From positions 248,001 to 312,000 of the forward strand of contig NZ_MUNU01000017.1 of NCBI RefSeq assembly GCF_002001085.1: a stretch of 64,000 nucleotides of DNA. Direction: 5' to 3'. Within the stretch, counting starts at the first letter, position 1, and each line of letters opens with the position of its first letter. Below the pieces are notes generated by a model. It was not told the origin of the DNA. It was given only the letters and a program-made list of their open reading frames with translations, and searched no databases. Shown in pieces: positions 1 through 64,000 of this stretch. The DNA is from Rhodanobacter sp. B05. GTDB taxonomy: Bacteria > Pseudomonadota > Gammaproteobacteria > Xanthomonadales > Rhodanobacteraceae. The position numbers and the translations under genes are program-made.

Positions 1-1134
1 GCCGAGCTTGGTTCGCGTCGACCGTACGCGGGCGGCATCTACCTCTACCTGCGCGAGGCGTTCGGCATGCTGCCGGCGTTCCTGTTCGGCTGGACGATGG
101 CGCTGATCAACTATCCCGGCAGCGTGGCGGCGGTGGCCACCACGTTCGCGGATTATTTCTGCAGGGCGATCGGCCTGCCGGATCTCTGGATCAAGCCGTC
201 GGCGGTGGGCGCGATCGTGTTCATCGTGGGCGTGAACCTGTTCGGCATCCGCGCCGGCGCGCTGATGCAGAACATCTTCTCGGTGCTGAAGCTTGCGGCG
301 ATCGCGCTGCTGGTGGTGGTGGGCCTGGTGCTGGCGCATGGCCAGCTGGGTGGCCTGCTGGCGGTGGATCGCACGCATGCGGTCAGCAACGGCGCTTTCG
401 TGGGCGCCCTGCTGCCGGTGCTGTTCACCTACGGCGGTTTTCACTACCTCAATGACCTGGCCGGCGAAGTCCGCAATCCGCAGCGTACGCTGCCACGCGC
501 GCTGGCGATGGGCATGGTGGGCGTGGTGCTGTGCTACGTACTGGCCAACGTGGCATATCTGGCCGGGCTGGGCCATGCGGGCCTGGCTGCCAGTCAGGCG
601 CCGGCAGCGGATCTGATGAGCCGGCTGTTCGGCGCCAGCGGCGCCAGGCTGATGGCGGTGGGCATCGCCTGCTCCACCTTCGGCTATTGCAGCATCGCCA
701 TCGCCGGTGGCGCCCGCGTGATCCAGACGATGAGCGCGGATGGCCTGTTCTTTCGTGCGGTGGGTCGCATCGATCCGCGCACGCGCGCGCCGCACGTCGC
801 GCTGGTCCTGCTCGGTGCGTGGACGGTGGTACTGGTGTTGTGGGGCAACTTCGGCCAGCTGGTGGACTACACCACGGTGGGCGAATGGCTGGGCCATGCG
901 TTCGGCATCGGCACCCTGTTCTGGTACCGCTGGAAGTTCGTGGACGAACCAGCGCCGTACCGCGTACCGCTGTTTCCGCTGCTGCCGCTGGTATTCGTGG
1001 TCACCGTGCTGGGCGTGATCGCCGCCACCGCGATCGCCAACCCCGGCGATGCCGGCATGAGCCTGCTGATCATCGCGCTGGGCCTGCCGGTGTATTACGG
1101 CTGGCGGTGGTGGTCGCGTCGACGTGTGGCCTGA
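1..1134 (+). CDS. APC-family amino-acid permease (5' partial)
   Basis: The reading frame is open from base 1, so the gene begins upstream of the window; 377 codons are visible. The first visible residues (AELGSRRPYAGG followed by Y-L-Y-L-R-E-A-F-G) match the conserved early helix of amino acid-polyamine-organocation transporters. About ten hydrophobic segments follow, and a short basic tail (WRWWSRRRVA) ends the protein. The family imports or exchanges amino acids across the inner membrane. The substrate cannot be read from the sequence. The last codon is about 45 bases from the next gene. Confidence 0.85.
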   Translation, partial: AELGSRRPYAGGIYLYLREAFGMLPAFLFGWTMALINYPGSVAAVATTFADYFCRAIGLPDLWIKPSAVGAIVFIVGVNLFGIRAGALMQNIFSVLKLAAIALLVVVGLVLAHGQLGGLLAVDRTHAVSNGAFVGALLPVLFTYGGFHYLNDLAGEVRNPQRTLPRALAMGMVGVVLCYVLANVAYLAGLGHAGLAASQAPAADLMSRLFGASGARLMAVGIACSTFGYCSIAIAGGARVIQTMSADGLFFRAVGRIDPRTRAPHVALVLLGAWTVVLVLWGNFGQLVDYTTVGEWLGHAFGIGTLFWYRWKFVDEPAPYRVPLFPLLPLVFVVTVLGVIAATAIANPGDAGMSLLIIALGLPVYYGWRWWSRRRVA

Positions 1135-1178
1135 CGGCCGTATCGCATAATGGCGTCATCACCTCGCAAGCCGTGGCC

Positions 1179-3347
1179 ATGAAACCTGTCGTGCTGATCC
1201 TGCTGTGCCTGATCGGATTGGGCGCTTGTCATGCGTCACCGTCGCCTGAGCTGCCGGACCTTGCTGGTGGGCATGCCGACCGTCGCGTCAGTCTTGAGCA
1301 AGTGCAGCGCGTGGGCGCGGTCGAGCGCGCCAGCGATGGGGTGGCGCAGCAGCGCTATGCCTTCCAGCCGGCGCCGCGTCCGCAGATCGTGCTGGCGCCA
1401 GCCACCGGCATCTGGAACTGGTCGGGCCAGGGTGCGTTGCACCTGCGTGTGCAGAACGCGATGCCATGGGCGGTCACCTTGCGCATCGAGATCGATGGCA
1501 TGGCCGGTGGCCAGCATTTGCTGGCCACCGTCGGCGTACCGGCGGGGCCGGCGCAGACCGTGGTGGTTCCGCTGCAGGCGACCTCGCCGCGGCAGCAGGG
1601 GATGCAGGTCGGTCCGCCGATGCCGTTCGACGAGGATGGTCGACCGACCCTGCTGGCAACCACGGTCGAGGGCCAGTTGGACCTGCACCAGGTCAGCGCG
1701 ATCCGGCTGGAAGTGCCCGCGCCGCAGACGGCACAGACCCTGCTGTTCGGCGCCGTCGGTACCGCGCCAGGCACCGCCACGCTGCATGATGCGTATGCCG
1801 GCATCGTCGATCGCTACGGTCAGTTCACTCGCGCCAGCTGGCCGGAAAAGATCGCCACCGATGCCGCCTTGCAGGCTGCCGTGAAAACCGCGCCGGTCGC
1901 ACCGCCCGGATCGGGTCTGGATGCCTACGGTGGACGTCTGGACGTCCATGGCCTGGACAAGACGGGGTGGTTCCACACGCAGCAGCGCGATGGCCGCTGG
2001 CAGCTGGTCACTCCCGCCGGTGGCGCCTTCTTCTCGCTGGGCGTGAACGCGGTCGCGCCCGATGGAGGTCGCAGTTACGTCGAAGGCCGCGCGTTCATGT
2101 TCCGCGACTTGCCGGCGGACAGTGGGGCGTGGGCCGGGTTTTACGGCAACGGCGACAGCCGGCGCATCGATCAGGGCGCCAGCGCCGGCATCGGCGACAA
2201 CCATGGCCGCTGGTTCGACTTCTACGCCGCGAACCTGTATCGCATCGACGGTGGCGGCTGGCTCGCCGCGTGGCGCAGCCGCAGCCTGGACCGGTTGCAG
2301 GCGTGGGGTTTCAACACCATCGGCAACTGGAGCGATCCCGCACTGGGGCAGGCGCACCGCCTGCCGTACACGCGCTCGATCAATATCGCCGGCGACTACG
2401 CCAACGTCGCCAGTGGCTACGACTACTGGGGTCGCATGCCGGATCCATTCGACCCGCGCTTCGTGCAAGCCACCGACGCGGCGGTGGCGAAGGCGAGCGT
2501 CGGCGTGCGCGATGATCCATACCTGCTTGGCTACTTTGCCGACAACGAACTGGCATGGGCCGGCACCGGGCCGCAGGGCCGCTGGGGGCTGGCGCTGGGC
2601 ACGCTGGCTGGCGAGGCGAGCAGCCCGGCCAAACAGGCCCTCATCGCGATGCTGAGGAAGCAGTACGTCTCGCCCGAGACACTCGCTTCCGCCTGGGGCA
2701 TCGCGCTGACCTCGTGGGACGAACTGGAAACCACCGGCTACCGGGCGCCGCAACCGGGCGAAGCGCACCCGGCAATCGCGCGCGATTACAGCGCGTGGCT
2801 GCGCCGTTACGCCGACACCTATTTCCACACCGTGGCCGCCGCGATCCACCGTCACGATCCGCACCACCTGTTCCTCGGTGGCCGCTTCGCGGTGAACACG
2901 CCGGAAGCAGTCGCCGCGTGCGCGCAATACTGCGATGTGGTGAGTTTCAATATCTACGCCGATCTGCCGCAGCACGGATTCGATGCCGCTGCCATGCGCA
3001 AGCTCGACAAGCCCGTGCTGATCAGCGAATTTCACTTCGGTTCGGCCGATCGCGGTCCGTTCGGTAGTGGTGTGGTATCGGTGGCCAGCGAGGCGCAACG
3101 TGGGCCGGCCTATGCGCGGTTCGTGGCCGCCGCCGCGGGCGACCCGCAAGTGGTCGGCGTGCACTGGTTCCAGTACGCCGACCAGCCGGTGAGTGGACGG
3201 CTGCTCGATGGCGAGAACAGCCATGTCGGCCTGGTGGGGATCACCGACATCCCGTTTGGCGGGTTTGTCGAGGCCGTGCGGGCGGCGAACCTGCAGGCGG
3301 TGCAGGGGATGCAAGGCGCCGGAACAGGCGGGTCGCCGCGCCGTTGA
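1179..3347 (+). CDS. Agarase-like glycoside hydrolase lipoprotein (GH50/GH42-type barrel)
   Basis: The open frame extends far upstream, but the ATG at 1179 gives a clear lipoprotein signal (MKPVVLILLCLIGLGAC, lipobox LGAC), so 722 residues is preferred. Residues ~1-240 are a beta-rich carbohydrate-binding-like region. From ~250 a TIM barrel begins with GWFHTQQRDGRWQLVTPAGG and SLGVNAV. Candidate acid/base E457 lies in YFADNELAW and candidate nucleophile E617 in LISEFHFG, the arrangement seen in clan GH-A agarase-like enzymes. It probably sits in the outer membrane or periplasm and cuts a galactose-type polysaccharide; the true substrate is unknown. A CATAAT -10-like hexamer lies at 1146-1151. 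Confidence 0.8.
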   Translation: MKPVVLILLCLIGLGACHASPSPELPDLAGGHADRRVSLEQVQRVGAVERASDGVAQQRYAFQPAPRPQIVLAPATGIWNWSGQGALHLRVQNAMPWAVTLRIEIDGMAGGQHLLATVGVPAGPAQTVVVPLQATSPRQQGMQVGPPMPFDEDGRPTLLATTVEGQLDLHQVSAIRLEVPAPQTAQTLLFGAVGTAPGTATLHDAYAGIVDRYGQFTRASWPEKIATDAALQAAVKTAPVAPPGSGLDAYGGRLDVHGLDKTGWFHTQQRDGRWQLVTPAGGAFFSLGVNAVAPDGGRSYVEGRAFMFRDLPADSGAWAGFYGNGDSRRIDQGASAGIGDNHGRWFDFYAANLYRIDGGGWLAAWRSRSLDRLQAWGFNTIGNWSDPALGQAHRLPYTRSINIAGDYANVASGYDYWGRMPDPFDPRFVQATDAAVAKASVGVRDDPYLLGYFADNELAWAGTGPQGRWGLALGTLAGEASSPAKQALIAMLRKQYVSPETLASAWGIALTSWDELETTGYRAPQPGEAHPAIARDYSAWLRRYADTYFHTVAAAIHRHDPHHLFLGGRFAVNTPEAVAACAQYCDVVSFNIYADLPQHGFDAAAMRKLDKPVLISEFHFGSADRGPFGSGVVSVASEAQRGPAYARFVAAAAGDPQVVGVHWFQYADQPVSGRLLDGENSHVGLVGITDIPFGGFVEAVRAANLQAVQGMQGAGTGGSPRR

Positions 3348-3435
3348 GATGCAGTGATCGGTTATGCTGGGGAACTGCGGGACCATCGTGGGGGTCGATG
3401 GATCGCATGAACTCAACCACCCGGGACTGCCCATC

Positions 3436-4050
3436 ATGAATCTGCTTCGTTCCTCGCTCGTCGCCTCGCTCATCACCGTGACCGGTCTGGCTGCTCTCCC
3501 CGTGTCGCGCGCGCACGCCGCCGACGAGCTGGGTGGCAGCCCCGTGCCTGGCGTGTGCATGCTCTCGCGCGAGGCCGTGTTTGCCCAATCCAAGGTCGGG
3601 CAGGCTGCCAGCGAACGGTTGGGCCAGCTGGCCGATCAATCGCGCAATCAGCTGGCCAGTCAGCGCAAGCCCATCGAAGCGGACATCCAGAGCTTCCAGC
3701 AAAAGGCGACGTCCCTGAGCGAGGCGGCGCGCAAGCAGCAGGGAGAGGCGCTGCAACAGCGCATGCAGACGTTCCAGAGCCAGGCCAGCGAGTTGAACGA
3801 ACGCATCCAGCTGACTCGCGCCAAGGCCATGCAGCGGATCGGCGAAGAGGCGCAACCGCTCGTCGCCGCCAGCTACAAGAACCATCACTGCGGTCTCCTG
3901 CTGAACCGCGATTCGGTGCTTGGCGGCAACACGACCAATGACCTCACCGCCGACGTCGTGCACGGCCTGGACGGCAAGATCACCACCATCAGCTTCAACC
4001 TGGAACCGCTGCCGAGCCCCAGCGCCACCGGCGGCGGCGCGAAGCCGTGA
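3436..4050 (+). CDS. OmpH/Skp-like periplasmic protein
   Basis: The 204-residue protein starts with a Sec signal peptide ending near AHA-A. A region around GVCMLSREAVFAQSKVGQAA matches the start of the OmpH/Skp fold. Residues ~50-140 are rich in Q, A and E and should form the paired helical tentacles of the chaperone. Family members hold unfolded outer-membrane proteins in the periplasm. It is not in the usual bamA-skp-lpxD context, so it is likely a paralogue rather than the main Skp. The ATG at 3436 is chosen because it begins the signal peptide; no strong ribosome binding site is visible. Confidence 0.75.
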   Translation: MNLLRSSLVASLITVTGLAALPVSRAHAADELGGSPVPGVCMLSREAVFAQSKVGQAASERLGQLADQSRNQLASQRKPIEADIQSFQQKATSLSEAARKQQGEALQQRMQTFQSQASELNERIQLTRAKAMQRIGEEAQPLVAASYKNHHCGLLLNRDSVLGGNTTNDLTADVVHGLDGKITTISFNLEPLPSPSATGGGAKP

Positions 4051-4116
4051 CGGCGGAGGTCCGGGCCTGAGTCCGGATACTCCGGTTTCCGGCATGACTT
4101 GGCGATGGAAAGAACG

Positions 4117-5058
4117 ATGACGATCCAGGCTTTCTATCCGATCGGTACGCCCGGGCAACGCTGGGGCGAGGCCGAGATCGCCGACTGGCGGTCACGACAG
4201 TCGGTCCGGCGCAGCTATGCCACCGACGTGTTGCGCAGGGTCGACGAGCTGCGCGCGCAGTTCGACGTGTCGCCGTACGGCGCGCTGGAATACGCCTCCG
4301 CGAGCTACCCGCTGTTTGCGATCCGCAGCCGGGGCTGGCGCGACGACCTGCCCGTGGTGCTGGTGACCGGCGGCGTGCATGGTTACGAGACCAGCGGCGT
4401 GCTTGGCGCCTTGCAATTCGTGGAAACGAAGGCGGCCAGCTATGCCGGGCGGGTGAATCTGCTGGTCGTGCCGTGCGTCAGCCCATGGGGTTACGAGCGG
4501 ATTCACCGCTGGAATGCAGACGCCCTCGATCCCAATCGTTCGTTCCGCGAGAACAGCCCGGCGCAGGAATCGGCCGCGCTGATGCGCCTGGTCGCGCCGG
4601 TCGGCGAGCGCGTGCTGGTGCACGTCGATTTGCATGAAACCACCGACACCGACGAGTCCGAGTTTCGTCCGGCGCTGGCGGCGCGCGACGGCGTGGCTTT
4701 CGTGCCGGGCGAAATCCCCGACGGCTTCTATCTGGTCGACGACAGCGCGCACCCGCAACCCGCGTTCCAGCAGGCGATCATCGATGCGGTAGCCAGGGTC
4801 GCCCACATTGCGCCGGCCGACGAACGCGGCGAGATCATCGGTTCGCCGGTGGTGGCGCCGGGCGTCATCCAGTATCAGCTCAGCCAGCTGGGCCTCTGCG
4901 CAGGCATTACCGGCGCCCCCTACAAGACCACCACCGAGGTCTATCCCGACAGCCCCCGCGCCACGCCGGAGCAGTGCAATGCCGCCCAGGTGGCGGCAGT
5001 GGGCGCGGCGATCGATTTTGCGCTGGCGCACCGCGCGGCGGGTGGCGCGCCGCGTTGA
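4117..5058 (+). CDS. M14-family metallocarboxypeptidase-like protein
   Basis: The 313-residue protein resembles M14 carboxypeptidases and succinylglutamate-desuccinylase-type hydrolases. The zinc-binding H-x-x-E is in GGVHGYETSG, the DPNR substrate-binding motif is present (ALDPNRSF), and HVDLHETTD supplies the second histidine region. TTEVYPDSP near the C-terminus could carry the catalytic glutamate. There is no signal peptide, so it should be cytoplasmic. The ATG at 4117 is preferred because GGAAAG lies just upstream; TTG 4099 and ATG 4105 are in frame. The gene converges with the DUF4405 gene. Confidence 0.75.
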   Translation: MTIQAFYPIGTPGQRWGEAEIADWRSRQSVRRSYATDVLRRVDELRAQFDVSPYGALEYASASYPLFAIRSRGWRDDLPVVLVTGGVHGYETSGVLGALQFVETKAASYAGRVNLLVVPCVSPWGYERIHRWNADALDPNRSFRENSPAQESAALMRLVAPVGERVLVHVDLHETTDTDESEFRPALAARDGVAFVPGEIPDGFYLVDDSAHPQPAFQQAIIDAVARVAHIAPADERGEIIGSPVVAPGVIQYQLSQLGLCAGITGAPYKTTTEVYPDSPRATPEQCNAAQVAAVGAAIDFALAHRAAGGAPR

Positions 5059-5127
5059 AGCCGGAGTCGCGGGTTCGCCGCATGCTTGCCCGGTAGGTTT
5101 CTCCGGCTTCCATCGTCCGCAACACGG

Positions 5128-5661
5128 CTACGGTGCCGCTGCACCTGCCTCCGGTACCGAGCGTCGCTCGGGCATCATCGAGAAGAGAATCTCGCTGGCG
5201 GGCGCGGCGGATGCGGTGCCGATCGTGCTTGGCGACTGCCCGGTCGAGCTTGCCTTGTATCCGCGTTGCTGCAGGTGTCGCAGCAAGGCTTCCGGGGTCG
5301 AACGAAACACCGGCGCCAGGTCGATCAGACTCGTCTCGGTCATCAGCGCCACGGTGTGCGATGCGGGACTGCCTGCGCGGCCACCACCCTTGGCGGCCAG
5401 CACGGCGAACGGCACCGCCGCGACCACCGACAAGGCCAGCGGAATGTACAAGGTCCGGCGCGTGGCATAGGCCACCAGCGGCTTCCAGTTTTTCCACAGA
5501 TGCAAGGCGAGCGGCGCCAGCAAAAGCATGCTGAGCCACTCGTGCATGGCGTGGAAACTGCGCGGCGCCCAGTGGAAGAACAGCGCGATGCCCGACACTG
5601 CCGACACGACAAACAGGCCCGCGGTCAGCGGCGTGCCATAGCGATGCAAGAAATGGTTCAA
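5128..5661 (-). CDS. DUF4405 small cytochrome-b-like membrane protein
   Basis: About 177 residues, with two or three membrane segments in the first 90 residues. Histidines at helix ends (FFHWAPRSFHAMHEW, LALHLWKNW) are typical of DUF4405 proteins, which resemble di-haem cytochrome b561 cores. The C-terminal half is a soluble segment. No ATG is available: TTG at 5667 lies only one base after GGAG, while TTG at 5661 has GGAG at good spacing and is preferred. A Fur-box-like sequence lies just upstream, so iron regulation is plausible. The electron donor and acceptor are unknown. Confidence 0.7.
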   Translation of the reverse strand: MNHFLHRYGTPLTAGLFVVSAVSGIALFFHWAPRSFHAMHEWLSMLLLAPLALHLWKNWKPLVAYATRRTLYIPLALSVVAAVPFAVLAAKGGGRAGSPASHTVALMTETSLIDLAPVFRSTPEALLRHLQQRGYKASSTGQSPSTIGTASAAPASEILFSMMPERRSVPEAGAAAP

Positions 5662-5684
5662 GGGCAATCTCCGGAGATTTCGCT

Positions 5685-5704
5685 AATGATATCCATTCGC
5701 ATTT
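5685..5704 (-). promoter_or_regulatory. Putative Fur box
   Basis: AATGATATCCATTCGCATTT matches about 16 of 20 positions of the extended Fur-box pattern AATGATAATCATTCTCATTT. It is an AT-rich island in GC-rich DNA and lies 23-43 bp upstream of the start codon of the DUF4405 gene on the minus strand. Iron-loaded Fur would be expected to block that promoter. Confidence 0.5.
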
Positions 5705-5768
5705 GATGCGACAAGCGCCTGGTGGTCCCTGGGCGAAAAGGGGTCGGCGCCGGAAACGAGAGCGGCAC

Positions 5769-5798
5769 AAAAAACCCGCAGAGGGGAGTCTGCGGGTT
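5769..5798 (-). terminator. Intrinsic terminator of the C-rich sRNA
   Basis: A 10-bp perfect stem (AACCCGCAGA / TCTGCGGGTT) with loop CTCCCC on the minus strand is followed by a run of T (5769-5774 as A on the plus strand). There is no T run in the plus direction, so it works on the minus strand only. Confidence 0.8.
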
Positions 5799-5875
5799 CG
5801 GGGGGATCCATCTGTGCATGTGTGGAGGAGGAGGGGGAGCCTCGCCGCACGGTGGGAGCGGTGTCTCACGACATG
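5769..5875 (-). ncRNA. C-rich small RNA, sX13-like
   Basis: Read on the minus strand, this gap encodes a short RNA with four exposed C-rich tracts: CTCCC (5854-5858), CTCCCCCTCCTCCTCC (5824-5839), CCCCCC (5800-5805), and CTCCCC in the loop of the terminator hairpin (5783-5788). It ends in a perfect intrinsic terminator. The sRNA sX13 of Xanthomonas is a roughly 115-nt, Hfq-independent RNA that uses C-rich loops to bind G-rich sites near ribosome binding sites, and is conserved in Xanthomonadaceae. Architecture and length fit; homology has not been tested by alignment. The 5' end is approximate. Confidence 0.5.
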
Positions 5876-5905
5876 CCATTAATGTACTTGGTGGTATGTT
5901 AATGG
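5876..5905. promoter_or_regulatory. AT-rich inverted repeat, probable operator/promoter
   Basis: CCATTAATGTAC and GTATGTTAATGG form an imperfect 12-bp inverted repeat (10 of 12 matched) around a 6-bp spacer. It sits between the C-rich sRNA (minus) and chaC (plus), in an otherwise GC-rich gap. A dimeric repressor site or the sRNA promoter core are both possible. Confidence 0.4.
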
Positions 5906-6018
5906 AGCGTGACCGGAAATCTGCGTACCACCAGGCGTGAAGGCGAGGCACGGCATTCGACGCCCGCCGCGCCGACGCACGATACTGACGCCACCGTGTC
6001 GTTGCCGAAAACCCGAAC

Positions 6019-6609
6019 ATGTCCGTGGATACCCGCGAGGCCAATCGCCGTCTGAATAGCCATGCCGGACAGGCGCCGGTGTGGCTGTTCGGCTATGGCT
6101 CGCTGATCTACAAGGTGGATTTCCCGTACATCGAGCGGCGCGCGGCATGCATCCGGCACTGGGTCAGGCGCTTCTGGCAGGGCTCGCACGACCATCGCGG
6201 CACGCCGGAAGCACCAGGTCGCGTGGTGACCCTGATCCGCGAACCGGGTGCCGTGTGCATCGGCATGGCCTACCTGATCACGCCGGCGGTGTTTGCCCAG
6301 CTCGATGTGCGCGAGAAGAACGGCTATCTGCGCTTTGCCACCCAGCTTGATCTCGGCAACGGCGAGCAGGCCGAGGGCCTGGTGTACATCGCCACTGAAG
6401 AGAACGCGGCGTTCCTCGGACCGGCACCCGAGGCCGAGATCGCCCGCCATATCGCCGCGTCATCCGGCCCGAGCGGACCAAACCGGGACTATCTGCTGCA
6501 GCTCGCCGCCGCGTTGCGCGAGCTCGACGCACACGATCCGCACGTGTTCGACGTGGAGCGCCACCTGGTCGACCTGCTCGCCCGCGAGCGGAGCGCCGGC
6601 GGTTCCTGA
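6019..6609 (+). CDS. chaC: ChaC-type gamma-glutamylcyclotransferase
   Basis: The 196-residue cytosolic protein carries the ChaC signature VWLFGYGSLIYK near residue 22. A conserved glutamate in LDVREKNGY acts as the general acid/base of the family. ChaC enzymes split glutathione into 5-oxoproline and Cys-Gly, lowering the glutathione pool. The length and all motifs fit the bacterial/ChaC2 type, which runs to ~180-200 residues. Start ATG 6019 is the only sensible one before the motif. It stands alone, read away from the sRNA gap. Confidence 0.88.
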   Translation: MSVDTREANRRLNSHAGQAPVWLFGYGSLIYKVDFPYIERRAACIRHWVRRFWQGSHDHRGTPEAPGRVVTLIREPGAVCIGMAYLITPAVFAQLDVREKNGYLRFATQLDLGNGEQAEGLVYIATEENAAFLGPAPEAEIARHIAASSGPSGPNRDYLLQLAAALRELDAHDPHVFDVERHLVDLLARERSAGGS

Positions 6610-6738
6610 TCACGGCTTGCGGGCAGGCGTCCCGCCACTGTCCGCCAACGACGGCGCTGCTGTCCGCGGACAACCTGGCGCGGTGGTTCGAAGGTCGGGC
6701 GACCGCGTCATTTCAAGGATTTTGGCGCCGGATGCCGG

Positions 6739-6755
6739 TTGGCACGGCGATTGCT
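6739..6755 (+). promoter_or_regulatory. Sigma-54 (RpoN) promoter, -24/-12
   Basis: TTGGCACGGCGATTGCT matches the consensus TGGCACG-N4-TTGC(A/T) at every conserved base, with correct GG-to-GC spacing. Transcription should begin near 6766, about 33 bases upstream of the small membrane protein gene at 6799. No upstream activator site was identified. Confidence 0.65.
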
Positions 6756-6798
6756 CCATGGACAGCACAGGGCCTTTGGTCCATCACGGAGACATCGC

Positions 6799-7002
6799 AT
6801 GAAATTCGAATCAATGATACTCGGCACGCTGTTCGTGGCCTGCTTCGGCATCTGCGCGCTGGTCATGGGCGCCATGCTGACCGCCAAGCCCGCCGCCGTG
6901 CAGATGACGGGTGCGACACCATCCGCTTCAAGCGTCGCCACCACGCAGGCCCACTGCGCGCAACGGATCGACGCGGCGCGCTGCGCCGGCAGCAACGGCT
7001 GA
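6799..7002 (+). CDS. Small single-pass membrane protein
   Basis: A 67-residue product: one hydrophobic helix (SMILGTLFVACFGICALVMG) and a short polar tail with two cysteines. GGAGA lies seven bases before the ATG at 6799, so the start is firm. I do not recognise a family. The sigma-54 promoter immediately upstream suggests conditional expression (nitrogen, motility or stress, depending on the activator). The helix could be an uncleaved anchor or a signal peptide. The carboxylesterase gene starts 95 bases further on in the same direction and may share the transcript. Confidence 0.6.
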   Translation: MKFESMILGTLFVACFGICALVMGAMLTAKPAAVQMTGATPSASSVATTQAHCAQRIDAARCAGSNG

Positions 7003-7097
7003 ATTCCTCCTTCGCGGCACGGCTGGTCCATCCGGCGGCGTGGCCCGACGGGCGCAGATGTTCTAGGCTGCAGATCGGTCTTTCCCGGGATGTTGCC

Positions 7098-8729
7098 ATG
7101 TCGGAGTTGTCGGTCTTGCGTCGTGCCGGGAATGGGAGTCGCGCTGCTGCGGTGCTTGCCCTGTGCCTGCTGTTTGCGGTGCCGGTGGCCCAGGCCATCG
7201 AGCCGTCATCGCAGCCGCGGATTCAATTGGCCGATGGCTGGATCGAAGGCAGGAGTGCGCCGGCGGGTGCCGTTCCGCTTGAGGAGTTCCAGGGCATCCC
7301 TTACGCGGCGCCGCCGGTGGGTGCATTGCGCTGGCAGCCGCCGCAGCCGGTCAAGCCGTGGAGCGGCGTGCGCCAGGTGCGGGATTTCGGGCCGCGCTGC
7401 ATGCAACTGCCGCTGTTCGGCGACATGGTGTTTCGCGCCGACGGCATGAGCGAGGACTGTCTCTATCTCAACGTCTGGAAACCGGCGCACGCCACCGGCA
7501 AGCTGCCGGTACTGGTGTACTTCTACGGCGGCGGCTTCGTGGCCGGCGACGGCTCGGAGAAGCGCTATGACGGCGCCAGCCTGGCCGGCAAGGGCATCGT
7601 CACGGTCACCGTGAACTACCGTCTCGGCGTGTTCGGTTTCTTCGCGCTGCCGGCGCTGGCCGACGAATCGCCGCGACACGCCGCCGGCAACTATGGCCTG
7701 CTCGACCAGGTGGCGGCGTTGCGCTGGGTACGCGCCAACATCGCCCGCTTCGGCGGCGATCCGGCGCAGGTGACGATAGCCGGTGAATCGGCCGGTTCGA
7801 TTGCGGTGAGTGCGCTGATGACCTCGCCGCTTTCGCGCGGCCTGTTCGCACGAGCCATCGGCGAGAGCGGTGCGCTGATCGCCCCGATCGCGCCGCTGTC
7901 GCTGGCCAAGATGGAAGAGAAGGGCACGGCGTTTGCGCGAAAGCTGGGCGTGGATTCGCTCAGCGCCCTGCGCGCGCTGCCGGCGGAGAAGCTGCTGCAG
8001 GCCACGCGCGACCAGGATGGCGATGCGGATGTCGACGTGGACGGCTGGTTTCTGAGCGAACCGCCGGCGGTCACCATGGCGCGCGGAAAACAGGCACAGG
8101 TGCCGTTGCTGCTGGGCTCCAATTCGCAGGAAGGGTTCTACACCGCGATCCTGAACAAGCAGCCACCCACGCCGGAAAATTACCGCGCGGCATTGCGCAA
8201 GCTGTTCGGCAACCAGGCGGAGCAGGCGCTGGCGCTGTACCCGGGAAACAGCGAGGCGGAGGTCGAGCGCTCGGCCACCGCGCTGGCCGGCGACTTCTTC
8301 ATCGCCCACACCACCTGGCGCTGGATGGATCTGCAGTGGCGGCACAGCCGTGCACCGGTCTACTTCTACTATTTTGCCCAGCCACGCCCGGCGAAGCGCC
8401 ATCCGGCGCCGGGCGAACAGCCGGACACCGGTGCGGTGCACAGCGGCGAGATCGAGTATGCGCTGGGCAACCTCGCCGGCAACGAGGTCTACGCCTGGAC
8501 CGCTGCCGACCGGCGGACTTCCGCGACGATGGAAGGCTATTTCGCGCAGTTCATCAAGACCGGCAACCCGAACGGGGCAGGCCTGCCGCATTGGCCTGCC
8601 GTGCGTGAATCGGACGGTGGGCTGCTGCATCAGGTGATCGCGGCGCACACCGGCACCGAAGTCGATCGGGGTGCGGCGCGCCAGGCGTTCCTGCAGCTTT
8701 TCTTCCAGACGCACGCCGACCCGCTTTGA
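7098..8729 (+). CDS. Type-B carboxylesterase, exported
   Basis: The 543-residue protein has a signal peptide (residues ~12-34, ending VAQA) and the complete carboxylesterase/lipase type B plan. EDCLYLNVW is the second family signature; the nucleophile S231 lies in GESAGS; an oxyanion-hole region YFYGGGFVAGDG precedes it; and a histidine in AVHSGEIEYALGN fits the catalytic position. It should hydrolyse carboxylic esters in the periplasm or outside the cell. Substrate is unknown. The ATG at 7098 is chosen because it opens directly on the signal peptide, although the frame is open further upstream. Confidence 0.87.
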   Translation: MSELSVLRRAGNGSRAAAVLALCLLFAVPVAQAIEPSSQPRIQLADGWIEGRSAPAGAVPLEEFQGIPYAAPPVGALRWQPPQPVKPWSGVRQVRDFGPRCMQLPLFGDMVFRADGMSEDCLYLNVWKPAHATGKLPVLVYFYGGGFVAGDGSEKRYDGASLAGKGIVTVTVNYRLGVFGFFALPALADESPRHAAGNYGLLDQVAALRWVRANIARFGGDPAQVTIAGESAGSIAVSALMTSPLSRGLFARAIGESGALIAPIAPLSLAKMEEKGTAFARKLGVDSLSALRALPAEKLLQATRDQDGDADVDVDGWFLSEPPAVTMARGKQAQVPLLLGSNSQEGFYTAILNKQPPTPENYRAALRKLFGNQAEQALALYPGNSEAEVERSATALAGDFFIAHTTWRWMDLQWRHSRAPVYFYYFAQPRPAKRHPAPGEQPDTGAVHSGEIEYALGNLAGNEVYAWTAADRRTSATMEGYFAQFIKTGNPNGAGLPHWPAVRESDGGLLHQVIAAHTGTEVDRGAARQAFLQLFFQTHADPL

Positions 8730-8771
8730 GCTGGTCGTGCGATGCCGTCAGTCATGGCAGTGGAGAGATTG

Positions 8772-10403
8772 ATGAAAAAATTTTCGGGATTGATCGCAGC
8801 CACGCTGTCGCTGATGTTCGCCGCCACCGCACCGGCCGCCGCGCCTGATGCGCAGAAGACGCGCACCTACATCGACCATGCCTGGTCCACGCTGACCCGC
8901 TCGATGGACGATTGCTCGGCGCTGGCCGACAGCAAGGTCGGCACCCGGCCGCTGCTGTACCTGCCTGCCGACCTGCCGCAGCCGCCCGGACTGGATGCGA
9001 TCGTCCGGCACTGCCACGTCGACGTGCGCGTGCTGCCGCAGGTCATCCGCCAGCTCGGCGACTTCCAGCCGGCGCGGCTGCCGCGGCAGGGCCTGCTGTA
9101 CTTGCCGAACCCGTACGTGGTGCCAGGCGGCTTCTTCAACGAGATGTATGGCTGGGACAGTTATTTCATCGTGCTGGGGTTGGTTGCCGATCACCGCGAG
9201 GCGCTGGCGCGGGGCATGGTCGACAACGCGCTGTTCGAGGTGGCGCATTACGGCGCGGTGCTCAACGCCAATCGCAGCTACTACCTGACCCGTTCGCAGC
9301 CGCCGTTCCTGTCCTCGATGATCCGCGCCGTGCTCGACGATCCGGCCAGCTTTCCCGACCAGGCGGCTGCCACCGCGTGGTTGCGCCAGGCTTATCCGCA
9401 GGCGGTACGCGATCACGCGACCTGGACGCGGCCCGAACATCGCGCCGGCGATACCGGGCTCGCGCGCTACTACGGCTACGGCGGCCCCAGTCCGGTGCTG
9501 GAAATGCAGGACAGCGATTACCTGCGCGGGGTAATCGACTGGCTGCTGGCGCATCCACGGCAGGATCCGGGTTACCTGATCAAGGCGTCGCAGCACCCTG
9601 ATGCGGCCGAAGTGGCGACGCTGAAGAAAACCAGCTGCGACGTGCAGGCGTCGATAGTGTGCGCCGGTGCGTGGTCGAAGGGCTATCGCCTGCGCGCCGA
9701 TTATTTCCTTGGCGACCGCGCGATGCGCGAGTCCGGTTTCGACACCACCTTCCGCATGGGCCCGTTCGGCGGTTCCACCCACCACTATGCACCGGTCGAT
9801 CTCAACAGCCTGTTGTATCGCTACGAGCGCGACCTGCACGATTTCGCCGTCCGGCTGGGACTCAGCGCGGACGCGAAGCGCTGGACCGCGGCCGCCGAGG
9901 CGCGACGCAAGGCGATCGACCGATATTTGTGGCGAGCGGATCGCGGCATGTACATGGACTACGACTTCGTCGCCGGCAAACCCTCGGACTACAACTTCGT
10001 CAGCAGCTACTATCCGCTGTGGGCCGGTGCCGCATCGCCTGAGCAGGCAGCCTCGCTGCGCAACAAGCTGCCCCTGTTCGAACGCAAGGGCGGCCTGCAG
10101 ATGAGCGATCACGACAGCGGCGCGCAGTGGGATGCGCCGTTCGGCTGGGCGCCGACCAACTGGCTGGCGATCAAGGGACTGGACGACTACGGCTTCCACG
10201 CCGACGCTCGTCGCCTGGCGCGCGAGTTCACCGCCACGATCGATCGCAGCTTCGCCGCCGATGGCACCATCCGCGAGAAATACAACATGGCCAGCGGCAA
10301 TGCCGACGTGAAGATCAGCGCGGGTTACAAGGCCAACGTGATCGGCTTCGGCTGGAGCAACGGCGTCTACCTGAAATTGCAGGGCCTGCTGCAAAAGCCA
10401 TGA
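8772..10403 (+). CDS. treA: Periplasmic trehalase, GH37
   Basis: Both GH37 signatures are present: PGGFFNEMYGWDSYF (near residue 119) and QWDAPFGWAPTNW (near residue 452). The N-terminus is a signal peptide (MKKFSGLIAATLSLMFAATAPAAA), so the enzyme should split trehalose to glucose in the periplasm. The length of 543 matches bacterial TreA. The ATG at 8772 has GGAGAG four bases upstream and is preferred over 8742. It follows the carboxylesterase gene by 42 bases in the same direction. Confidence 0.92.
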   Translation: MKKFSGLIAATLSLMFAATAPAAAPDAQKTRTYIDHAWSTLTRSMDDCSALADSKVGTRPLLYLPADLPQPPGLDAIVRHCHVDVRVLPQVIRQLGDFQPARLPRQGLLYLPNPYVVPGGFFNEMYGWDSYFIVLGLVADHREALARGMVDNALFEVAHYGAVLNANRSYYLTRSQPPFLSSMIRAVLDDPASFPDQAAATAWLRQAYPQAVRDHATWTRPEHRAGDTGLARYYGYGGPSPVLEMQDSDYLRGVIDWLLAHPRQDPGYLIKASQHPDAAEVATLKKTSCDVQASIVCAGAWSKGYRLRADYFLGDRAMRESGFDTTFRMGPFGGSTHHYAPVDLNSLLYRYERDLHDFAVRLGLSADAKRWTAAAEARRKAIDRYLWRADRGMYMDYDFVAGKPSDYNFVSSYYPLWAGAASPEQAASLRNKLPLFERKGGLQMSDHDSGAQWDAPFGWAPTNWLAIKGLDDYGFHADARRLAREFTATIDRSFAADGTIREKYNMASGNADVKISAGYKANVIGFGWSNGVYLKLQGLLQKP

Positions 10404-10502
10404 GGAGAGGCCAGGCACGCGCGTAATCGGTTACCCATGGCTTTGGTCATGGGTATCGACCGGCTCGATTGGGTAGGATCGGGGTTCCCCCATGCCGAGC
10501 TC

Positions 10503-12704
10503 ATGTCGATGAAACCCTCCCTCTCCCTGGCGATGACCATCGCGCTTACCAGTTCCGTCGCGGCGTTCGCCGATACGGGTTCGGACAAGCGCGAGTCGAC
10601 CCGCAGCCCCGAGCGGACCCAGGCAGCGGTCGCCAGCGCCAGCAGCAATCCGTTTTTCGCCGAAAGCACGCTGCCGCTGCATTACCCCGCCTTTGACAAG
10701 ATCACGGATCGCGATTTCGCGCCGGGCTTCGATCGCGGCATGGCCGACCAGCTGCAGGAAGTCCACATCATCGCGCAGCGCGCGGAGGCGCCGACGTTCG
10801 GCAACACTATCATCGCGCTGGAGCAGTCCGGGCAGATCCTCAAACGCACCTCGACCGTGTTCTTCAGCCTGGTCGGCGTGGAAAACAACGATGCACGCAA
10901 GGCGATCCAGGCCGAATACGCGCCGAAGCTGTCGGCGCACCGCGATGCCATCATGCTGAACCCGGCGCTGTTCGCACGCATCCAGAAGCTGTACGACACG
11001 CGGGGAAGCCTGGGACTGGATGCCGAAAGCGTGCGCCTGATCGAGCGCTACCACACCGATTTCGTGCGCGCGGGCGCCAGGCTGTCCGATGCCGACAAGG
11101 CGCACCTGAAAGAAATCAACGGCGAGCTGGCGAAGCTGGGCACGAAGTTCAGCCAGAACGTGCTGGCCGAGGTAAACGACTCGGCCGTGGTGGTCGATAC
11201 GAAGGGCGAACTGGCCGGCCTCACCGACGCGCAGATTGGCGCGGCTGCGGCCGCCGCCAAGGCGAAGGGACTGGACGGCAAATACGCGATCGCCCTGCTC
11301 AACACCACCGGCCAGCCGCCACTGGCGCAGCTGGAAAACCGTGCGTTGCGCGAGCGCCTTCAGAAGGCATCGGTCGCGCGCGGCAGTCGCGGCAACGCCT
11401 ATGACAACACCGCGATCGTGTCGCAGGTGATGAAGCTGCGCGCGGAGAAGGCGAAGATGCTCGGTTATCCGACCTGGGCCGCCTACGTGCTGGCCGACGA
11501 AACCGCGAAGACGCCGCAGGCGGTCAACGCCATGCTCGGCAAGCTGGCGCCGCCGGCGGTGGCGAACGCGAGGCGCGAAGGCGCGGCGCTGCAAGCGATG
11601 ATCGACCGGGAGCAGGCGGCCAGGGGCGAGCCGAGCTTCCAGCTCGCGCCGTGGGACTGGGCGTACTACACCGAAAAAGTGCGCGCTGACAAATACGACT
11701 TCGACGAGAGCCAGCTGAAGCCGTACCTCGAGATGAAGAACGTGCTGGAGAACGGCGTGTTCTTCGCCGCCGGCCAGCTCTACGGGCTCAGCTTCAAGCA
11801 GCGTACCGACCTGCCGGTGTACAACCCCGACGTGCTGGTCTACGACGTGCATGACGCCGACGGCAAGCAGCTGGCGATCTTCCTGGCCGACATGTACGCG
11901 CGCCCATCCAAGCGCGGCGGCGCGTGGATGAACTCCTACATCGACCAGTCCGCGCTGACCGGCAACCTGCCCATCGTGGCGAATCATCTCAACATCACCA
12001 GGCCGACCAGCGGCCCGACCCTGCTGAGCTGGGACGAGGTGACCACGATGTTCCATGAGTTCGGTCACGCGCTGCACGGCATGTTCTCGAACGTGAAGTA
12101 CCCTTATTTCAGCGGCACCAGCGTGCCGCGCGACTTCGTCGAGTTCCCCTCGCAGGTGAACGAGATGTGGGCGGACTGGCCCAGCGTGCTGGCGAACTAT
12201 GCGAAGCATTACCAGACCGGCGCGCCGATGCCGAAGGCACTGCTGGACAAGGTGCTGGCCAGCTCGAAGTTCAACCAGGGCTTCGCCACCACCGAGTACC
12301 TCGGCTCGGCGATGCTCGATCAGAGCTGGCACCAGATCGGCGCGGACCAGGTCCCCGCGGCCGACGGCGTGATGGCGTTCGAGGCGGCCGCGCTGAAGGC
12401 AAACGGTACCGACTACGCGCCGGTGCCGCCGCGCTATCGCACGCCGTACTTCAGTCACGTCATGGGCGGCTATGCGGCCGGCTACTACGCGTATATCTGG
12501 TCCGAAGTGCTGGATGCGAACACGGTGGAATGGATCAAGGCGCACGGCGGCCTGACCCGCGCCAACGGCGACCGCTTCCGCGCGACCCTGCTGTCGCGCG
12601 GCGGCAGTAAGGATGCGCTGCAGCTGTTTCGAGATTTCGCCGGCCACGAACCGCAGATCGAACCGCTGCTGAAGCGCCGCGGCCTGGATGGCAGCGTCGA
12701 CTGA
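10503..12704 (+). CDS. dcp: M3-family peptidyl-dipeptidase (Dcp-like), exported
   Basis: The 733-residue protein carries the M3 zinc motif HEFGHALHG (H518, E519) and the conserved downstream glutamate region EFPSQVNEMWA. A signal peptide ends near VAAFA, placing it in the periplasm. Dcp removes C-terminal dipeptides from peptides; oligopeptidase A-like activity cannot be excluded by sequence alone. ATG 10503 and ATG 10509 are both possible; GAG precedes the first at usable spacing. It stands as a single gene. Confidence 0.88.
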   Translation: MSMKPSLSLAMTIALTSSVAAFADTGSDKRESTRSPERTQAAVASASSNPFFAESTLPLHYPAFDKITDRDFAPGFDRGMADQLQEVHIIAQRAEAPTFGNTIIALEQSGQILKRTSTVFFSLVGVENNDARKAIQAEYAPKLSAHRDAIMLNPALFARIQKLYDTRGSLGLDAESVRLIERYHTDFVRAGARLSDADKAHLKEINGELAKLGTKFSQNVLAEVNDSAVVVDTKGELAGLTDAQIGAAAAAAKAKGLDGKYAIALLNTTGQPPLAQLENRALRERLQKASVARGSRGNAYDNTAIVSQVMKLRAEKAKMLGYPTWAAYVLADETAKTPQAVNAMLGKLAPPAVANARREGAALQAMIDREQAARGEPSFQLAPWDWAYYTEKVRADKYDFDESQLKPYLEMKNVLENGVFFAAGQLYGLSFKQRTDLPVYNPDVLVYDVHDADGKQLAIFLADMYARPSKRGGAWMNSYIDQSALTGNLPIVANHLNITRPTSGPTLLSWDEVTTMFHEFGHALHGMFSNVKYPYFSGTSVPRDFVEFPSQVNEMWADWPSVLANYAKHYQTGAPMPKALLDKVLASSKFNQGFATTEYLGSAMLDQSWHQIGADQVPAADGVMAFEAAALKANGTDYAPVPPRYRTPYFSHVMGGYAAGYYAYIWSEVLDANTVEWIKAHGGLTRANGDRFRATLLSRGGSKDALQLFRDFAGHEPQIEPLLKRRGLDGSVD

Positions 12705-12717
12705 TCGAAGTCGCCAT

Positions 12718-12830
12718 TCGAGACCATGAAGCCCTTCGGGGCGATCCGGATGGCTTCATGCCGCAGGCATGATTGGTCTTCGTGCTTGCGGCAAGCGCGG
12801 AAAGCGGCCGTTGTCCGGCCGGGCGCTCGG
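12718..12830. repeat. Hairpin-rich intergenic region
   Basis: Four short palindromes follow one another: ATGAAGCC/GGCTTCAT (outer arms 12726-12733 and 12752-12759), CATGCC-gca-GGCATG (12757-12771), GCTTG-cgg-CAAGC, and CGGCC/GGCCG. The flanking GAGACCA and TGGTCTTC also pair. No T-run follows, so it is not a standard terminator. It resembles in style the larger cluster at 27282. Confidence 0.4.
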
Positions 12831-12887
12831 ATGTATAAGCCGAAGACCGCGCCCGACCGGGTGTGGCCTGCCGGGGAACCACTGCTC

Positions 12888-13370
12888 ATGACGATCAATC
12901 GACCCTTATCGTTGGCTGCGCTGCTGATGAGCCTGCTTGTGCCGATGCTTGCCGGCGCCACCTCGCCGCGAGTCGCCGCGCATGCGGAGTTCTACCCGTC
13001 GCCCGATCCCGTGCTGAAGACGCTGCCGTTTTCCGAAGCGGTGCGCGCCGGCGATTTGCTGTTCGTCTCCGGCGAGATCGGCTCGCAGCCCGGCAAGATG
13101 GGCCTGGCGCCTGGCGGCATCACGGCCGAGGCGCGGCAGGCGATCGAGAACGTGCGCGGGATATTGCAGCGTCACGGCGCCACCCTGAGCGACGTGGTGG
13201 CGTGCACGGTATTCCTCGCCGACATGAAGGAGTGGCCAGCCTTCAACAACGTCTACAAGGAATACTTCAAGCCGCCGTTCCCCGCCCGCAGCGCGACCGG
13301 CGCCACGGGTCTTGCGCTGGGTGCGCGGGTCGAGTTGCAATGCACGGCCTATGTGCCGGGTACCAGGTAG
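12888..13370 (+). CDS. RidA-family protein with signal peptide
   Basis: The 160-residue protein has a Sec signal (LSLAALLMSLLVPMLAGA) and a full RidA/YjgF domain: LLFVSGEIG, ENVRGILQRHGATLSDVV, and PPFPARSATG with the conserved arginine that binds the substrate carboxylate. Cytosolic RidA hydrolyses reactive enamine/imine intermediates. Exported members are common in Xanthomonadales and their substrate is unknown. The ATG at 12888 is selected because it begins the signal peptide. Confidence 0.82.
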   Translation: MTINRPLSLAALLMSLLVPMLAGATSPRVAAHAEFYPSPDPVLKTLPFSEAVRAGDLLFVSGEIGSQPGKMGLAPGGITAEARQAIENVRGILQRHGATLSDVVACTVFLADMKEWPAFNNVYKEYFKPPFPARSATGATGLALGARVELQCTAYVPGTR

Positions 13371-13453
13371 ACAAGGCCAGACGGTCGAAGTCCCGGGCGA
13401 GGCTTGCGCAATCAGTTTGTCGAACTCAACAACCTCGTAATGACAGGAGGTCC

Positions 13454-14593
13454 ATGCATCGTCTCTCCGGTCTCGATCTGCTGCGCGCCATCGCCATCGT
13501 GTGGGTGATGCTGTTTCACTCCTTCATTGTCGGCGGTCTCGGCCCGCACTTCGCGTGGCTGTCGCGTTATGGCTGGGCCGGTGTGGACATCTTCTTCGTG
13601 CTCAGTGGCTTTCTGATCGGGTGTCAGGTGTTACGGCCACTGCAGCGCGGCGAAAGGTTTTCGTTTGCCGGCTTCTACGAACGCCGCGCATGGCGCATCC
13701 TGCCTGCGTTTGTGGTGGTGCTGGGGATTTATGTCCTGTTTCCGGTGCTGCGTGAGGCGTCCGGGTTGGCGCCATGGTGGCAGTTCGCGACCTTTACCCT
13801 GAACCTGCTGATCGACTATGGCCGTGATCAGACGTTTTCGCACGCATGGTCGCTGTGCGTGGAAGAGCATTTCTACTTGCTGCTTCCGCTATTGGCGTGG
13901 TGGCTGGTGCGCCGGCCATCGACGCTGAAGTTCGCTGCCATTTGTATCGGCGTGATCGCACTGGGCATCGTGTTGCGCAGTGGCGTCTGGCTGCATGACG
14001 CGGCGCTCAACCCGCCGCGCAACTGGTTCGTGGAGGACATCTACTATCCCACCTGGATGCGACTCGACGGATTGCTGATGGGCGTGATGCTGGCCGCTTT
14101 GCGGGTCTATCGAGCGCCGCTGTGGAAGCGCCTGCAACGGCGCGCCGGGATCGCGCTGATCGCTGGCCTCGCGGTTTCGGCACTGGCGTTGTGGCTGTTC
14201 CGCGATCGCACCGGCCTGCTGGCCAATGCGCTGGGTTGGCCCGTGCTCTCGTTCGGCTTTGCCCTGCTGGTGTTTGCCGGAGCGGATCGATCCAGCCTGA
14301 TCGGTCGCCTCAGCGTGCCCGGCGCAGGCTGGCTGGCAGGCATTTCCTACAGTCTGTATCTCAGTCACAAGATTGCCTTCCATCTGGTGCAGGCGACGTT
14401 GGCTTCGACGTTGCACGGGCACGGGCTGCTGGCCTTCGCCATGTATGGGCTTGCCGCCTTGCTGTTGGGTTCTGCATTGCATTACCTGGTCGAAAGGCCA
14501 TGCCTGAAATTGCGCGAGCGCAGGTCATGTCTTGCCAGTTCGGTTGCGGATACCGATGCCGACGATTCCCGAACCGTGCCGCAATCGGCGTGA
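13454..14593 (+). CDS. Acyltransferase 3 family membrane protein (OafA/YrhL type)
   Basis: The 379-residue protein has about ten membrane helices and the family's early motif: RLSGLDLLRAIAIVWVMLFH with the catalytic histidine, then FFVLSGFLIG and FYERRAWRILP. WSLCVEEHFYLL is the second conserved block. Such enzymes move acetyl or other acyl groups onto surface sugars at the inner membrane. A strong AGGAGGT lies just before the ATG. No glycan cluster is next to it, so the acceptor is unknown. It converges with the DUF1223 gene. Confidence 0.87.
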   Translation: MHRLSGLDLLRAIAIVWVMLFHSFIVGGLGPHFAWLSRYGWAGVDIFFVLSGFLIGCQVLRPLQRGERFSFAGFYERRAWRILPAFVVVLGIYVLFPVLREASGLAPWWQFATFTLNLLIDYGRDQTFSHAWSLCVEEHFYLLLPLLAWWLVRRPSTLKFAAICIGVIALGIVLRSGVWLHDAALNPPRNWFVEDIYYPTWMRLDGLLMGVMLAALRVYRAPLWKRLQRRAGIALIAGLAVSALALWLFRDRTGLLANALGWPVLSFGFALLVFAGADRSSLIGRLSVPGAGWLAGISYSLYLSHKIAFHLVQATLASTLHGHGLLAFAMYGLAALLLGSALHYLVERPCLKLRERRSCLASSVADTDADDSRTVPQSA

Positions 14594-14628
14594 AGTCCAC
14601 CGGGTTTGGCATGGGTCGTCTTTGTTGC

Positions 14629-15345
14629 TCAACGCAGCGGTGATGCCTTGGCTGCTCCGAGAACCGGGCCGCCGTTCTCGACCTGCACCAGCGCGGCGGT
14701 GACCAGGCCATCGTGTGACGATGGCGGCACGAGATACGAATGCGGGCTGCCATCCCAGCTGCCGAGATGGATCAGTTCACGCACCACGTTGCGCTGCGGC
14801 AGCGTGCGCCCGCGGTTTTCGCCGGCACCGATCGGGACTTCCAGCGTGCGTGGGTCGTAGCGCACCAGCCACACGTCGCAGCGGGAACCGGGTTGGCCCG
14901 CGCCCACGCTGAGTTGGTCATTGCGCCACGATACGGACGGGCCCTGCGCCCTGGCTTGGGCGATCGCCTGGTCCAGTCTTGCGCGATCGACGCCCACCAG
15001 ATCGGTTTGGCCGTCTATATAGACTTGCGGTGTCCACACCTGGTTGCGCCCGTGATGCCGGGCATAGGCCCATTGGCGATCGGTATAGGCGGCGCTGGCG
15101 AAGGTGTCCTTCCAGCCGAGGTTGTCCCAGTAGGTCACGCTCCAGTTCAAGGCAAGGATGTCTGGCTGGCCTGCGATCGCGTTGAGGTTGGCTTCGGCCG
15201 GAGGGCACGACGAACAGCCCTGGCTCTGGAACAGTTCCACCACTACCAAGGACGGTGCGGTTGCCGCGGGCTGTTCCGCATGGACGATGCCGCTTGAGCC
15301 CAGCAGCGCCAGCATGCCGAACAGCGAGGAAAGACGTTTGATCAT
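14629..15345 (-). CDS. DUF1223 exported thioredoxin-like protein
   Basis: The 238-residue protein has a signal peptide ending near VHA and then VELFQSQGCSSCPPAEANL, the defining start of DUF1223, whose fold is thioredoxin-like with a CxxC (CSSC). VTPQVYIDG-like sequence (VWTPQVYIDGQTDLVG) is the second family block. Function is not established; a periplasmic redox role is the usual suggestion. GGAGTG precedes ATG 15345. The frame remains open upstream to 16182, but that part lies inside the patatin gene in a different frame and is not used. Confidence 0.85.
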   Translation of the reverse strand: MIKRLSSLFGMLALLGSSGIVHAEQPAATAPSLVVVELFQSQGCSSCPPAEANLNAIAGQPDILALNWSVTYWDNLGWKDTFASAAYTDRQWAYARHHGRNQVWTPQVYIDGQTDLVGVDRARLDQAIAQARAQGPSVSWRNDQLSVGAGQPGSRCDVWLVRYDPRTLEVPIGAGENRGRTLPQRNVVRELIHLGSWDGSPHSYLVPPSSHDGLVTAALVQVENGGPVLGAAKASPLR

Positions 15346-15428
15346 GCTGCACACTCCAGTCGACATGCAGGGGACGGGGGCGACCGATACGTGTCGCATG
15401 GAAAGATTTCGCTGAGGCGCGCGCAGGG

Positions 15429-18400
15429 TTACCTCACCGGGGCGGGTATCCAGAATTCGATCACCTTGGGGTCGCCGTGCAGGCGCGTCGGCAGCGGTAG
15501 CGGGGTCGGTGCCGCCTGGAGGAAACCGGGCTGGCTGCCGAGCCAGCCCGCCAACGCGCTGGCACACACCTGGGCCTGGTCGTTGGACGCGTTGTACAGC
15601 AGCACCGGGCGGGACCAACTCGCCGGCTGCCTGTGTCGGGCTCTCAGGGCGGTATTGGTCACGTTCTCGATACCGGGCGTGCTCAGTCCGAACGCGCCGA
15701 ACTGACTCATCAGATGACTGGCCATGGCGCGCTGGCTCTCGTCGTAAATCTGGATGTAGACCACGAATGGCCCGGGCGTCGCGCTCGCCGCGGCGCCGCA
15801 GGCCTGGCTGACGTCGGTGCCGGCGAATGCAGTGCCCGTTCCTGCCGAGGGCGCCGCTTCCTCGACGGCAGCGTTGACGGGGCGGACCGCTCGAATGGCG
15901 GGGTTGGGTGAGGGGAGTGCCCCGGATGGTGGCGGTCGAGGTGGGGCGGAAACGTTGGCGGTCCCTCCTGCCGATGACGCAGAGGCCTTGGCCGCTGCGC
16001 CGCCAGGATGGCCCGCATGAACGGTCGGGTTGGGTGGCCCGAGTGCCTCGGGCGGTGGCGGCGGAGGTGGTGGCGGAGCGGCGGCCACGGCGGGCGAAGT
16101 GGCGACAGCCTCGGGTGAATTCGGCGTCAGGGCGCTGCGCGCCACCTGAGTGGACCCGCCGGATTGCAGGCTGCCGAACCATGCGCCCAGCGGCAGCAGC
16201 GGCTGCGGCGTGGCGCTGGCGTAGCCGAGCATGGATCGCCGCCAGTTCGACGGCTCAGTGGCCGCCGCGCGCAGGGCCGCATAGTCCAGCAGGCAACGCT
16301 GATCGAGCGGATTGTCGGAAGCGAGCAGACCACAGGAATGATTCAACTGGTCGGCTAGCCGGTTCATGATGCGCGGCATGCCGCCGGCCTTGCCGGATTG
16401 CTCGAATTTCTGCATCAAGGCATACAGCCTGGCGTGCATCTTCGTGTCGTAGGCCAGGTTCGCCTCCAGATCGGTCTGGATCGCATCGGCCTCGCTCTGC
16501 TGGGTCTGCGCGCCCTGCTGTTCGGTGCGGACCTCCTGCTGGTGCGTATTCCAGGATTGCCAGCCCGTCACCGCGACGGTGGCGATGGCGCCCAGGCTCA
16601 GCGAGGCACCGATGGTTGCCCCGATGCGCTGGCGCCGGGTCTGCGCCGCCTTCTGCTCTTCGCCGGAGACCACACTGACGCGGGCGACCGCGCCTTCCGC
16701 GGCCAGCGACGGCAGCAGGTCGAGCAAGCCCGCGTTGAGCGGTGTGCCCAGAGTTTCGCCGAGCTGGCAGTAGCTTTCCCATTGCGACTCGTTGAAGAAC
16801 TGTTCGGCCGTACTCTGCTGCGGGAAATCGCGATGGCCGTCGGCATAGCCGGCGACATCCAGCGGCAGCTCGCACACCAGTCGTGGCTTGACCACCAGCA
16901 GGCAACCGTTGGCGCCGCTCGGATACCTGATCCTGGCCAGCAGCAGGTGCTGGCTGCCCGGATCGGGCGTGATGCTGTCCGGTGTGCCGAAGCGCGCGCA
17001 CAGGGCGGCGCCGGCGCTGACCGGCAGGCTCGCCGGATCGATGAAGTCGATCGCGATGTCCATGTCGATGCGTGCCTTGCGCGTCAGGTTCTCCATGTCG
17101 GCGAATACGTAGCTGGGATCCGCGCCGCAGTCGGCCAGCACGATCAGGCTCAGCTCGCGCTTGAGCAGGCTGTAGACGCCGGTGTTGTCGAAGTGGCCGC
17201 CGTCGGAGAGGTACCACACCGGATTCTGCAGGCCCGGAAAGCGCGCCAGCATTTCCTGCAGCGCCGCGCGCGTCTTGCCCAGGTGCGACCATGACCAGCT
17301 CCTGCGACCGAGCTGGTTGGCCCACCAATAACCGAGCCGCAGCCCGCTCAGGAAAAACAGCGCGGCGGTGCCGGTGCGGGTCAGCGAGCCCATGCCCGAA
17401 CCGGCGGCGGCGCCCGAGATCGCGATCCACTCGGCCAGGCTGGTGTGGCCGATCGAGCTGGCCGTTTGCGCGTGCGGCCGGGCCGGTCGGGTGCCGGTCT
17501 CCAGGCCGAGTGCACTGATGCTGAGATAGACGCCCTTGCGGTCGGCGTTGTAGGTGTCGGTGCGGTCGTCGATGGTCTGGTTGATGCAGCAATTGATCAG
17601 GTGGATCGGGCCGCCGTGCGCGTGCGGAACGTAGGCGGGCAGGCCGACGTCGTCGCCGTCGAGCAGGTCGGTCAGTTTCTTCACCGTGGCCGCATTGCCG
17701 GGAGTCTTGTCGGACAGCGGCGACACCGGAAAGCGGACCGCCTCGTGCGCGGCCCGATGGTCGTGACTGTTGCCCACCGCGACATAGGTGCGTGCGATGC
17801 GCGAGCGATAGAACGCATGCAGCGACGAGCGGTTGATCTGCTGCAGGTTGCGACCGGTCAGGGCGATGTAAGCCAGGCAGGGAACGAAGACCGTCAACCA
17901 GCGCAGCCATGCCTCGCTGGCCGGTGTCCGCGGAAGCGCCGGAAACCAGCTGACCAGCCAGTGCATCCATGTTTCGGCGGCCGAAACGCGCGCCATGAAC
18001 ACGAAATACTGCAGGGCACTCAGCCAGAACAGCGCCAGCAGTGCGATCAGCAGCAGTCCGCACAGATTGGCCAGCAGCGCCAGCGGCAACTGCGCCACAC
18101 CTTTCTTGTTGGCCTGCGATTGCAGCATGGGCAGGGTGAAGCGGGCGACTGCCACCAGCATCGCCGTCAGTCCGGCAGTGGTCAGCACCGATCCGTGTGG
18201 TGAGCCGTTGCCGACCTGATCGGCGAGATACCAGCTGAGCAGGTCGGCCGCGCCGAGCGCGAGCAACAACAACACGTACTTCAGCGCCGTGCTGAGGCCG
18301 ACGGTATAACGCACCCGATCCTGCGCGGGGCTTGCGCGCCGGCGCAGCATCCACAATCTCGCCAACGGTACCGCCAGCAGGATCACGCCGATCACCAGCA

Positions 18401-19109
18401 GCGCGGTTCGGCCATGCCGCATGTCGGCGGGCATCGTGATGTGTCGCCACAGCAGGTACACCGCGATGAGCGCGGTGCTGATGCAGGTGACGAGATCGTT
18501 GAAGACCGTGCCGTCCTGCGGATCGCGTGACCACCAGTAGGTGAAGGCCATGAACACGGCCAGCCAGACCGGAAGCAGGGTCGCCAGCCACCAGAAGCTG
18601 CCGGCGTCGCCGCCATAGCCCAGCAGATGCGGCAGCACGATCAGGCACGCGAGCAGCGCCGCCAGCGTGGTCACCTCGAACTGGGTGGCGATGAAACCAC
18701 GCAACTGGCCGGCCCAGGTCTGCAGCAGGTCGCGGGCGCCGGCCGGCACCAGGTAGCGGCCATTGCTGCGCAGCCACCACAGCAGCAGCGACTGGTCGTC
18801 GGCCAGCCCCTGTTCGACCTGCTCCGGCTTCACCTTGGCGCTGAACAGGCGGCCGAACGCGGCGCCTGCATAGCCGCCGCCGGACACCGTCGACAGATAG
18901 TCGAAGCGGCGCAGCACACCGTTTTTCGCCAGCGCCCGCAACAGCCCGATGCAGAACGTGGCGCTGCGCACGCCGCCGCCGGACAGCGCCAACCCGATCG
19001 TGGGCTGATTCCAGTCGATTTCGTTGAGGCGCCGCCGATCCGCCAGCGCCTCCTGCTCCTGCGGCGGAATCGGATGAGCCGGGCCTTGCGTATGCGTTAC
19101 CTGAGCCAT
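15429..19109 (-). CDS. Giant patatin-like phospholipase with membrane core and Pro-rich linker
   Basis: The 1226-residue protein starts with a patatin/cPLA2-like half-domain: oxyanion loop SGGGVRSA (43-50) and nucleophile S76 in STVSGGGY. About eight membrane helices follow (residues ~140-410). The second half-domain carries the dyad aspartate in YLSDGGHFDNTG, near residue 635. After another helix (~830) come two proline-rich stretches, including nine consecutive prolines, and a C-terminal ~120-residue domain starting PFVVYIQIYDESQRAM. It probably acts on membrane lipids. GGAGG six bases before ATG 19109 sets the start. A MITE-like element begins 25 bases upstream. Confidence 0.82.
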   Translation of the reverse strand: MAQVTHTQGPAHPIPPQEQEALADRRRLNEIDWNQPTIGLALSGGGVRSATFCIGLLRALAKNGVLRRFDYLSTVSGGGYAGAAFGRLFSAKVKPEQVEQGLADDQSLLLWWLRSNGRYLVPAGARDLLQTWAGQLRGFIATQFEVTTLAALLACLIVLPHLLGYGGDAGSFWWLATLLPVWLAVFMAFTYWWSRDPQDGTVFNDLVTCISTALIAVYLLWRHITMPADMRHGRTALLVIGVILLAVPLARLWMLRRRASPAQDRVRYTVGLSTALKYVLLLLALGAADLLSWYLADQVGNGSPHGSVLTTAGLTAMLVAVARFTLPMLQSQANKKGVAQLPLALLANLCGLLLIALLALFWLSALQYFVFMARVSAAETWMHWLVSWFPALPRTPASEAWLRWLTVFVPCLAYIALTGRNLQQINRSSLHAFYRSRIARTYVAVGNSHDHRAAHEAVRFPVSPLSDKTPGNAATVKKLTDLLDGDDVGLPAYVPHAHGGPIHLINCCINQTIDDRTDTYNADRKGVYLSISALGLETGTRPARPHAQTASSIGHTSLAEWIAISGAAAGSGMGSLTRTGTAALFFLSGLRLGYWWANQLGRRSWSWSHLGKTRAALQEMLARFPGLQNPVWYLSDGGHFDNTGVYSLLKRELSLIVLADCGADPSYVFADMENLTRKARIDMDIAIDFIDPASLPVSAGAALCARFGTPDSITPDPGSQHLLLARIRYPSGANGCLLVVKPRLVCELPLDVAGYADGHRDFPQQSTAEQFFNESQWESYCQLGETLGTPLNAGLLDLLPSLAAEGAVARVSVVSGEEQKAAQTRRQRIGATIGASLSLGAIATVAVTGWQSWNTHQQEVRTEQQGAQTQQSEADAIQTDLEANLAYDTKMHARLYALMQKFEQSGKAGGMPRIMNRLADQLNHSCGLLASDNPLDQRCLLDYAALRAAATEPSNWRRSMLGYASATPQPLLPLGAWFGSLQSGGSTQVARSALTPNSPEAVATSPAVAAAPPPPPPPPPEALGPPNPTVHAGHPGGAAAKASASSAGGTANVSAPPRPPPSGALPSPNPAIRAVRPVNAAVEEAAPSAGTGTAFAGTDVSQACGAAASATPGPFVVYIQIYDESQRAMASHLMSQFGAFGLSTPGIENVTNTALRARHRQPASWSRPVLLYNASNDQAQVCASALAGWLGSQPGFLQAAPTPLPLPTRLHGDPKVIEFWIPAPVR

Positions 19110-19133
19110 GAGCAGCCTCCCCATTGCGGGTGC

Positions 19134-19300
19134 CTAGGAGCCTGTCGGACTTTGATTGGCCGGTCTGCGAATCCGGCTGTGCGGCCCATATTTCCGCCAT
19201 TTCTTGCCCCATAGAACCACTATGGGGCGGCGAATTGTCGTTGTCTGTCCTCACACAGCCGAATTCTCGCCTCGACCATCAAAGCCCGACAGGCTCCTAG
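19134..19300. mobile_element. MITE-like palindromic element
   Basis: The ends are inverted repeats: CTAGGAGCCTGTCGG at the left and CCGACAGGCTCCTAG at the right, extending inward as (A/G)CTTTGAT with one mismatch. Internal arms GAATCCGGCTGTG and CACAGCCGAATTC pair imperfectly, and the centre CCCCATAG-aaccac-TATGGGG is a tight hairpin, so the whole 167 bp folds on itself. It contains no gene. The rest of the gap up to 19493 shows nothing recognisable. Confidence 0.65.
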
Positions 19301-19493
19301 CGGACAGGAATACAGCGGGGGTCTTATGCGCCGGTTGTCGCGCCGCGACAAGTGCCGCCGTGGAGGTCCTGGCGCGGCCGGCGATTGGCGATACGATGCA
19401 ACGGCCAGGGCGATCGGCGGATATCCGTCGTGAACGGCTCCCCGGCTTGGCGCACGCTGCGACAGCAGCGAAGCAACTCCACGGAAACCAGCC

Positions 19494-20006
19494 ATGAGAC
19501 GATCGCCCGCCCGCGTGAAAACTCTTCCGTTCCTGCTCCTGCTTGTGCTCCTGCCATCGGCCGCACCCGCGGCGCCCGCAGCCGGCGCCAACCTGTGTCA
19601 TGCGCCGGAAAACGACTATTTCAGCTGCGCCACCGGGCGACGCGCGGGCGTCAGCCTGTGCGGCAGCCTGCCGGCCAGCCTGCAATATCGCTACGGCACC
19701 CGAACGCGGTTGCAGTTGCAGTTTCCGGATCAGGCAACGCAGGGTGCGCGGGAACTGCGCTTTGCGCATTACAGCCGTTTCCAGGTGGATCGCGCGGAAG
19801 TCAGCTTCACTCGCGCTGGGGTCGATTACACCGTATTCGACTACACCGAAAACGATCACCGCCGCGCCGGAGTGAATGTCATCGCGTCCGATGGTGTCGA
19901 GCACCTCGTGCGGTGTATCGGTGCGATCCACGGCGCGCTGGCGCCGTTGGGGAAGGACCTGCCCTGCGACACCGACAGCGCGCTCAATGGCGGTCGATGT
20001 CCTTGA
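19494..20006 (+). CDS. Exported hypothetical protein
   Basis: The 170-residue product has a clear Sec signal (VKTLPFLLLLVLLPSAAPAAPA) followed by a compact domain with four to six cysteines (LCHAPENDYFSCATG, VSLCGSLP, LVRCIGAI, GRCP) that may form disulfides in the periplasm. I do not recognise a named family. Codon use is like the neighbours. ATG 19494 is the only start that includes the signal peptide. Confidence 0.65.
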   Translation: MRRSPARVKTLPFLLLLVLLPSAAPAAPAAGANLCHAPENDYFSCATGRRAGVSLCGSLPASLQYRYGTRTRLQLQFPDQATQGARELRFAHYSRFQVDRAEVSFTRAGVDYTVFDYTENDHRRAGVNVIASDGVEHLVRCIGAIHGALAPLGKDLPCDTDSALNGGRCP

Positions 20007-20122
20007 GCATCATTCCACCTGCGTGAAATGCACGCCGCGTCCTCGGTCACGCGCCGCCGACAGGCGGGGCGGGCAGGATGCGGGCATCGTCCCTGACCGG
20101 GCGACCACCCGGAGGACGATCC

Positions 20123-20277
20123 ATGTTGATGACCATCCTGATTATCGTGCTGATCCTGGCCCTCGTCGGCGGCCTGCCCAAGTGGGGCTATTCGCGCTCC
20201 CGGGGCTACGGCCCAGCAGTGTGCTCGGTACCATCGTGATCATCCTGCTGGTCTTGTGGCTGCTTGACCGGCTGTGA
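20123..20277 (+). pseudogene. DUF3309 small membrane protein, frameshifted
   Basis: GGAGG precedes ATG 20123, and the first 30 codons read as a DUF3309 protein: a hydrophobic helix, then GGLPKWGYSRSRGYGP. The expected second helix (SVLGTIVIILLVLWLLDRL, ending at 20277) is in the +1 frame; the original frame stops at 20237-20239. One lost C in the run after GGC at about 20210-20213 explains this. Family proteins are ~50 residues with two helices and no assigned function. It may be a real loss or a sequencing error in a C run. Confidence 0.7.
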
Positions 20278-20441
20278 TCGCCTGAACGGTGAAACCGTCT
20301 GCCGCGTCGGGCGCGCATGTGCCCGCATGGCGGCTGTCGTGGCGGTTGCATGGCGACCCGATCATGCGGGTACCTGGTTCACAGACCGCCTGCTACGGTA
20401 TCGGCATCATGTAGTGATCCACGACTTGTGTGCTGCGCCGT

Positions 20442-22214
20442 ATGCCTGCTGCCGCCATTCCCGCTGACGAAGACCTGCGCCTGGCCACCTTGCATGCGCT
20501 GGCCGTGCTGGATACCGGCGTCGAGCCGCTGTTCGATGCGCTGACCAAGGCGGCGGCCGCGGTGACCGGCCGGCCGATCGCGCTGATCAGCCTGATCGAC
20601 GCCGACCGGCAATGGTTCAAGTCGAATGTCGGCTTGCCTGAAATCAGCGAGACTCCGCGTGAGAGCTCCTTCTGCGCGCATGCCATCCTGGGCTCCGGGT
20701 TGCTGGAGGTGGCCGATGCGCAGCACGATCCGCGCTTCGCCGACAATCCGCTGGTCACCGGCGCACCGGATATCCGCTTCTACGCCGGCGCGCCGATCAC
20801 GCTCCACGACGGCATGCGCATGGGTACGTTGTGCGTGATCGATCGCGAGCCGGGCGCGCTGGATGATCGACAGCGACGAGTGCTCAAGCAGCTGGCGCGA
20901 GCCGCCGGCGAGGCACTGGAGCTGCGCCGCTATGCCATCAGCGAGCACACCGCCCAGCAGCACGAATCGGCAGCCTTGCGCCAGCAGGTGGAAACCGCCA
21001 GGGACTTGCAGCAGAAGCTGCACGCCAGCGAGATGCTGCTGGAACGTACCGGCCGACTGGCCGGGGTGGGTGGATGGGAGCTGGACCTGCGCACCGACCA
21101 GCTCACGTGGTCCGACCAGACCTGCCGTGTCCACGATGTCGCTGTCGGCTTCCGGCCCACGATGCAGGAGGCACTGGACTTCTACGAACCGGATGCCAGG
21201 CCGGTGATCCGCGCCGCGATGGAAAAGGCGCTGGCGACCGGCGAGGGCTGGGATCTGCAATTGCGCCTGGTCACGGCCAAGGGTCGAAAAATTCACGTGC
21301 GCACGATCGGCAAGGTGGAATATGACGAGGAAGGGCGCGCCTGCCGCGTCGCCGGAGCCTTGCAGGATGTCACCTTGCGCGCGCGCGTGGTGGCCGCCCT
21401 GGAAGCCAGCGACCGACGCTATCGCAAGCTGTTCCAGTACAGCCTCGGGCTGATCTGCACGCATGATCATGAAGGCGTGCTGCTGTCGGTCAACCCGGCG
21501 GCGGCCAGGTCGCTGGGTTATTCGATCGGCGAGATGATCGGCCGTCCGTTGACCGATTTCATGCGGCCCGAGTTGCATCCGCGCTTCCGCGAATACCTGC
21601 TGCGGGTCATGCGCAGGGACAGCGATGCCGGCATCCTCGAGCTGATCGCCAAGGACGGCAGTCGGCACACCTGGCAATATCACAACGTGCTGGATGACGA
21701 CGCTGACGATCCTTATGTGCTGGGCCACGCGCAGGATGTCACCGAGCGCTTCCTGCAGGAGCGCAAGTTGCGCGAATGGTCGATTCACGACCCGCTGACC
21801 GGATGCTTCAACCGGCGTTACCTGGCCGAGCTGACGACGGTCGACAATGCCGAGCGCTGGGGTTGCATCGTGTTCGATCTCGACCACTTCAAGCACGTCA
21901 ACGACACCCATGGTCACCAGCGTGGCGACGAGGTGTTGATCGGCATGGCCCGTTTCCTGACCGGCCATGTGCGGCCGCAGGATGCGGTGATTCGCTTGGG
22001 CGGAGACGAGTTCCTGGTGCTGCTGCGCGAGGCCGAAGGAGGTCTGACCGATAGCGTGGTCGGCCGTCTCGATGCGGATCGCGCGGCGGCGCCGATCGGG
22101 TTCACCATGGGCTCGATCACGGTGGAGCCCGGTGCCTCACTGGAGGCCGGGCTGGTCGAGGCCGATCGACGCCTGTACAAGGCGCGCGAGGGACGGCCGC
22201 CGCGACAGCGGTGA
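20442..22214 (+). CDS. GAF-PAS-PAS-GGDEF diguanylate cyclase
   Basis: The 590-residue soluble protein has an N-terminal GAF domain (~15-165; SFCAHAILGSGLLEVADA), two PAS domains (~195-310 and ~320-440) and a GGDEF domain with intact active site LGGDEFLVLL near residue 520. RPQD lies five residues before GGDEF, matching the inhibitory I-site RxxD, so product feedback by c-di-GMP is likely. It should make c-di-GMP from GTP in response to a cytosolic signal. There is no EAL domain. ATG 20442 is preferred over GTG 20430. Confidence 0.9.
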   Translation: MPAAAIPADEDLRLATLHALAVLDTGVEPLFDALTKAAAAVTGRPIALISLIDADRQWFKSNVGLPEISETPRESSFCAHAILGSGLLEVADAQHDPRFADNPLVTGAPDIRFYAGAPITLHDGMRMGTLCVIDREPGALDDRQRRVLKQLARAAGEALELRRYAISEHTAQQHESAALRQQVETARDLQQKLHASEMLLERTGRLAGVGGWELDLRTDQLTWSDQTCRVHDVAVGFRPTMQEALDFYEPDARPVIRAAMEKALATGEGWDLQLRLVTAKGRKIHVRTIGKVEYDEEGRACRVAGALQDVTLRARVVAALEASDRRYRKLFQYSLGLICTHDHEGVLLSVNPAAARSLGYSIGEMIGRPLTDFMRPELHPRFREYLLRVMRRDSDAGILELIAKDGSRHTWQYHNVLDDDADDPYVLGHAQDVTERFLQERKLREWSIHDPLTGCFNRRYLAELTTVDNAERWGCIVFDLDHFKHVNDTHGHQRGDEVLIGMARFLTGHVRPQDAVIRLGGDEFLVLLREAEGGLTDSVVGRLDADRAAAPIGFTMGSITVEPGASLEAGLVEADRRLYKAREGRPPRQR

Positions 22215-22228
22215 ACCCGATCACTTCG

Positions 22229-22762
22229 TCAACGGCGCGGCTTGCGCGGTCCGGGCGCGGAGTGCCGGCCCTGGCTGGCGTCGATCGCGTCGATCCAGCC
22301 GGCGCGCGCGTCGGGAAACGCATCGGCATAGGGCACGTACGGCTTGATGTCGAGGATCGGCGTGCCGTCGAGCAGATCGACGCCGCGCACCTGCAACAAG
22401 CCTTCGCCGACCGCGACCAGCTCGACCGCCGACAGGCCGATCGCGTTCGGCCGGTGCGGCGAGCGCGTCGCCAGCACGCTGCGCTTGCCGCCGCCGCGCG
22501 GCGGCCGCACCTCGGCCTTCCAGCCTTCGCTGCGATGGAACGCGAAAATCAGCCAGATCCGCTCGAAGCCGGCGAGGTCGCGGTACGCCATCGCGGGGAA
22601 GTCCGCGACGAATTCGATGCTCGCCTCGACCGCCGCCTGCGTCTCGGTACCGGCCACCACGGTGGGCTGGTGCGGCGCGTCGATCCGCCGCGCATACGGC
22701 GAACGCACGAACGCGATTGGCGCGCAGGTCAGGGTGCTGGAGGTATCGTGGACGATGCTCAT
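22229..22762 (-). CDS. trmO: TrmO (TsaA-like) tRNA m6t6A37 methyltransferase
   Basis: The 177-residue protein matches TrmO: PIAFVRSPYARR at the start, GFERIWLIFAFHRSEGW, then RSPHRPNAIGLSAVELV, the defining SAM-binding block, and GTPILDIKPYVPYADAFPD. It methylates N6 of t6A37 in tRNA-Thr using SAM. ATG 22762 is preferred: 22951 is too far upstream and has no conserved residues before VHDTSS. A tRNA-Thr gene, its likely substrate, lies elsewhere in this window, but this is coincidental linkage. Confidence 0.9.
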   Translation of the reverse strand: MSIVHDTSSTLTCAPIAFVRSPYARRIDAPHQPTVVAGTETQAAVEASIEFVADFPAMAYRDLAGFERIWLIFAFHRSEGWKAEVRPPRGGGKRSVLATRSPHRPNAIGLSAVELVAVGEGLLQVRGVDLLDGTPILDIKPYVPYADAFPDARAGWIDAIDASQGRHSAPGPRKPRR

Positions 22763-22828
22763 TGCGGCATTATCCACCCTCGCCCCTGCCTCCCATGATT
22801 CCGTGGAACCTTCCCCGCCGAGGACGCC

Positions 22829-23203
22829 ATGAAATATCTCGTGATGATCTACTGCGACGACGCCTTGCTGGACGCGCTGCCCGAGGGCGAGTTCGACACC
22901 TTGATGCACGGCTGCTTCGTCAAGGCCGACGCCCTGCGCGCGAAGGGACAACTGCAGGACTCGCAGCAGCTGGAAGGGCCTGCCACCGCGCGTACCGTGC
23001 GTGTGCGCGAAGGGCGCACCAGCGTGGTCGACGGGCCGTACGCCGAGACCAAGGAATACCTCGGCGGTTTCAACCTGATCGAGGCGGCCGACATGGACGA
23101 GGCGGTGCTCATCGCCTCGAACTTCCCGTGGGCACGCACCGGTGCGATCGAGATCCGCCCGGTGCGCGACATCAAGCTGGTCCGTCAGCGCGTAGGCGCC
23201 TGA
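22829..23203 (+). CDS. YciI/DGPF-domain protein
   Basis: The 124-residue protein is a YCII-related DGPF-domain protein: MKYLVMIYCDD at the start and VVDGPYAETKEYLGGFNLIEA containing the DGP(F/Y) motif. These ferredoxin-like-fold proteins are often encoded beside ECF sigma factors; no sigma gene is adjacent here. Function is unestablished. GAGGACGCC precedes ATG 22829. The following gene begins two bases after the stop, so the two are probably co-transcribed. Confidence 0.85.
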   Translation: MKYLVMIYCDDALLDALPEGEFDTLMHGCFVKADALRAKGQLQDSQQLEGPATARTVRVREGRTSVVDGPYAETKEYLGGFNLIEAADMDEAVLIASNFPWARTGAIEIRPVRDIKLVRQRVGA

Positions 23204-23205
23204 AC

Positions 23206-23733
23206 ATGCGCGACGACGATGATTTCGAGGACGACCGCGATTTCGACGACGAGGACGACTCGGTCGACGCGAAGGTGTGGCAGCTGCTGCTGCTGGTCAA
23301 TCCGGGCGACGAGGAAACCGCGCTGCTGCAGTTCAGCGACTATCGCGAAGCCGTCGCCGATCTCGACCCGGACGAGGTCGAGCCGATCGACGTGATCGGG
23401 CGGGTGATCGACTGGCGCTCCGGCTTCATCATCGGTGTGCAGGATCTGCGCTCGCTGGTGCAGGCGGTGAACGAATTGTCCTCGCGCTGGAACCTGTCGA
23501 TCGACTGGAACGGCGACCCCGACGACGACGAGTTCTACGACGACATGGATGCGGCCGAATTGTTCTCCATCGCGTACGACCGCCTGGCCGAGTTCGGCTA
23601 CACGCTGTGGTCGTGGGAAACCGATGGCGACACCGTTGCCGGTTGTATCACGCTGACCCGCGACAACGAACCGATGCGCGAACTGGCTACGGTGCTGGGC
23701 ATCAACCTGCGGCTGGGCCGGGACGTCGGCTGA
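23206..23733 (+). CDS. Acidic DUF6630-like protein
   Basis: The 175-residue cytosolic protein is strongly acidic: the first 20 residues are almost all D, E and R. The domain that follows (VWQLLLLVNPGDEETALLQF, IDWRSGFIIGVQDLRSLVQA) resembles DUF6630, a family without assigned function. It ends AVLGINLRLGRDVG-like. The ATG at 23206 is two bases after the preceding stop, and the HAD gene starts 14 bases after its own stop, so the three genes look like one operon. The family name is from memory and should be checked. Confidence 0.65.
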   Translation: MRDDDDFEDDRDFDDEDDSVDAKVWQLLLLVNPGDEETALLQFSDYREAVADLDPDEVEPIDVIGRVIDWRSGFIIGVQDLRSLVQAVNELSSRWNLSIDWNGDPDDDEFYDDMDAAELFSIAYDRLAEFGYTLWSWETDGDTVAGCITLTRDNEPMRELATVLGINLRLGRDVG

Positions 23734-23747
23734 GCAGGGGACACGGC

Positions 23748-24473
23748 ATGCTGCAACTGATCGGTTTCGACGGCGACGACACGCTGTGGCACAGCGAAGG
23801 CTATTACCGCGAGGCGAATGAGCTCTTCGCGCAGATCATCGGGCGCTACGTCGACCTTGCCGACCAGCGCGTGCACGACACGATGCTGGCCACCGAGCAG
23901 CGCAACCTCGCGTTGTTCGGCTACGGCGCCAAGGGCATGGCGCTGTCGATGGTGGAAACCGCCATCGCGATCAGCGCCGGCCGGATCAGCGCGGCCGACA
24001 TCCATCGCCTGATCGAATTGGGCAAGAGCGTGCTGCAGCATCCGGTGGAACTGCTGCCGGGCATGCGCGAGGCGGTCGCGGCGGTGGCGCAACACTACGA
24101 CGTGGTGCTGATCACCAAGGGTGACCTGTTCCACCAGGAAAAGAAGGTGGCGCAGTCGGGCCTGGCCGACCTGTTCCGCCGCATCGAGATCGTCTCGGAG
24201 AAGAATGCCGCCACCTATCTGCGTGTGCTGGCCGAGTTCGACCTGCAACCGGCGCAGTTCGCGATGGTCGGCAACTCGCTGCGCTCGGATATCGAGCCGG
24301 TGGTGCGCCTGGGCGGCTGGGGCGTGCACATGCCGTATCACGTGACCTGGGCGCACGAGCTGGAGCACGAACTGGGCGATGACGAGCTGCACGTGATCAC
24401 GGTGAACGCGCCGTCGGCGATTCCGGTGGCGGTGGCGCAGTTGAATGAGCGGGCGGCTGCCAGCACAGGCTAG
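23748..24473 (+). CDS. HAD-family hydrolase
   Basis: The 241-residue protein has HAD motif I as FDGDDTLW (residues 7-14; nucleophile D8), motif II as LITKGD, the motif III lysine near SEKN and motif IV in VGNSLRSDIEPV. An alpha-helical cap lies between residues 15 and 95. It is a cytosolic phosphatase or related phosphotransferase; the substrate is not determinable. It is the last gene of the apparent YciI-DUF6630-HAD operon. Confidence 0.85.
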   Translation: MLQLIGFDGDDTLWHSEGYYREANELFAQIIGRYVDLADQRVHDTMLATEQRNLALFGYGAKGMALSMVETAIAISAGRISAADIHRLIELGKSVLQHPVELLPGMREAVAAVAQHYDVVLITKGDLFHQEKKVAQSGLADLFRRIEIVSEKNAATYLRVLAEFDLQPAQFAMVGNSLRSDIEPVVRLGGWGVHMPYHVTWAHELEHELGDDELHVITVNAPSAIPVAVAQLNERAAASTG

Positions 24474-24524
24474 AGATAACCAGGTCGGTCCTCACTGCAC
24501 TCAAACGATACGGAGCACCACGCC

Positions 24525-25487
24525 ATGCACGCCCTGCTGTTCGATGAATTTGGTGGTCCCGAGGTCCTGCATTGGGGCGAGCGGCCCGATCCGCTGCCGG
24601 CCGCCGGCCAGGCGCTGGTGCGCATGCGCAGCGTCGGGCTGAATTTTGCGGACGTCTATCGGCGCAATGGCAACTATCACCTCAGCGGCACGGCACCGTG
24701 GATCCTCGGTTACGAGGGCGCCGGTGTGATCGAGACAGCGGCGGTGGGCGATACGTCGTTTCCGGTCGGTACGCGGGTCGGCTTTGCCGACATGGCGCAG
24801 GCGAACGCCGAGCTGGTCGCCGTGGATATCGACAAACTGATTCCCTTGCCGGACGACATCACGTTCGACACCGCCGCGGCGACGCTGTTGCAGGGGCTGA
24901 CCGCGCAGTACCTGGTGACCGACAGCTATCGGGTAGGCCACGGTGATGTGGCGGTGGTGCATGCCACCGCCGGTGGCGTGGGTCAGCTGCTGGTGCAGAT
25001 GCTGAAGGCGCTGGGCGCGACGGTGCTGGGTGTGGCGTCCAGCGCCACGAAACGCGCGGCGGTGCTGGCGGCCGGTGCGGATGCCGCATGCGGCTACGGC
25101 GATCTACTGGCGCAGGTGAAGCAGCTGAGCGCCGGTCGCGGCGCCGACGTGGTCTACGACTCGGTCGGCCGCACGCTGGGCGACAGTCTCGCCGCGGCGC
25201 GCATCGGCGGCACGGTGGTGTTCTACGGCATGGCCGCAGGCGATCCCGATCCGGTCGATCCGCGCCTGCTGATGGATCGCTCGCTGACCTTGACCGGCGG
25301 CGACCTGTGGAACGTGCTGACCAGTGCGCCGATCCGGCGCGAACGCGCGGCCGCTTTGTTTGCGCAGATCCGCGCCGGTCAGCTGCAGCCGAACATCGCC
25401 GCCCGCTTTGCGCTCAGCGACGGCGCGAAGGCGCATGCGTATCTGGAAAGCCGCGAGGCGATCGGCAAGGTGTTGCTGACGCTGTGA
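24525..25487 (+). CDS. qor: Zinc-free quinone oxidoreductase (zeta-crystallin-like)
   Basis: The 320-residue protein is a medium-chain reductase. The Rossmann NADPH-binding motif is HATAGGVGQLLVQMLKALGA (residues ~147-166). It lacks the zinc-binding cysteine cluster of alcohol dehydrogenases. RSVGLNFADVYRRNGNYHL and LGYEGAGVIE are typical of QOR. It reduces quinones with NADPH in the cytosol. ATG 24525 opens directly on the conserved N-terminus (MHALLFDEFGGPEVL). It is a stand-alone gene. Confidence 0.9.
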   Translation: MHALLFDEFGGPEVLHWGERPDPLPAAGQALVRMRSVGLNFADVYRRNGNYHLSGTAPWILGYEGAGVIETAAVGDTSFPVGTRVGFADMAQANAELVAVDIDKLIPLPDDITFDTAAATLLQGLTAQYLVTDSYRVGHGDVAVVHATAGGVGQLLVQMLKALGATVLGVASSATKRAAVLAAGADAACGYGDLLAQVKQLSAGRGADVVYDSVGRTLGDSLAAARIGGTVVFYGMAAGDPDPVDPRLLMDRSLTLTGGDLWNVLTSAPIRRERAAALFAQIRAGQLQPNIAARFALSDGAKAHAYLESREAIGKVLLTL

Positions 25488-25526
25488 GATGTCGTCGCGC
25501 GTGCGGCATGCGCGCCGGACGCAAGC

Positions 25527-25805
25527 TCATTCCGCCGCGTCGGTCGGCTTGTCGTCGTCGAAGCCGGTATAGCCTTCGGGGAAGATCGGCGTGCCGTCGG
25601 CTTCCAGTCCGCTCATGTCGGCCAGTGCCTTGGCGGCGGCGGTTTCGGCCACGGTCTTGTCGCGGAAGCTGCGGTTTTCGCAGATCGCGTAATACGCGGG
25701 AAAGCCATGGCCGCGAGGAGTGATCGCCAGCCACGCGGAATAGCGCGAGCCTTCCAGCGTGGCGCCGGAGCGGGCAAGGTAGTCGTCGAACTCGCGCTCG
25801 GCCAT
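25527..25805 (-). CDS. Conserved hypothetical protein
   Basis: A 92-residue acidic soluble protein with no signal peptide or membrane segment. Its middle (YSAWLAITPRGHGFPAYYAI followed by CENRSF) and C-terminus (EGYTGFDDDKPTDAAE) look well-formed, but I do not recognise the family. ATG 25805 is preferred; ATG 25814 and starts further upstream are possible. It is divergent from the PIN gene, whose start codon is 64 bases away, so they share a promoter region. Confidence 0.55.
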   Translation of the reverse strand: MAEREFDDYLARSGATLEGSRYSAWLAITPRGHGFPAYYAICENRSFRDKTVAETAAAKALADMSGLEADGTPIFPEGYTGFDDDKPTDAAE

Positions 25806-25869
25806 GGTCGGCATCCCGGTCGGAAAGCGTGCAGTGTATCGCGTGGCCCGCATGCCCCATCATGTATCG

Positions 25870-26328
25870 ATGACTGCGGACTTACCGAACCTGCCGCGCG
25901 TGGTGCTGGACACCAACGTGTGCCTGGACATCTTCCTGTTCCACGATGCGCAATCCGCCGCGCTGCACGTGGCGATGCGCGAAGGCCGGGTGCAGGCGGT
26001 GACGCGAGCCGATTGCCGCGCCGAATGGCTGCGTGTGCTGCGCTACCCGCAGGTGCCGGTGAGCACCGAGGCGCGTCCGGGCATCGAGGCAGCCTTCGAT
26101 GCGCTGGTGCACTGTCTGCCCGGTGAACTGGCCACGCCTGCGCCCGACGTGCGGCTGCCGCGCTGCGCCGATCCGGACGACCAGATGTTCCTGGAGCTGG
26201 CGCAGGCGGCGGGCGTGCGCTGGCTGGTCAGCAAGGACAACGAACTGCTGAGGCTGGCGCCGCGCTGTGCTCGCGAGGGGCTGTTCTGGATCGGCTTGCC
26301 GCAGGCCTGGTCGTTGCGTCGGGGTTGA
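25870..26328 (+). CDS. PIN-domain protein (putative toxin family)
   Basis: The 152-residue protein starts with RVVLDTNVCLDIFLF, giving the first PIN aspartate, and carries CADPDDQMFLELAQAAGVRWLVSKDNELL with the remaining acidic residues (DPDD, KDNE). This matches the 'putative toxin-antitoxin, PIN family' ribonucleases. No antitoxin-sized gene adjoins it on the same strand, which is usual for this subfamily. ATG 25870 is chosen; the frame is open upstream to 25804 but that overlaps the divergent gene. Confidence 0.8.
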   Translation: MTADLPNLPRVVLDTNVCLDIFLFHDAQSAALHVAMREGRVQAVTRADCRAEWLRVLRYPQVPVSTEARPGIEAAFDALVHCLPGELATPAPDVRLPRCADPDDQMFLELAQAAGVRWLVSKDNELLRLAPRCAREGLFWIGLPQAWSLRRG

Positions 26329-26390
26329 GCGACAGGTCGCCCGGACCGTGCAGCTGCGGTACTTTGGCGTCTCCTGACCGGGACTCCGCC

Positions 26391-26579
26391 ATGCTCACGC
26401 CCAGCCTCATCGACTGTCCCTATTGCGGCGAAACGATCGAGATCCTGGTCGACGCGTCGATCCCCAGCCAGCAGTACATCGAGGACTGCCAGGTGTGCTG
26501 TCGCCCGATCACGCTGCGCATCAGCGCGGAAGAAGACGGCTCGGTGCAGGTGCTCGCCTCAGGCGAGAACGATGCCTGA
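26391..26579 (+). CDS. CPXCG-motif cysteine-rich protein
   Basis: The 62-residue protein matches the CPXCG family: DCPYCGETIEILVDAS near the N-terminus and EDCQVCCRPITLRI later, giving a two-pair zinc ribbon. Function is unknown; members are widespread in proteobacteria. Its last 21 bases overlap the end of the convergent pncA gene. ATG 26391 is the start that gives the family's usual length. Confidence 0.85.
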   Translation: MLTPSLIDCPYCGETIEILVDASIPSQQYIEDCQVCCRPITLRISAEEDGSVQVLASGENDA

Positions 26580-27188
26580 GGCTTGCATCGCCTCGCGCGT
26601 GGCGGCATCGCTGGCTGGTGTGACCGGGCGGGTGAGATCCCACAGCATGCTGGCACGAAAGCCCAGCGTCACGGCGTCCTGCGCCGTCCACAGCACGCAC
26701 ACGTCGCGTGCCAGGCCGCACACGACGACCTCATCCACGCCGCGCTCGCGCAGCCAGCCGGCCAGCCCCGTGCTGGGGCGGCCGCCATCCGGTCCGTGGT
26801 TCTCCCGGAAGCCGCTATAGGAATCCACCGCGGGATCGCTGCCCTTGCGGATCACCGCGTCCACGGCGGACCAGTCGATCGCCGGGTGCAGTTCCGCGCC
26901 AGCCGTGCCTTGCATGCAATGGTCCGGCCACAGTGTTTGCGGCTGACCGTAAAGGTCGATCTGCTCGAACGGTGCGCGTCCCGGATGCGAGCTGGCGAAC
27001 GAGACATGTGCGCGCGGATGCCAGTCCTGGGTCGCCACCACATGGCCGAAACGGCGCTGGCGCAACAGCTGGTCGATGCCTTCGACGATCGTGTCACCCT
27101 CGTGGCAGGCCAGCGTGCCGCCGGGCATGAAGTCCGGCTGGACATCGACCAGGATCAACGCGGTGGTGGCGGGGGCGAGGGGATTCAT
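26559..27188 (-). CDS. pncA: Nicotinamidase / isochorismatase-family hydrolase
   Basis: About 209 residues. The catalytic triad of PncA is visible: D in LILVDVQPDFMPGG, K in VIRKGSDP, and the nucleophilic cysteine in GLARDVCVLWTA. Metal ligands fit DWHPRAHVSF. The enzyme converts nicotinamide to nicotinate in NAD salvage. GLARDVCV is close to the PncA form GLATDYCV. ATG 27188 or 27197 could be used. The 3' end overlaps the CPXCG gene on the opposite strand. Confidence 0.88.
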   Translation of the reverse strand: MNPLAPATTALILVDVQPDFMPGGTLACHEGDTIVEGIDQLLRQRRFGHVVATQDWHPRAHVSFASSHPGRAPFEQIDLYGQPQTLWPDHCMQGTAGAELHPAIDWSAVDAVIRKGSDPAVDSYSGFRENHGPDGGRPSTGLAGWLRERGVDEVVVCGLARDVCVLWTAQDAVTLGFRASMLWDLTRPVTPASDAATREAMQASGIVLA

Positions 27189-27281
27189 GCACGGCATTCG
27201 GATCGGATGATGCGATGCAGTTTAGTGGGCCGCTCGTTACGGCGCATAATGGTTGTCGTCGTGTCACGGTTCGGGGCCTGT

Positions 27282-27467
27282 GAAGAAAACCACTTCCTGT
27301 GGTTTTCTTCGGTCGCGAGTCCGGCGCATGTATGCATGCCATCCTTGGCATGCACCTTGCGGGCCAGCCTACGGCTGTTCAAATCCGCTTCCAGCGGATT
27401 TGTCCGGACTCGCTCACGCGGATCAATCATTTGCATGATTGATCCGCGACCGGCCATCCGTGGCCGG
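27282..27467. repeat. Cluster of six perfect hairpins plus a long-range stem
   Basis: In order: GAAGAAAACCAC/GTGGTTTTCTTC (27282-27310); TGCATGCC/GGCATGCA (27333-27354); CAGCC-tac-GGCTG (27365-27377); AAATCCGCT-tcc-AGCGGATTT (27381-27401); a 14-bp stem CGCGGATCAATCAT/ATGATTGATCCGCG (27417-27448); and CCGGCCA-tccg-TGGCCGG (27450-27467). GCGAGTCCGG (27315-27324) pairs with CCGGACTCGC (27404-27413) and encloses hairpins two to four. No unit is repeated. The cluster ends 38 bases before the next start codon; a CATAAT -10-like box lies at 27245-27250. Confidence 0.8.
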
Positions 27468-27505
27468 CTTCGAGTTTGAAAAATCACAAACTCTCAGGGG
27501 GCGAA

Positions 27506-27895
27506 ATGCACTACGACCAGACTTGGATGGGCAGCGGCATCGTCGGCGGCATCGAGGCGGGCCTCATTTCGCTGCTGGTGGCACTGCTGCTGTTCCTGCT
27601 GCTGCACTGGCTGGGGCGACGTCATGGCTGGTGTCACGCACGCAAGATCGGCTGGACGTTCCTGCTGGCCAGCATCCTGACCGTCAGCGGCGACCTGTGG
27701 GACCTGTTCTACCTCAACTACAGCAACCTGCAGTCGCGGCCGCTGCTCACTGCCGTACTGGCCGGGATGCACGACCCGGAACATCTGGGCATGCGCGTGT
27801 TGTGCGAGCTGCTCGGGGTTTCGCTGGGGGTCTATCTTGGTTGGGTGCTGAGCGGTGGTTATCGCACGCATGATGTTCCCGCCGGGCACGACTAG
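27506..27895 (+). CDS. Small membrane protein, unknown
   Basis: A 129-residue protein with three predicted helices (~8-32, ~50-68, ~92-122). The residues between are polar and mostly soluble (HWLGRRHGWCHARK, MHDPEHLGMRV). I do not recognise the family. A GGGGG run lies six bases before ATG 27506, and the hairpin cluster ends just upstream, so it may form the 5' leader of this gene. It is the only gene in this short plus-strand segment. Confidence 0.6.
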   Translation: MHYDQTWMGSGIVGGIEAGLISLLVALLLFLLLHWLGRRHGWCHARKIGWTFLLASILTVSGDLWDLFYLNYSNLQSRPLLTAVLAGMHDPEHLGMRVLCELLGVSLGVYLGWVLSGGYRTHDVPAGHD

Positions 27896-27951
27896 GCTGT
27901 CGCTCGGGACGAATCCGCCGGTGGTCCGCATCGCACCGTGTCATGTGGCGC

Positions 27952-28740
27952 TCACGGAGCGCGCCTTGGCAAGTGATGCGCGAACATCCACGGCCACAGT
28001 TCCTGCGTGGCGTAGGCCATCGGCCATGCGCCGTGGCCGACGCCGGGGAATTCGGTGTAACGCACCTCGTCGCCGCGCGCGAGCAGGGCGGCGTGCATGC
28101 GATGGGATTCGGCCGGCGGTACCACGTCGTCGATGGCGCCGTTGAAGATCCAGGTCGGCAACTTGCCGATATGCGCAGCGACCCAGGCGTAGGGGTCGGC
28201 CACATCGACCGGAATGCCTTCCACATACAACCGGTCGTCGTCGTTGGGATGATGGATGCCGCCGCAGATGATCGCGGCTGCCGCGAACATGCCTGGGTGA
28301 TTCAGCGCGATCTGCCACGCGCCGTAACCGCCCATCGACAGGCCGGTGAGATAGAGCCGCTGGCGGTCGCCGTGCCAGTGCTCGACGCTGTCGTTCAGCG
28401 CCTGCAGTGCCATCTGTTCGGTTGCGCCCTCCCATGCGGTGTCCGGCGGCGCCTGCGGCATCACCACTACGGCGGCAAAGTCCTCGCCGTGCTGCTTCAA
28501 CCAGGGCGGCAGGCCCTGGCTCAGCTGGGCCTGGTTGTCGCTGCCGCGCTCGCCGCTGCCGTGCAGGAACAGCACCACCGGCCACGTCTGTCCGGACGTC
28601 CAGCCGGCTGGCACGAAGACCTGGTAGCGATAGGTTTCGCCATGCAGCTGCAGCGAGCGCGACACGAAATGCGCCGGTTCGGCGGCATGGCTGACGGCGC
28701 AGGCGGCCAGCAGGCCCAGGAGCATCAGCAGCTTTCGCAT
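27952..28740 (-). CDS. Exported alpha/beta-hydrolase esterase
   Basis: The 262-residue protein has a signal peptide (residues 1-20, ending SHA) and a prolyl-oligopeptidase/phospholipase-type hydrolase core: VVLFLHGSGERG (oxyanion), nucleophile Ser in TGLSMGGYG, aspartate in FNGAIDDVVPP and histidine in PGVGHGAWP. This matches the poly(3-hydroxybutyrate)-depolymerase-like or feruloyl-esterase-like group acting in the periplasm. ATG 28740 is preferred because it begins the signal peptide. Confidence 0.82.
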   Translation of the reverse strand: MRKLLMLLGLLAACAVSHAAEPAHFVSRSLQLHGETYRYQVFVPAGWTSGQTWPVVLFLHGSGERGSDNQAQLSQGLPPWLKQHGEDFAAVVVMPQAPPDTAWEGATEQMALQALNDSVEHWHGDRQRLYLTGLSMGGYGAWQIALNHPGMFAAAAIICGGIHHPNDDDRLYVEGIPVDVADPYAWVAAHIGKLPTWIFNGAIDDVVPPAESHRMHAALLARGDEVRYTEFPGVGHGAWPMAYATQELWPWMFAHHLPRRAP

Positions 28741-28772
28741 GGAGGCGTGTTCCGGCAAGTGTTAGGGGTGTA

Positions 28773-30164
28773 TCAAAGCAGTGGATCGAACAGCCGCGCC
28801 ACGTGCATGGCGACGCGGCGCAGGTAAGGTGCGTCATGATATTCGCGATCAGTGATCGCCAGCGCGCGGGAGAAATCCTCGCCCAGCATGGCCTCCACCT
28901 TGTCGGCGAACTCCGGGTCGACCACCAGTGCGCTGACTTCGAAATTGAGCCGGAACGAGCGGCTGTCCAGGTTCATGCTGCCGATCGCGGCGCAGTCATG
29001 GTCGATCAGCAGGGCCTTCTGGTGCAGGAAGCCGGGCTGGTAGCGGAACATCCGGATGCCGGCGCGCAGCGCTTGATGGGCGTGCAAGGTGGAGGCGAGG
29101 AACACGGTGCGGTGATCCGGGCGGGAGGGAATCAGCACGCGCACGTCGACCCCGCGCAACACGGCCAGTTGCAGCGCCGAGCGCACCGCGTTGTCGGGCA
29201 CGAAATACGGCGTGCTCAACCACACCCGCTCGCGCGCGGCGTGGATCGCCGCGGTGAAGAACAGCGAGCCGGTTTCCAGCGGGTCGGCCGGCCCGGCAGC
29301 CACGATCAGGGCGCTCGCTGTCCCTTCGCCTGGCGGCGAGGGCAGCAGCGGCGGCAACTGGCCGGTGATCCATTGCCAGTCGTCGGCGAACAACTTCTGC
29401 AGATCCGCCACGGCCGGCCCGCGCAGTTCCAGCATGGTGTCGCGCCAGGGCGACAGCGGCGGCTTCAGGCCCAGATATTCGTCGCCCACGTTCAGGCCGC
29501 CGACATAGCCCAGCGTTCCATCGACCACCACGATCTTGCGATGGTTGCGAAAATTCAACTGGAAGCGGTTGCGCCAGCGGTGCGTGGCGAAGCGGTGGAT
29601 CGCCACGCCGCCGGCGCGCAGCGTCTCGAGGTAACGCTGCGGCAGCGCATGGCTGCCGACCCCGTCGAACAACACGCATACCTGCACGCCCGCCGCTGCC
29701 CGCTGCAGCAGGATCTGCTGCAGGCGCCGGCCGAGCATGTCGTCGTGGATGATGAAGAATTGCACGAGAAGGCATTGCTCGGCTGCCGCCATGGCGGAAA
29801 ACATCGCCTCGAACGCGGCCTCGCCGTCGACCAGCAGTTGCAGTTGGTGGCTGCCGCGGAAGGGCCGTCGCTGCAGGGCGCTGATCGCCGCGAAACGCGC
29901 GCAGGCCGGCTCGACGGTCAGCGTGGCCGATGCCTCCGGGATCGCCTCGGGAGTCGGTGCCGGATGCCCCACGTGATAACCGAAGAAGCGGCTGGAGCCG
30001 AGGTAGAGATATGGCAGCAAGGTCACGTACGGCAGCAACAGCAGGCCGAGCGCCCAGCCGACCGCCCCCTGCGGCGTGCGCGCGCGGGTCACCGCATGCA
30101 TGGCGGCGAACACCCCGAGCAGGTGCAGGACGGCTATGCACAGGGTGAGCGCCGTGGTGTTCAT
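28773..30164 (-). CDS. cls: Cardiolipin synthase, PLD family
   Basis: The 463-residue protein has two N-terminal helices and two phospholipase-D HKD motifs: NFRNHRKIVVVDGTLGYVGG and FLHQKALLIDHDCAAIGSMN, each with H-x-K-x4-D. It joins two phosphatidylglycerol molecules (or PG and PE) into cardiolipin at the inner membrane. ATG 30164 starts the first helix (TTALTLCIAVLHLLGVF). Only five bases separate it from the end of the FAD-protein gene upstream, so they are likely one transcript. Confidence 0.9.
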   Translation of the reverse strand: MNTTALTLCIAVLHLLGVFAAMHAVTRARTPQGAVGWALGLLLLPYVTLLPYLYLGSSRFFGYHVGHPAPTPEAIPEASATLTVEPACARFAAISALQRRPFRGSHQLQLLVDGEAAFEAMFSAMAAAEQCLLVQFFIIHDDMLGRRLQQILLQRAAAGVQVCVLFDGVGSHALPQRYLETLRAGGVAIHRFATHRWRNRFQLNFRNHRKIVVVDGTLGYVGGLNVGDEYLGLKPPLSPWRDTMLELRGPAVADLQKLFADDWQWITGQLPPLLPSPPGEGTASALIVAAGPADPLETGSLFFTAAIHAARERVWLSTPYFVPDNAVRSALQLAVLRGVDVRVLIPSRPDHRTVFLASTLHAHQALRAGIRMFRYQPGFLHQKALLIDHDCAAIGSMNLDSRSFRLNFEVSALVVDPEFADKVEAMLGEDFSRALAITDREYHDAPYLRRVAMHVARLFDPLL

Positions 30165-30169
30165 CCCGG

Positions 30170-31549
30170 CTATCTGGACGCCGGCGCTTCGCCGAGCAAC
30201 TGATTGGCCAGGCGATGGGCTTGCTGGCGGATCTCCGGCATGGCAGTGGACTCCCACAACGTGCCGCGCAACAGGCTGCCGATGGCGAACAGGTGCGGCC
30301 AGTGATTGTGGTCGTGCTGCAAGCGGCCGTCTGCTGCTGCCATCACGCCAAGGCCCTGCGGATCGGCGGTGATGTGCCGGTTGAGCAGCAACTGGCGCAG
30401 CAGGGGATGGTCGGTGCGTTCGATGTCGGTGTCCAGGCCCGCGGTCTGGATCACCATGTCGGCATCCAGGGTGTGCTGCACGCCGGCCCGGCGCACGGTC
30501 AGCTGCAGCGCATCGCCGACAAGGTCCACCGACTGCAGGCGTCCGCGCCGACGCTGCAGGCGGCCGTCGCTTTCCAGATTCGAGATGGCTTCGTGCACTT
30601 GCGGCGGCATGCGGTGGCGCGCGCACTGCCAGGCCCAGTTGGCATGGCGCAGAAAGCGCTCGCGCTGCGGCAGCGGCAGTTCGTGCCACAAGGCGGGCGT
30701 GTGCGGTCGCAGGCTGTCGATGACGGTGCGCCAGTCGTTGCCGCCGCCGATCGCTTCGCGCACCAGTTGCAGCCAGCGTCTGATCTCCGGCGCGTCGCGC
30801 ATGGCTTCGAGCAGCGTGGTGCCATCGTCCGCGGGGGCGGAGGCGGCGTGCTGGTGCGCCTCCGGCAGCGCGCCATGACGCGAAACGGCAACGAATCGGG
30901 TGCGCGGCCATCGCGCGGAAAGTTCCAGCAGCACGTCGACGGCGGTCAGGCCCAGGCCGATCAGCACGACCTTGGCTGGCGCCTCGCGCTCTGGTTCGAC
31001 CTCGTTCAACAAATCCCACGGGTCGACCACATAGCGCATGCTGGCCAGGGCGGCGGCGCTGACGCCCGCCAGCGGCTGCGGTGGCAGGGCCCCGACGGCG
31101 AGTACGGCAGCATCTGCCTGGCGACTCTCCTCGCCCTGCAGCACGGTCAGGTGGTCGCGTTCCGGCACGATCGCGTCGACCTGCTCCGGGATGATGTGCA
31201 CGTCGTGGCCGTTGATCTTGCCTTGCTGCAGCGTCTGCGCCATCTGCGCTTCCAGATAGTCGCCATAGCAACGGCGGGGCAGGAAGTCGGTGCCGGCGAC
31301 TGCCGGGTCGTGGCGTCGCATGAAGTCGAGGAAGTCGCCGGGCCGGCCCGCAAACATGCCCATCGAGGCCGCGCGCACATTGAGCAGGTGGCGGTCCGAA
31401 CGGGTGCTGTAAGCCACGCCGCGCACTGGCGAGCGCCCTCCCGTATACCAGTCGAGGTGCAGCGGTCCCGGCAGTCGGCGTTCAAGCAGTTCGCCGAGCA
31501 GGGCAGAGGCGGCGGCACCGCCACCAATGATGGCGACTCGTCGGAACAT
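30170..31549 (-). CDS. FAD/NAD(P)-binding protein (NAD_binding_9 type)
   Basis: The 459-residue protein begins with a dinucleotide-binding fold, RVAIIGGGAAASALLGELL, followed by GVAYSTRSDRHLLNVRA, typical of the FAD-NAD(P)-binding family PF13454. A second GxGxxx region (VVLIGLGLTAVDVLLEL) fits NAD(P) binding. It is probably a cytosolic flavoenzyme; the reaction is not known. It follows the cysteine-dioxygenase gene by 48 bases on the same strand and precedes cls by five, so the three may form one operon. Confidence 0.82.
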   Translation of the reverse strand: MFRRVAIIGGGAAASALLGELLERRLPGPLHLDWYTGGRSPVRGVAYSTRSDRHLLNVRAASMGMFAGRPGDFLDFMRRHDPAVAGTDFLPRRCYGDYLEAQMAQTLQQGKINGHDVHIIPEQVDAIVPERDHLTVLQGEESRQADAAVLAVGALPPQPLAGVSAAALASMRYVVDPWDLLNEVEPEREAPAKVVLIGLGLTAVDVLLELSARWPRTRFVAVSRHGALPEAHQHAASAPADDGTTLLEAMRDAPEIRRWLQLVREAIGGGNDWRTVIDSLRPHTPALWHELPLPQRERFLRHANWAWQCARHRMPPQVHEAISNLESDGRLQRRRGRLQSVDLVGDALQLTVRRAGVQHTLDADMVIQTAGLDTDIERTDHPLLRQLLLNRHITADPQGLGVMAAADGRLQHDHNHWPHLFAIGSLLRGTLWESTAMPEIRQQAHRLANQLLGEAPASR

Positions 31550-31597
31550 GGGCGGCTCGGCTCGGTCGGCGGTCTGGATGGATCAGAACGGGATGGA

Positions 31598-32176
31598 TCA
31601 GAAACGGAGGTGACCGGCAAGCACACCTTGCTGCACGCGGGATGTCCACCCTGCAGTCGGCGCAACCTGCTCGTACGTATGGTATCGGCTCAGTTCGCCA
31701 CCGTAGACATGCAGCGTGAGCGCCATGTCGTGTCCGGAAAGATTGCGGCAACGGTGCACGTGGTTCTGGTCGCCCTCGAACCAGGTTCCGTCAGCCGGGC
31801 CGAGCCAGTCGCGACCCAGCGCGCTCAGGTCGCCCGAAACGGGATCGCGATTCCAGGACTGAACCTCCAGCGCGCCGACCAGGGTCAGTTCAAGCCCCCA
31901 CAGGCCGGCATGGTCGTGCACCGGCGTGCGGTAGTTCGGCGGCCACGCCATGACCATCACGCTTACTGATGGCTTGCTTCGCTGTACCAGCATCCAGCGT
32001 TCGAGATCCGCTCCGTGCCTGCGCAGGCGGGAAAACCGCGCGGCCAATGCGGCCGAATCCCGATGCACGATTTGCCCGAGTTCGCGTGCCATCAGGGCGA
32101 GATCGGGTCGCGCCACGCCGGCATGCTCCAGTGCAATGGCACGCAGCGTCTTCAAAGTGTGCCGAGGTTTGCCCAT
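31598..32176 (-). CDS. Cysteine dioxygenase-type cupin
   Basis: About 192 residues. The cupin iron site is visible: PVHDHAGLWGLELTLVGALEVQSW holds the H-x-H pair, and HVHRCRN gives the third histidine. This matches the bacterial type I cysteine dioxygenase family, which oxidises a thiol (cysteine or 3-mercaptopropionate) to a sulfinate. ATG 32176 (MGKPRHTLK) is chosen because conserved residues start there; ATG 32215 is possible. It is the first gene of the likely operon with the FAD protein and cls. Confidence 0.8.
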   Translation of the reverse strand: MGKPRHTLKTLRAIALEHAGVARPDLALMARELGQIVHRDSAALAARFSRLRRHGADLERWMLVQRSKPSVSVMVMAWPPNYRTPVHDHAGLWGLELTLVGALEVQSWNRDPVSGDLSALGRDWLGPADGTWFEGDQNHVHRCRNLSGHDMALTLHVYGGELSRYHTYEQVAPTAGWTSRVQQGVLAGHLRF

Positions 32177-32293
32177 GCGACATTCCGGCTCGGTGGAGGG
32201 GCGCCAGTGGATCATGCCGATGGTTAAGGCTACGTAAGCCGATTGACCTTGCCGTTCCTGCGTCCGGTGCATCGGCGCGGGCGGCTGAAACAC

Positions 32294-32319
32294 CCCCTCC
32301 GCAGGTATTTCCGGAGGGG
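32294..32319 (-). terminator. Probable terminator after the TonB-like gene
   Basis: CCCCTCCG and CGGAGGGG form an 8-bp perfect stem with a 10-base loop, 16 bases past the stop of the TonB-like gene. The tail on the minus strand is only moderately T-rich (GTGTTTC), so strength is uncertain. Confidence 0.5.
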
Positions 32320-32335
32320 TATTCCGCCTGCCGGT

Positions 32336-32998
32336 TCAGCCACGCATGGCGAAGGTCACCGGCACCGTGGCCCAGGCGCGCACGGCGCGCCCATTCACCA
32401 TCGCGGGCTTGAAGCGCCAGCTCGACAGCACCTGTTCGCGCGCGCTGCGGTCGAGCACGGTGTGCCCGCTTCCACGTGCCACGCTGACCTCAAGCGGCTT
32501 GCCGGTCTCGTCCACCAGCACGCGCAGCAGCACGGTGCCGTGCATGCGTTGGCGCAGGGCCTGGATCGGGTACTGCAGCGGGTCGGCCAGGTAGGCCAGG
32601 CTGGCTTCGACCGGTGCCGGTATCACGGTTGCGGCGGCCACGCCGGTTGGCGCCGCGGTCGTCGGGCTGACGGGTGCCGCGATCCGTCCTTCGGGGTTGG
32701 ACACCACGACCGGTGCGTCGATCGGCGTCGTTCGCGGCAGTACCTGCGGTACCACCGGCGGCTGCAGCAAGGGCTTGAGTTCGACCGGGGGCGGCGGGGC
32801 AAGCACGGGCGGTGGCGGAATGAAGCGAATATGCGCCGCCGGCTCGAGCTGGCGGATCAGGGCGAAATGCGGTGGGGAAACCGGTCGCGTGGCGATCATG
32901 ATGACGGCGAGGTTGAGGGCGATCGCCGCACTGAGGGCGGCGATGCGGGCGGGTTCGGGGTGGGCGCGGTGGGTCAGAGCCAGGTTAGCGGACGACAT
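32336..32998 (-). CDS. TonB-family energy transducer
   Basis: The 220-residue protein has an N-terminal helix (ALSAAIALNLAVIMIATRP), a proline-rich periplasmic stretch (residues ~60-130, with FIPPPPVLAPPPPVELKP) and a C-terminal TonB domain ending WRFKPAMVNGRAVRAWATVPVTF. AGGAGGT just before ATG 32998 makes the start firm. It couples the proton-motive force to outer-membrane receptors. No ExbB/ExbD or receptor gene is adjacent, so its partner is elsewhere. It may be one of several TonB paralogues. Confidence 0.85.
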   Translation of the reverse strand: MSSANLALTHRAHPEPARIAALSAAIALNLAVIMIATRPVSPPHFALIRQLEPAAHIRFIPPPPVLAPPPPVELKPLLQPPVVPQVLPRTTPIDAPVVVSNPEGRIAAPVSPTTAAPTGVAAATVIPAPVEASLAYLADPLQYPIQALRQRMHGTVLLRVLVDETGKPLEVSVARGSGHTVLDRSAREQVLSSWRFKPAMVNGRAVRAWATVPVTFAMRG

Positions 32999-33274
32999 GA
33001 GCGACCTCCTGACAACAGTGGGGTTGTTGCGGCAGTCACGCGGCGTGTGCCGGGGGATCATGCTGTCGCGGTTGCAGCGTATGCCTGTTCGTCGACGTTG
33101 CGCAAGTGGACGGCTGGACGGCCATATGCCTCCATCGGGCGCCCCTGCCGAATGGTTGTCCGGATCGTCGTTGCGGGGCTGGTCCACGGCGTCGGGACCG
33201 GCATGGTGCATCCCCCGGTCACTGCTGCGACAATCGGGCGGCGGCGACCGGCCGACGGCATGGGAGCGACGACG

Positions 33275-33715
33275 ATGCGCATGATCAAGTGGGGTGGGCT
33301 GCTGGCAGTTGCGGTTGCCGGGCTGTTGCCGGCGACGGCGGTGCACGCGGCGGACGTGTCCTGCAAGATGACGTTCCAGCTGTCCGGCTGGTCGGTGTTC
33401 TACAAGACCGCCAGCGGCAGCGGCACGGTTCGCTGCAGCAATGGTCAGAGCCTGCAGGTGAAGCTGCGCGCGAAGGGTGGCGGCCTCACGTTCGGCAAGA
33501 CGAAGATAAGCGACGGCATCGGCAAGTTCAGCGGGATCAGCAACGTGCACGACGTGCTGGGTCATTATGCCAATGCCGAGGCGCATGCCGGTGTCGAGGA
33601 CAGGGCGGCCACGGCGCAGGTGCTGACCAAGGGCAATGTCTCGCTCGCCCTCAGCGGCAAGGGCGAGGGTTGGAATCTCGGCGTGGCGTTCGGTGCCTTC
33701 ATCATCGAACAATGA
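33275..33715 (+). CDS. Exported hypothetical protein
   Basis: The 146-residue product has a signal peptide (GGLLAVAVAGLLPATAVHAA) and a small, likely beta-rich domain with two cysteines (DVSCKMTFQ, TVRCSNGQ). The C-terminus, WNLGVAFGAFIIEQ, is hydrophobic and could insert in a beta-barrel or pack inside. I do not recognise the family. ATG 33275 has GGGAG eight bases upstream; ATG 33260 is in frame. It is divergent from the TonB-like gene. Confidence 0.65.
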   Translation: MRMIKWGGLLAVAVAGLLPATAVHAADVSCKMTFQLSGWSVFYKTASGSGTVRCSNGQSLQVKLRAKGGGLTFGKTKISDGIGKFSGISNVHDVLGHYANAEAHAGVEDRAATAQVLTKGNVSLALSGKGEGWNLGVAFGAFIIEQ

Positions 33716-33828
33716 TGCCGCTTCGCCTTCACCGCGGCGTGACCTCCCGCCGCCATAGGCAAGCGACGGCGCGAGCGCTAAGGTAGGGCGCGGCGCTTGC
33801 CGGCGCCGACCCTGCCAGGAGTTCATCC

Positions 33829-34497
33829 ATGTCCGTTTCGTCCGGCGCGGTGCTGCCGCGCTACAGCTTCGGCGACGAGCTGGCCAGCAGTGTCATCCAT
33901 GGCATCGGCATCGTGCTCAGCATTGCCGGACTGGCCGTGCTGGTGGCGTTTGCGGCACTGCATGGCAATGCGCTGGCCGTGGTGGCCTGTGCGGTGTTCG
34001 GCAGCTCGCTGGTGCTGCTGTATACCGCTTCCACGCTGTACCACTCGATTTCCGTGGCGGCCGCCAAACCCACGCTGCGCGCACTGGACCACATCGCGAT
34101 CTACGTGCTGATCGCCGGCACCTACACGCCGTTCACCCTGATCGCGCTGCCCGGTCCGTGGGGTTGGAGTCTGTTCGCGGCGGTGTGGACGCTGGCCGTG
34201 GCCGGCAGCGCACTGGAGCTGGGCCTGCTCGGGCGTTACCACAAGCTGGCGGTATTGCTGTACATCGGCATGGGCTGGATCGGCATGATCGCGTTCGGAC
34301 CGCTCAGCGCACACCTGCAGGCTGGCGGCATCTGGCTGCTGCTCGGCGGTGGCGCGGCCTACACGCTGGGCGTGCCATTCTATCTGTGGCGGAAACTGCC
34401 GTATCACCACGCCCTGTGGCATGTGTTCGTGCTGGCCGGCAGCACACTGCACTTCCTCGCCGTGCTGCTGTATGTGATTCCCGACGCGCGGGCGTGA
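33829..34497 (+). CDS. trhA: TrhA/hemolysin III-family membrane protein
   Basis: The 222-residue protein has seven predicted helices and the family blocks ELASSVIHGIGIVLSIAG, TLYHSI and LDHIAIYVLIAGTYTPF. These PAQR-like proteins (YqfA/TrhA) hold a zinc or haem-like histidine set; bacterial members are linked to membrane energetics and lipid balance, not proven haemolysins. AGGAG precedes ATG 33829. The TfoX-like gene follows by two bases, so they share a transcript. Confidence 0.88.
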   Translation: MSVSSGAVLPRYSFGDELASSVIHGIGIVLSIAGLAVLVAFAALHGNALAVVACAVFGSSLVLLYTASTLYHSISVAAAKPTLRALDHIAIYVLIAGTYTPFTLIALPGPWGWSLFAAVWTLAVAGSALELGLLGRYHKLAVLLYIGMGWIGMIAFGPLSAHLQAGGIWLLLGGGAAYTLGVPFYLWRKLPYHHALWHVFVLAGSTLHFLAVLLYVIPDARA

Positions 34498-34499
34498 GC

Positions 34500-34859
34500 A
34501 TGCCGGCTGCGCTGGAGGCGATGCGTCGTGAACTCGAGGATGCCGCGGTGCACCTGGGCAAGCCGCACGATCTGCGCTTCAAGCCGATGTTCGGTGGCCT
34601 GATGGCGTACTTCGATGAACAGCCGTGTGCGTGGCTGACGATCGATGGACTGGCCCTGAAGCTGGCGCCGGCCGATCAGCCGGCGCTGCTGCAACTCGAT
34701 GGCGCCGCACGGCTGATCGCCAAGGCGGGCGCGGCGCCGAGCCGGCATTACATCATCGTGCCGGCGGCGGTATGTCGCGATACCGCGCAATTCGCCGGCT
34801 GGCTGGCCAAGAGCGCGGCGCATGCAACGTCCGCAACCCGGTCCAGGCCACGCCGCTGA
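34500..34859 (+). CDS. TfoX N-terminal-domain protein
   Basis: The 119-residue cytosolic protein matches the TfoX/Sxy N-terminal domain: LRFKPMFGGLMAYFDEQPCAWL and LALKLAPAD. Only this domain is present, without the C-terminal helix-hairpin part of true TfoX, so a role in competence is not implied. It starts two bases after the trhA stop and converges with the DUF456 gene. Function unknown. Confidence 0.8.
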   Translation: MPAALEAMRRELEDAAVHLGKPHDLRFKPMFGGLMAYFDEQPCAWLTIDGLALKLAPADQPALLQLDGAARLIAKAGAAPSRHYIIVPAAVCRDTAQFAGWLAKSAAHATSATRSRPRR

Positions 34860-34865
34860 TGTGAC

Positions 34866-35351
34866 TCAGCCGAACAGCATCGCCACGCCAAACAGTCCGA
34901 CCATCAGGAACGACAGCACCAGCTTGAGCAGGGTGCCGAACAGCAGGCCGAGCCAGGTGCCCACGCCGACGTGGGCGGATCGCAGCACGCTGGTACCCGA
35001 GGCCAGCTCGCCGAGGATGGCGCCGATGAACGGCCCGAACAGCAGGCCGGGAATGCCGAAGAACATGCCCACGAGGGTACCGATGGCGGCACCCCACAGC
35101 GCCCGCGGACTGGCGCCGACGCGTTTGGCGCCCAGCGTGCTGGCGACGAAGTCGACGATCACGCCGACCGCACCGATCGCGCCGATGATCAACAGCCACC
35201 ACAGCCCAAGATGGCGGTAGTCGTCGACCGCCGCCGCCAGCCAGATCCCGCCGAACACCATCGGGATGCCCGGTAGCATCGGTAGCACCGAGCCAGCCAG
35301 GCCGCCTAGCATCAGCAGGGCGGCGAGCACATATAACGCGATATCGAACAT
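34866..35351 (-). CDS. DUF456 membrane protein
   Basis: The 161-residue protein has four or five glycine-rich hydrophobic segments and the DUF456 pattern: GLAGSVLPMLPGIPMVFGG, VDFVASTLGAKRVGASPRA, and GMFFGIPGLLFGPFIGAILGEL. Such glycine-zipper proteins sit in the inner membrane; function is unassigned. ATG 35351 begins the first helix. A REP pair lies just upstream, between it and fpr. Confidence 0.87.
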   Translation of the reverse strand: MFDIALYVLAALLMLGGLAGSVLPMLPGIPMVFGGIWLAAAVDDYRHLGLWWLLIIGAIGAVGVIVDFVASTLGAKRVGASPRALWGAAIGTLVGMFFGIPGLLFGPFIGAILGELASGTSVLRSAHVGVGTWLGLLFGTLLKLVLSFLMVGLFGVAMLFG

Positions 35352-35372
35352 GGGCGTTCCGCAAAAAAACAG

Positions 35373-35457
35373 GTAGGAGCCCGCTCGCGGGCGATGCCAT
35401 GGCTGGGTGCACGATGGAAGATTAAACCAACAGCATCGCCCGCGAGCGGGCTCCTAC
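35373..35457. repeat. Inverted pair of GTAG-type REP sequences
   Basis: GTAGGAGCCCGCTCGCGGG plus CGATGC (35373-35397) and its exact reverse complement (35433-35457) flank a 35-bp middle. GTAGGAGC... is the classic start of REP sequences spread by RAYT (IS200/IS605-related) transposases in Xanthomonadales and Pseudomonas. Each unit also has its own internal hairpin (CCCGC/GCGGG). The right unit includes the stop codon of fpr. Confidence 0.85.
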
Positions 35458-36230
35458 TTCTCCACGAAGGCGCGTTCGACCACGTAGTCGCCCGGTTCGC
35501 GCGTGCGCGGCGAGGCCTGGAAACCGCGACCATCGAGCAGTGCGCACAGGTCGTCGAGCATGGCCGGGCTGCCGCACAACATCACGCGGTCGGTCTCCGG
35601 ATTCAGTGGCGGCAGGCCGGTGGCGTTGCTCATCACGCCGTCGACGATGGCATCGGTGATGCGTCCCCGGTGGCGGAACGGTTCGCGCGTAACGGTGGGG
35701 TAGTAGATGAGCTTCTCGCGCACCAGCTCGCCGAGATATTCGTGTTGCGGCAGCTGATGCTCCAGGTAGTCGGCGTAGGCCAGATCGCTGATATGACGCA
35801 CGCCGTGCGCCAGCACGACCCGGTCGAAACGCTCATACGTATGCGGGTCGCGAATGATGCTCATGAACGGTGCCAGCCCCGTGCCGGTGCCGAGCAGATA
35901 GAGATGTTTTCCAGGCTTGAGATCGTTCAGCACCAGGGTGCCGGTGGGCTTGCGCGTGACGATCAGCGGATCGCCCGGCCGCAGATGTTGCAGGCGCGAG
36001 GTGAGCGGGCCGTTGGCGACCTTGATCGAGAAAAACTCCAGGTGCTCCTCCCAGTTCGCGCTGGCGATCGAATACGCGCGCATCAGTGGACGCCCCTCCG
36101 TTTCCATTCCGATCATCACGAACTGCCCGCTGTCGAAACGGAAGCCGGGATCGCGCGTGGTGCGGAAGCTGAACAGCGTGTCGTTCCAGTGCTGCACGTC
36201 GATCACGTGCTCGGTTGCCATTGCCACCAT
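35454..36230 (-). CDS. fpr: Ferredoxin-NADP+ reductase
   Basis: About 258 residues. FAD binding is seen in RPLMRAYSIASANWEE; NADP binding in YLLGTGTGLAPFMSIIRD and VMLCGSPAM. The C-terminus GDYVVERAFVEK matches the gammaproteobacterial Fpr type, which ends VE(R/K)(Y/A)W or FVEK. It moves electrons between NADPH and ferredoxin or flavodoxin in oxidative-stress repair. Start 36230 or 36221 (MATEHV) are both possible. Its stop codon lies inside a REP sequence. Bases 36231-36472 upstream hold no gene. Confidence 0.92.
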   Translation of the reverse strand: MVAMATEHVIDVQHWNDTLFSFRTTRDPGFRFDSGQFVMIGMETEGRPLMRAYSIASANWEEHLEFFSIKVANGPLTSRLQHLRPGDPLIVTRKPTGTLVLNDLKPGKHLYLLGTGTGLAPFMSIIRDPHTYERFDRVVLAHGVRHISDLAYADYLEHQLPQHEYLGELVREKLIYYPTVTREPFRHRGRITDAIVDGVMSNATGLPPLNPETDRVMLCGSPAMLDDLCALLDGRGFQASPRTREPGDYVVERAFVEK

Positions 36231-36472
36231 CTTGCTTGGTCTCGTGAGTTTGCTGAACCCGGTTCGACGCCGGCACATGTGCTGCCACCTGGGGGCAGCC
36301 GCGGGTAGCCGTTGGTACGGTCTGGTCGCGATGCCGCGCAAGCACGGAGGCGGTCGCGGAAATCGGCCTGCAAGGATACGCCAGCAACGGCAGGCGCGTC
36401 CTGCCAGGACGACAGTCCCGATCGGCGAGGTTCCGGACATCGGCCCGGCACCCGCCCGGCGAGCGATCCATC

Positions 36473-36793
36473 GTGCATCTGGGCAAGCACAGCTTTGTGA
36501 AGACCGTGCACCCGGTGCTCGATGTCACGATCGATTCGATCAAATGCCCCTCGCTGCGTTTCACGCTCGAACTGGCGGCCAATTTCCGCGGCGTGGCGTT
36601 GTCGATAAGTGATGGCCGAATCGCCGGGGCAGGCGCCGGTGATGGTGACGTCGGCCTACAACTGAAATATGGCGAGGTGACCTTGCTCGACAAGGAAACG
36701 CGAAAGGTACCGTTTCCGGCCCGGATCGATTTCAAGGCGCCCGGACTGCTGATCGCCAGGACGCCGGAGACAAAGACGCAAGGTTCACGCTGA
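36473..36793 (+). CDS. Hypothetical protein, GTG start
   Basis: A 106-residue frame with believable protein composition (TVHPVLDVTIDSIKCPSL, LSISDGRIAGAGAGDGDVG, LIARTPETKT) but no recognised family and no signal peptide. The start is GTG 36473; no ATG is available near it, and no ribosome binding site stands out. It may be the remains of a longer gene. The dusA gene follows by 29 bases in the same direction. Confidence 0.4.
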   Translation: MHLGKHSFVKTVHPVLDVTIDSIKCPSLRFTLELAANFRGVALSISDGRIAGAGAGDGDVGLQLKYGEVTLLDKETRKVPFPARIDFKAPGLLIARTPETKTQGSR

Positions 36794-36822
36794 CGCCCGC
36801 GATCGGCGACAATGGCGGGGTC

Positions 36823-37821
36823 ATGACTCCCGCCATTTCCCGCATCCAGCCCGTCGCCTCGTCCTGGCAGCTTTCCGTCGCGCCGATGATGGACTGGACC
36901 GATCGGCACTGCCGCTATTTCCACCGGCTGCTGTCGCCGCGTGCGCGGCTGTACACCGAAATGGTGACCAGCGCGGCGCTGGTGCGCGGCGGCCAGCTGC
37001 GCCTGCTCGAGCACAGCCAGCAGGAGCATCCGGTGGCGCTGCAACTTGGCGGCAGCGATCCGGGCGAGCTGGCGCAGGCGGCGTGCCTTGGCGCGGCGGC
37101 GGGTTACGACGAGATCAATCTCAATGTGGGCTGTCCCTCGGACCGGGTGCAGTCGGGGCGTTTCGGCGCCTGCCTGATGTACGAGCCCGCGCTGGTTGGC
37201 GATTGCGTGAAGGCGATGCGCGATGCTGTGAGCGTACCGGTGACAGTGAAGTGCCGCATCGGCGTGGACGACCAGGACGACTACGCCGGGCTGCAGCATT
37301 TCACCGAGATCATGCTGGATGCCGGTGTCGAGGTGTTGGTGGTGCATGCGCGCAAGGCGTGGCTCAAGGGCTTGTCGCCGAAGGAGAACCGCGAGATCCC
37401 GCCGCTGGATTACGAGCGGGTGTATCGACTCAAGCGCGAGTTCCCCGCACTGGTGGTGGTGATCAATGGCGGCATCACTAGCGTGGCCGAGGTGCAGACG
37501 CATCTGGCGCAGCTGGACGGGGTGATGCTGGGTCGCGCGGCGTATCACGATCCCTGGCTGCTGGCCCGGCTGGAACATGCACTGCATGGCGAAGCGCTGC
37601 CGTCGCGCGATGAAGTGCTGCGGCACATGCGTCCCTACGTCGAGGCCGAGCTGGCGCGCGGCACCGCGCTGAAGCATGTCAGCCGCCACCTGCTCGGTCT
37701 GTACCAGGGCGAGCCGGGCGCCCGCGCGTTCCGCCGCACGATCAGCGAGGGTGCGCATCTGCCGGGTGTGGGGTGGAATCTGCTGGAGCAGGCGCAGAAG
37801 TCGTGCCTGCTGGCGGCGTGA
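36823..37821 (+). CDS. dusA: tRNA-dihydrouridine synthase A
   Basis: The 332-residue protein is a flavin-dependent Dus enzyme: LSVAPMMDWTDRHCRYF at the start, LNVGCPSDRVQSGRFGACLM with the catalytic cysteine, and YAGLQHFTEIMLD. The DWTD and KGLSPKENREIPPL blocks are DusA-specific. It reduces uridine to dihydrouridine at D-loop positions 20/20a of tRNA, with FMN and NADPH. Length is typical. ATG 36823 opens the conserved N-terminus. Confidence 0.93.
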   Translation: MTPAISRIQPVASSWQLSVAPMMDWTDRHCRYFHRLLSPRARLYTEMVTSAALVRGGQLRLLEHSQQEHPVALQLGGSDPGELAQAACLGAAAGYDEINLNVGCPSDRVQSGRFGACLMYEPALVGDCVKAMRDAVSVPVTVKCRIGVDDQDDYAGLQHFTEIMLDAGVEVLVVHARKAWLKGLSPKENREIPPLDYERVYRLKREFPALVVVINGGITSVAEVQTHLAQLDGVMLGRAAYHDPWLLARLEHALHGEALPSRDEVLRHMRPYVEAELARGTALKHVSRHLLGLYQGEPGARAFRRTISEGAHLPGVGWNLLEQAQKSCLLAA

Positions 37822-37903
37822 CAGGCACCGTCCATCCGGTCAGTATTCAGGCCTGATCGCCTAGGGTGGACGATTGAACCGAGGCCGGACAGGATATTCA
37901 CGC

Positions 37904-38215
37904 ATGCTCAGGTACAAGATCTTTCTGCTGGCTGCGCTGATCCCGTGGGCGGGCGTCGTGGCTGGCCAGTCGGCCAAACCGGCGGTGACGCTGGATCAGG
38001 CTGTGCTGAAGGTGCAGCGCGATACCGGCGGCAAGGTACTTTCGGCCGAATCGCGCGGCATCGGTCGCCGGTTCGAGTACAGAATCAAGGTGCTGACCCC
38101 GGACGGCCATGTGAAGGTGATGGCGATTTCCTCCGAGGCGAGCAAGAATCCGGCATCTGCCCAGTCAACCAAGAATTCGCCCGAACGGAACACGGGCAGC
38201 AAGGAGAAACATTGA
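37904..38215 (+). CDS. PepSY-domain periplasmic protein of the phoPQ operon
   Basis: The 103-residue protein has a signal peptide (FLLAALIPWAGVVA) and one PepSY-like domain (VTLDQAVLKVQRDTGGKVLSAESRG...), with a lysine- and serine-rich C-terminal tail. It ends one base before the phoP start codon. Such proteins are commonly encoded beside PhoPQ-type systems in Xanthomonadales and may sense or modulate the kinase in the periplasm; this is inference. ATG 37904 is preferred over 37874. Confidence 0.8.
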   Translation: MLRYKIFLLAALIPWAGVVAGQSAKPAVTLDQAVLKVQRDTGGKVLSAESRGIGRRFEYRIKVLTPDGHVKVMAISSEASKNPASAQSTKNSPERNTGSKEKH

Positions 38216-38216
38216 T

Positions 38217-38909
38217 ATGCGCATCCTGTTGGTGGAAGACGAGGCACCGTTGCGCGAGACGCTGGCCGCGCGCCTGAAACGCGACGGCTTCGCCGTCGAT
38301 GCTGCGCAGGATGGCGAGGAAGGCATCTACCTCGGCCGCGAGGTGCCATTCGACCTGGCGATCATCGACCTGGGCCTGCCGAAGATGTCCGGCATGGACC
38401 TGGTCAAGGCGCTGCGCGAGGCTGGCCAGCGCTATCCGATCCTGATCCTGACCGCGCGCGGCAGCTGGCAGGACAAGGTCGAGGGGCTGAAGCACGGCGC
38501 CGACGACTACCTGGTCAAGCCGTTCCACGTCGAGGAGCTGCTGGCGCGCATCAATGCACTGGTGCGTCGTGCCAGCGGCTGGTCCAAGCCGATCCTGGCC
38601 TGCGGCATGATCAAGCTCGATACCACCGCGCAGACGGTGACGGTGGAGGGCAAGGTGGTCGACCTCACCAGCTACGAGTACAAGGTGCTGGAATACCTGA
38701 TGCTGCATGCCGGTGAGTTGGTCTCCAAGGCCGACCTCACCGAGCACATCTACCAGCAGGATTTCGACCGCGATTCCAACGTGCTTGAAGTGTTCATCGG
38801 CCGGTTGCGGCGCAAGCTCGATCCGGAAGGCACCCTCAAACCCATCGAGACGGTACGTGGACGCGGATACCGCTTTGCCATCCCGCGCACCGACGGCGAC
38901 GACGAATGA
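38217..38909 (+). CDS. phoP: PhoP-like OmpR-family response regulator
   Basis: The 230-residue protein has a receiver domain with acidic pair (VEDEAPLRE), phospho-acceptor D51 in AIIDLGLPKMSG and lysine in YLVKPFHVEEL. The C-terminal OmpR winged helix ends RGRGYRFAIP. It is phosphorylated by the kinase encoded next to it, and binds DNA as a dimer. ATG 38217 lies one base after the preceding stop, indicating translational coupling. PhoP identity rests on similarity and order; other OmpR paralogues are possible. Confidence 0.88.
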   Translation: MRILLVEDEAPLRETLAARLKRDGFAVDAAQDGEEGIYLGREVPFDLAIIDLGLPKMSGMDLVKALREAGQRYPILILTARGSWQDKVEGLKHGADDYLVKPFHVEELLARINALVRRASGWSKPILACGMIKLDTTAQTVTVEGKVVDLTSYEYKVLEYLMLHAGELVSKADLTEHIYQQDFDRDSNVLEVFIGRLRRKLDPEGTLKPIETVRGRGYRFAIPRTDGDDE

Positions 38910-40293
38910 GCTGACGCCGCCGCGCCGCCCGCTGTCGCTGGCGGCGCGCGCGGCGATCGCCACGGGTTTCGTGCTGGCCGGTTTTCTCGGGCTGGTCGGC
39001 CTGGTCCTGTCGCAGGCAAACAACGAGCGCGCCTTGAGTGCGCTGCACGAGCGCCTGTATAGCTTTGCGATCGCTTACATCACCAACTTCGACGTCAACC
39101 GCTACGGCAGGATCCTGCCACCGGATACATCGCCGGATCCGAATTTCTCGCCTCCAGGCTCCGGCCTCTACGCGGTGGCCGTGGGCGACAAGGGCTTCCA
39201 CTGGCAGTCGCCCTCGGCGATCGGCCGCGATTTCAGTTTCCTCACGCCGCTGGCGCCGGGCGTGAGCCGTTTCGTCGGCCCGATCGATACCCGCATGGGG
39301 CGTCTGTACTACTACAGCTACGGCTTGACCTGGGATACCGAGGCTGGCAAGTCGGTGCCTTTCACGATCACGGTGGCGCAAACCGAGGATCAGCTCGAAG
39401 GCGGCAACGCGGCCTATCGGCGCGCGCTGGTGATCTGGCTGTCGATACTCGGCGTGATGCTGATCGTGCTGCAGATGCTGCTGCTGCGCTGGAGCCTGAC
39501 GCCGTTGCGCAAGGTGGCCAGCGACATGAGCCGGGTCGAGCGCGGCGACAGCGAGCGGCTGGACAGCCAGTACCCGCTCGAGCTCACCGGTCTGACCGAG
39601 CGCATCAACGTCTTCATCACCAACGAACGCGAACAGCGCACGCGCTACCGGCACACCCTGGCGGACCTGGCGCACAGCCTGAAGACACCGCTGGCGGTGA
39701 TCCGTTCGCAGCTTGAATCGACCACCGCCGACGAGGCCGCGCGACGCAGCAACGTGCTCGACCAGGTGCGCCGGATGAACGAGCTGGTGGCCTACCAGCT
39801 GGCACGTGCGGCCACATCCGGTCGCCAGACGTTTGCCAGCGCGGTGCCGATCGCAGCCCATGCCGAGGATCTGGTGCAAGGCCTGGAGAAGGTCTATGCC
39901 GGGAAAAATGTGCTGTGCGAATTCGATATCGAAGACGGCGCGGTGTTCTATGGCGAGCAGGGCGACCTGCTCGAACTGCTCGGCAACCTGCTTGAGAACG
40001 CCTTCAAATGGGCCAGCCATCGCGTGCTGCTGGTGGTGAAGGTGGAGCCCCGGTCCGGACGCCAGCGACCGGGCCTGTGGGTGAGCGTGGAAGATGACGG
40101 TCCCGGCATTGCCGCCGACCAGATCGAAAAGGTTCTGCAGCGTGGCGTGCGCGGCGACGAGCGTGTGCAGGGCCACGGCATCGGGCTGTCGATCGTGCAG
40201 GACATCGTGCATGCCTATCAGGGCGAACTGGTTGTCGACCGCTCGCCTGAGCTTGGTGGTGCGCGCTTCAGCGTGAAGCTCGCGGCGAGCTGA
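38875..40293 (+). CDS. phoQ: PhoQ-like sensor histidine kinase, non-ATG start
   Basis: About 472 residues. Two helices (~25-50 and ~175-200) frame a periplasmic sensor domain. The HAMP/DHp region carries phospho-acceptor H in LAHSLKTPLAVI; N box NLLENAFKWASH; G1 VEDDGPGI; G2 GHGIGLSIVQ. The frame has no ATG upstream of the first helix. TTG 38875 and GTG 38857 both lie inside phoP, so the genes overlap by at least 35 bases. In related bacteria the pair responds to Mg2+, cationic peptides or low pH. Confidence 0.87.
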   Translation: MPSRAPTATTNELTPPRRPLSLAARAAIATGFVLAGFLGLVGLVLSQANNERALSALHERLYSFAIAYITNFDVNRYGRILPPDTSPDPNFSPPGSGLYAVAVGDKGFHWQSPSAIGRDFSFLTPLAPGVSRFVGPIDTRMGRLYYYSYGLTWDTEAGKSVPFTITVAQTEDQLEGGNAAYRRALVIWLSILGVMLIVLQMLLLRWSLTPLRKVASDMSRVERGDSERLDSQYPLELTGLTERINVFITNEREQRTRYRHTLADLAHSLKTPLAVIRSQLESTTADEAARRSNVLDQVRRMNELVAYQLARAATSGRQTFASAVPIAAHAEDLVQGLEKVYAGKNVLCEFDIEDGAVFYGEQGDLLELLGNLLENAFKWASHRVLLVVKVEPRSGRQRPGLWVSVEDDGPGIAADQIEKVLQRGVRGDERVQGHGIGLSIVQDIVHAYQGELVVDRSPELGGARFSVKLAAS

Positions 40294-40302
40294 TTCGCCA
40301 TT

Positions 40303-41091
40303 TCAGCGGCGGCACGATCCGGCTGGCTCGTCGCCATCCGCGGGCGAGCGCCCGTAGAACGCTTCTAGCAAGTCGGCGACTGCCGGTTCGGCCTGGCGCA
40401 GCGAGGCCGGTTGCGAGTAGTGCAGTTCGCTTACCACGGCGAAGTACTCGCTGGCGCTTTCCGTGGCGTAGTGGTCGATCGGCGAATCCTGGTCGGGCGC
40501 AGCACCCGCCAGTCGGTCGTAGGCCAGCTGGAATTGCTCGATCCAGCGCCGGCGTGGAATCTCCACCAACGGTGGCACGCCGTCGGGTGGCCCGTCGAGC
40601 ATGTCCAGCTTGTGCGCCATCTCGTGCACGACCACGTTGTAGCCGTCCCACGGCTGTTCCAGGTCGAGTTGCACGTCGGCCAGCGACAGCACCAGCGGCC
40701 CGTGTTCCCAGGCTTCGCCGATCAGGATCTCGTCGCCTTCGGTGACTACGCCGGTATGGTCGTCGTGATGGCTGCGCCGCACCTTGAACTCGCCCGGATA
40801 GATCAGCACTTCGCGCCAGCCACGCAGGCTGGCGGTGCCTTGTTGCAGGGCAGGCAGGCACGCCTGCATCGCGATCAGCAGGCGCCAGTAGTCGTCGAGT
40901 ACCGCTCCAGCGAGGGCATGGAAGCGTTTGCGTGCCAGAAACAGCGCCGCCAGTTGGCGCAGACGCTGCTGGCGGTCGGGATCCAGTCGGCGCGCCAGCG
41001 GGCAGGCGAGCAGCGCGCGTCGCCACAACGGGTCGGCGACCGGTACAGGTTCAAAACGTGCTCGCAGCGATTGCCACCAATGGCCCGGCAT
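40303..41091 (-). CDS. mtfA: MtfA-type zinc peptidase
   Basis: The 262-residue cytosolic protein has the zinc motif VVHEMAHKLDMLDG and the MtfA block EVLIYPGEFKV. In E. coli, MtfA binds the repressor Mlc and frees ptsG; whether Mlc exists here is unknown. The downstream glutamate (SASEYFAV) fits the third ligand. It converges with phoQ, nine bases apart. Its upstream neighbour on the same strand ends 12 bases before it. Confidence 0.87.
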   Translation of the reverse strand: MPGHWWQSLRARFEPVPVADPLWRRALLACPLARRLDPDRQQRLRQLAALFLARKRFHALAGAVLDDYWRLLIAMQACLPALQQGTASLRGWREVLIYPGEFKVRRSHHDDHTGVVTEGDEILIGEAWEHGPLVLSLADVQLDLEQPWDGYNVVVHEMAHKLDMLDGPPDGVPPLVEIPRRRWIEQFQLAYDRLAGAAPDQDSPIDHYATESASEYFAVVSELHYSQPASLRQAEPAVADLLEAFYGRSPADGDEPAGSCRR

Positions 41092-41103
41092 GCCGCCGAA
41101 CGC

Positions 41104-41421
41104 TTACTGGATCGAACCAGGCAGCAGGGATTGCCAGCCCAGATGTGGCCGGGGAGTGGGCGCCGGCGCCGACGCGGCGGCGCCTGAATGATCGTTGCCG
41201 TTGCGGGACGTGCCGGCAGCTGCCTCGCTGCTGTTGATCGTGCCGCTGTCGCGATTCAGCCCCACGGCGTCGCCGCCGCTGTTGTCGCCGTCATGCGAGG
41301 TTCGACTGGCCGCGGCGTGCGTGGCGCTGTCCGCATCCTGGGTATCGAGGTTGGCAGCCATCGCCGAGCCCATGAAGGCAAGGCACAGGGCGCAACCAAG
41401 GATACGATGGGTGGCACGCAT
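41104..41421 (-). CDS. Small exported hypothetical protein
   Basis: A 105-residue protein with a signal peptide (RILGCALCLAFMGSAMAA) and a low-complexity, S/A/D/G-rich mature part ending in PRPHLGWQSLLPGSIQ. That C-terminal motif looks like a lineage-specific conserved tail, but I do not know a name for it. ATG 41421 begins the signal peptide. It is followed by mtfA and is probably co-transcribed with it. Confidence 0.65.
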   Translation of the reverse strand: MRATHRILGCALCLAFMGSAMAANLDTQDADSATHAAASRTSHDGDNSGGDAVGLNRDSGTINSSEAAAGTSRNGNDHSGAAASAPAPTPRPHLGWQSLLPGSIQ

Positions 41422-41534
41422 GGCAGTCGAACTCCCCGAACCAGCAAGCGAAGGCCCTGATCCTCGCAGAAACAGGCCAGAGGTGCCAGTGCTGCCGACC
41501 AGCAGGCCGATGCCGCAGTGCAGCGGCCGCGGGC

Positions 41535-41540
41535 TAGAAT
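41535..41540 (+). promoter_or_regulatory. -10 box (TAGAAT) upstream of birA
   Basis: TAGAAT in GGGCTAGAATCC, a -10 form that recurs upstream of the SPOR gene and the tRNA in this window. The start codon of birA is 81 bases downstream. A clear -35 is not visible. Confidence 0.35.
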
Positions 41541-41620
41541 CCGCGCATGGCCATTCCTGACGATTTTTCACCGCGCTGCTGTGCGCCGCACGCGAGCACC
41601 AGCACTCGCATGGGACGCTG

Positions 41621-42610
41621 ATGCAGCCCTTGCAACTGCTGGCCCTGCTGGCTCCGGGTGAACCGGTATCCGGCGCCGCGCTCGCCGCGCAGGCCGGAGT
41701 GACCCGCGCGGCGATCTGGAAGCAGGTGGAGGCCTTGCGCGCACGCGGCGTACCGGTGGAAGCCCGCGGCCGTGCCGGGTATTGCCTGCCGTGGCCGGTG
41801 CAGATGCTCGATGCCACGCGGATTCGCGCCGCGCTGCCGTCGCCCTGGGTGCGATCGCTTGGCATGCTCGAGGTACATGGCGAGCTGGACTCCACCTCGA
41901 GCGAATTGCAGCGTCGTCTCGCCACGGCGGCGGACCTGAGCATGGTGCTGGCCGAAAGCCAGACCGCCGGGCGCGGCCGCCGCGGCCGCAGCTGGTTGTC
42001 GCCGCCGGGACTGAACCTCTACCTGTCGTGCCTGAAGCGTTTCGAACCGGGCTTTGCCGCCTTGGGCGGGTTGTCGCTGGCGATCGGGGTGATGGTGCTG
42101 CGCGCGCTGGATGAGCTGGGCGTCGCCGGTGCCGGTCTGAAGTGGCCCAACGACGTGCTGGCTGCGGCGAGCCACGGCGGGCGCGGCAAACTGGCCGGCA
42201 TCCTGGTCGAACTGAGTGGCGAATACCAGGGTCCGTGTGCGGCGATCATCGGGGTCGGCCTCAATCTGCGCCTCACGCCGGCCCTGCTTCGCCAGGCCGG
42301 ACAGCCGGCCTGCGATCTGGCCAGCCTGACTGCGGGGGCGCCGCCGGACCGCAACCGGGTGGGGGCAGCGCTAGTCGCTGCCCTCGCGCATGGCTTGTGC
42401 CAGTTCGAGCGCGAGGGGTTCGCCGCCTTCGTGGCCGACTATGCGCGGCACGACCTGCTGCGTGGCCAGACCCTGCAAGTGAGCGGTGCGTTGGGAAAGT
42501 TCGAAGGCATGGGTGCAGGCGTCGACGCACGTGGTGCCTTGCAGGTACGCATGTCCGACGGTGGCCTGCGCCGCATCGACAGCGCTGACGTCACGGTGCG
42601 GCGCACATGA
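41621..42610 (+). CDS. birA: Biotin-protein ligase / bio repressor
   Basis: The 329-residue protein has an N-terminal helix-turn-helix (SGAALAAQAGVTRAAIWKQVEALRARG), then the ligase domain with ATP/biotin motif SQTAGRGRRGRSWLSPPG and KWPNDV, and a C-terminal SH3-like domain (KFEGMGAGVDARGALQV). It makes biotinyl-AMP, loads biotin on carboxylase and, through the HTH, represses biotin synthesis. The stop overlaps the coaX start by four bases (ATGA). Confidence 0.93.
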   Translation: MQPLQLLALLAPGEPVSGAALAAQAGVTRAAIWKQVEALRARGVPVEARGRAGYCLPWPVQMLDATRIRAALPSPWVRSLGMLEVHGELDSTSSELQRRLATAADLSMVLAESQTAGRGRRGRSWLSPPGLNLYLSCLKRFEPGFAALGGLSLAIGVMVLRALDELGVAGAGLKWPNDVLAAASHGGRGKLAGILVELSGEYQGPCAAIIGVGLNLRLTPALLRQAGQPACDLASLTAGAPPDRNRVGAALVAALAHGLCQFEREGFAAFVADYARHDLLRGQTLQVSGALGKFEGMGAGVDARGALQVRMSDGGLRRIDSADVTVRRT

Positions 42611-43368
42611 AGCTGCTGCTGGACCTGGGCAATACGCGGCTGAAGTGGGCGCTGCAGGGCCAGCCTCCGGGATGGTTGGCACATGGCGCACTGGACTGGC
42701 AGGACGACCTCGCCGGGAAGCTGCCCGGTGCCTGGGCAGGCTTGCCGCGACCAGACCTGGTCGTGGCCGCGTCGGTGGTCGACGGCGCGCGCGAAAGCCG
42801 GCTCGCGGACATCGCGCAGCAAGTGTTTGCCCGTGCACCGCACTGGCTGCGTACGCCCGCCGTCGCCTGCGGTGTGCGCAATGCCTATGCCGAACCGCAA
42901 CGGCTGGGCGTGGATCGGTTTCTGGCGATGGTCGCCGCCCATGCTGCGCATCGCACGCCGTGCGTGCTGGCCAGCGCCGGCACCGCGCTGGCGCTGGACG
43001 CGCTGGGCGCCGATGGCCGGCACCTCGGCGGGCTGATCGCGCCGGGCGTGCGGCTGATGCAGCAATCGCTGGTGGACGCGACGGCCTTGGTGCGCCCGCA
43101 GCGCGCCGGCGACATCCTGGAGCTGGCCGACAATACCGCCGACGCGGTGACGTCCGGCTGCTGGCAGGCTGCCGCCGCCCTGATCGAACGGTTCCACGCG
43201 CACATGTCGCGGCAACTCGGTGCGCCGCCGACGCTGATCCTGGACGGCGGGGACGCGCAGCAACTGGCGTCGATGTTGTCCGTGCCGGCCCTGCTGGTTC
43301 GTGATGGCGTGTTGCAAGGCCTGGCGCTGTGGGCGGAGGCGCATCTCGCGTCGCCACCAACCGTCTAG
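42607..43368 (+). CDS. coaX: Type III pantothenate kinase
   Basis: The 253-residue protein has the ASKHA phosphate loop LLLDLGNTRLKWAL and the conserved GVDRFLAMVAAHA and ASAGTALALDAL (second phosphate motif). CoaX phosphorylates pantothenate, the first step to coenzyme A, and is insensitive to CoA feedback. It overlaps birA by four bases, a known fixed order in gammaproteobacteria. ATG 42607 is the only sensible start. Confidence 0.92.
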   Translation: MKLLLDLGNTRLKWALQGQPPGWLAHGALDWQDDLAGKLPGAWAGLPRPDLVVAASVVDGARESRLADIAQQVFARAPHWLRTPAVACGVRNAYAEPQRLGVDRFLAMVAAHAAHRTPCVLASAGTALALDALGADGRHLGGLIAPGVRLMQQSLVDATALVRPQRAGDILELADNTADAVTSGCWQAAAALIERFHAHMSRQLGAPPTLILDGGDAQQLASMLSVPALLVRDGVLQGLALWAEAHLASPPTV

Positions 43369-43401
43369 AATGGCGTCACCGATCGTGTCGATGGGGGTTC
43401 G

Positions 43402-44064
43402 ATGTTTCTGCGTCTGCTGTTCATCCTGCTTGCTGCGCTGAATATCGCGGTGGGTGCGTGGCTGTTGCTGGGCCAGCCGTACGCGCACGTCGGCAGTCCC
43501 ACCGATCCCGGCGTGCCGGAGCTGCGCCTGCTCTCGCAAATACCGGCATCCGCCGCCAGCTCACCGGGACCCGAGACACAGGACGCGGTGGCCGCCGACG
43601 CCACGCACAGCTACAGCTGCATCACGCTGGGGCCGTTCGACACGCCGCAGGACCTGCGCAATGCACGTCAGGCACTCGCCTCGCGAATCGCGCGCTCGCG
43701 CTCGCGTCAGGAGCAGACCAGCCAGACCACCGGCTGGTGGGTCTATCTGCCGGCGGCGGCGAGCCGGGGTCAGGCACTGGAGCAAGCCAGGCAACTCGGC
43801 GCGCACGACATCAGCGACTACTTCGTGGTCGGCTCGGGCGACCAGGCCAATACCATCTCGCTGGGCCTGTTCAGGGATCCGGCCAATGCGCGCAAACGCC
43901 TGGACCAGGTGCTCGCGGCCGGCTTCCCCGCGCGGATGAGCGAGCGCAGCGAAAGCGTGCCCGAATACTGGCTGGATCTGGTCGTCGCCGACGGCAACCA
44001 CCTCGACTGGCGCAGATACGTCAGCGCCAGCGGCATCGGTTCGCGCAACGCGGGCTGTTTCTGA
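43402..44064 (+). CDS. SPOR-domain-like membrane-anchored protein
   Basis: The 220-residue protein has an N-terminal anchor (RLLFILLAALNIAVGAWLLL), a periplasmic linker, and a C-terminal SPOR-like domain (TISLGLFRDPANARKRLDQVLAAGFPARM). An additional related half (CITLGPFDTPQDLRNARQAL) suggests a second, degenerate repeat. SPOR domains bind denuded peptidoglycan at the septum. Order birA-coaX-SPOR-tRNA-Thr is typical of Xanthomonadales. A TAGAAT -10 lies at 43366-43371, overlapping the coaX stop. Confidence 0.8.
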   Translation: MFLRLLFILLAALNIAVGAWLLLGQPYAHVGSPTDPGVPELRLLSQIPASAASSPGPETQDAVAADATHSYSCITLGPFDTPQDLRNARQALASRIARSRSRQEQTSQTTGWWVYLPAAASRGQALEQARQLGAHDISDYFVVGSGDQANTISLGLFRDPANARKRLDQVLAAGFPARMSERSESVPEYWLDLVVADGNHLDWRRYVSASGIGSRNAGCF

Positions 44065-44086
44065 GCACAGCCGTTGGCGTGCCTGC

Positions 44087-44092
44087 TAGAAT
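44087..44092 (+). promoter_or_regulatory. tRNA-Thr promoter, extended -10
   Basis: TGCTAGAAT gives an extended -10, placed 12 bases before the mature tRNA start at 44104. No good -35 is seen at 17 bp. Confidence 0.45.
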
Positions 44093-44103
44093 CCCGACGC
44101 TTC

Positions 44104-44179
44104 GCCGGCATAGCTCAGTTGGTAGAGCAACTGATTTGTAATCAGTAGGTCCCGGGTTCGACTCCTGGTGCCGGCACCA
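44104..44179 (+). tRNA. tRNA-Thr (TGT)
   Basis: A 76-base cloverleaf: acceptor GCCGGCA pairs with TGCCGGC; D-stem GCTC/GAGC; anticodon stem ACTGA/TCAGT around TTTGTAA with anticodon TGT (44137-44139); T-arm with GGTTCGACTCC; and encoded CCA. The 3' end is the attachment site of the adjacent island and is intact. Confidence 0.97.
44160..44179 (+). other. attL: 3' end of tRNA-Thr
   Basis: GACTCCTGGTGCCGGCACCA. A copy with one substitution and one deletion, GATTCCTGGTGCCGCACCA, lies at 56943-56961. The integrase gene begins 164 bases inward. Confidence 0.75.
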
Positions 44180-44204
44180 AGTCACGCTCCAACGTAGTCC
44201 AGCG

Positions 44205-44247
44205 AAGGCCGGTAAACCTAGCTACAGCAAAGGCTCCGGCCTTTTTT
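44205..44247 (+). terminator. Intrinsic terminator after tRNA-Thr (island-encoded)
   Basis: AAGGCCGG (44205-44212) pairs with CCGGCCTT (44236-44243), followed by a run of six T. It lies inside the island and would end the tRNA transcript after integration. Confidence 0.65.
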
Positions 44248-44249
44248 GT

Positions 44250-44266
44250 GTCCAATACCGTCCAAT
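44250..44266. repeat. GTCCAATAC-CGTCCAAT motif upstream of integrase
   Basis: GTCCAATACCGTCCAAT. A near copy (GTCCAATACGTCCAG) lies at 46258-46272 just before the alpA-like gene, and an inverted related copy at 46284-46293. This fits a shared operator. Confidence 0.45.
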
Positions 44267-44293
44267 GCGGTGCATTGCAATCTGCCCCCAGCC

Positions 44294-44350
44294 GGGGGCA
44301 TGATCGGGGGCATATCCCCTTTGCCGCAAAGGCGATGCCCCCAATGCCCC
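44294..44350. promoter_or_regulatory. Left integrase arm-site candidates (GGGGGCAT)
   Basis: GGGGGCAT occurs at 44294-44301 and 44306-44313, exactly 12 bp apart, and inverted as ATGCCCCC at 44335-44342, overlapping the possible start codon. A partial inverted copy follows at 44344-44350. The same 12-bp-spaced pair is at the right end (56866, 56878). Confidence 0.55.
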
Positions 44351-45561
44351 TGACTGACACCGCGATCCGCAAGGCCAAGCCCGCCGACAAGCCGCAACGC
44401 ATGTTCGATGGCGGCGGTCTGTACCTGGAAGTCTCTCCAGCCGGGGGCAAGTTGTGGCGGTTGAAGTATCGCCATGGGGGCAAGGAGAAACGGCTGGCAC
44501 TGGGGGTATACCCTGATACTGGCCTCAAGGATGCGCGCGGCAAGAGGGACGCGGCGCGCAAGCTGCTGGCCGAAGGCATCGACCCCGGCGAGGTGCGCAA
44601 GGCCAGCAAGGCAGCTGGTGAGGAGCGTACCGCGAACAGCTTTGCCGTCATTGCCGAGGAATGGCTCGCACAGCAAGCCCCTCGCATGGCGCCAGCCACG
44701 CTGGCCAAGGCCCGATGGACGCTGGACGATCTGGTCAACCCGTGGATTGGAAGTCGCCCAGTCAGCGAGATCGAGGCACCGGAGATGTTGAAGCTGCTGC
44801 GCCGGATCGAGGAGCGGGGCGCCCATGAAACGGCGCACCGCACAAAGCAGCGTTGCAGCCAGATATTCCGCTACGCCATGGCCACGGGACGCGCAAAAAG
44901 CGACCCCACGGCCGCCATGCGTGGTGCATTGGCTCCGGTAGTGAGCAAGTCCCGCGCTGCGATCACCGACCCGCTCAAGATGGGCGAGCTGCTGCGCTCC
45001 ATTGACGGCTACAGCGGCAGCTTTGTCGTGCGCAGTGCCATGAAGCTGGCGCCGCTGGTGTTCGTGCGCCCCGGTGAGCTGAGAAAAGCCGAGTGGACGG
45101 AATTTGATCTGGACGGCGCTGTTTGGCGCATCCCTGCCGGCAAGATGAAGATGCGCGAGGAACACATCGTGTCGCTACCTGTGCAGGCCGTGGCGATCCT
45201 GCGTGATCTGCAGCCGCTGACCGGGCGCGGGCAGTACGTGTTCCCCGGCGAGCGCAGCACCAGCCGTCCGATGAGCGAGAACACAGTCAACGCCGCACTG
45301 CGCCGCATGGGTTTCGACAAGGACACCATGACCGGGCACGGCTTCCGCGCGATGGCGTCGACTCGCCTAAACGAAATGGGCTGGACGCCGGACGTTATCG
45401 AGCGCCAGCTAGCCCATGCCGAACGCAACAAGATACGTGCCGCCTACAACCGCGCGCAGTACCTGGACGAGCGCACACGCATGATGCAGGCGTGGGCCGA
45501 CTACCTGGACGGTCTGCGCAAAGGATGCAAGGTCTTCGCGATCAAGCGAAAAGCTGGCTGA
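44344..45561 (+). CDS. DUF4102-type tyrosine integrase
   Basis: The 405-residue protein has the P4-type N-terminal arm-binding domain (LTDTAIRKAKPADKPQRM, GGGLYLEVSPAGGKLWR), a core-binding helix domain, and the catalytic domain: R in FVRPGELRKAEW, H-x-x-R in GHGFRAMASTRL, H/A in QLAHAERNKIRAAY with the nucleophilic tyrosine in AAYNRAQYL. It recombines the tRNA-Thr 3' end with the island. Start ATG 44344 (MPLTDTAI, the family's normal beginning) is chosen; ATG 44335 is possible and 44248 is unlikely. Confidence 0.93.
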   Translation: MPLTDTAIRKAKPADKPQRMFDGGGLYLEVSPAGGKLWRLKYRHGGKEKRLALGVYPDTGLKDARGKRDAARKLLAEGIDPGEVRKASKAAGEERTANSFAVIAEEWLAQQAPRMAPATLAKARWTLDDLVNPWIGSRPVSEIEAPEMLKLLRRIEERGAHETAHRTKQRCSQIFRYAMATGRAKSDPTAAMRGALAPVVSKSRAAITDPLKMGELLRSIDGYSGSFVVRSAMKLAPLVFVRPGELRKAEWTEFDLDGAVWRIPAGKMKMREEHIVSLPVQAVAILRDLQPLTGRGQYVFPGERSTSRPMSENTVNAALRRMGFDKDTMTGHGFRAMASTRLNEMGWTPDVIERQLAHAERNKIRAAYNRAQYLDERTRMMQAWADYLDGLRKGCKVFAIKRKAG

Positions 45562-45646
45562 TGGGTAAAAGTGCTGCACGGCTGGCACAGACGTTTACAG
45601 CCGATGCGGCGGATTCCATCGGGACAATCACAGAGGGGGCGTGACG

Positions 45647-46225
45647 ATGCGAAAGCCTCATGAGAAGACCAGTAAACCGGCTGGCTGCAGTAGGGCACTG
45701 CCGCGCGCAACTGGCTTGCCGCCGCTTGAATCCGACGATTACAAAAAATTTTTGGAGTATTTGCAAAGTGGGGAACGCATCAAGTTCGCCAAGCCAACAG
45801 ATCATCCCCCGGAAGCCGTGATGGCTCCGCTGCGCCTTGCCCACGTCATTTGTGCTTTGCGTGAAGGCAAAACCATCGAGCCATCGGCTGCTCACTGGTT
45901 AGCAGGCGCGCTAGAAAAGGCTGTAAAGAATCCGGCCAAGTCTGCGGAGGCGCTCGGTATCCATAGAAAACGAGGAAGGCCCGAGTCTCTCAATGACCGA
46001 CGCCATCTCCAACTGGCACTCGACGTCCACTACTTGCATGTGGAAAAGGGGCTGACCATGAAGGACTCGAAAGTCGGACTCGATACAGCGTCACTGATAT
46101 CCAAAGTCCGCCACGTTTCAGTCAGATCGGTTGAGCTGGCGTGGGAAAAATGGCGTGACACCATCGATATGTGGTTGGCCTTCCAAGCAAGCGAGTCGAA
46201 GGAATTGTCGGCTGAAAAATCTTGA
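45647..46225 (+). CDS. Hypothetical island protein
   Basis: A 192-residue, mostly helical cytosolic protein. GAGGGGG lies ten bases before ATG 45647 (GTG 45641 is also in frame). A basic middle (HRKRGRPESLNDRRHLQLAL) and a C-terminal helical part (VRHVSVRSVELAWEKWRDTI) could bind nucleic acid, but no family is recognised. Base composition is lower in GC than the flanking chromosome. It follows the integrase in the same direction. Confidence 0.6.
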   Translation: MRKPHEKTSKPAGCSRALPRATGLPPLESDDYKKFLEYLQSGERIKFAKPTDHPPEAVMAPLRLAHVICALREGKTIEPSAAHWLAGALEKAVKNPAKSAEALGIHRKRGRPESLNDRRHLQLALDVHYLHVEKGLTMKDSKVGLDTASLISKVRHVSVRSVELAWEKWRDTIDMWLAFQASESKELSAEKS

Positions 46226-46257
46226 ATTAATTGCGCTGCCCTATCAATCCCATATGC

Positions 46258-46293
46258 GTCCAATACGTCCAGCTGAATTCATCGGACATTGGA
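46258..46293. promoter_or_regulatory. Inverted TCCAAT-type sites before the alpA-like gene
   Basis: GTCCAATACGTCC (46258-46270) and GGACATTGGA (46284-46293) are related and inverted, ending two bases before the start codon at 46295. Placement suggests autoregulation by the AlpA-like protein. Confidence 0.4.
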
Positions 46294-46294
46294 T

Positions 46295-46516
46295 ATGCAA
46301 AATTCAAGCAATATGGATCTCTCGTATCGGGTACTTCGACTCCCTGACGTCCTCAACATTACCCGCCTTTCGCGTTCCCAAATCTATCGCATGGAAGCGG
46401 AGGGCAAATTTCCTAGCCGGATCAGACTCACGCCGAGGACGACAGCATGGTTGGCTCATGAGGTTGATGCGTGGCTCAGTAATCGCGTTAAACAGTCACG
46501 AGGGGAGGTTGCATGA
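46295..46516 (+). CDS. AlpA-family transcriptional regulator/excisionase
   Basis: A 73-residue winged-helix protein: YRVLRLPDVLNITRLSRSQIYRMEAEGKFPSRIRL is the AlpA/excisionase motif, and TAWLAHEVDAWLSNRV the second half. In P4-like islands AlpA controls integrase expression and excision. ATG 46295 is chosen; TTG 46289 and ATG 46313 are in frame. Its stop overlaps the DUF3987 start by four bases. Confidence 0.85.
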   Translation: MQNSSNMDLSYRVLRLPDVLNITRLSRSQIYRMEAEGKFPSRIRLTPRTTAWLAHEVDAWLSNRVKQSRGEVA

Positions 46517-48006
46517 GCTCCCTGAATCCGAAATTGGAAGGGCTACCCAGGCATGCGGCGTTTGCCAGCGCGCCAGAGTCACTACGCCGCCCGCTCCCTC
46601 CTGCGGCTAAATACCCGTTGAAGGCGCTTGGGTCACTGCTGGGCGGTGCAGCACAGCGGCTCCATTCTGTTGTGCAGGCGCCTGCCGGACTGTGCGGTCA
46701 AGCGATTCTGGCGGCGGCATCGTTGGCAGCGCAGTCGAATGCGGACGTTTCGATTTCCGGCAACGCGGAGCCATTGAGTTTATGGCACCTCACCATCGGA
46801 GCATCCGGCGAACGCAAGAGCGCAGTGGACCAGTGGGCACTGCGCGCGCACTTAGATATCGAGCGCGGGAGGACTGATGCACATCGCTTGGCGATGGCGT
46901 CCTATGAAGCCGAACTGACCGCTTACAAGGCAGCGACGAGGGCTGCAGAAAGGAAGAAAGACGCGACCGCGATACGCGGCGCCTTGCGGGATCTTGGCGC
47001 ACCACCAGAAGCTCCGTTGCAACCGTGGCTGATCGCCAGTGATCCGACCATGGAAGGGTTGCACAAGGTCTTTCAGGGCGGGGGGCCGGCCATTGGCTTG
47101 TTCAATGATGATGCGGGCGATTTTCTGGGCGGATACGCCATGAACAACGAAAACCGCACAAAGTCCGCAGCAGGACTATCCAAGCTATGGGATGACGGGC
47201 GCTTTGATCGGGTACGCGCCGGTGATGGTGCAAGCAAGCATTGCGGGCGACGACTTGCGCTACACCTGATGATGCAACCGATCATTGCTGAGTCCGTCTT
47301 GTCTGATGACCTGTTGATAGGTCAAGGCTTTCTGTCTCGCTGCTTGCTAGCGTGGCCCGCATCCAGCATCGGCACCCGCAAGTATCTAGACGTCGACCTT
47401 CGTAGTGATCCTGATCTTGTCCGCTACTGGGCGCGCATGCGCGACCTAGTGGAAGCTCCGCCGCGCCTGCGCTATGGGACCCGCAACGAATTGGAGCCTC
47501 GTGCGCTGACTTTGACACCAAGGGCAATGGCTTATTGGATCGAGGTCAAGGACACGATAGAACGCGCCATGCTGGGTGACTATTCGGGCATACATGCTTG
47601 GGCGAGTAAGGGTGGCTCTCAAGTGGCTCGTATTGCGGGCGTCCTGACGTTGGTAGAAGACCCCGACGCGGACGTTATCGAACTGGATGCGATCGAACGT
47701 GCAACGGAGATCGTCACCTATCACTTGGACGAAGCAGCGCGGATCGTAGGCACGTCCAGTGCGCCGACCAAGATCAAGCATGCCGAACTGCTACTGAGGT
47801 GGTGCTGGGAAACTGGCCGCACATTGCTTTATTCCAGCGACGCCCTGCGTAACGGCCCGAACGCGATCCGCACTGCCGATGTTTTCACTGCCGCCGTCGA
47901 GCAGTTGGAGTCGGCCGGCTGGGCGGCACGGGTCAATGGTGGCTTGGTACTGGACGGCAAACACCGGGCGCGCGTCTGGCGTATCCGGCCGGAGAGCGAC
48001 GCATGA
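46513..48006 (+). CDS. DUF3987 (YfjI-like) protein
   Basis: The 497-residue protein matches DUF3987: SLWHLTIGASGERKSAVDQWALR, with a Walker-A-like GASGERKS (P-loop variant), and PWLIASDPTMEGLHKVFQGG. These proteins resemble the helicase/ATPase part of plasmid or island replication proteins and often pair with a primase domain, absent here. It overlaps alpA and the following zinc-ribbon gene by four bases on each side (ATGA both times), so the three are one translation-coupled unit. Confidence 0.8.
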   Translation: MSSLNPKLEGLPRHAAFASAPESLRRPLPPAAKYPLKALGSLLGGAAQRLHSVVQAPAGLCGQAILAAASLAAQSNADVSISGNAEPLSLWHLTIGASGERKSAVDQWALRAHLDIERGRTDAHRLAMASYEAELTAYKAATRAAERKKDATAIRGALRDLGAPPEAPLQPWLIASDPTMEGLHKVFQGGGPAIGLFNDDAGDFLGGYAMNNENRTKSAAGLSKLWDDGRFDRVRAGDGASKHCGRRLALHLMMQPIIAESVLSDDLLIGQGFLSRCLLAWPASSIGTRKYLDVDLRSDPDLVRYWARMRDLVEAPPRLRYGTRNELEPRALTLTPRAMAYWIEVKDTIERAMLGDYSGIHAWASKGGSQVARIAGVLTLVEDPDADVIELDAIERATEIVTYHLDEAARIVGTSSAPTKIKHAELLLRWCWETGRTLLYSSDALRNGPNAIRTADVFTAAVEQLESAGWAARVNGGLVLDGKHRARVWRIRPESDA

Positions 48007-48542
48007 ACGCACTGGCAGAATTGCGAAAACGCGCGCATATCGCTGCGAACCCTGCGAATCCCGCGAATCAGGGAATACGAAGGTTGGCAAATTCGCAAGA
48101 TTCGCAAACGGTAAAAGCAAAAAACCACTTTTCCCTCTCGGCCGCACTGGCCCCGTTGGCTGACACCAGGGAATCGCTCCGTGCGCAGTTGCTGACGCTG
48201 GCGACTGTAGGGAATATCGGCGCGAAGCATGTTCACCGTCTACAAGATGCTGACCTGACCGGCTGCATCGGTCTGGATGCGCGCCAGCTTGCTGTCTATC
48301 TGCAAATGCTGGCCGATACGGCCGACCGCCACGCCGGGCGTGTACCCGCAGGCGATACAGCAACGATCTACTGCCAGCGGTGTGGTCTGGTCTGTGTGCA
48401 TCCAGATATTGCCAAGGTGTTGCCCGTGGTCGATGGCTGGCCGCGTGCGCTGGGCTGTCCTTGGTGTTCTGTGCGCAAGGCTGGCGGATCTATTCCACGC
48501 CCTGGACACGCCATGTCGCATCGAGCACAAACTGACGCTTGA
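48003..48542 (+). CDS. Island zinc-ribbon protein
   Basis: A 179-residue protein with a repetitive N-terminus (IAANPANPANQGIRRLAN), a helical middle, and a four-cysteine ribbon (IYCQRCGLVCVHP ... LGCPWCSV) near residue 122-155. The DNA for the N-terminus contains repeated GCGAAT/CGCAA-like words. No family name is known to me. It starts in the stop of the DUF3987 gene. A hairpin follows at 48576. Confidence 0.6.
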   Translation: MNALAELRKRAHIAANPANPANQGIRRLANSQDSQTVKAKNHFSLSAALAPLADTRESLRAQLLTLATVGNIGAKHVHRLQDADLTGCIGLDARQLAVYLQMLADTADRHAGRVPAGDTATIYCQRCGLVCVHPDIAKVLPVVDGWPRALGCPWCSVRKAGGSIPRPGHAMSHRAQTDA

Positions 48543-48575
48543 ACTCATGGAGGCTGCCAGATCGCGCTCGGTGTG

Positions 48576-48600
48576 CCGTCACACTTGTTCTGTGTGACGG
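48576..48600. terminator. Perfect hairpin after the zinc-ribbon gene
   Basis: CCGTCACAC and GTGTGACGG form a 9-bp stem with loop TTGTTCT, 34 bases after the stop. No T-run follows in the plus direction, so termination is likely but unproven; it could also be a protein site. Confidence 0.45.
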
Positions 48601-48722
48601 GATGCGTAGGCTGTATTGCCCTGCAGGAATTTGTTGTCTCGCAATATGCGGCATTCGTAGCCAGTCACGCTACTAGCCGCATCGAACTTGCCTAATGATT
48701 TCGTATTCAGCGGAGACATCGC

Positions 48723-49256
48723 ATGAGCGGTGGACGACGATTTGGAGCAGGTCGCCCGAGAGAGAGAGCCGAGACGACGGCGTATCCGTCCGCCAGTGTG
48801 CAAGACGTGAGAGCACGGCTTGGCTTACTGGACGACAAGATGGGTGTGGTGCTGATCTGCAATGGGAGCAGCGAGTCATTGACGTGCGAGGTTCGGTTGA
48901 CTCGTACGTTATGTCACTTCGGCGGGCAAAGGGTCTGGTTTGTCTGTCCACGGTGCGAGCGTCGGGTTGCCGTGATCTATTTAGCAGATGCGCCTGGCTG
49001 CCGATGCTGCCTTCAACTTAGGTACCCATCGCAATCGAAGAACGCCATTGAATGCAGTTGGCGAAAGCGCACGAAGGTAGAGGAAAAGCTCGCCCGTGGT
49101 TCAATGCCTTGGGACCATCGGCGCCCTAAGGGGATGCACCGAAACACATACGGGCACCTGTTGGGGGAATTAATCCAAGCCCAGCAGCAGCAGACAAAAT
49201 CCGTGTTGGCCTTCTTGGCGCGATATGAAAAGGAAGCGCGGCCTAGTCGGGGCTAA
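48723..49256 (+). CDS. Cysteine-rich island protein of unknown function
   Basis: A 177-residue basic protein with zinc-binding pairs (FVCPRCERRVAVIYL, APGCRCCLQL) and a basic C-terminal half (CSWRKRTKVEEKLARGSMPW). The N-terminus SGGRRFGAGRPRERAET resembles other island proteins. GGAG lies nine bases before ATG 48723. Function is unknown; DNA or RNA binding is likely. Base composition is low in GC. Confidence 0.65.
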   Translation: MSGGRRFGAGRPRERAETTAYPSASVQDVRARLGLLDDKMGVVLICNGSSESLTCEVRLTRTLCHFGGQRVWFVCPRCERRVAVIYLADAPGCRCCLQLRYPSQSKNAIECSWRKRTKVEEKLARGSMPWDHRRPKGMHRNTYGHLLGELIQAQQQQTKSVLAFLARYEKEARPSRG

Positions 49257-49428
49257 TTCCCCTTCAAACGACGCGGCTTCCATCAAGAAATGTGCCTGAG
49301 CGGAACCTTCAGAACTGCCTCCAACTCTCCACGATGAACGTCCACTTACGCGCTGTGTCGGCGATGCCTTGGTTGCAGCCAAGCGAAGAAGCGGCTATCA
49401 CGACGGCAAGCAGTAACTGGCCGTGCAC

Positions 49429-49793
49429 TCAAAATCGGGCGTCGTCTGCGCCAAGAATCTGCTCTGGAAACATGAGGGCATGTTCAGCCATTGGGAGAGC
49501 CATCAACGCTACTGGAAACGGGTTCTTCAACCGATTGAGCCTGTTTGCCTGCTCGAAGCAGATCACCAGAATCTGGCGGCGCAACTCGGCGGCTTCCTCT
49601 GGGTAAGCCGCCTTGATCCTTTTATAGACTGAGTCCCCGAATTCCCGCAGCAGCCATACCAGGAAGCCGACATTGGAGCTGGTGTGTACATGAAGTCGGC
49701 GGACGGTTTGTCGCAAAGTTCCAGATGCATCCACCGCCGCAACAGTTCGACGGCCTCACCTGCATCTGTAGGTGAGGCGCGGGTCTTTGCCAT
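49429..49793 (-). pseudogene. Possible frameshifted gene
   Basis: From ATG 49793 the frame reads MAKTRASPTDAGEAVELLRRWMHLEL and loses sense near 49700. The overlapping frame (49734-49429) then reads plausibly: SNVGFLVWLLREFGDSVYKR and AAELRRQILVICFEQANRLNRL. One shift around 49680-49720 would join them into a ~120-residue protein. I do not recognise the product. Either could be real alone. Confidence 0.35.
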
Positions 49794-49849
49794 GTTTTCC
49801 AATGCTGCGTGATCGTCGCTGTATTTGTAGCTGTCGATGCGTATGGTCG

Positions 49850-50056
49850 TTACTTCCGTGAGGCAACAGAATGATGGAGAACAATCGCCTGTGCTTCACC
49901 GCTCAGCTCGCTGACAGTGCCAACTCCGCGCGAAAGGTCGCGCAGTGTACTTTGCAGGCGGGCGTGACGTGCGGATTCGCGAAGCAGGAAATACTCGCGC
50001 TGAGTCGGCCTGAGGCTATGAATGAAATCAGCATCATTGAGAAGAGGTGTGCTCAT
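49850..50056 (-). CDS. Small unknown island protein
   Basis: A 68-residue protein (STPLLNDADFIHSLRPTQRE ... LSGEAQAIVLHHSVASRK). AAGGAG lies seven bases before ATG 50056, a very good ribosome binding site, so it is likely real although family unknown. A perfect 10-bp inverted repeat is located 160 bases upstream. The frameshifted gene follows it on the same strand, so the two may be an operon. Possibilities include a small regulator or antitoxin, unproven. Confidence 0.55.
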   Translation of the reverse strand: MSTPLLNDADFIHSLRPTQREYFLLRESARHARLQSTLRDLSRGVGTVSELSGEAQAIVLHHSVASRK

Positions 50057-50217
50057 CGCGAAACTCCTTGATGGGATACGGTCGGCTGCACGCACGGCAG
50101 TGCCGAATGTGGCGAATGCCAAAGCAGCACTCGACAAGGTCGCCCCAGGGAGTTCCGCTTTAGCAGCATTTTTACCCCGCCCTGCAAGCTGGATGCTCAA
50201 CTCGGCGGCGGTGGAAT

Positions 50218-50240
50218 CATATCACTTTATAAGTGATATG
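50218..50240. promoter_or_regulatory. Perfect palindromic operator candidate
   Basis: CATATCACTT-tat-AAGTGATATG: two perfect 10-bp arms around 3 bp, strongly AT-rich. It lies upstream of the 68-residue gene on the minus strand and would suit a dimeric repressor. Bases 50057-50217 and 50241-50444 contain no convincing gene. Confidence 0.55.
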
Positions 50241-50444
50241 CAATGGACGTTTAGACGGCCATTTACTGTTCAGCAATGTCCTTGTATGTAGGGGCAAGGA
50301 AGCTTCTGATGAAGCTAATGCGTAACAGAAATGTTGCAGCGATGATGCGCCCATAAGCCTTGCAGGTTTGCGAAATCTCAGTGCCTCCCATGTCCAGGTA
50401 GACGTGAGATGATGCCCACGCACCCGATGAGGCGAGAGTCAATC

Positions 50445-50675
50445 ATGACGACATACAGCTACAACCTGACGCTCAATGACGGCGAGGTCAGTGCTGTCAA
50501 AGAAGCCATGGAGCGGTATCAGGCTTTTTGCAGGGAGCAATTGTCAGATGGGCCGAAAAGTCCCTATTGGGCGCACCTTCGTTCGCTTGAAAGCGCGCTG
50601 CCGAAGCTATTCGCCAATGCAAAGATGATGAGTACAAGCTCGTCATGCTGGCCGGTAAAGACAGATCCCGAATAG
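50445..50675 (+). CDS. Small unknown island protein
   Basis: A 76-residue protein (TTYSYNLTLNDGEVSAVKEA then MERYQAFCREQL) with a ribosome site (GAGAG) seven bases upstream of ATG 50445. The N-terminus looks like a small alpha/beta protein; the C-terminus (SSSCWPVKTDPE) is less certain. Family unknown. It converges with hsdM. Confidence 0.55.
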   Translation: MTTYSYNLTLNDGEVSAVKEAMERYQAFCREQLSDGPKSPYWAHLRSLESALPKLFANAKMMSTSSSCWPVKTDPE

Positions 50676-50703
50676 CATGCGGTGCATGGATGCGGCGTGA
50701 TTG

Positions 50704-52173
50704 TCAGGGTGAAGATGACTTCGGCAACGCCGCCGCCACATCACGGAACGATGCCAGCGCCGCCTCCAGATGCTCCACGATTTCCAGCGCCAGTACATCG
50801 GGCGGCGGCAGATCGTCGAGGTTGTCGAGGCTGTCGTCCTTCAGCCAGAAGATATCGAGGCTGGCCTTGTCGCGGGCAACCAGGGTCTTGTAGTCGAAGT
50901 ACTTGAACCGCTCCGACTCCTTGCGCTTGTGCCGGTTGGCCGGGTGGTAGCAGTCGATGAAGTCCTGCAGATCGTCGCGTTTCAGCGTGCGGGTTTTCAG
51001 GGTGAAGTGCTTGTTGGTGCGCAGGTCGTAGATCCACACGCCCTTGGTGTGTACTTTACCGTCCTTCGGCTTGGCGTCGAAGAACACCACGTTCGCCTTC
51101 ACGCCCTGCGCGTAGAAGATACCGGTAGGCAGGCGCAGAAGGGTATGCACGTCGCAGGTTTCCAGCAGCTTGCGGCGGATCTTCTCGCCGGCACCGCCCT
51201 CGAACAGCACGTTGTCGGGCAGCACCACCGCGGCCTGGCCGGTGGTCTTGAGCATCGAGACGATGTGCTGCAGGAAGTTGAGCTGCTTGTTCGAGGTGGT
51301 CTGCCAGAAGTCCTGGCGCTCGTACGTCAGAGCATCGCGGTCCTCGTCGCCGTCCTCGTTGGTGATGGTCATGCTGCTCTTCTTGCCGAAGGGCGGGTTG
51401 GCCAGCACGTAGTCGAAGGTCTTGATCGGCTCGGCGATCAGCGCGTCGGCACGGTCTACCGTGGGCGCGCCGTCGAGTTCGCCGATGTTGTGCAGAAACA
51501 GGTTCATCAGGCACATGCGGCGCGTGCTGGCGACGATCTCGTTGCCGTAGAACGCCTGGTGCCGCAGGAACTTCGCCTGCGCCTTGTTCAAGGTCACGCC
51601 GTCACGGGTCAGCCACTCGTGCACGCCGAGAAAGAAGCCGCCGGTGCCGCAGGCCGGGTCGGCCATCGTCTTCATCGGCTCCGGCTGCACGCACTCCACC
51701 ATCGCCTGGATCAGCGCACGCGGGGTGAAGTACTGGCCGGCGCCGCTCTTGGTGTCCTCGGCGTTCTTCTGCAGCAGGCCCTCGTACAGATCGCCCTTGA
51801 CGTCGGTCTCCAGGCTCAGCCAGTTCTCCGCATCGATCATCTGCACCAGCCGCGCCAGCTTGGCCGGGTCCTGGATCTTGTTCTGCGCCTTGAAGAAGAT
51901 CGCGCCCAGCATGCCCGGCTCCTCGCCGAGCCTGCGCAACACGGTCAGATAATGCGCCTCCAGCGGCTCGCCAGTCTTCGATTTCAGACTGTTCCAGTCG
52001 CAGCTGCGTGGGACGTTCGTGTCGCGGCTGTGCGGCGGCTGCGCGTATTCATGCGCCAGCTTCAGGAACAGCAGGTAGGTCAGCTGCTCCAGGTAGTCGC
52101 CGTAGCCCACGCCGTCGTCGCGCAAGGTGTTGCAGAAATTCCAGAGCTTCTGGACGAGGGCGGAACTGTTCAT
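50704..52173 (-). CDS. hsdM: Type I DNA methyltransferase subunit
   Basis: The 489-residue protein has an N-terminal HsdM_N helical domain (LWNFCNTLRDDGVGYGDYLEQLTYLLFLKL) and the N6-adenine methylase fold: SAM site ADPACGTGGFFLGVHEW and catalytic motif NPPFGKKS. Together with HsdS it methylates the target adenine; with HsdR the complex cuts DNA. ATG 52173 overlaps the stop of hsdS by four bases. It is the last gene of the operon. Confidence 0.93.
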   Translation of the reverse strand: MNSSALVQKLWNFCNTLRDDGVGYGDYLEQLTYLLFLKLAHEYAQPPHSRDTNVPRSCDWNSLKSKTGEPLEAHYLTVLRRLGEEPGMLGAIFFKAQNKIQDPAKLARLVQMIDAENWLSLETDVKGDLYEGLLQKNAEDTKSGAGQYFTPRALIQAMVECVQPEPMKTMADPACGTGGFFLGVHEWLTRDGVTLNKAQAKFLRHQAFYGNEIVASTRRMCLMNLFLHNIGELDGAPTVDRADALIAEPIKTFDYVLANPPFGKKSSMTITNEDGDEDRDALTYERQDFWQTTSNKQLNFLQHIVSMLKTTGQAAVVLPDNVLFEGGAGEKIRRKLLETCDVHTLLRLPTGIFYAQGVKANVVFFDAKPKDGKVHTKGVWIYDLRTNKHFTLKTRTLKRDDLQDFIDCYHPANRHKRKESERFKYFDYKTLVARDKASLDIFWLKDDSLDNLDDLPPPDVLALEIVEHLEAALASFRDVAAALPKSSSP

Positions 52174-53699
52174 GCGGTGGTCCTGGGTTTGCGGCCGCGC
52201 TTGCTGGCGGTGTCGCTTGTTGCGCGCTCGGCGCGGATTCGTTCCAGCAGCGCGTTGGCGGGTTCGTCGTTGGGGTCTTGTGGCACCAGTTGGCCGGCGA
52301 AGGCAGCTTTGAGGATGTTCTTTCTCTGAGCGGCGGACTGTCGGAGTCCGCTCTGCACGGTAGCCTCTTGTTGATCGACCGCTCTTAGAAATTCCACGAG
52401 CATTTCGTCGATAGCTATCTGTTCTTCCATCGGCGGGACAACTACTTGCAATGGGAAGAGGTCTTTGGCGTAAACAGCCGCCACGCTAGTAGTCGCCTTC
52501 TTGACCTTTTCCATGCGTCCGCGAAATACGACGGAGCACATTTGATGGCATGCAAATGCTGGCGTGATAGATCCATCAAACCTGAGCCGCATGAGGTTGT
52601 TGTTGTAGACGGTCGTCGGATCCACTTCTTGAATCATTCCGGTCTTGCCGACAAGCTCTCTGCTATTTCGTGTATTGAAGAGGAGATCTCCAGATGCAAG
52701 GGAGTAGCGGTCGATCTCCTCAGGCGAGGCATCAACCCTAACGAGGGCAGACGTGTCGACAGATCCCTCCATGGAAATGTTATTCATCTTGATGTAACTG
52801 GCGTTGCCATCGACGAGTGACTGATGCTCCTTGCCGCGATCAATCCCGAGCAAAGACTCAGCGACAACTTGATCAAGGCTTCCCCATACCCACCCACTCG
52901 GTAACACGGGCAGATTGGCAGTCTTGGGCGCCACCGGCTCCTTGTACTTGGCCTGCCAGTTCTTGGGCGGGGCTTTGCCCTGTTCGGCGAAGAGGGTGAG
53001 CTGGCTGGCTTCCCAGCGGGCGCGGCGTTCGGTGAGGATGCGTTGCAGCAGCTCGGCGCCGGTTTCCTGCGGCCCACCGGTCTGCGCGCGGGCAGCGCGC
53101 CAGTCGGCGGTGAGCGTGCCTTCCACCGCGGCCTTCAGCAGCGATTGGCGGTACTGCGCCAGCTTGCGCTGAGCCGCCTTCAGCTCGGCCACACCGGCAT
53201 CGAGATCGGACAGCAGCTCTTCGAGCTTTTCAATGATTCGGGTTTGTTCGTTGAAAGGCGGAAGCAAAAGCGGCATGCGCTTCATGGCTGCGCTGGTCAA
53301 CTTGAGCCGGGTTGAGCCGGAAACGAACTGCTGATAATCAGCAATGTTCAACTGATGTGCCAGAAGCCGGTTTTCCATTAAGCCGTCGAGGCCTCGAAGC
53401 ACATGAGCGTGGTTGTTGACCCAATATCTGCCATCGACGAGATAGGCCTTGTCGCGATTCGGGTCGAGAAAAGGGGCGCCGTCCTCACCGAGCAGAACCT
53501 GCTGGCCTGCCGAGCGGTAAGCGTCGATCCAGCCCACTTGTCCTGTAGCTCCGTAGTAAGGGTACAAATCGGATTGGGACTTTCCGACAAGTCTTTGGTT
53601 GCGTTCAGTTGAGTTGATGGGGTCGCGTTCGAAGTCTCGAACCTCAACCACATCCTCCAATTTGACCTCGATCCAGCTGTCGGGCACAGAACTACTCAA
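52170..53699 (-). CDS. hsdS: Type I specificity subunit
   Basis: The 509-residue protein has two target-recognition domains (~1-140 and ~255-430), each followed by a helical conserved region (FNEQTRIIEKLEELLSDLDA, and MEEQIAIDEMLVEFLRAVDQ). It begins with TTG 53699, which overlaps the hsdR stop. The second TRD (about 52380-52860) is lower in GC than hsdM and hsdR, typical of swapped TRDs. The DNA target cannot be read from sequence. Confidence 0.92.
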   Translation of the reverse strand: MSSSVPDSWIEVKLEDVVEVRDFERDPINSTERNQRLVGKSQSDLYPYYGATGQVGWIDAYRSAGQQVLLGEDGAPFLDPNRDKAYLVDGRYWVNNHAHVLRGLDGLMENRLLAHQLNIADYQQFVSGSTRLKLTSAAMKRMPLLLPPFNEQTRIIEKLEELLSDLDAGVAELKAAQRKLAQYRQSLLKAAVEGTLTADWRAARAQTGGPQETGAELLQRILTERRARWEASQLTLFAEQGKAPPKNWQAKYKEPVAPKTANLPVLPSGWVWGSLDQVVAESLLGIDRGKEHQSLVDGNASYIKMNNISMEGSVDTSALVRVDASPEEIDRYSLASGDLLFNTRNSRELVGKTGMIQEVDPTTVYNNNLMRLRFDGSITPAFACHQMCSVVFRGRMEKVKKATTSVAAVYAKDLFPLQVVVPPMEEQIAIDEMLVEFLRAVDQQEATVQSGLRQSAAQRKNILKAAFAGQLVPQDPNDEPANALLERIRAERATSDTASKRGRKPRTTA

Positions 53700-56473
53700 G
53701 CCACCAACTCCTCATTCATTTCCTCAAGCAGCCCATCGAGCTGTTCGCCAAACACATTCCACGCCTTCTGCAGTCCACCCTTGCTGGCCAGCTGCGCATA
53801 GTCGAAATCCTCGCGACTGATCGAGCAGCTGGTGGCGATGTGATCCTTGATCAGGCGCAGCCACTGCGTCTGTTCGTCGCTGAACGCCGTGGCGCGCTGC
53901 GCATTGTGACGGAAGATCCATGCCTGGAACCGCTTGTCCACGCTATCGGCGAACGGGCGCAGTTCGTCGTCCATGCCAAGCGCAAAACGCACCAGTGCGA
54001 CCAGGTCAGTGAGCTGGCGGCGCACGTCCGCACCGCCGATCTTGCTGGCCTGCACGCGGGCATAGGCGGACCACAGCCGTTCGGTGGTGAGCATCAACGG
54101 CGGGCGCGCCAGTGCGTCGTGCAGCTCCTCGATCATGGCAAAGGTGAGCGCGCGGCGGCGGTAGGGTTGCTGGTAGAAGAAATCCAGCGCGGCGATCTCG
54201 TTGCGATGGGTGGCGAGGTAGTCAGCAAACGCCTGCACGGTGGCCTGCGCCTGGCTCTCGGCCAGTGCGCTATAGCCGCTGAAGGTGACCTGGTCCGGGT
54301 TGACGTGGTCGATGAGCTGCTCGTGTTCGCGCCGCGCCGATTCGATCAGGTCGCGTAGCTTGGGATCGTCAAACGGCTTGCAGGCGCTGGCCACGCGTTG
54401 CTGGCGGGCGGCGTCCAGTTCGTCGGTGGTGAGCGTGTTGGCGTTGCGGGTGATGCCGGCGGCTTTGGCCGCGTCCAGCGCATCGGCGGCGATGCGGTCG
54501 GGGTCCACCGCCTGCACCAGTCCACGGGCGAGATCGTTGAGCGCAAACCCACCGGCGGTCTGCTTGATCCGCGCCAGCGCCTTGTCGTCGAGCTGCTTGG
54601 CCAGCCGTACCAGCCGGCTGCCGAGGCTGAGCACGGTGTCGTCGTCGCGGCTGCCGATGGCGACGCCTTTGAGCAGGCCGTCCAGGCTCACGCCGGGTTT
54701 CTTCTCCAGTGGGCGGCTTTCAGTCTTCAGTGACTTTTCCACGCCGACCGCGTCGATCAGCACGAAGTGGGTCTTGGCGCCGTCGGCGCTGTTGCTGACC
54801 TTCTTCAGCGATTCGCCGTCGAGGCTGCGCACGCCGCGGCCCTTCATCTGCTCGTAGTAGCCACGGCTGCGCACGTCGCGCATGAACAGCAGCACCTCCA
54901 GCGGCTTCACGTCGGTGCCGGTGGCGATCATGTCGACGGTGACGGCGATGCGCGGGTAGTACTCGTTGCGGAAATTGGACAGGATGGTGTCCGGGTCTTC
55001 GTCGGCCTTGTAGGTGACCTTCTTACAGAACGCATTGCCCTCGCCGTAGACCTCACGCACGGTCTGGATGATGTCGTCGGCGTGGCTGTCGGTCTTGGCG
55101 AAGATCAGGGTCTTGGGCACTTCCTTGCGCTGGGGGTAGATGGTGGTTTCCACCGCGGCTTTCATGGCCCTGATCACTTGGCGGATCTGGTCGGGATTGA
55201 CTACGGAGCGGTCCAGCTCCTTGCCGGTGTAGGCGGTGTCCTCCTCGATCTCGGCCCAGCGTTTGGCGCGGGTCTGCCGCTCGCGGTGATCCACCCATTC
55301 GGTCGCCTTCAACTCGGCACCGGCGCGGGTGACCTCGGTCTCGATCTCGTAGACGTCGTACATCACGTTGACGCCATCGACCACCGACTGCTCGTAGCTG
55401 TATTCGGCCACCACGTTGCCGTTGAAGAAACCGTAGGTGCGATTGTCCGGCGTGGCGGTCAGGCCGATCAGGAACGCGTCGAAGTAGTCCAGCACCTGCT
55501 TCCACAGGTTGTAAATGCTGCGGTGGCACTCATCGATGATGATGAAATCGAATTCCTCGATTGGCACCGCTGGGTTGTAGCGCACCAGCTTGCCGGCGCC
55601 GGATTGCGGCACCTCGCCGGCCGAAATGTCCTCGGCCGACTCGTCGATCTCCTCGCCACTGAGGATCGAGTACATGCGCTGGATGGTGCAGATGCAAACC
55701 TGCGCGTGCGGGTCGATGCGGCTGCTGCTGAGGCGCTGCACGTTGTACAGCTCGGTAAACTTGCGGCCGTCATCCGGTGGCGAATAGGCCATGAATTCCT
55801 GATGCGCCTGCTTGCCCAGGTTGCGTGTGTCGACCAGGAACAGGATGCGCTTGGCCCCGCCGAACTTCAGCAGGCGATACACCGACGTGATCGCGGTGAA
55901 CGTCTTGCCGGCACCGGTGGCCATGTGGATCAACGCGCGCGGTTTGGCCATCGCCAGCGACTTTTCCAGGCCGGTGACGGCGCTGATCTGGCAGTCGCGC
56001 AAGTTCTGGGTGGGCAACGGCGGCATCTGCTCGGCCAGCCGGGCGCGTAAGGTGTTCGGTTGTGCCACCCAAGCCGCCAGCGTCTGCGGCTGGAAGAAGC
56101 TGAACACCTCGCGGGCGCGGGGACGTGGGTCGCCACCGTCGGTGAAGTGGACGATCTGGCCGGTGCTCTCGTAGAGGAATCGCAGCGGCGTGCTGTCCTT
56201 GCGCCATTTCAGCTTGGCGCTGGCGTAGCGTTCCGTCTGCGTCTCGTGCGCGGTGAGGTTCTCGCCGGCCTCGTCGCGCTTTGCCTCGATCACGCCTACG
56301 GGCTGGCGATCAAAAAACAGCAGATAGTCGGCGGGGCCGGTGTCGGTCGGGTACTCGCGAACCGCGACGCCCGAGGCTGCGCCCAGATTGATCTGCTTCA
56401 TGTCCTGCACGACCCAGCTTGCCGCGGCAAGTTTTTGGTCGATGATCTGCCTAGCCTTGGATTCTGGCGTCAC
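53696..56473 (-). CDS. hsdR: Type I restriction endonuclease subunit
   Basis: The 925-residue protein has a PD-(D/E)xK nuclease domain (GVIEAKRDE), a superfamily-2 motor with Walker A HMATGAGKTFTA, DECHRS box, GLTATPD and a C-terminal EcoEI-R-type region. It pumps DNA and cuts far from the unmethylated site. GTG 56473 with AGGGGGAG just upstream is preferred; an open frame to 56560 (MPAPNW...) has no ribosome site. It is the first gene of hsdR-hsdS-hsdM. Confidence 0.93.
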   Translation of the reverse strand: MTPESKARQIIDQKLAAASWVVQDMKQINLGAASGVAVREYPTDTGPADYLLFFDRQPVGVIEAKRDEAGENLTAHETQTERYASAKLKWRKDSTPLRFLYESTGQIVHFTDGGDPRPRAREVFSFFQPQTLAAWVAQPNTLRARLAEQMPPLPTQNLRDCQISAVTGLEKSLAMAKPRALIHMATGAGKTFTAITSVYRLLKFGGAKRILFLVDTRNLGKQAHQEFMAYSPPDDGRKFTELYNVQRLSSSRIDPHAQVCICTIQRMYSILSGEEIDESAEDISAGEVPQSGAGKLVRYNPAVPIEEFDFIIIDECHRSIYNLWKQVLDYFDAFLIGLTATPDNRTYGFFNGNVVAEYSYEQSVVDGVNVMYDVYEIETEVTRAGAELKATEWVDHRERQTRAKRWAEIEEDTAYTGKELDRSVVNPDQIRQVIRAMKAAVETTIYPQRKEVPKTLIFAKTDSHADDIIQTVREVYGEGNAFCKKVTYKADEDPDTILSNFRNEYYPRIAVTVDMIATGTDVKPLEVLLFMRDVRSRGYYEQMKGRGVRSLDGESLKKVSNSADGAKTHFVLIDAVGVEKSLKTESRPLEKKPGVSLDGLLKGVAIGSRDDDTVLSLGSRLVRLAKQLDDKALARIKQTAGGFALNDLARGLVQAVDPDRIAADALDAAKAAGITRNANTLTTDELDAARQQRVASACKPFDDPKLRDLIESARREHEQLIDHVNPDQVTFSGYSALAESQAQATVQAFADYLATHRNEIAALDFFYQQPYRRRALTFAMIEELHDALARPPLMLTTERLWSAYARVQASKIGGADVRRQLTDLVALVRFALGMDDELRPFADSVDKRFQAWIFRHNAQRATAFSDEQTQWLRLIKDHIATSCSISREDFDYAQLASKGGLQKAWNVFGEQLDGLLEEMNEELVA

Positions 56474-56865
56474 GACTCCCCCTGAGTGGTCCACCAAGCG
56501 CCTGGCTTCAGTGCTTCTTGCCGCAGTTGTCGCGTCACTGTACCAATTGGGCGCCGGCAACCCAAACCTTCAGGGAATTACGTGCCACATGGGGCTTGTT
56601 GGAATGAAGGCCCCCAATATGGACGAGCTCGCGCGGTTTGGCGTTCTGGCACAGAGGGCGTACGGTAGCCAGCAGGACGAGGTTCCGACAAGCGCACGGC
56701 TACCGGAGCGACGTTTGTCTCTGCATCACCGGATCGCTTCATGGATGAAGTAGCGATGGGTGCACTCGGTCGCATCTACGGCTGGCCGGCGAATTAGGCG
56801 TGTTCGTGGCGGCGCGTGGGCATTCTTGTAGTCCGATGCTCACCCAGTGATAGCTGGAGTCTTCT
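56474..56865. other. Region without a gene
   Basis: Upstream of hsdR. No convincing frame on either strand; the hsdRSM promoter must lie here but no clear -35/-10 was found. Confidence 0.5.
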
Positions 56866-56885
56866 GGGGGCATATTTGGGGGCAT
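56866..56885. promoter_or_regulatory. Right integrase arm-site candidates
   Basis: GGGGGCAT at 56866-56873 and 56878-56885, 12 bp apart, with the same orientation and spacing as the pair at 44294. They sit 58 bases inside the right attachment site. Confidence 0.55.
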
Positions 56886-56942
56886 TGTCAATAGATATTC
56901 AGATTGAAATGGCTACATGAAGGGCTTTGAGTGGCATGATGT

Positions 56943-56961
56943 GATTCCTGGTGCCGCACCA
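56943..56961 (+). other. attR: imperfect copy of the tRNA-Thr end
   Basis: GATTCCTGGTGCCGCACCA. It differs from attL by one C/T change and one missing G, so a perfect duplicated core is only TCCTGGTGCCG. It marks the right end of the island. Confidence 0.7.
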
Positions 56962-56976
56962 CCACATGATCGCGCG

Positions 56977-57003
56977 CCAAGGCCGTCCTTCGGGCGGCCT
57001 TGG
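56977..57003 (+). terminator. Displaced tRNA-Thr terminator
   Basis: CCAAGGCCG and CGGCCTTGG form a 9-bp stem 15 bases after attR. Without the island it would lie just downstream of the tRNA. It shares the AAGGCC/GGCCTT arms with the terminator inside the left end. Confidence 0.5.
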
Positions 57004-57173
57004 CCATTTGTGATCCAGGCGGCCTGCGAATCGGGTTGGATTGCCTTGTCCGAGGGACTGCCCCGGTAGCGGCTTCAGCAAGCTGAATGTCGCACAAAAA
57101 TTTGACAAGGGTATCGCGATCTCTCCACCCGCTGCTGCGCAACCTGACGCCTTCGAACCTCGAGGGTAAAGCC

Positions 57174-57497
57174 GTGGAAACACTTTACGTCGTGCAGGGT
57201 TTTTATGGAATGGGGCAGGGCATGGTTGCCGGCAAGCCCATCCTGCATGGCATGGAGCAACTGGCGCGCACGCGCGGCGAGGCGCTGGCGGGCCAATGCG
57301 ATGGCGTGCTGGTGTATGCGCAAGGCGCAGATGTGGATCGAGGCGAGTATTCGGCGCCGGTGATCCTGGCGAAGTATGGTGAGGTGCCACACCCGGAAAC
57401 GCAGAGTCTGCGCCAGCCGGTACCGGAATCTGCGCACGAGCGCGTGTCCTGGTGGGGTCTGCCGGGATTCCGCGGTAGCCACGCACAAGCGCTGTAG
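57174..57497 (+). CDS. Hypothetical protein
   Basis: A 107-residue frame from GTG 57174, with GAGGG nine bases upstream. The sequence (ETLYVVQGFYGMGQGMVAGK, LILAKYG-like, ESAHERVSWWGLPGF) is a believable small protein with a glycine-rich start. No family recognised. The upstream ATG 57123-like extension has no ribosome site. It is the first gene right of the island. Confidence 0.55.
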   Translation: METLYVVQGFYGMGQGMVAGKPILHGMEQLARTRGEALAGQCDGVLVYAQGADVDRGEYSAPVILAKYGEVPHPETQSLRQPVPESAHERVSWWGLPGFRGSHAQAL

Positions 57498-57559
57498 GCC
57501 GACACCGACATACCGGAGCCTGCGCGCGCTGCATATTGGTCAGGTTCGGAGTCGCCTGC

Positions 57560-57862
57560 ATGCGCTTGCTGGATGCGCCAGGGGACTACCGGCGGTGTCT
57601 CCCGGCAGAGGGCTTGGCAATGGGTGTCGTCTTGACGATCAGGGAAAGCAGCCACGGCCTGTGGTGCATCTGCAGTGGCCCGGAGATCCTGTTCGACCGC
57701 CTGCACTTTGCTCATGCCATCCGCCTGGGTCGGGGCCTGGCTCGCGAGGAGCACGACAGTTCAGGCAGTGCGGCTTGTGTCGAGATGGTCTGCAGCGAGT
57801 TCAACATCCCGCTGGTGCAGTACGCCGATACTGCCGGGGTGCGGGCGGCGAGCGTGGCGTGA
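57560..57862 (+). CDS. Hypothetical protein
   Basis: A 100-residue frame from ATG 57560 with GGAG eight bases upstream. The middle (GVVLTIRESSHGLWCICSGP and ILFDRLHFAHAIRLGRGLA) looks folded and has several cysteines. I do not recognise a family. It follows the gene at 57174 with a 62-base gap, same direction. Confidence 0.55.
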   Translation: MRLLDAPGDYRRCLPAEGLAMGVVLTIRESSHGLWCICSGPEILFDRLHFAHAIRLGRGLAREEHDSSGSAACVEMVCSEFNIPLVQYADTAGVRAASVA

Positions 57863-58051
57863 CCGGATGACCCTCCGGGCCGGTGGCCCCGGAAGTTGGC
57901 TGCCTCGGGCTTCCGCGCGCGGAGAATCATCCGTTCCGCTCAGGATGGGGTCAACCGGCTGCGGCGAATGCGGCCCACGCTATCGAGGCAAGCGTGTCGC
58001 TGCTGCCTGGGCCTTGGTGCGTACAGGGATCCAGGATGCCCGAAGAAGACA

Positions 58052-58079
58052 TGGACGTGTCGTAAAAATTTGCTACGAT
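58052..58079 (+). promoter_or_regulatory. Sigma-70 promoter candidate
   Basis: TGGACG (-35) and TACGAT (-10) are 16 bp apart, with an extended TGC before the -10. Transcription would start near 58086, ahead of the gene at 58120. Confidence 0.4.
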
Positions 58080-58119
58080 CAACCCGACGGCTGCACAGGG
58101 GCAGCCGGGAGAGATCGAC

Positions 58120-58317
58120 ATGCAGACGCCTTTCGCACATCCCGCCGTCTGGCGCGGACTGGTGCTGTTTGCAGGGATGCTGTTGGGGAAGTTCACCAGG
58201 GAAATGAAGCCCGATACCGCGCCGCCCCAGGTGGGCAACCTGGTGTCGTGGTCCCCCGGTGCACGATCACGCCGGGAGGATGAACTGGAGCGCATCCGCC
58301 AGGCGGAATCGAGCTAG
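58120..58317 (+). CDS. Small hypothetical protein
   Basis: A 65-residue frame with GGGAGAG eight bases before ATG 58120. It has one hydrophobic patch (WRGLVLFAGMLLG) and a charged tail (RSRREDELERIRQAESS) that could form a helix. It may be a short membrane-tethered protein. Family unknown. A sigma-70-like promoter is directly upstream. Confidence 0.5.
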   Translation: MQTPFAHPAVWRGLVLFAGMLLGKFTREMKPDTAPPQVGNLVSWSPGARSRREDELERIRQAESS

Positions 58318-58588
58318 CCGTGTAAACCCAGGATATCCGTGCGCGGCACGGCGCGACATGCCGATCCTGTCGTGGCCCAGTTTGTGTGCGGCGTGGGTTG
58401 ACGAGGGCCATGGCCCAATCCGGTAAACTCCAAGGAGGCGTGGCGCTGTATGCCGCGCACGCTTTCTTGCGCCCGCCACGGCAAATTGCGCGGGATCCGG
58501 GCAGACTGCCATGGGCGCCGAACCATCATTGCGCCTCTGCGTCGGTTTCCATCGGTGCGGACCGGACGTCACCACAGGTACGACAACC

Positions 58589-59503
58589 ATGAGCAAGCAG
58601 ACCATTTCGTTGATAGGCGTGCCGACCGATATCGGCGCGGGACATCGTGGCGCCTCGATGGGGCCGGAGGCCATGCGGGTCGCCAACCTTGGCGCCAGGC
58701 TGGAGCAACGCGGCCTGACCGTGATCGACCGGGGCAATCTGCAGGGGCCGTTCAATCCCTGGCAGCCGCCGAAGGACGGCTACCGGCATCTGGATGAGGT
58801 GGTGGCGTGGAATATGGCCGTCTATACGGCTGTACACCAGGAGCTCCAGGCAGGGCGCCTGCCGATCATGCTCGGCGGCGATCATTGCCTGGCCATCGGT
58901 TCGATCAGCGCGGTGGCGGATCATTGCCGCGAGATGGGCAAGCAACTGCGCGTGCTCTGGCTGGACGCGCACTCGGACTTCAACACGGCCGAGGCGACGC
59001 CATCGGGGAACATCCACGGCATGCCGGTGGCCTGCCTTTGCGGCCACGGCCCGAAGGCCCTCGTCGAACTCGGCGCCCACGCGCCGGCGGTCACGCCGGA
59101 CATGTTTCGCCAGATCGGTATCCGCTCGGTCGACTACGGCGAGAAGCAGCTGGTCCGCGAGGCCAACGTGGGCATCTACGACATGCGCCGGATCGACGAA
59201 GAAGGCATGAAGCGGGTGATGGAACAGGCGCTGGAAGGCGTCGACGAGAACACGCACCTGCATGTGAGCTTCGATGTCGACTTCCTCGATCCCGGCATTG
59301 CACCCGGCGTCGGTACTACCGTGCGTGGCGGCCCCACCTATCGCGAGGCGCAACTGTGCATGGAGATGATTTCCGACAGCGGGCGCATGGCTTCGCTCGA
59401 TCTGGTCGAACTCAATCCCGCCTTCGACCGGCGCAACGCGACCGCCAAGCTGGCGGTGGATTTGATCGAGTCACTGTTCGGCAAGTCGACCCTGATCCGC
59501 TGA
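58589..59503 (+). CDS. rocF: Arginase
   Basis: The 304-residue protein has all three ureohydrolase manganese motifs: GGDHCLAIGS, DAHSDFNT and SFDVDFLDPGIAPG. The GAGHRGASMGPEAMR start is arginase-type rather than agmatinase. It converts arginine to ornithine and urea in the cytosol. Length is typical. ATG 58589 begins the conserved N-terminus. Promoter not clear. It precedes trpS. Confidence 0.94.
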   Translation: MSKQTISLIGVPTDIGAGHRGASMGPEAMRVANLGARLEQRGLTVIDRGNLQGPFNPWQPPKDGYRHLDEVVAWNMAVYTAVHQELQAGRLPIMLGGDHCLAIGSISAVADHCREMGKQLRVLWLDAHSDFNTAEATPSGNIHGMPVACLCGHGPKALVELGAHAPAVTPDMFRQIGIRSVDYGEKQLVREANVGIYDMRRIDEEGMKRVMEQALEGVDENTHLHVSFDVDFLDPGIAPGVGTTVRGGPTYREAQLCMEMISDSGRMASLDLVELNPAFDRRNATAKLAVDLIESLFGKSTLIR

Positions 59504-59513
59504 ATTGTTCGCC

Positions 59514-59597
59514 GGGATCAGGGCGCGGGCCGACAAGATCGTTGAACACGGGTTCGCCGTTCGTGCCGGTGAAGATGACGAACTTGCCAGCCATCAT
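59514..59597 (-). pseudogene. Possible DUF1508-like remnant
   Basis: On the minus strand, MAGKFVIFTGTNGEPVFNDL resembles the start of DUF1508 (YegP) domains, then continues without sense into rocF. Only about 25 codons look related. It may be a chance match. TrpS, next door, carries a related domain at its C-terminus. Confidence 0.25.
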
Positions 59598-59694
59598 GAC
59601 GCCCCGTCCGCAGCACCGTCTTGCGCCATGGCTCCTTGTGGATTGCCTTGTCGATGGTATGCCGTAAACTGAGGCTTTACTTGCGCGACACAAC

Positions 59695-61059
59695 ATGCAG
59701 ACCCGAGTCCTCACCGGCATCACCACCACCGGCACGCCGCATCTGGGCAACTACGTGGGCGCGATCCGCCCCGCGATTGTTGCCAGCCGGCGCGATGACG
59801 TGGACGCGTTCTTCTTCATGGCCGACTACCACGCGCTGATCAAGAGCGATGACGCGTCACGGATCGAGCGTTCGCGGCTGGAGATCGCGGCAAGCTGGCT
59901 GGCGGCCGGCCTCGATCCGGCGCGGGTCACGTTCTACCGGCAGTCGGATATCCCTGAAATTCCGGAACTGACCTGGTTTCTGACCTGCATCGCGTCCAAG
60001 GGCATGCTCAATCGGGCCCACGCCTACAAGGCGGCGGTGGATCGCAACCTGGAGGCCGGCGAGGATCCCGACGCGGGCGTCACCGCAGGCCTGTACATGT
60101 ACCCGGTGCTGATGGCGGCCGATATCCTGGCGTTCGATGCGCACCAGGTGCCGGTGGGGCGCGACCAGATCCAGCACATCGAGATGGCGCGCGACCTCGG
60201 CCAGCGTTTCAACCACCTGCATGGCCGCGACTTCTTCGTGCTGCCGGAGGCGCTGATCGAGGAGCAGGTGGCCATGCTGCCCGGACTCGACGGCCGCAAG
60301 ATGTCGAAGAGCTACGACAACACGATTCCGCTGTTCGCCGGTGGCAAGAAGCAGCTGCGCGAGGCGATCATGCGCATCGTCACCGACTCGCGGGCGCCCG
60401 GCGAGCCGAAGGATCCCGACAACAGTGCGCTGTTCACCATCTTCCGCGCGTTCGCCAGCGATACCGAGACCGAGGCCTTTCGTCGAGGCCTGCTGGACGG
60501 GCTGGGCTGGGGCGAGGCGAAGCAGGTGCTGTACGAGCGGATCGAGACCGATGTGGCGCCGATGCGCGAAAGTTACGAGGCCTTCATGGCCAACCCGGCT
60601 GCGATCGAGACCATCCTGCAGGAAGGCGCGCGCAAGGCGCGTGCGATCGCCACGCCAAAGCTGGCCATCTTGCGCGACGTGCTGGGCTTGCGTGCCATGC
60701 GGACCGCGCCGACTCCCGCGGCCAGGTCGGGCGCGGCGCCGAAACAGGGCCGTGTGCCACGCCTGGCCAGCTTTCGCGACGCCGATGGCAATTTCCGTTT
60801 CCGACTGTTTTCCGCCGAGGGCGAGGAGTTGCTGCTGTCGGTGTCGTTTGCTGATCCGAAGGCTGCCGGGGCGATGCAGAAGCGCCTGAAGAGCCCGGGC
60901 GCGGCCGGCGCGGTGGTGCAGACGCGGGCGCTTGGCATGGTGCTGGAGATCGACGGCGAAGCGGTGGCCAACACGCCCGACTATCGCGATGAAGCGGCGC
61001 GCGAACAGGCGTTGGCGCAGTTGCGCGATGCGCTGGATCAGCTCGCGGCGCAGGACTGA
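59695..61059 (+). CDS. trpS: Tryptophanyl-tRNA synthetase with C-terminal extension
   Basis: The 454-residue protein has class I signatures: HLGN in TTTGTPHLGNYVGA and KMSKS in GRKMSKSYDN. The catalytic part ends near residue 345; typical TrpS is ~335. The extra ~100 residues begin after a basic linker and read like a DUF1508-type domain (DADGNFRFRLFSAEGEELL), also known from Xanthomonadales TrpS. It loads Trp on tRNA. A weak TTGCCT-N16-TAAACT promoter is at 59643-59670. Confidence 0.93.
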   Translation: MQTRVLTGITTTGTPHLGNYVGAIRPAIVASRRDDVDAFFFMADYHALIKSDDASRIERSRLEIAASWLAAGLDPARVTFYRQSDIPEIPELTWFLTCIASKGMLNRAHAYKAAVDRNLEAGEDPDAGVTAGLYMYPVLMAADILAFDAHQVPVGRDQIQHIEMARDLGQRFNHLHGRDFFVLPEALIEEQVAMLPGLDGRKMSKSYDNTIPLFAGGKKQLREAIMRIVTDSRAPGEPKDPDNSALFTIFRAFASDTETEAFRRGLLDGLGWGEAKQVLYERIETDVAPMRESYEAFMANPAAIETILQEGARKARAIATPKLAILRDVLGLRAMRTAPTPAARSGAAPKQGRVPRLASFRDADGNFRFRLFSAEGEELLLSVSFADPKAAGAMQKRLKSPGAAGAVVQTRALGMVLEIDGEAVANTPDYRDEAAREQALAQLRDALDQLAAQD

Positions 61060-61088
61060 CGTCGAAGCGAAATCGAACGGAGAACCTG

Positions 61089-61430
61089 GTGCGCTATCTG
61101 TCCATCCTGTTGCTTGCCCCGTGGTTGCTGGTGCTCTGCGGGATCTACTGGGCGTATCCGAGAGATCTGCCGCGAAGCGCGCGTCGGCGCAGTTTCGACG
61201 TGGTTGTCCTGCTGCTGGCGGCGGTAGCGACCACGCTTGCCGCCGTGGCAGGTTTCGACACGGCCGAGCTGCCACAGGTCGGCGAATTCGGTCGCTTCAG
61301 CGGGGGCATCTGGCAGCAGGTACTGCCGGCCCTGTATGGCTATGGCGCGTTTGTGGCGGTACTGCTGCCGGCGCTGTGGCTGCGCCAGCGTTGCTGGGGC
61401 CGGCGTCGAAACGCTGAAGGCGAACACTGA
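61089..61430 (+). CDS. Small membrane protein
   Basis: A 113-residue protein with three hydrophobic segments (~4-22, ~36-55, ~82-98) and a basic C-terminus (RQRCWGRRRN). GGAGAACCTG precedes GTG 61089. No family known. It lies 29 bases after trpS and may share its transcript. Confidence 0.6.
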   Translation: MRYLSILLLAPWLLVLCGIYWAYPRDLPRSARRRSFDVVVLLLAAVATTLAAVAGFDTAELPQVGEFGRFSGGIWQQVLPALYGYGAFVAVLLPALWLRQRCWGRRRNAEGEH

Positions 61431-61453
61431 CCGGTAGTGCCAGAATACGCCGC

Positions 61454-61975
61454 ATGGTTCCGCTCAAATATCTCCAGGCCTACCCCGAGGTCCTGCAGCA
61501 GCAGGTGCGTCACCTTGTTGCGCAGGATCGCCTGGGCGAGCATCTGGCCGCACGTTATCCGGATCGTCATGCGGTGCAGAGTGACAAGGCGCTGTATGCC
61601 TACACGGTTGCCCTGAAGCAGCAGTTCCTCAGGAACGCCCCGGCCATCGACAAGGTGCTCTACGACAGCAAGCTCGACGTGGTGCAGCGCGCGCTTGGCC
61701 TGCACACCGCCATTTCGCGCGTGCAGGGAAGGAGGCTCAAGGCAAAGAAGGAGATTCGGGTGGCTGCATTGTTCAAGGCGACCGCGCCGGAATTTCTGCA
61801 GACGATCGTGGTGCATGAGCTGGCACACCTCAAGGAAATCGACCACAACAAGGCGTTCTATCAGCTGTGTACCCACATGCTGCCGGATTACCATCAGCGC
61901 GAGTTCGACCTGCGCGTCTATCTGACCTGGCGCGAACTGCCTTCGACACGAACTGCCGGGAGTCAGCATGGATAG
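61454..61975 (+). CDS. YgjP-like metallopeptidase
   Basis: The 173-residue protein has the zinc motif VVHELAHLKEIDHNKAFY, the signature of the YgjP/DUF45 (M48-like) family: HELAH plus a following H and a distal catalytic region. The substrate is not known. ATG 61454 is used. The last eight bases overlap the next gene. Confidence 0.82.
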   Translation: MVPLKYLQAYPEVLQQQVRHLVAQDRLGEHLAARYPDRHAVQSDKALYAYTVALKQQFLRNAPAIDKVLYDSKLDVVQRALGLHTAISRVQGRRLKAKKEIRVAALFKATAPEFLQTIVVHELAHLKEIDHNKAFYQLCTHMLPDYHQREFDLRVYLTWRELPSTRTAGSQHG

Positions 61976-62612
61976 TGCGGCACTCCAGAAACAACTGCTG
62001 CGCCTGTTCGAGCGCCACGACGTCGAGCTGGATCCGGACGAGGACGGCTGGCTGGTCACCGACGGCGACTTTCCGGCCATCCGCGCGGAGTGGCATGAAG
62101 GCAAGGCGGGCGAACCCGGGCGCCTGGACATCGACGTGGTGCTGGGCGAGGAACGTCGCATCGAGGAAAGCTTTGCTGGCCTCGGTGGCGGCGACGCCGG
62201 CTGTCGCGATGCGCTGCACACGTTCGAGCAGAATGTGTTCCACCTGCTGCTGGCCGCCTGCTGGTACGTCACCGACGATCGCAGGATGCGCATTGCCGCA
62301 TGGGACATCGGCGTGCGCACGTGGGACGTGTTCATCGGTCCGTTCAGCGTGCGCGGCGGAGAAGTTGCGAGCATACCGGCCGACGCGCTGGTGTCGATCG
62401 AGGCGGCGCTGAAACGCGAAGCGCTTGCCCCTGAATTGCACTGGTTGCGACTGGTGCACAGCCATGCCGAACAGGGCGACTCGCGCTGCGAGGCCCTGCT
62501 CGATAACGAACTGTGGACGGCGGGGACGCTGGCCTTGAATGAAATTGCCTGGCCGCGTGGTGGCGACTACAGCGCCCGCTGCTTCATGCTGTTGGACGTG
62601 CGCGATTATTGA
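61968..62612 (+). CDS. DUF6348-like protein
   Basis: The 214-residue cytosolic protein resembles DUF6348: LDIDVVLGEERRIEESFAGLG and NVFHLLLAACWYVTDD, then WDVFIGPFSVRG. Function unknown; the family assignment is from memory. ATG 61968 overlaps the YgjP gene by eight bases, so translation is coupled. Confidence 0.6.
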   Translation: MDSAALQKQLLRLFERHDVELDPDEDGWLVTDGDFPAIRAEWHEGKAGEPGRLDIDVVLGEERRIEESFAGLGGGDAGCRDALHTFEQNVFHLLLAACWYVTDDRRMRIAAWDIGVRTWDVFIGPFSVRGGEVASIPADALVSIEAALKREALAPELHWLRLVHSHAEQGDSRCEALLDNELWTAGTLALNEIAWPRGGDYSARCFMLLDVRDY

Positions 62613-62630
62613 TTGCTGATGACAGAAACA

Positions 62631-62656
62631 GACAGGGCGCCCGAAGGCGCCCTGTC
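62631..62656 (-). terminator. Terminator after the E2 gene
   Basis: GACAGGGCGCC and GGCGCCCTGTC form a perfect 11-bp stem with a CGAA loop, followed on the minus strand by TGTTTCTGTC. It lies 22 bases past the E2 stop and could also end transcription from the plus-strand gene. Confidence 0.7.
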
Positions 62657-62677
62657 GGATTCACGAGTGCAGCTGGA

Positions 62678-64000
62678 TCAGTTCGGCAGGGCCAGATCGT
62701 CCAGCATCGCCTTGAGGAACCTTGCAGCCTCGCCACCGGTGGCGGCGCGATGGTCGAAGGTCAGCGACAGCGGCATGCGGCGATGCACTTCGATGCCGCC
62801 GATCACCGCGACCACGTCGTGGCTGAGCTTGCCGGCACCGACGATGGCGACGGTCGGCGGTACCACGACGGGCGTGGCGTAGCGGCCGGCGAACATGCCG
62901 AAGTTGCTGAGGCTGATGGTGTAGCCGGACAGCTCCGAGGCCGGGATCGAACGATCCTCGACCTGCGTGCGCAGGCGCTTGATCGCGGCGCGAATGCCGG
63001 TGCCGTCGAGCACGTCAGCATTGCGCAGCGCCGGCACGAACAGGCCGTCGTCGGTGTCGACCGCGATGCCGATGTCGACGTGCGGATGCAGGGTGCGGGT
63101 GAGGTTCTTGCCGTCGAACCAGGCGTTCAATGCCGGCACCGTCTTGCAGGCAAACACGATCGCGCGGATCAGGCGGGCGGTGATGTCCTGCTTGCCGATC
63201 CAGGCGTGCAGGTCGGCGTCGTCGACCAGGGTGGTCGGCACGACCTGGGCGTGGGCGTCAGCCATCACGCGGGCCATGTTGCGACGTACACCCTTCAATT
63301 GTTCCGGTTGGCCGCTGGCTTGCTGCGACGGCGGCGCAGTACGCACCGGTTTGCCGGCGAGCGATACCGGTGTGCGGGTGGCCTCCGGTTGCGGCAACTC
63401 GGGCGCCAGGTGGCGACCGGCGGAGGCCGGCACAGCACGTGCCGGCGCAGCGCCGAGCGCGGCCGAACCGTTCGCGGCGGCGTCCTTGACGTCCTTCATC
63501 GTGACCACGCCATCGGCGCCGCTCGGACGCACGCGGGTCAGGTCGACCTTGAGCTTCTTCGCCAGCGCACGCACGGCGGGCACGGCTTTCACGCCGCCGA
63601 TGCTGGCAGCTTGCTCGACGTGCACGGTGTTGCCGCTGACCATCGCGCCGACCACGGTGCCTTCGTCTTCGCGATCGGCGGTGGCCGCGGCAGGCGCAGG
63701 TGCCGGCGCGGCTTCGGTCTTTTTCGGGCCATGCTGGTGGCCGGTGTCCTGCGACTCGGCGCGCTGCTTCGCGTTCGGATCGGGCTCGAACTCGGCCAGC
63801 GCAGCGCCGGTTTCGATGATGTCGCCCGGCGCGCCGTGCAGCTTGGTGACCTTGCCGGTGTACGGCGAGGGCACGTCGACCACCGCTTTGGCAGTTTCCA
63901 TCGAGCACAGCGGCGCGTCGAGCTTGATGCTGTCGCCCACCTTCACGTGCCACTCGACCACGGTCGCGTCGGGCAGGCCTTCGCCGAGGTCGGGGAGGTA
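62678..64000 (-). CDS. Dehydrogenase E2 acyltransferase (5' partial)
   Basis: At least 440 codons; the frame continues past base 64000, where YLPDLGEGLPDAT is the usual start of a lipoyl domain. Order: lipoyl domain with lysine in METAKAVVDVPSP, linker, a peripheral-subunit-binding domain (VPAVRALAKKLKVDLTRVRPSG), and a catalytic domain ending TFDHRAATGGEAARF. It is an E2 of the branched-chain or pyruvate type; which one cannot be decided without its E1 neighbours. The usual HxxxDG reads HRAATG. Confidence 0.88.
   Translation of the reverse strand, partial: YLPDLGEGLPDATVVEWHVKVGDSIKLDAPLCSMETAKAVVDVPSPYTGKVTKLHGAPGDIIETGAALAEFEPDPNAKQRAESQDTGHQHGPKKTEAAPAPAPAAATADREDEGTVVGAMVSGNTVHVEQAASIGGVKAVPAVRALAKKLKVDLTRVRPSGADGVVTMKDVKDAAANGSAALGAAPARAVPASAGRHLAPELPQPEATRTPVSLAGKPVRTAPPSQQASGQPEQLKGVRRNMARVMADAHAQVVPTTLVDDADLHAWIGKQDITARLIRAIVFACKTVPALNAWFDGKNLTRTLHPHVDIGIAVDTDDGLFVPALRNADVLDGTGIRAAIKRLRTQVEDRSIPASELSGYTISLSNFGMFAGRYATPVVVPPTVAIVGAGKLSHDVVAVIGGIEVHRRMPLSLTFDHRAATGGEAARFLKAMLDDLALPN

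Follow-up and report, generated by a model that had tools for sequence, protein, structure and literature searches.

A dispersed five-hairpin repeat with IS5-like ends and candidate RsmA-type loops in Rhodanobacter and its relatives

In the window (the whole 64,000-nucleotide stretch of Rhodanobacter sp. B05 DNA analysed here), a gene for a nicotinamidase-like isochorismatase-domain protein (26562..27188, minus strand; PF00857, E 3.8e-22) is separated by a dense array of perfect hairpins from a divergent gene for a 129-residue hydrophobic protein (27506..27895, plus strand), an open reading frame without a Pfam match that was predicted by eye to encode a membrane protein. A sequence-only reading had described this array at 27282-27467, and all of its hairpins are present. 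The predicted fold of 27245-27510 reached -137.4 kcal/mol on the plus strand (z = -9.68) and -137.8 kcal/mol on the minus strand (z = -10.48), and none of 200 shuffles was as stable in either case; the structure is some 10 standard deviations better than shuffles, which is far beyond chance on either strand. The stems themselves were confirmed, except that two came out one base longer than had been stated.

The array is the long form of a dispersed five-hairpin element of about 158 bp that lies on the minus strand. The whole element in this form measures 228 bp and, read along the putative RNA strand, runs from 27497 (5' end) to 27270 (3' end); it was matched by a covariance model (R1, E 2e-40), and its boundaries were taken from copy alignment and empty sites. 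It begins with CTGAG (27493..27497; CTCAG in the plus-strand reading), which by sequence and empty-site comparison is one half of the target site. Hairpin H5 (27472..27493, 7 bp), beyond the span described earlier, is built on the left terminal repeat, as judged from the fold and from terminal-repeat comparison. It is followed by H4 (27450..27467, 7 bp), whose loop region CACGGATG contains the CANGGANG motif, with a GGA that is conserved in H4 loops, and by H3 (27417..27448, 14 bp), which has a GCAA loop and was placed by sequence and alignment. H2 (27315..27413), defined by sequence and copy alignment, has a 10-bp outer stem (27315-27324 / 27404-27413), and its loop holds an insert of three hairpins, all recognized from sequence: one of 10 bp with the loop region TGGAA (27380..27402), one of 5 bp (27365..27377), and one of 9 bp with the loop region CAAGGATG, again a CANGGANG motif (27333..27354). 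The last hairpin, H1 (27282..27310, 12 bp), has the loop region CAGGAAG and is built on the right terminal repeat, on the evidence of sequence, alignment and terminal-repeat comparison. The element ends with CCGAA (27270..27274, minus strand), where an empty site in a relative (L025) reads CTGAA; by this comparison, made by eye, CCGAA is a probable diverged target duplicate. On the same strand, the nicotinamidase-like gene follows downstream of the element.

The earlier statement that no unit is repeated holds within the array, but the entire array recurs across the genome. BLAST searches of the own genome with the window array gave matches at many places, and alignment of these copies revealed five shared hairpins in a fixed order. 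In seven of ten rows of this own-copy alignment (A1) the element is 156-158 bp long, the short form; the long form, whose H2 loop holds three additional hairpins, is found in the window and in copies on contigs C5 and C6, and other copies carry a different insert, of two hairpins, in the H4 loop. At one orthologous site, two elements (L112 and L159) differ solely by a 47-base two-hairpin insert in the H4 loop, a clean presence/absence module. Two stand-alone matches to part of the H2 insert (G000:C14:208534-208576 and G000:C5:45479-45500) are perhaps a separate repeat.

Ten own copies were used to build the model R1, which located the element at 14 places in the own genome (E <= 2e-15). Within the genus, 29 of 45 genomes gave a match, and within the bacterial family 138 of 233, in 18 of 26 genera. 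When 398 genomes sampled across the order were searched with a second model, R2, built from 73 rows, 102 of them, belonging to 38 of 98 genera, were matched. Per-genome match numbers in the genus survey include antisense echoes (20 matches in the own genome correspond to the 14 places), and copy numbers in the family and order surveys, with at most 12 and at most 7 places scored per genome, respectively, are lower bounds. Similar clusters, for which a search had been suggested by the sequence-only reading, are thus present genome-wide and across family and order. A pattern scan of named genomes gave matches in Rhodanobacter species and in MAGs, some labelled just Proteobacteria or Lysobacteraceae; among plasmids and phages there was no match to the window copy. 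No description of a five-hairpin family was found among the literature matches listed, which is not proof of absence, and this family of mobile elements has apparently not been described previously.

The window array is a mobile repeat and is absent from the same site in relatives. Twenty-six relative loci were read, and in 24 of the 25 that hold both neighbour genes the two gene starts lie 81-117 bp apart; here the distance is 317 bp. The exceptional locus (L035) has a 271-bp gap between the nicotinamidase-like and membrane-protein genes, in a genome (G019) without an R1 match. A filled site with empty orthologues was also obtained at kdsB-uvrC, where 29 relatives, chosen for an uninterrupted match and hence uninterrupted by construction, have 23-52 bp from the stop codon to the next landmark. 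All 29 have a TNA stop, in the context CTNAG in 8, TTGAG in 10 and others in 11. The own copy splits this stop site as CTGAG-element-CTAAG, and a divergent long-form copy occupies the same stop in G040 as TTGAG...TTGAG. The target that is duplicated is short, 3-5 bp around TNA, and the two halves at the own copy differ at one base.

Inverted repeats of roughly 12-20 bp terminate the element, for example CTAGCAGGCTGTTGAAAAA / CTAGCAGCTTGTTGAAAAA in L228 and likewise in L139; they are weaker in Rhodanobacter copies. These terminal repeats resemble those of IS5-family elements, and the target core is duplicated on insertion. Two IS copies with a PF05598 transposase (L274 and L282) carry on both sides CTAGCAGGCTGTTGAGAA, a sequence found unchanged at the left end of L217 and L218, two copies of the element; the right ends of these two copies are similar, not identical, to the IS ends. 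This identical 18-bp left end spans genomes, with the IS in G040 and the element copies in G070 and G079, of other genera. Three further PF05598 IS (L276, L277 and L278) have ends that resemble the GGGAACC/AGGAAAC types; the PF05598 IS of the own genome (L273) shares only the TGTTGAAAAAC core with element ends, and the end of a PF13340 IS (L267, in G040), CTGAGAGGGTGTCGACAAAA, is only similar to Rhodanobacter copies. The transposases of L276 and L278 (PF05598) and of L267 (PF13340) pass NCBIfam cut-offs for IS5, and that of L282 scores best to IS5, under the cut-off (130.4 of 140 bits). We infer from these resemblances that the element is mobilised in trans by an IS5-family transposase. The PF13340 transposase, present in only 2 of 13 genomes, was rejected as a general mobiliser; PF05598 was present in 8 of 18, and many carriers therefore lack a candidate mobiliser among these two. 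The PF13340 IS in L267 (G040:C1, ~933500-935200) is immediately preceded by an ACAAGCTCTGAG stretch that resembles the tail of the element, and two more copies of this IS type start approximately at the end of element matches (G040:C1 near 3701026 and 3823612). The three IS copies are placed as if the CTGAG tail of the element were the IS target.

The sequence-only reading had set aside REP, CRISPR and terminator sets, since no unit recurs locally. The element is indeed not a strict REP, and no link to Y1 (RAYT) was seen, yet it is a dispersed repeat. Dispersal, palindromes and proximity to stop codons would all be shared by a REP or BIME moved by a RAYT (Y1) transposase, and Y1 genes are present in the own genome. 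However, the nearest of the four own Y1 genes is about 21 kb from any copy found, no Y1_Tnp match was obtained in G108 (42 element matches), G249 or G058 (17), and the target core is duplicated on insertion. A REP/RAYT origin is thereby largely refuted; it is now extremely improbable and was rejected. Two of the Y1_Tnp (RAYT-type) genes lie close together on opposite strands (G000:C13:325390-326952; L053 and L055).

Stop codons are frequent landing sites. In 85 of 145 distinct copies, letters 2-4 form the in-frame stop codon of a same-strand upstream gene; the window copy is among the fewer copies that lie elsewhere. Outside elements, the CTGA sites in 83 Rhodanobacter loci fell into coding sequence in 2893 cases, between genes in 380 and on a stop in 187, with genes for these and the stop-codon counts called by our own GC-frame caller. 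Stops make up 187 of the 567 sites outside coding sequence (33%), and about 33% stop landings would therefore be expected if only non-coding and stop sites were tolerated. The stop-codon habit is explained by target preference. In the Rhodanobacter type (type labels follow a simple pattern, outside which four Rhodanobacter copies fell and inside which at least one copy from another genus, L142, was counted), 83 of 111 copies have a sense stop no more than 12 nt from the 5' end; in 8 of 111 the stop of an antisense gene is equally close to the 3' end (12 nt at most), but never at the position that mirrors the usual offset. The other types show 12 sense and 11 antisense stop-codon insertions among 49 copies, or 10 and 10 among 45 when the four mislabelled Rhodanobacter copies are removed. 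A role in sense 3' untranslated regions is therefore not general, and the sense bias special to the Rhodanobacter type may reflect either an asymmetric CTGA target or selection. Among 138 copies with two called neighbours, 77 lie between same-strand genes, and many of the gaps are small. In two pairs of loci (L042 with L157, and L144 with L152:4721-4874), one host gene has an element at its stop codon in more than one lineage, and in the second pair the elements are of different types; each pair suggests that insertion at that stop codon happened independently.

Compensatory changes, for which an alignment of homologous gaps had been proposed, were found both among the own copies and in the 73-row alignment. 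In the own-copy alignment, standard pairs make up 98.4% on the minus strand versus 93.4% on the plus strand, and one-sided changes that leave a standard pair (G.U) occur on the minus strand, with none on the plus. In the alignment of 73 rows (72 distinct), which was fitted to the structure and so favours covariation counts, 47 of 50 pairs have changes on both sides, both-side-changed cells number 683 compared to 165 in shuffles, and 96.5% of cells are paired. A strand-symmetric test, in which helices were folded without G.U and single mismatches inside them were then counted, gave 182 G.U, 35 A.C and 115 other mismatches on the element strand for all copies; the G.U:A.C counts were 95:15, 52:8, 23:6 and 12:6 in the four copy groups. 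These mismatch counts, like the type counts above and the loop counts over unique copies below, exclude twelve antisense or low-score hits and copies shorter than about 140 nt; L226:1674-1826, which was among the excluded hits, may be a genuine second copy. The excess of G.U over A.C on the element strand means that a single strand, the minus strand of the window, has been selected, most likely as RNA. A strand-specific fold within a mobile IS5-type element is very probable.

A structured RNA leader of the gene at 27506 had been one of the original suggestions. Its structured single strand is borne out by the covariation and by the similar clusters; its leader role is not. The element does end 8 bases before the ATG, but it is the other strand that is structured, which places the window element antisense to the upstream region of this gene, and of the 25 relative loci that have both genes, 24 leave no space for the array. 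The likelihood of a leader is negligible.

In two sister species (G032 and G033), nine shared-site copies contain 31 changed pairs, of which 8 keep and 23 break pairing; L156 alone, a copy with a 35-base indel, accounts for 13 of the 23 breaks. A compensated double change was looked for in these nine copies and none was found. Single insertions therefore look near neutral after landing, and the fold seems to be maintained in the spreading lines and not at each site. This decay makes it less likely that a typical copy acts in cis, and leaves room for a function of the element as such or of all copies combined. Decay without compensation would also suit purely selfish DNA, whose palindromes would serve transposition or cruciform formation and have no role as RNA, as would outer hairpins (H5 and H1) built on terminal repeats and a stop-codon orientation that looks random in non-Rhodanobacter types. 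However, it is not evident why double-strand cut-and-paste would lead to 182 G.U and just 35 A.C mismatches on one strand, or to GGA loops confined to one strand, and the inner hairpins H2-H4 covary across genera. Purely selfish DNA is accordingly a rather improbable explanation.

Hairpin H4 reads CCANGGAUGG, in which N is free, and its loop retains GGA in 67 of the 71 rows that could be counted in A4, a set that was not chosen by loop pattern and whose loop and covariation counts still contain two antisense or low-score echoes. The H1 loop has GGA, mostly as CAGGANG, in 54 of 73 rows and lacks it in 19; H1 counts on alignment A3 are biased, the loci having been found with a pattern that contains GGA in this loop. 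Loops without GGA (H2 and H3) are also conserved. Across 162 unique copies, GGA occurs in 353 of 850 sense hairpin loops versus 5 of 841 antisense loops, and the motifs CANGGANG and CAGGANG account for 135 and 124 sense loops and for 0 and 0 antisense loops, although the copies are related and these events are not independent. Together the two motifs occur 265 times, compared to a mean of 22.9 in 200 shuffles. Two motif loops are present in 96 of the 162 copies, three or more in 43, one in 20 and none in 3. GGA thus stands in loops and in the CANGGANG context, and it is readable in the H4 and H1 loops of each of the best 21 copies from other families of the order. In the window copy, two of the three inserted hairpins add further GGA loops.

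The loop motifs CANGGANG and CAGGANG correspond to the CsrA/RsmA motif, and CAGGA(U/A/C)G is the CsrB repeat. The loop pattern also fits the SELEX consensus RUACARGGAUGU (PMC7652899) and the CANGGANG hexaloops of PMC4894983. The stems of the element are longer than in most of the SELEX ligands, and PMC7652899 mentions that a very stable structure might be disadvantageous. A search for csrA in the retrieved loci, which cover a minor part of the genomes, gave no match. Judged from its loops, the element RNA could quite possibly bind RsmA/CsrA.

The same hairpins might instead form a generic 3'-end structure of an IS5-type MITE, affecting mRNA stability or processing or acting as a weak terminator, without RsmA. 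By eye, H1 looks like a terminator that works in both directions, with an A-tract, a short GC stem and a T-rich arm; Rhodanobacter-type copies lie in sense right behind stop codons, the fold is strand-biased, and ERIC and NEMIS are precedents (PMC2229807). This explanation leaves unaccounted for, however, why CANGGANG/CAGGANG loops were kept while stems were rewritten and why inserted hairpins brought extra GGA loops; moreover, a strong terminator would be harmful where 77 of 138 copies sit between same-strand genes. We regard it as unlikely, if less so than selfish DNA.

The reading that we favour, and hold to be fairly probable, is a MITE family mobilised by IS5 that carries a structured RNA with RsmA-type sites; its mobility and structure are well supported, and RsmA binding is predicted. 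An IS5-family transposase would act on the terminal inverted repeats and move the non-autonomous element into CTNAG-like sites, including stop codons, and insertions that preserve a stop codon would survive. A Rhodanobacter-type copy on a stop codon, in sense, would become the start of the 3' untranslated region of the upstream gene, and transcription across the copy would yield a five-hairpin RNA. RsmA dimers might then bind H4, H1 and any extra GGA hairpins, two or more loops showing CANGGANG or CAGGANG. The element RNA may act as a local 3'-UTR site, and many copies together as a sponge; its transcription, RsmA binding and regulatory effect are all predicted here.

On a wider and more tentative view, the family may be a transposable RsmA/CsrA sponge. 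Mobilised by IS5, it would furnish the 3' UTRs of dozens of genes with pre-formed hairpin sites for RsmA, acquire extra GGA hairpins as inserted modules, and in this way rewire or buffer Rsm regulation in one lineage after another throughout the order. If so, transposition would be linked directly to a global post-transcriptional regulator, and the origin of new RsmA sites in 3' UTRs would be explained. The copies would also provide a large natural series of RNAs, from many genera and with stems rewritten and loops kept, on the requirements of CsrA. Landing at stop codons, by way of a short palindromic target, lets the element spread at low cost to genes. That MITEs reshape mRNA regulation is already known, e.g. 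from ERIC and NEMIS.

No Rfam family reached threshold in the array, and weak matches were treated as chance; the lowest E-value on the minus strand belonged to RsmY, at 16.4 bits versus a gathering score of 57. IS5-family IS have similar terminal repeats and CTNAG/CTAG flanks, whereas the present element has no transposase and its interior was not seen to match an IS interior. REP/BIME and SMAG are likewise dispersed palindromes, some of them at stop codons. The present element is larger, has terminal repeats and target duplication, and showed no link to Y1/RAYT; a GTAG foot, which is part of the REP definition, was not seen in it. In one survey, 4,072 REPs were predicted in E. coli, and 446 of them were no more than 15 nt from a stop codon (PMC12306157). 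ERIC and NEMIS/Correia are short non-autonomous repeats with terminal inverted repeats, target duplication and RNA folding, as here, and the orientation of ERIC matters for mRNA stability (PMC2229807). In contrast to these, the present element has five separate hairpins and not a long stem, uses CTNAG-like and not TA targets, and has GGA loops and IS5-type ends. CsrB, RsmY and RsmZ are single genes; these RNAs and RsmU of Xanthomonas campestris combine several GGA motifs in one RNA, as does the present element. RsmU is an RsmA-binding RNA processed from a 3' UTR, and a GGA mutant of it still bound RsmA (PMC7694677). Unlike these products of single genes, the element described herein is a mobile family of many copies.
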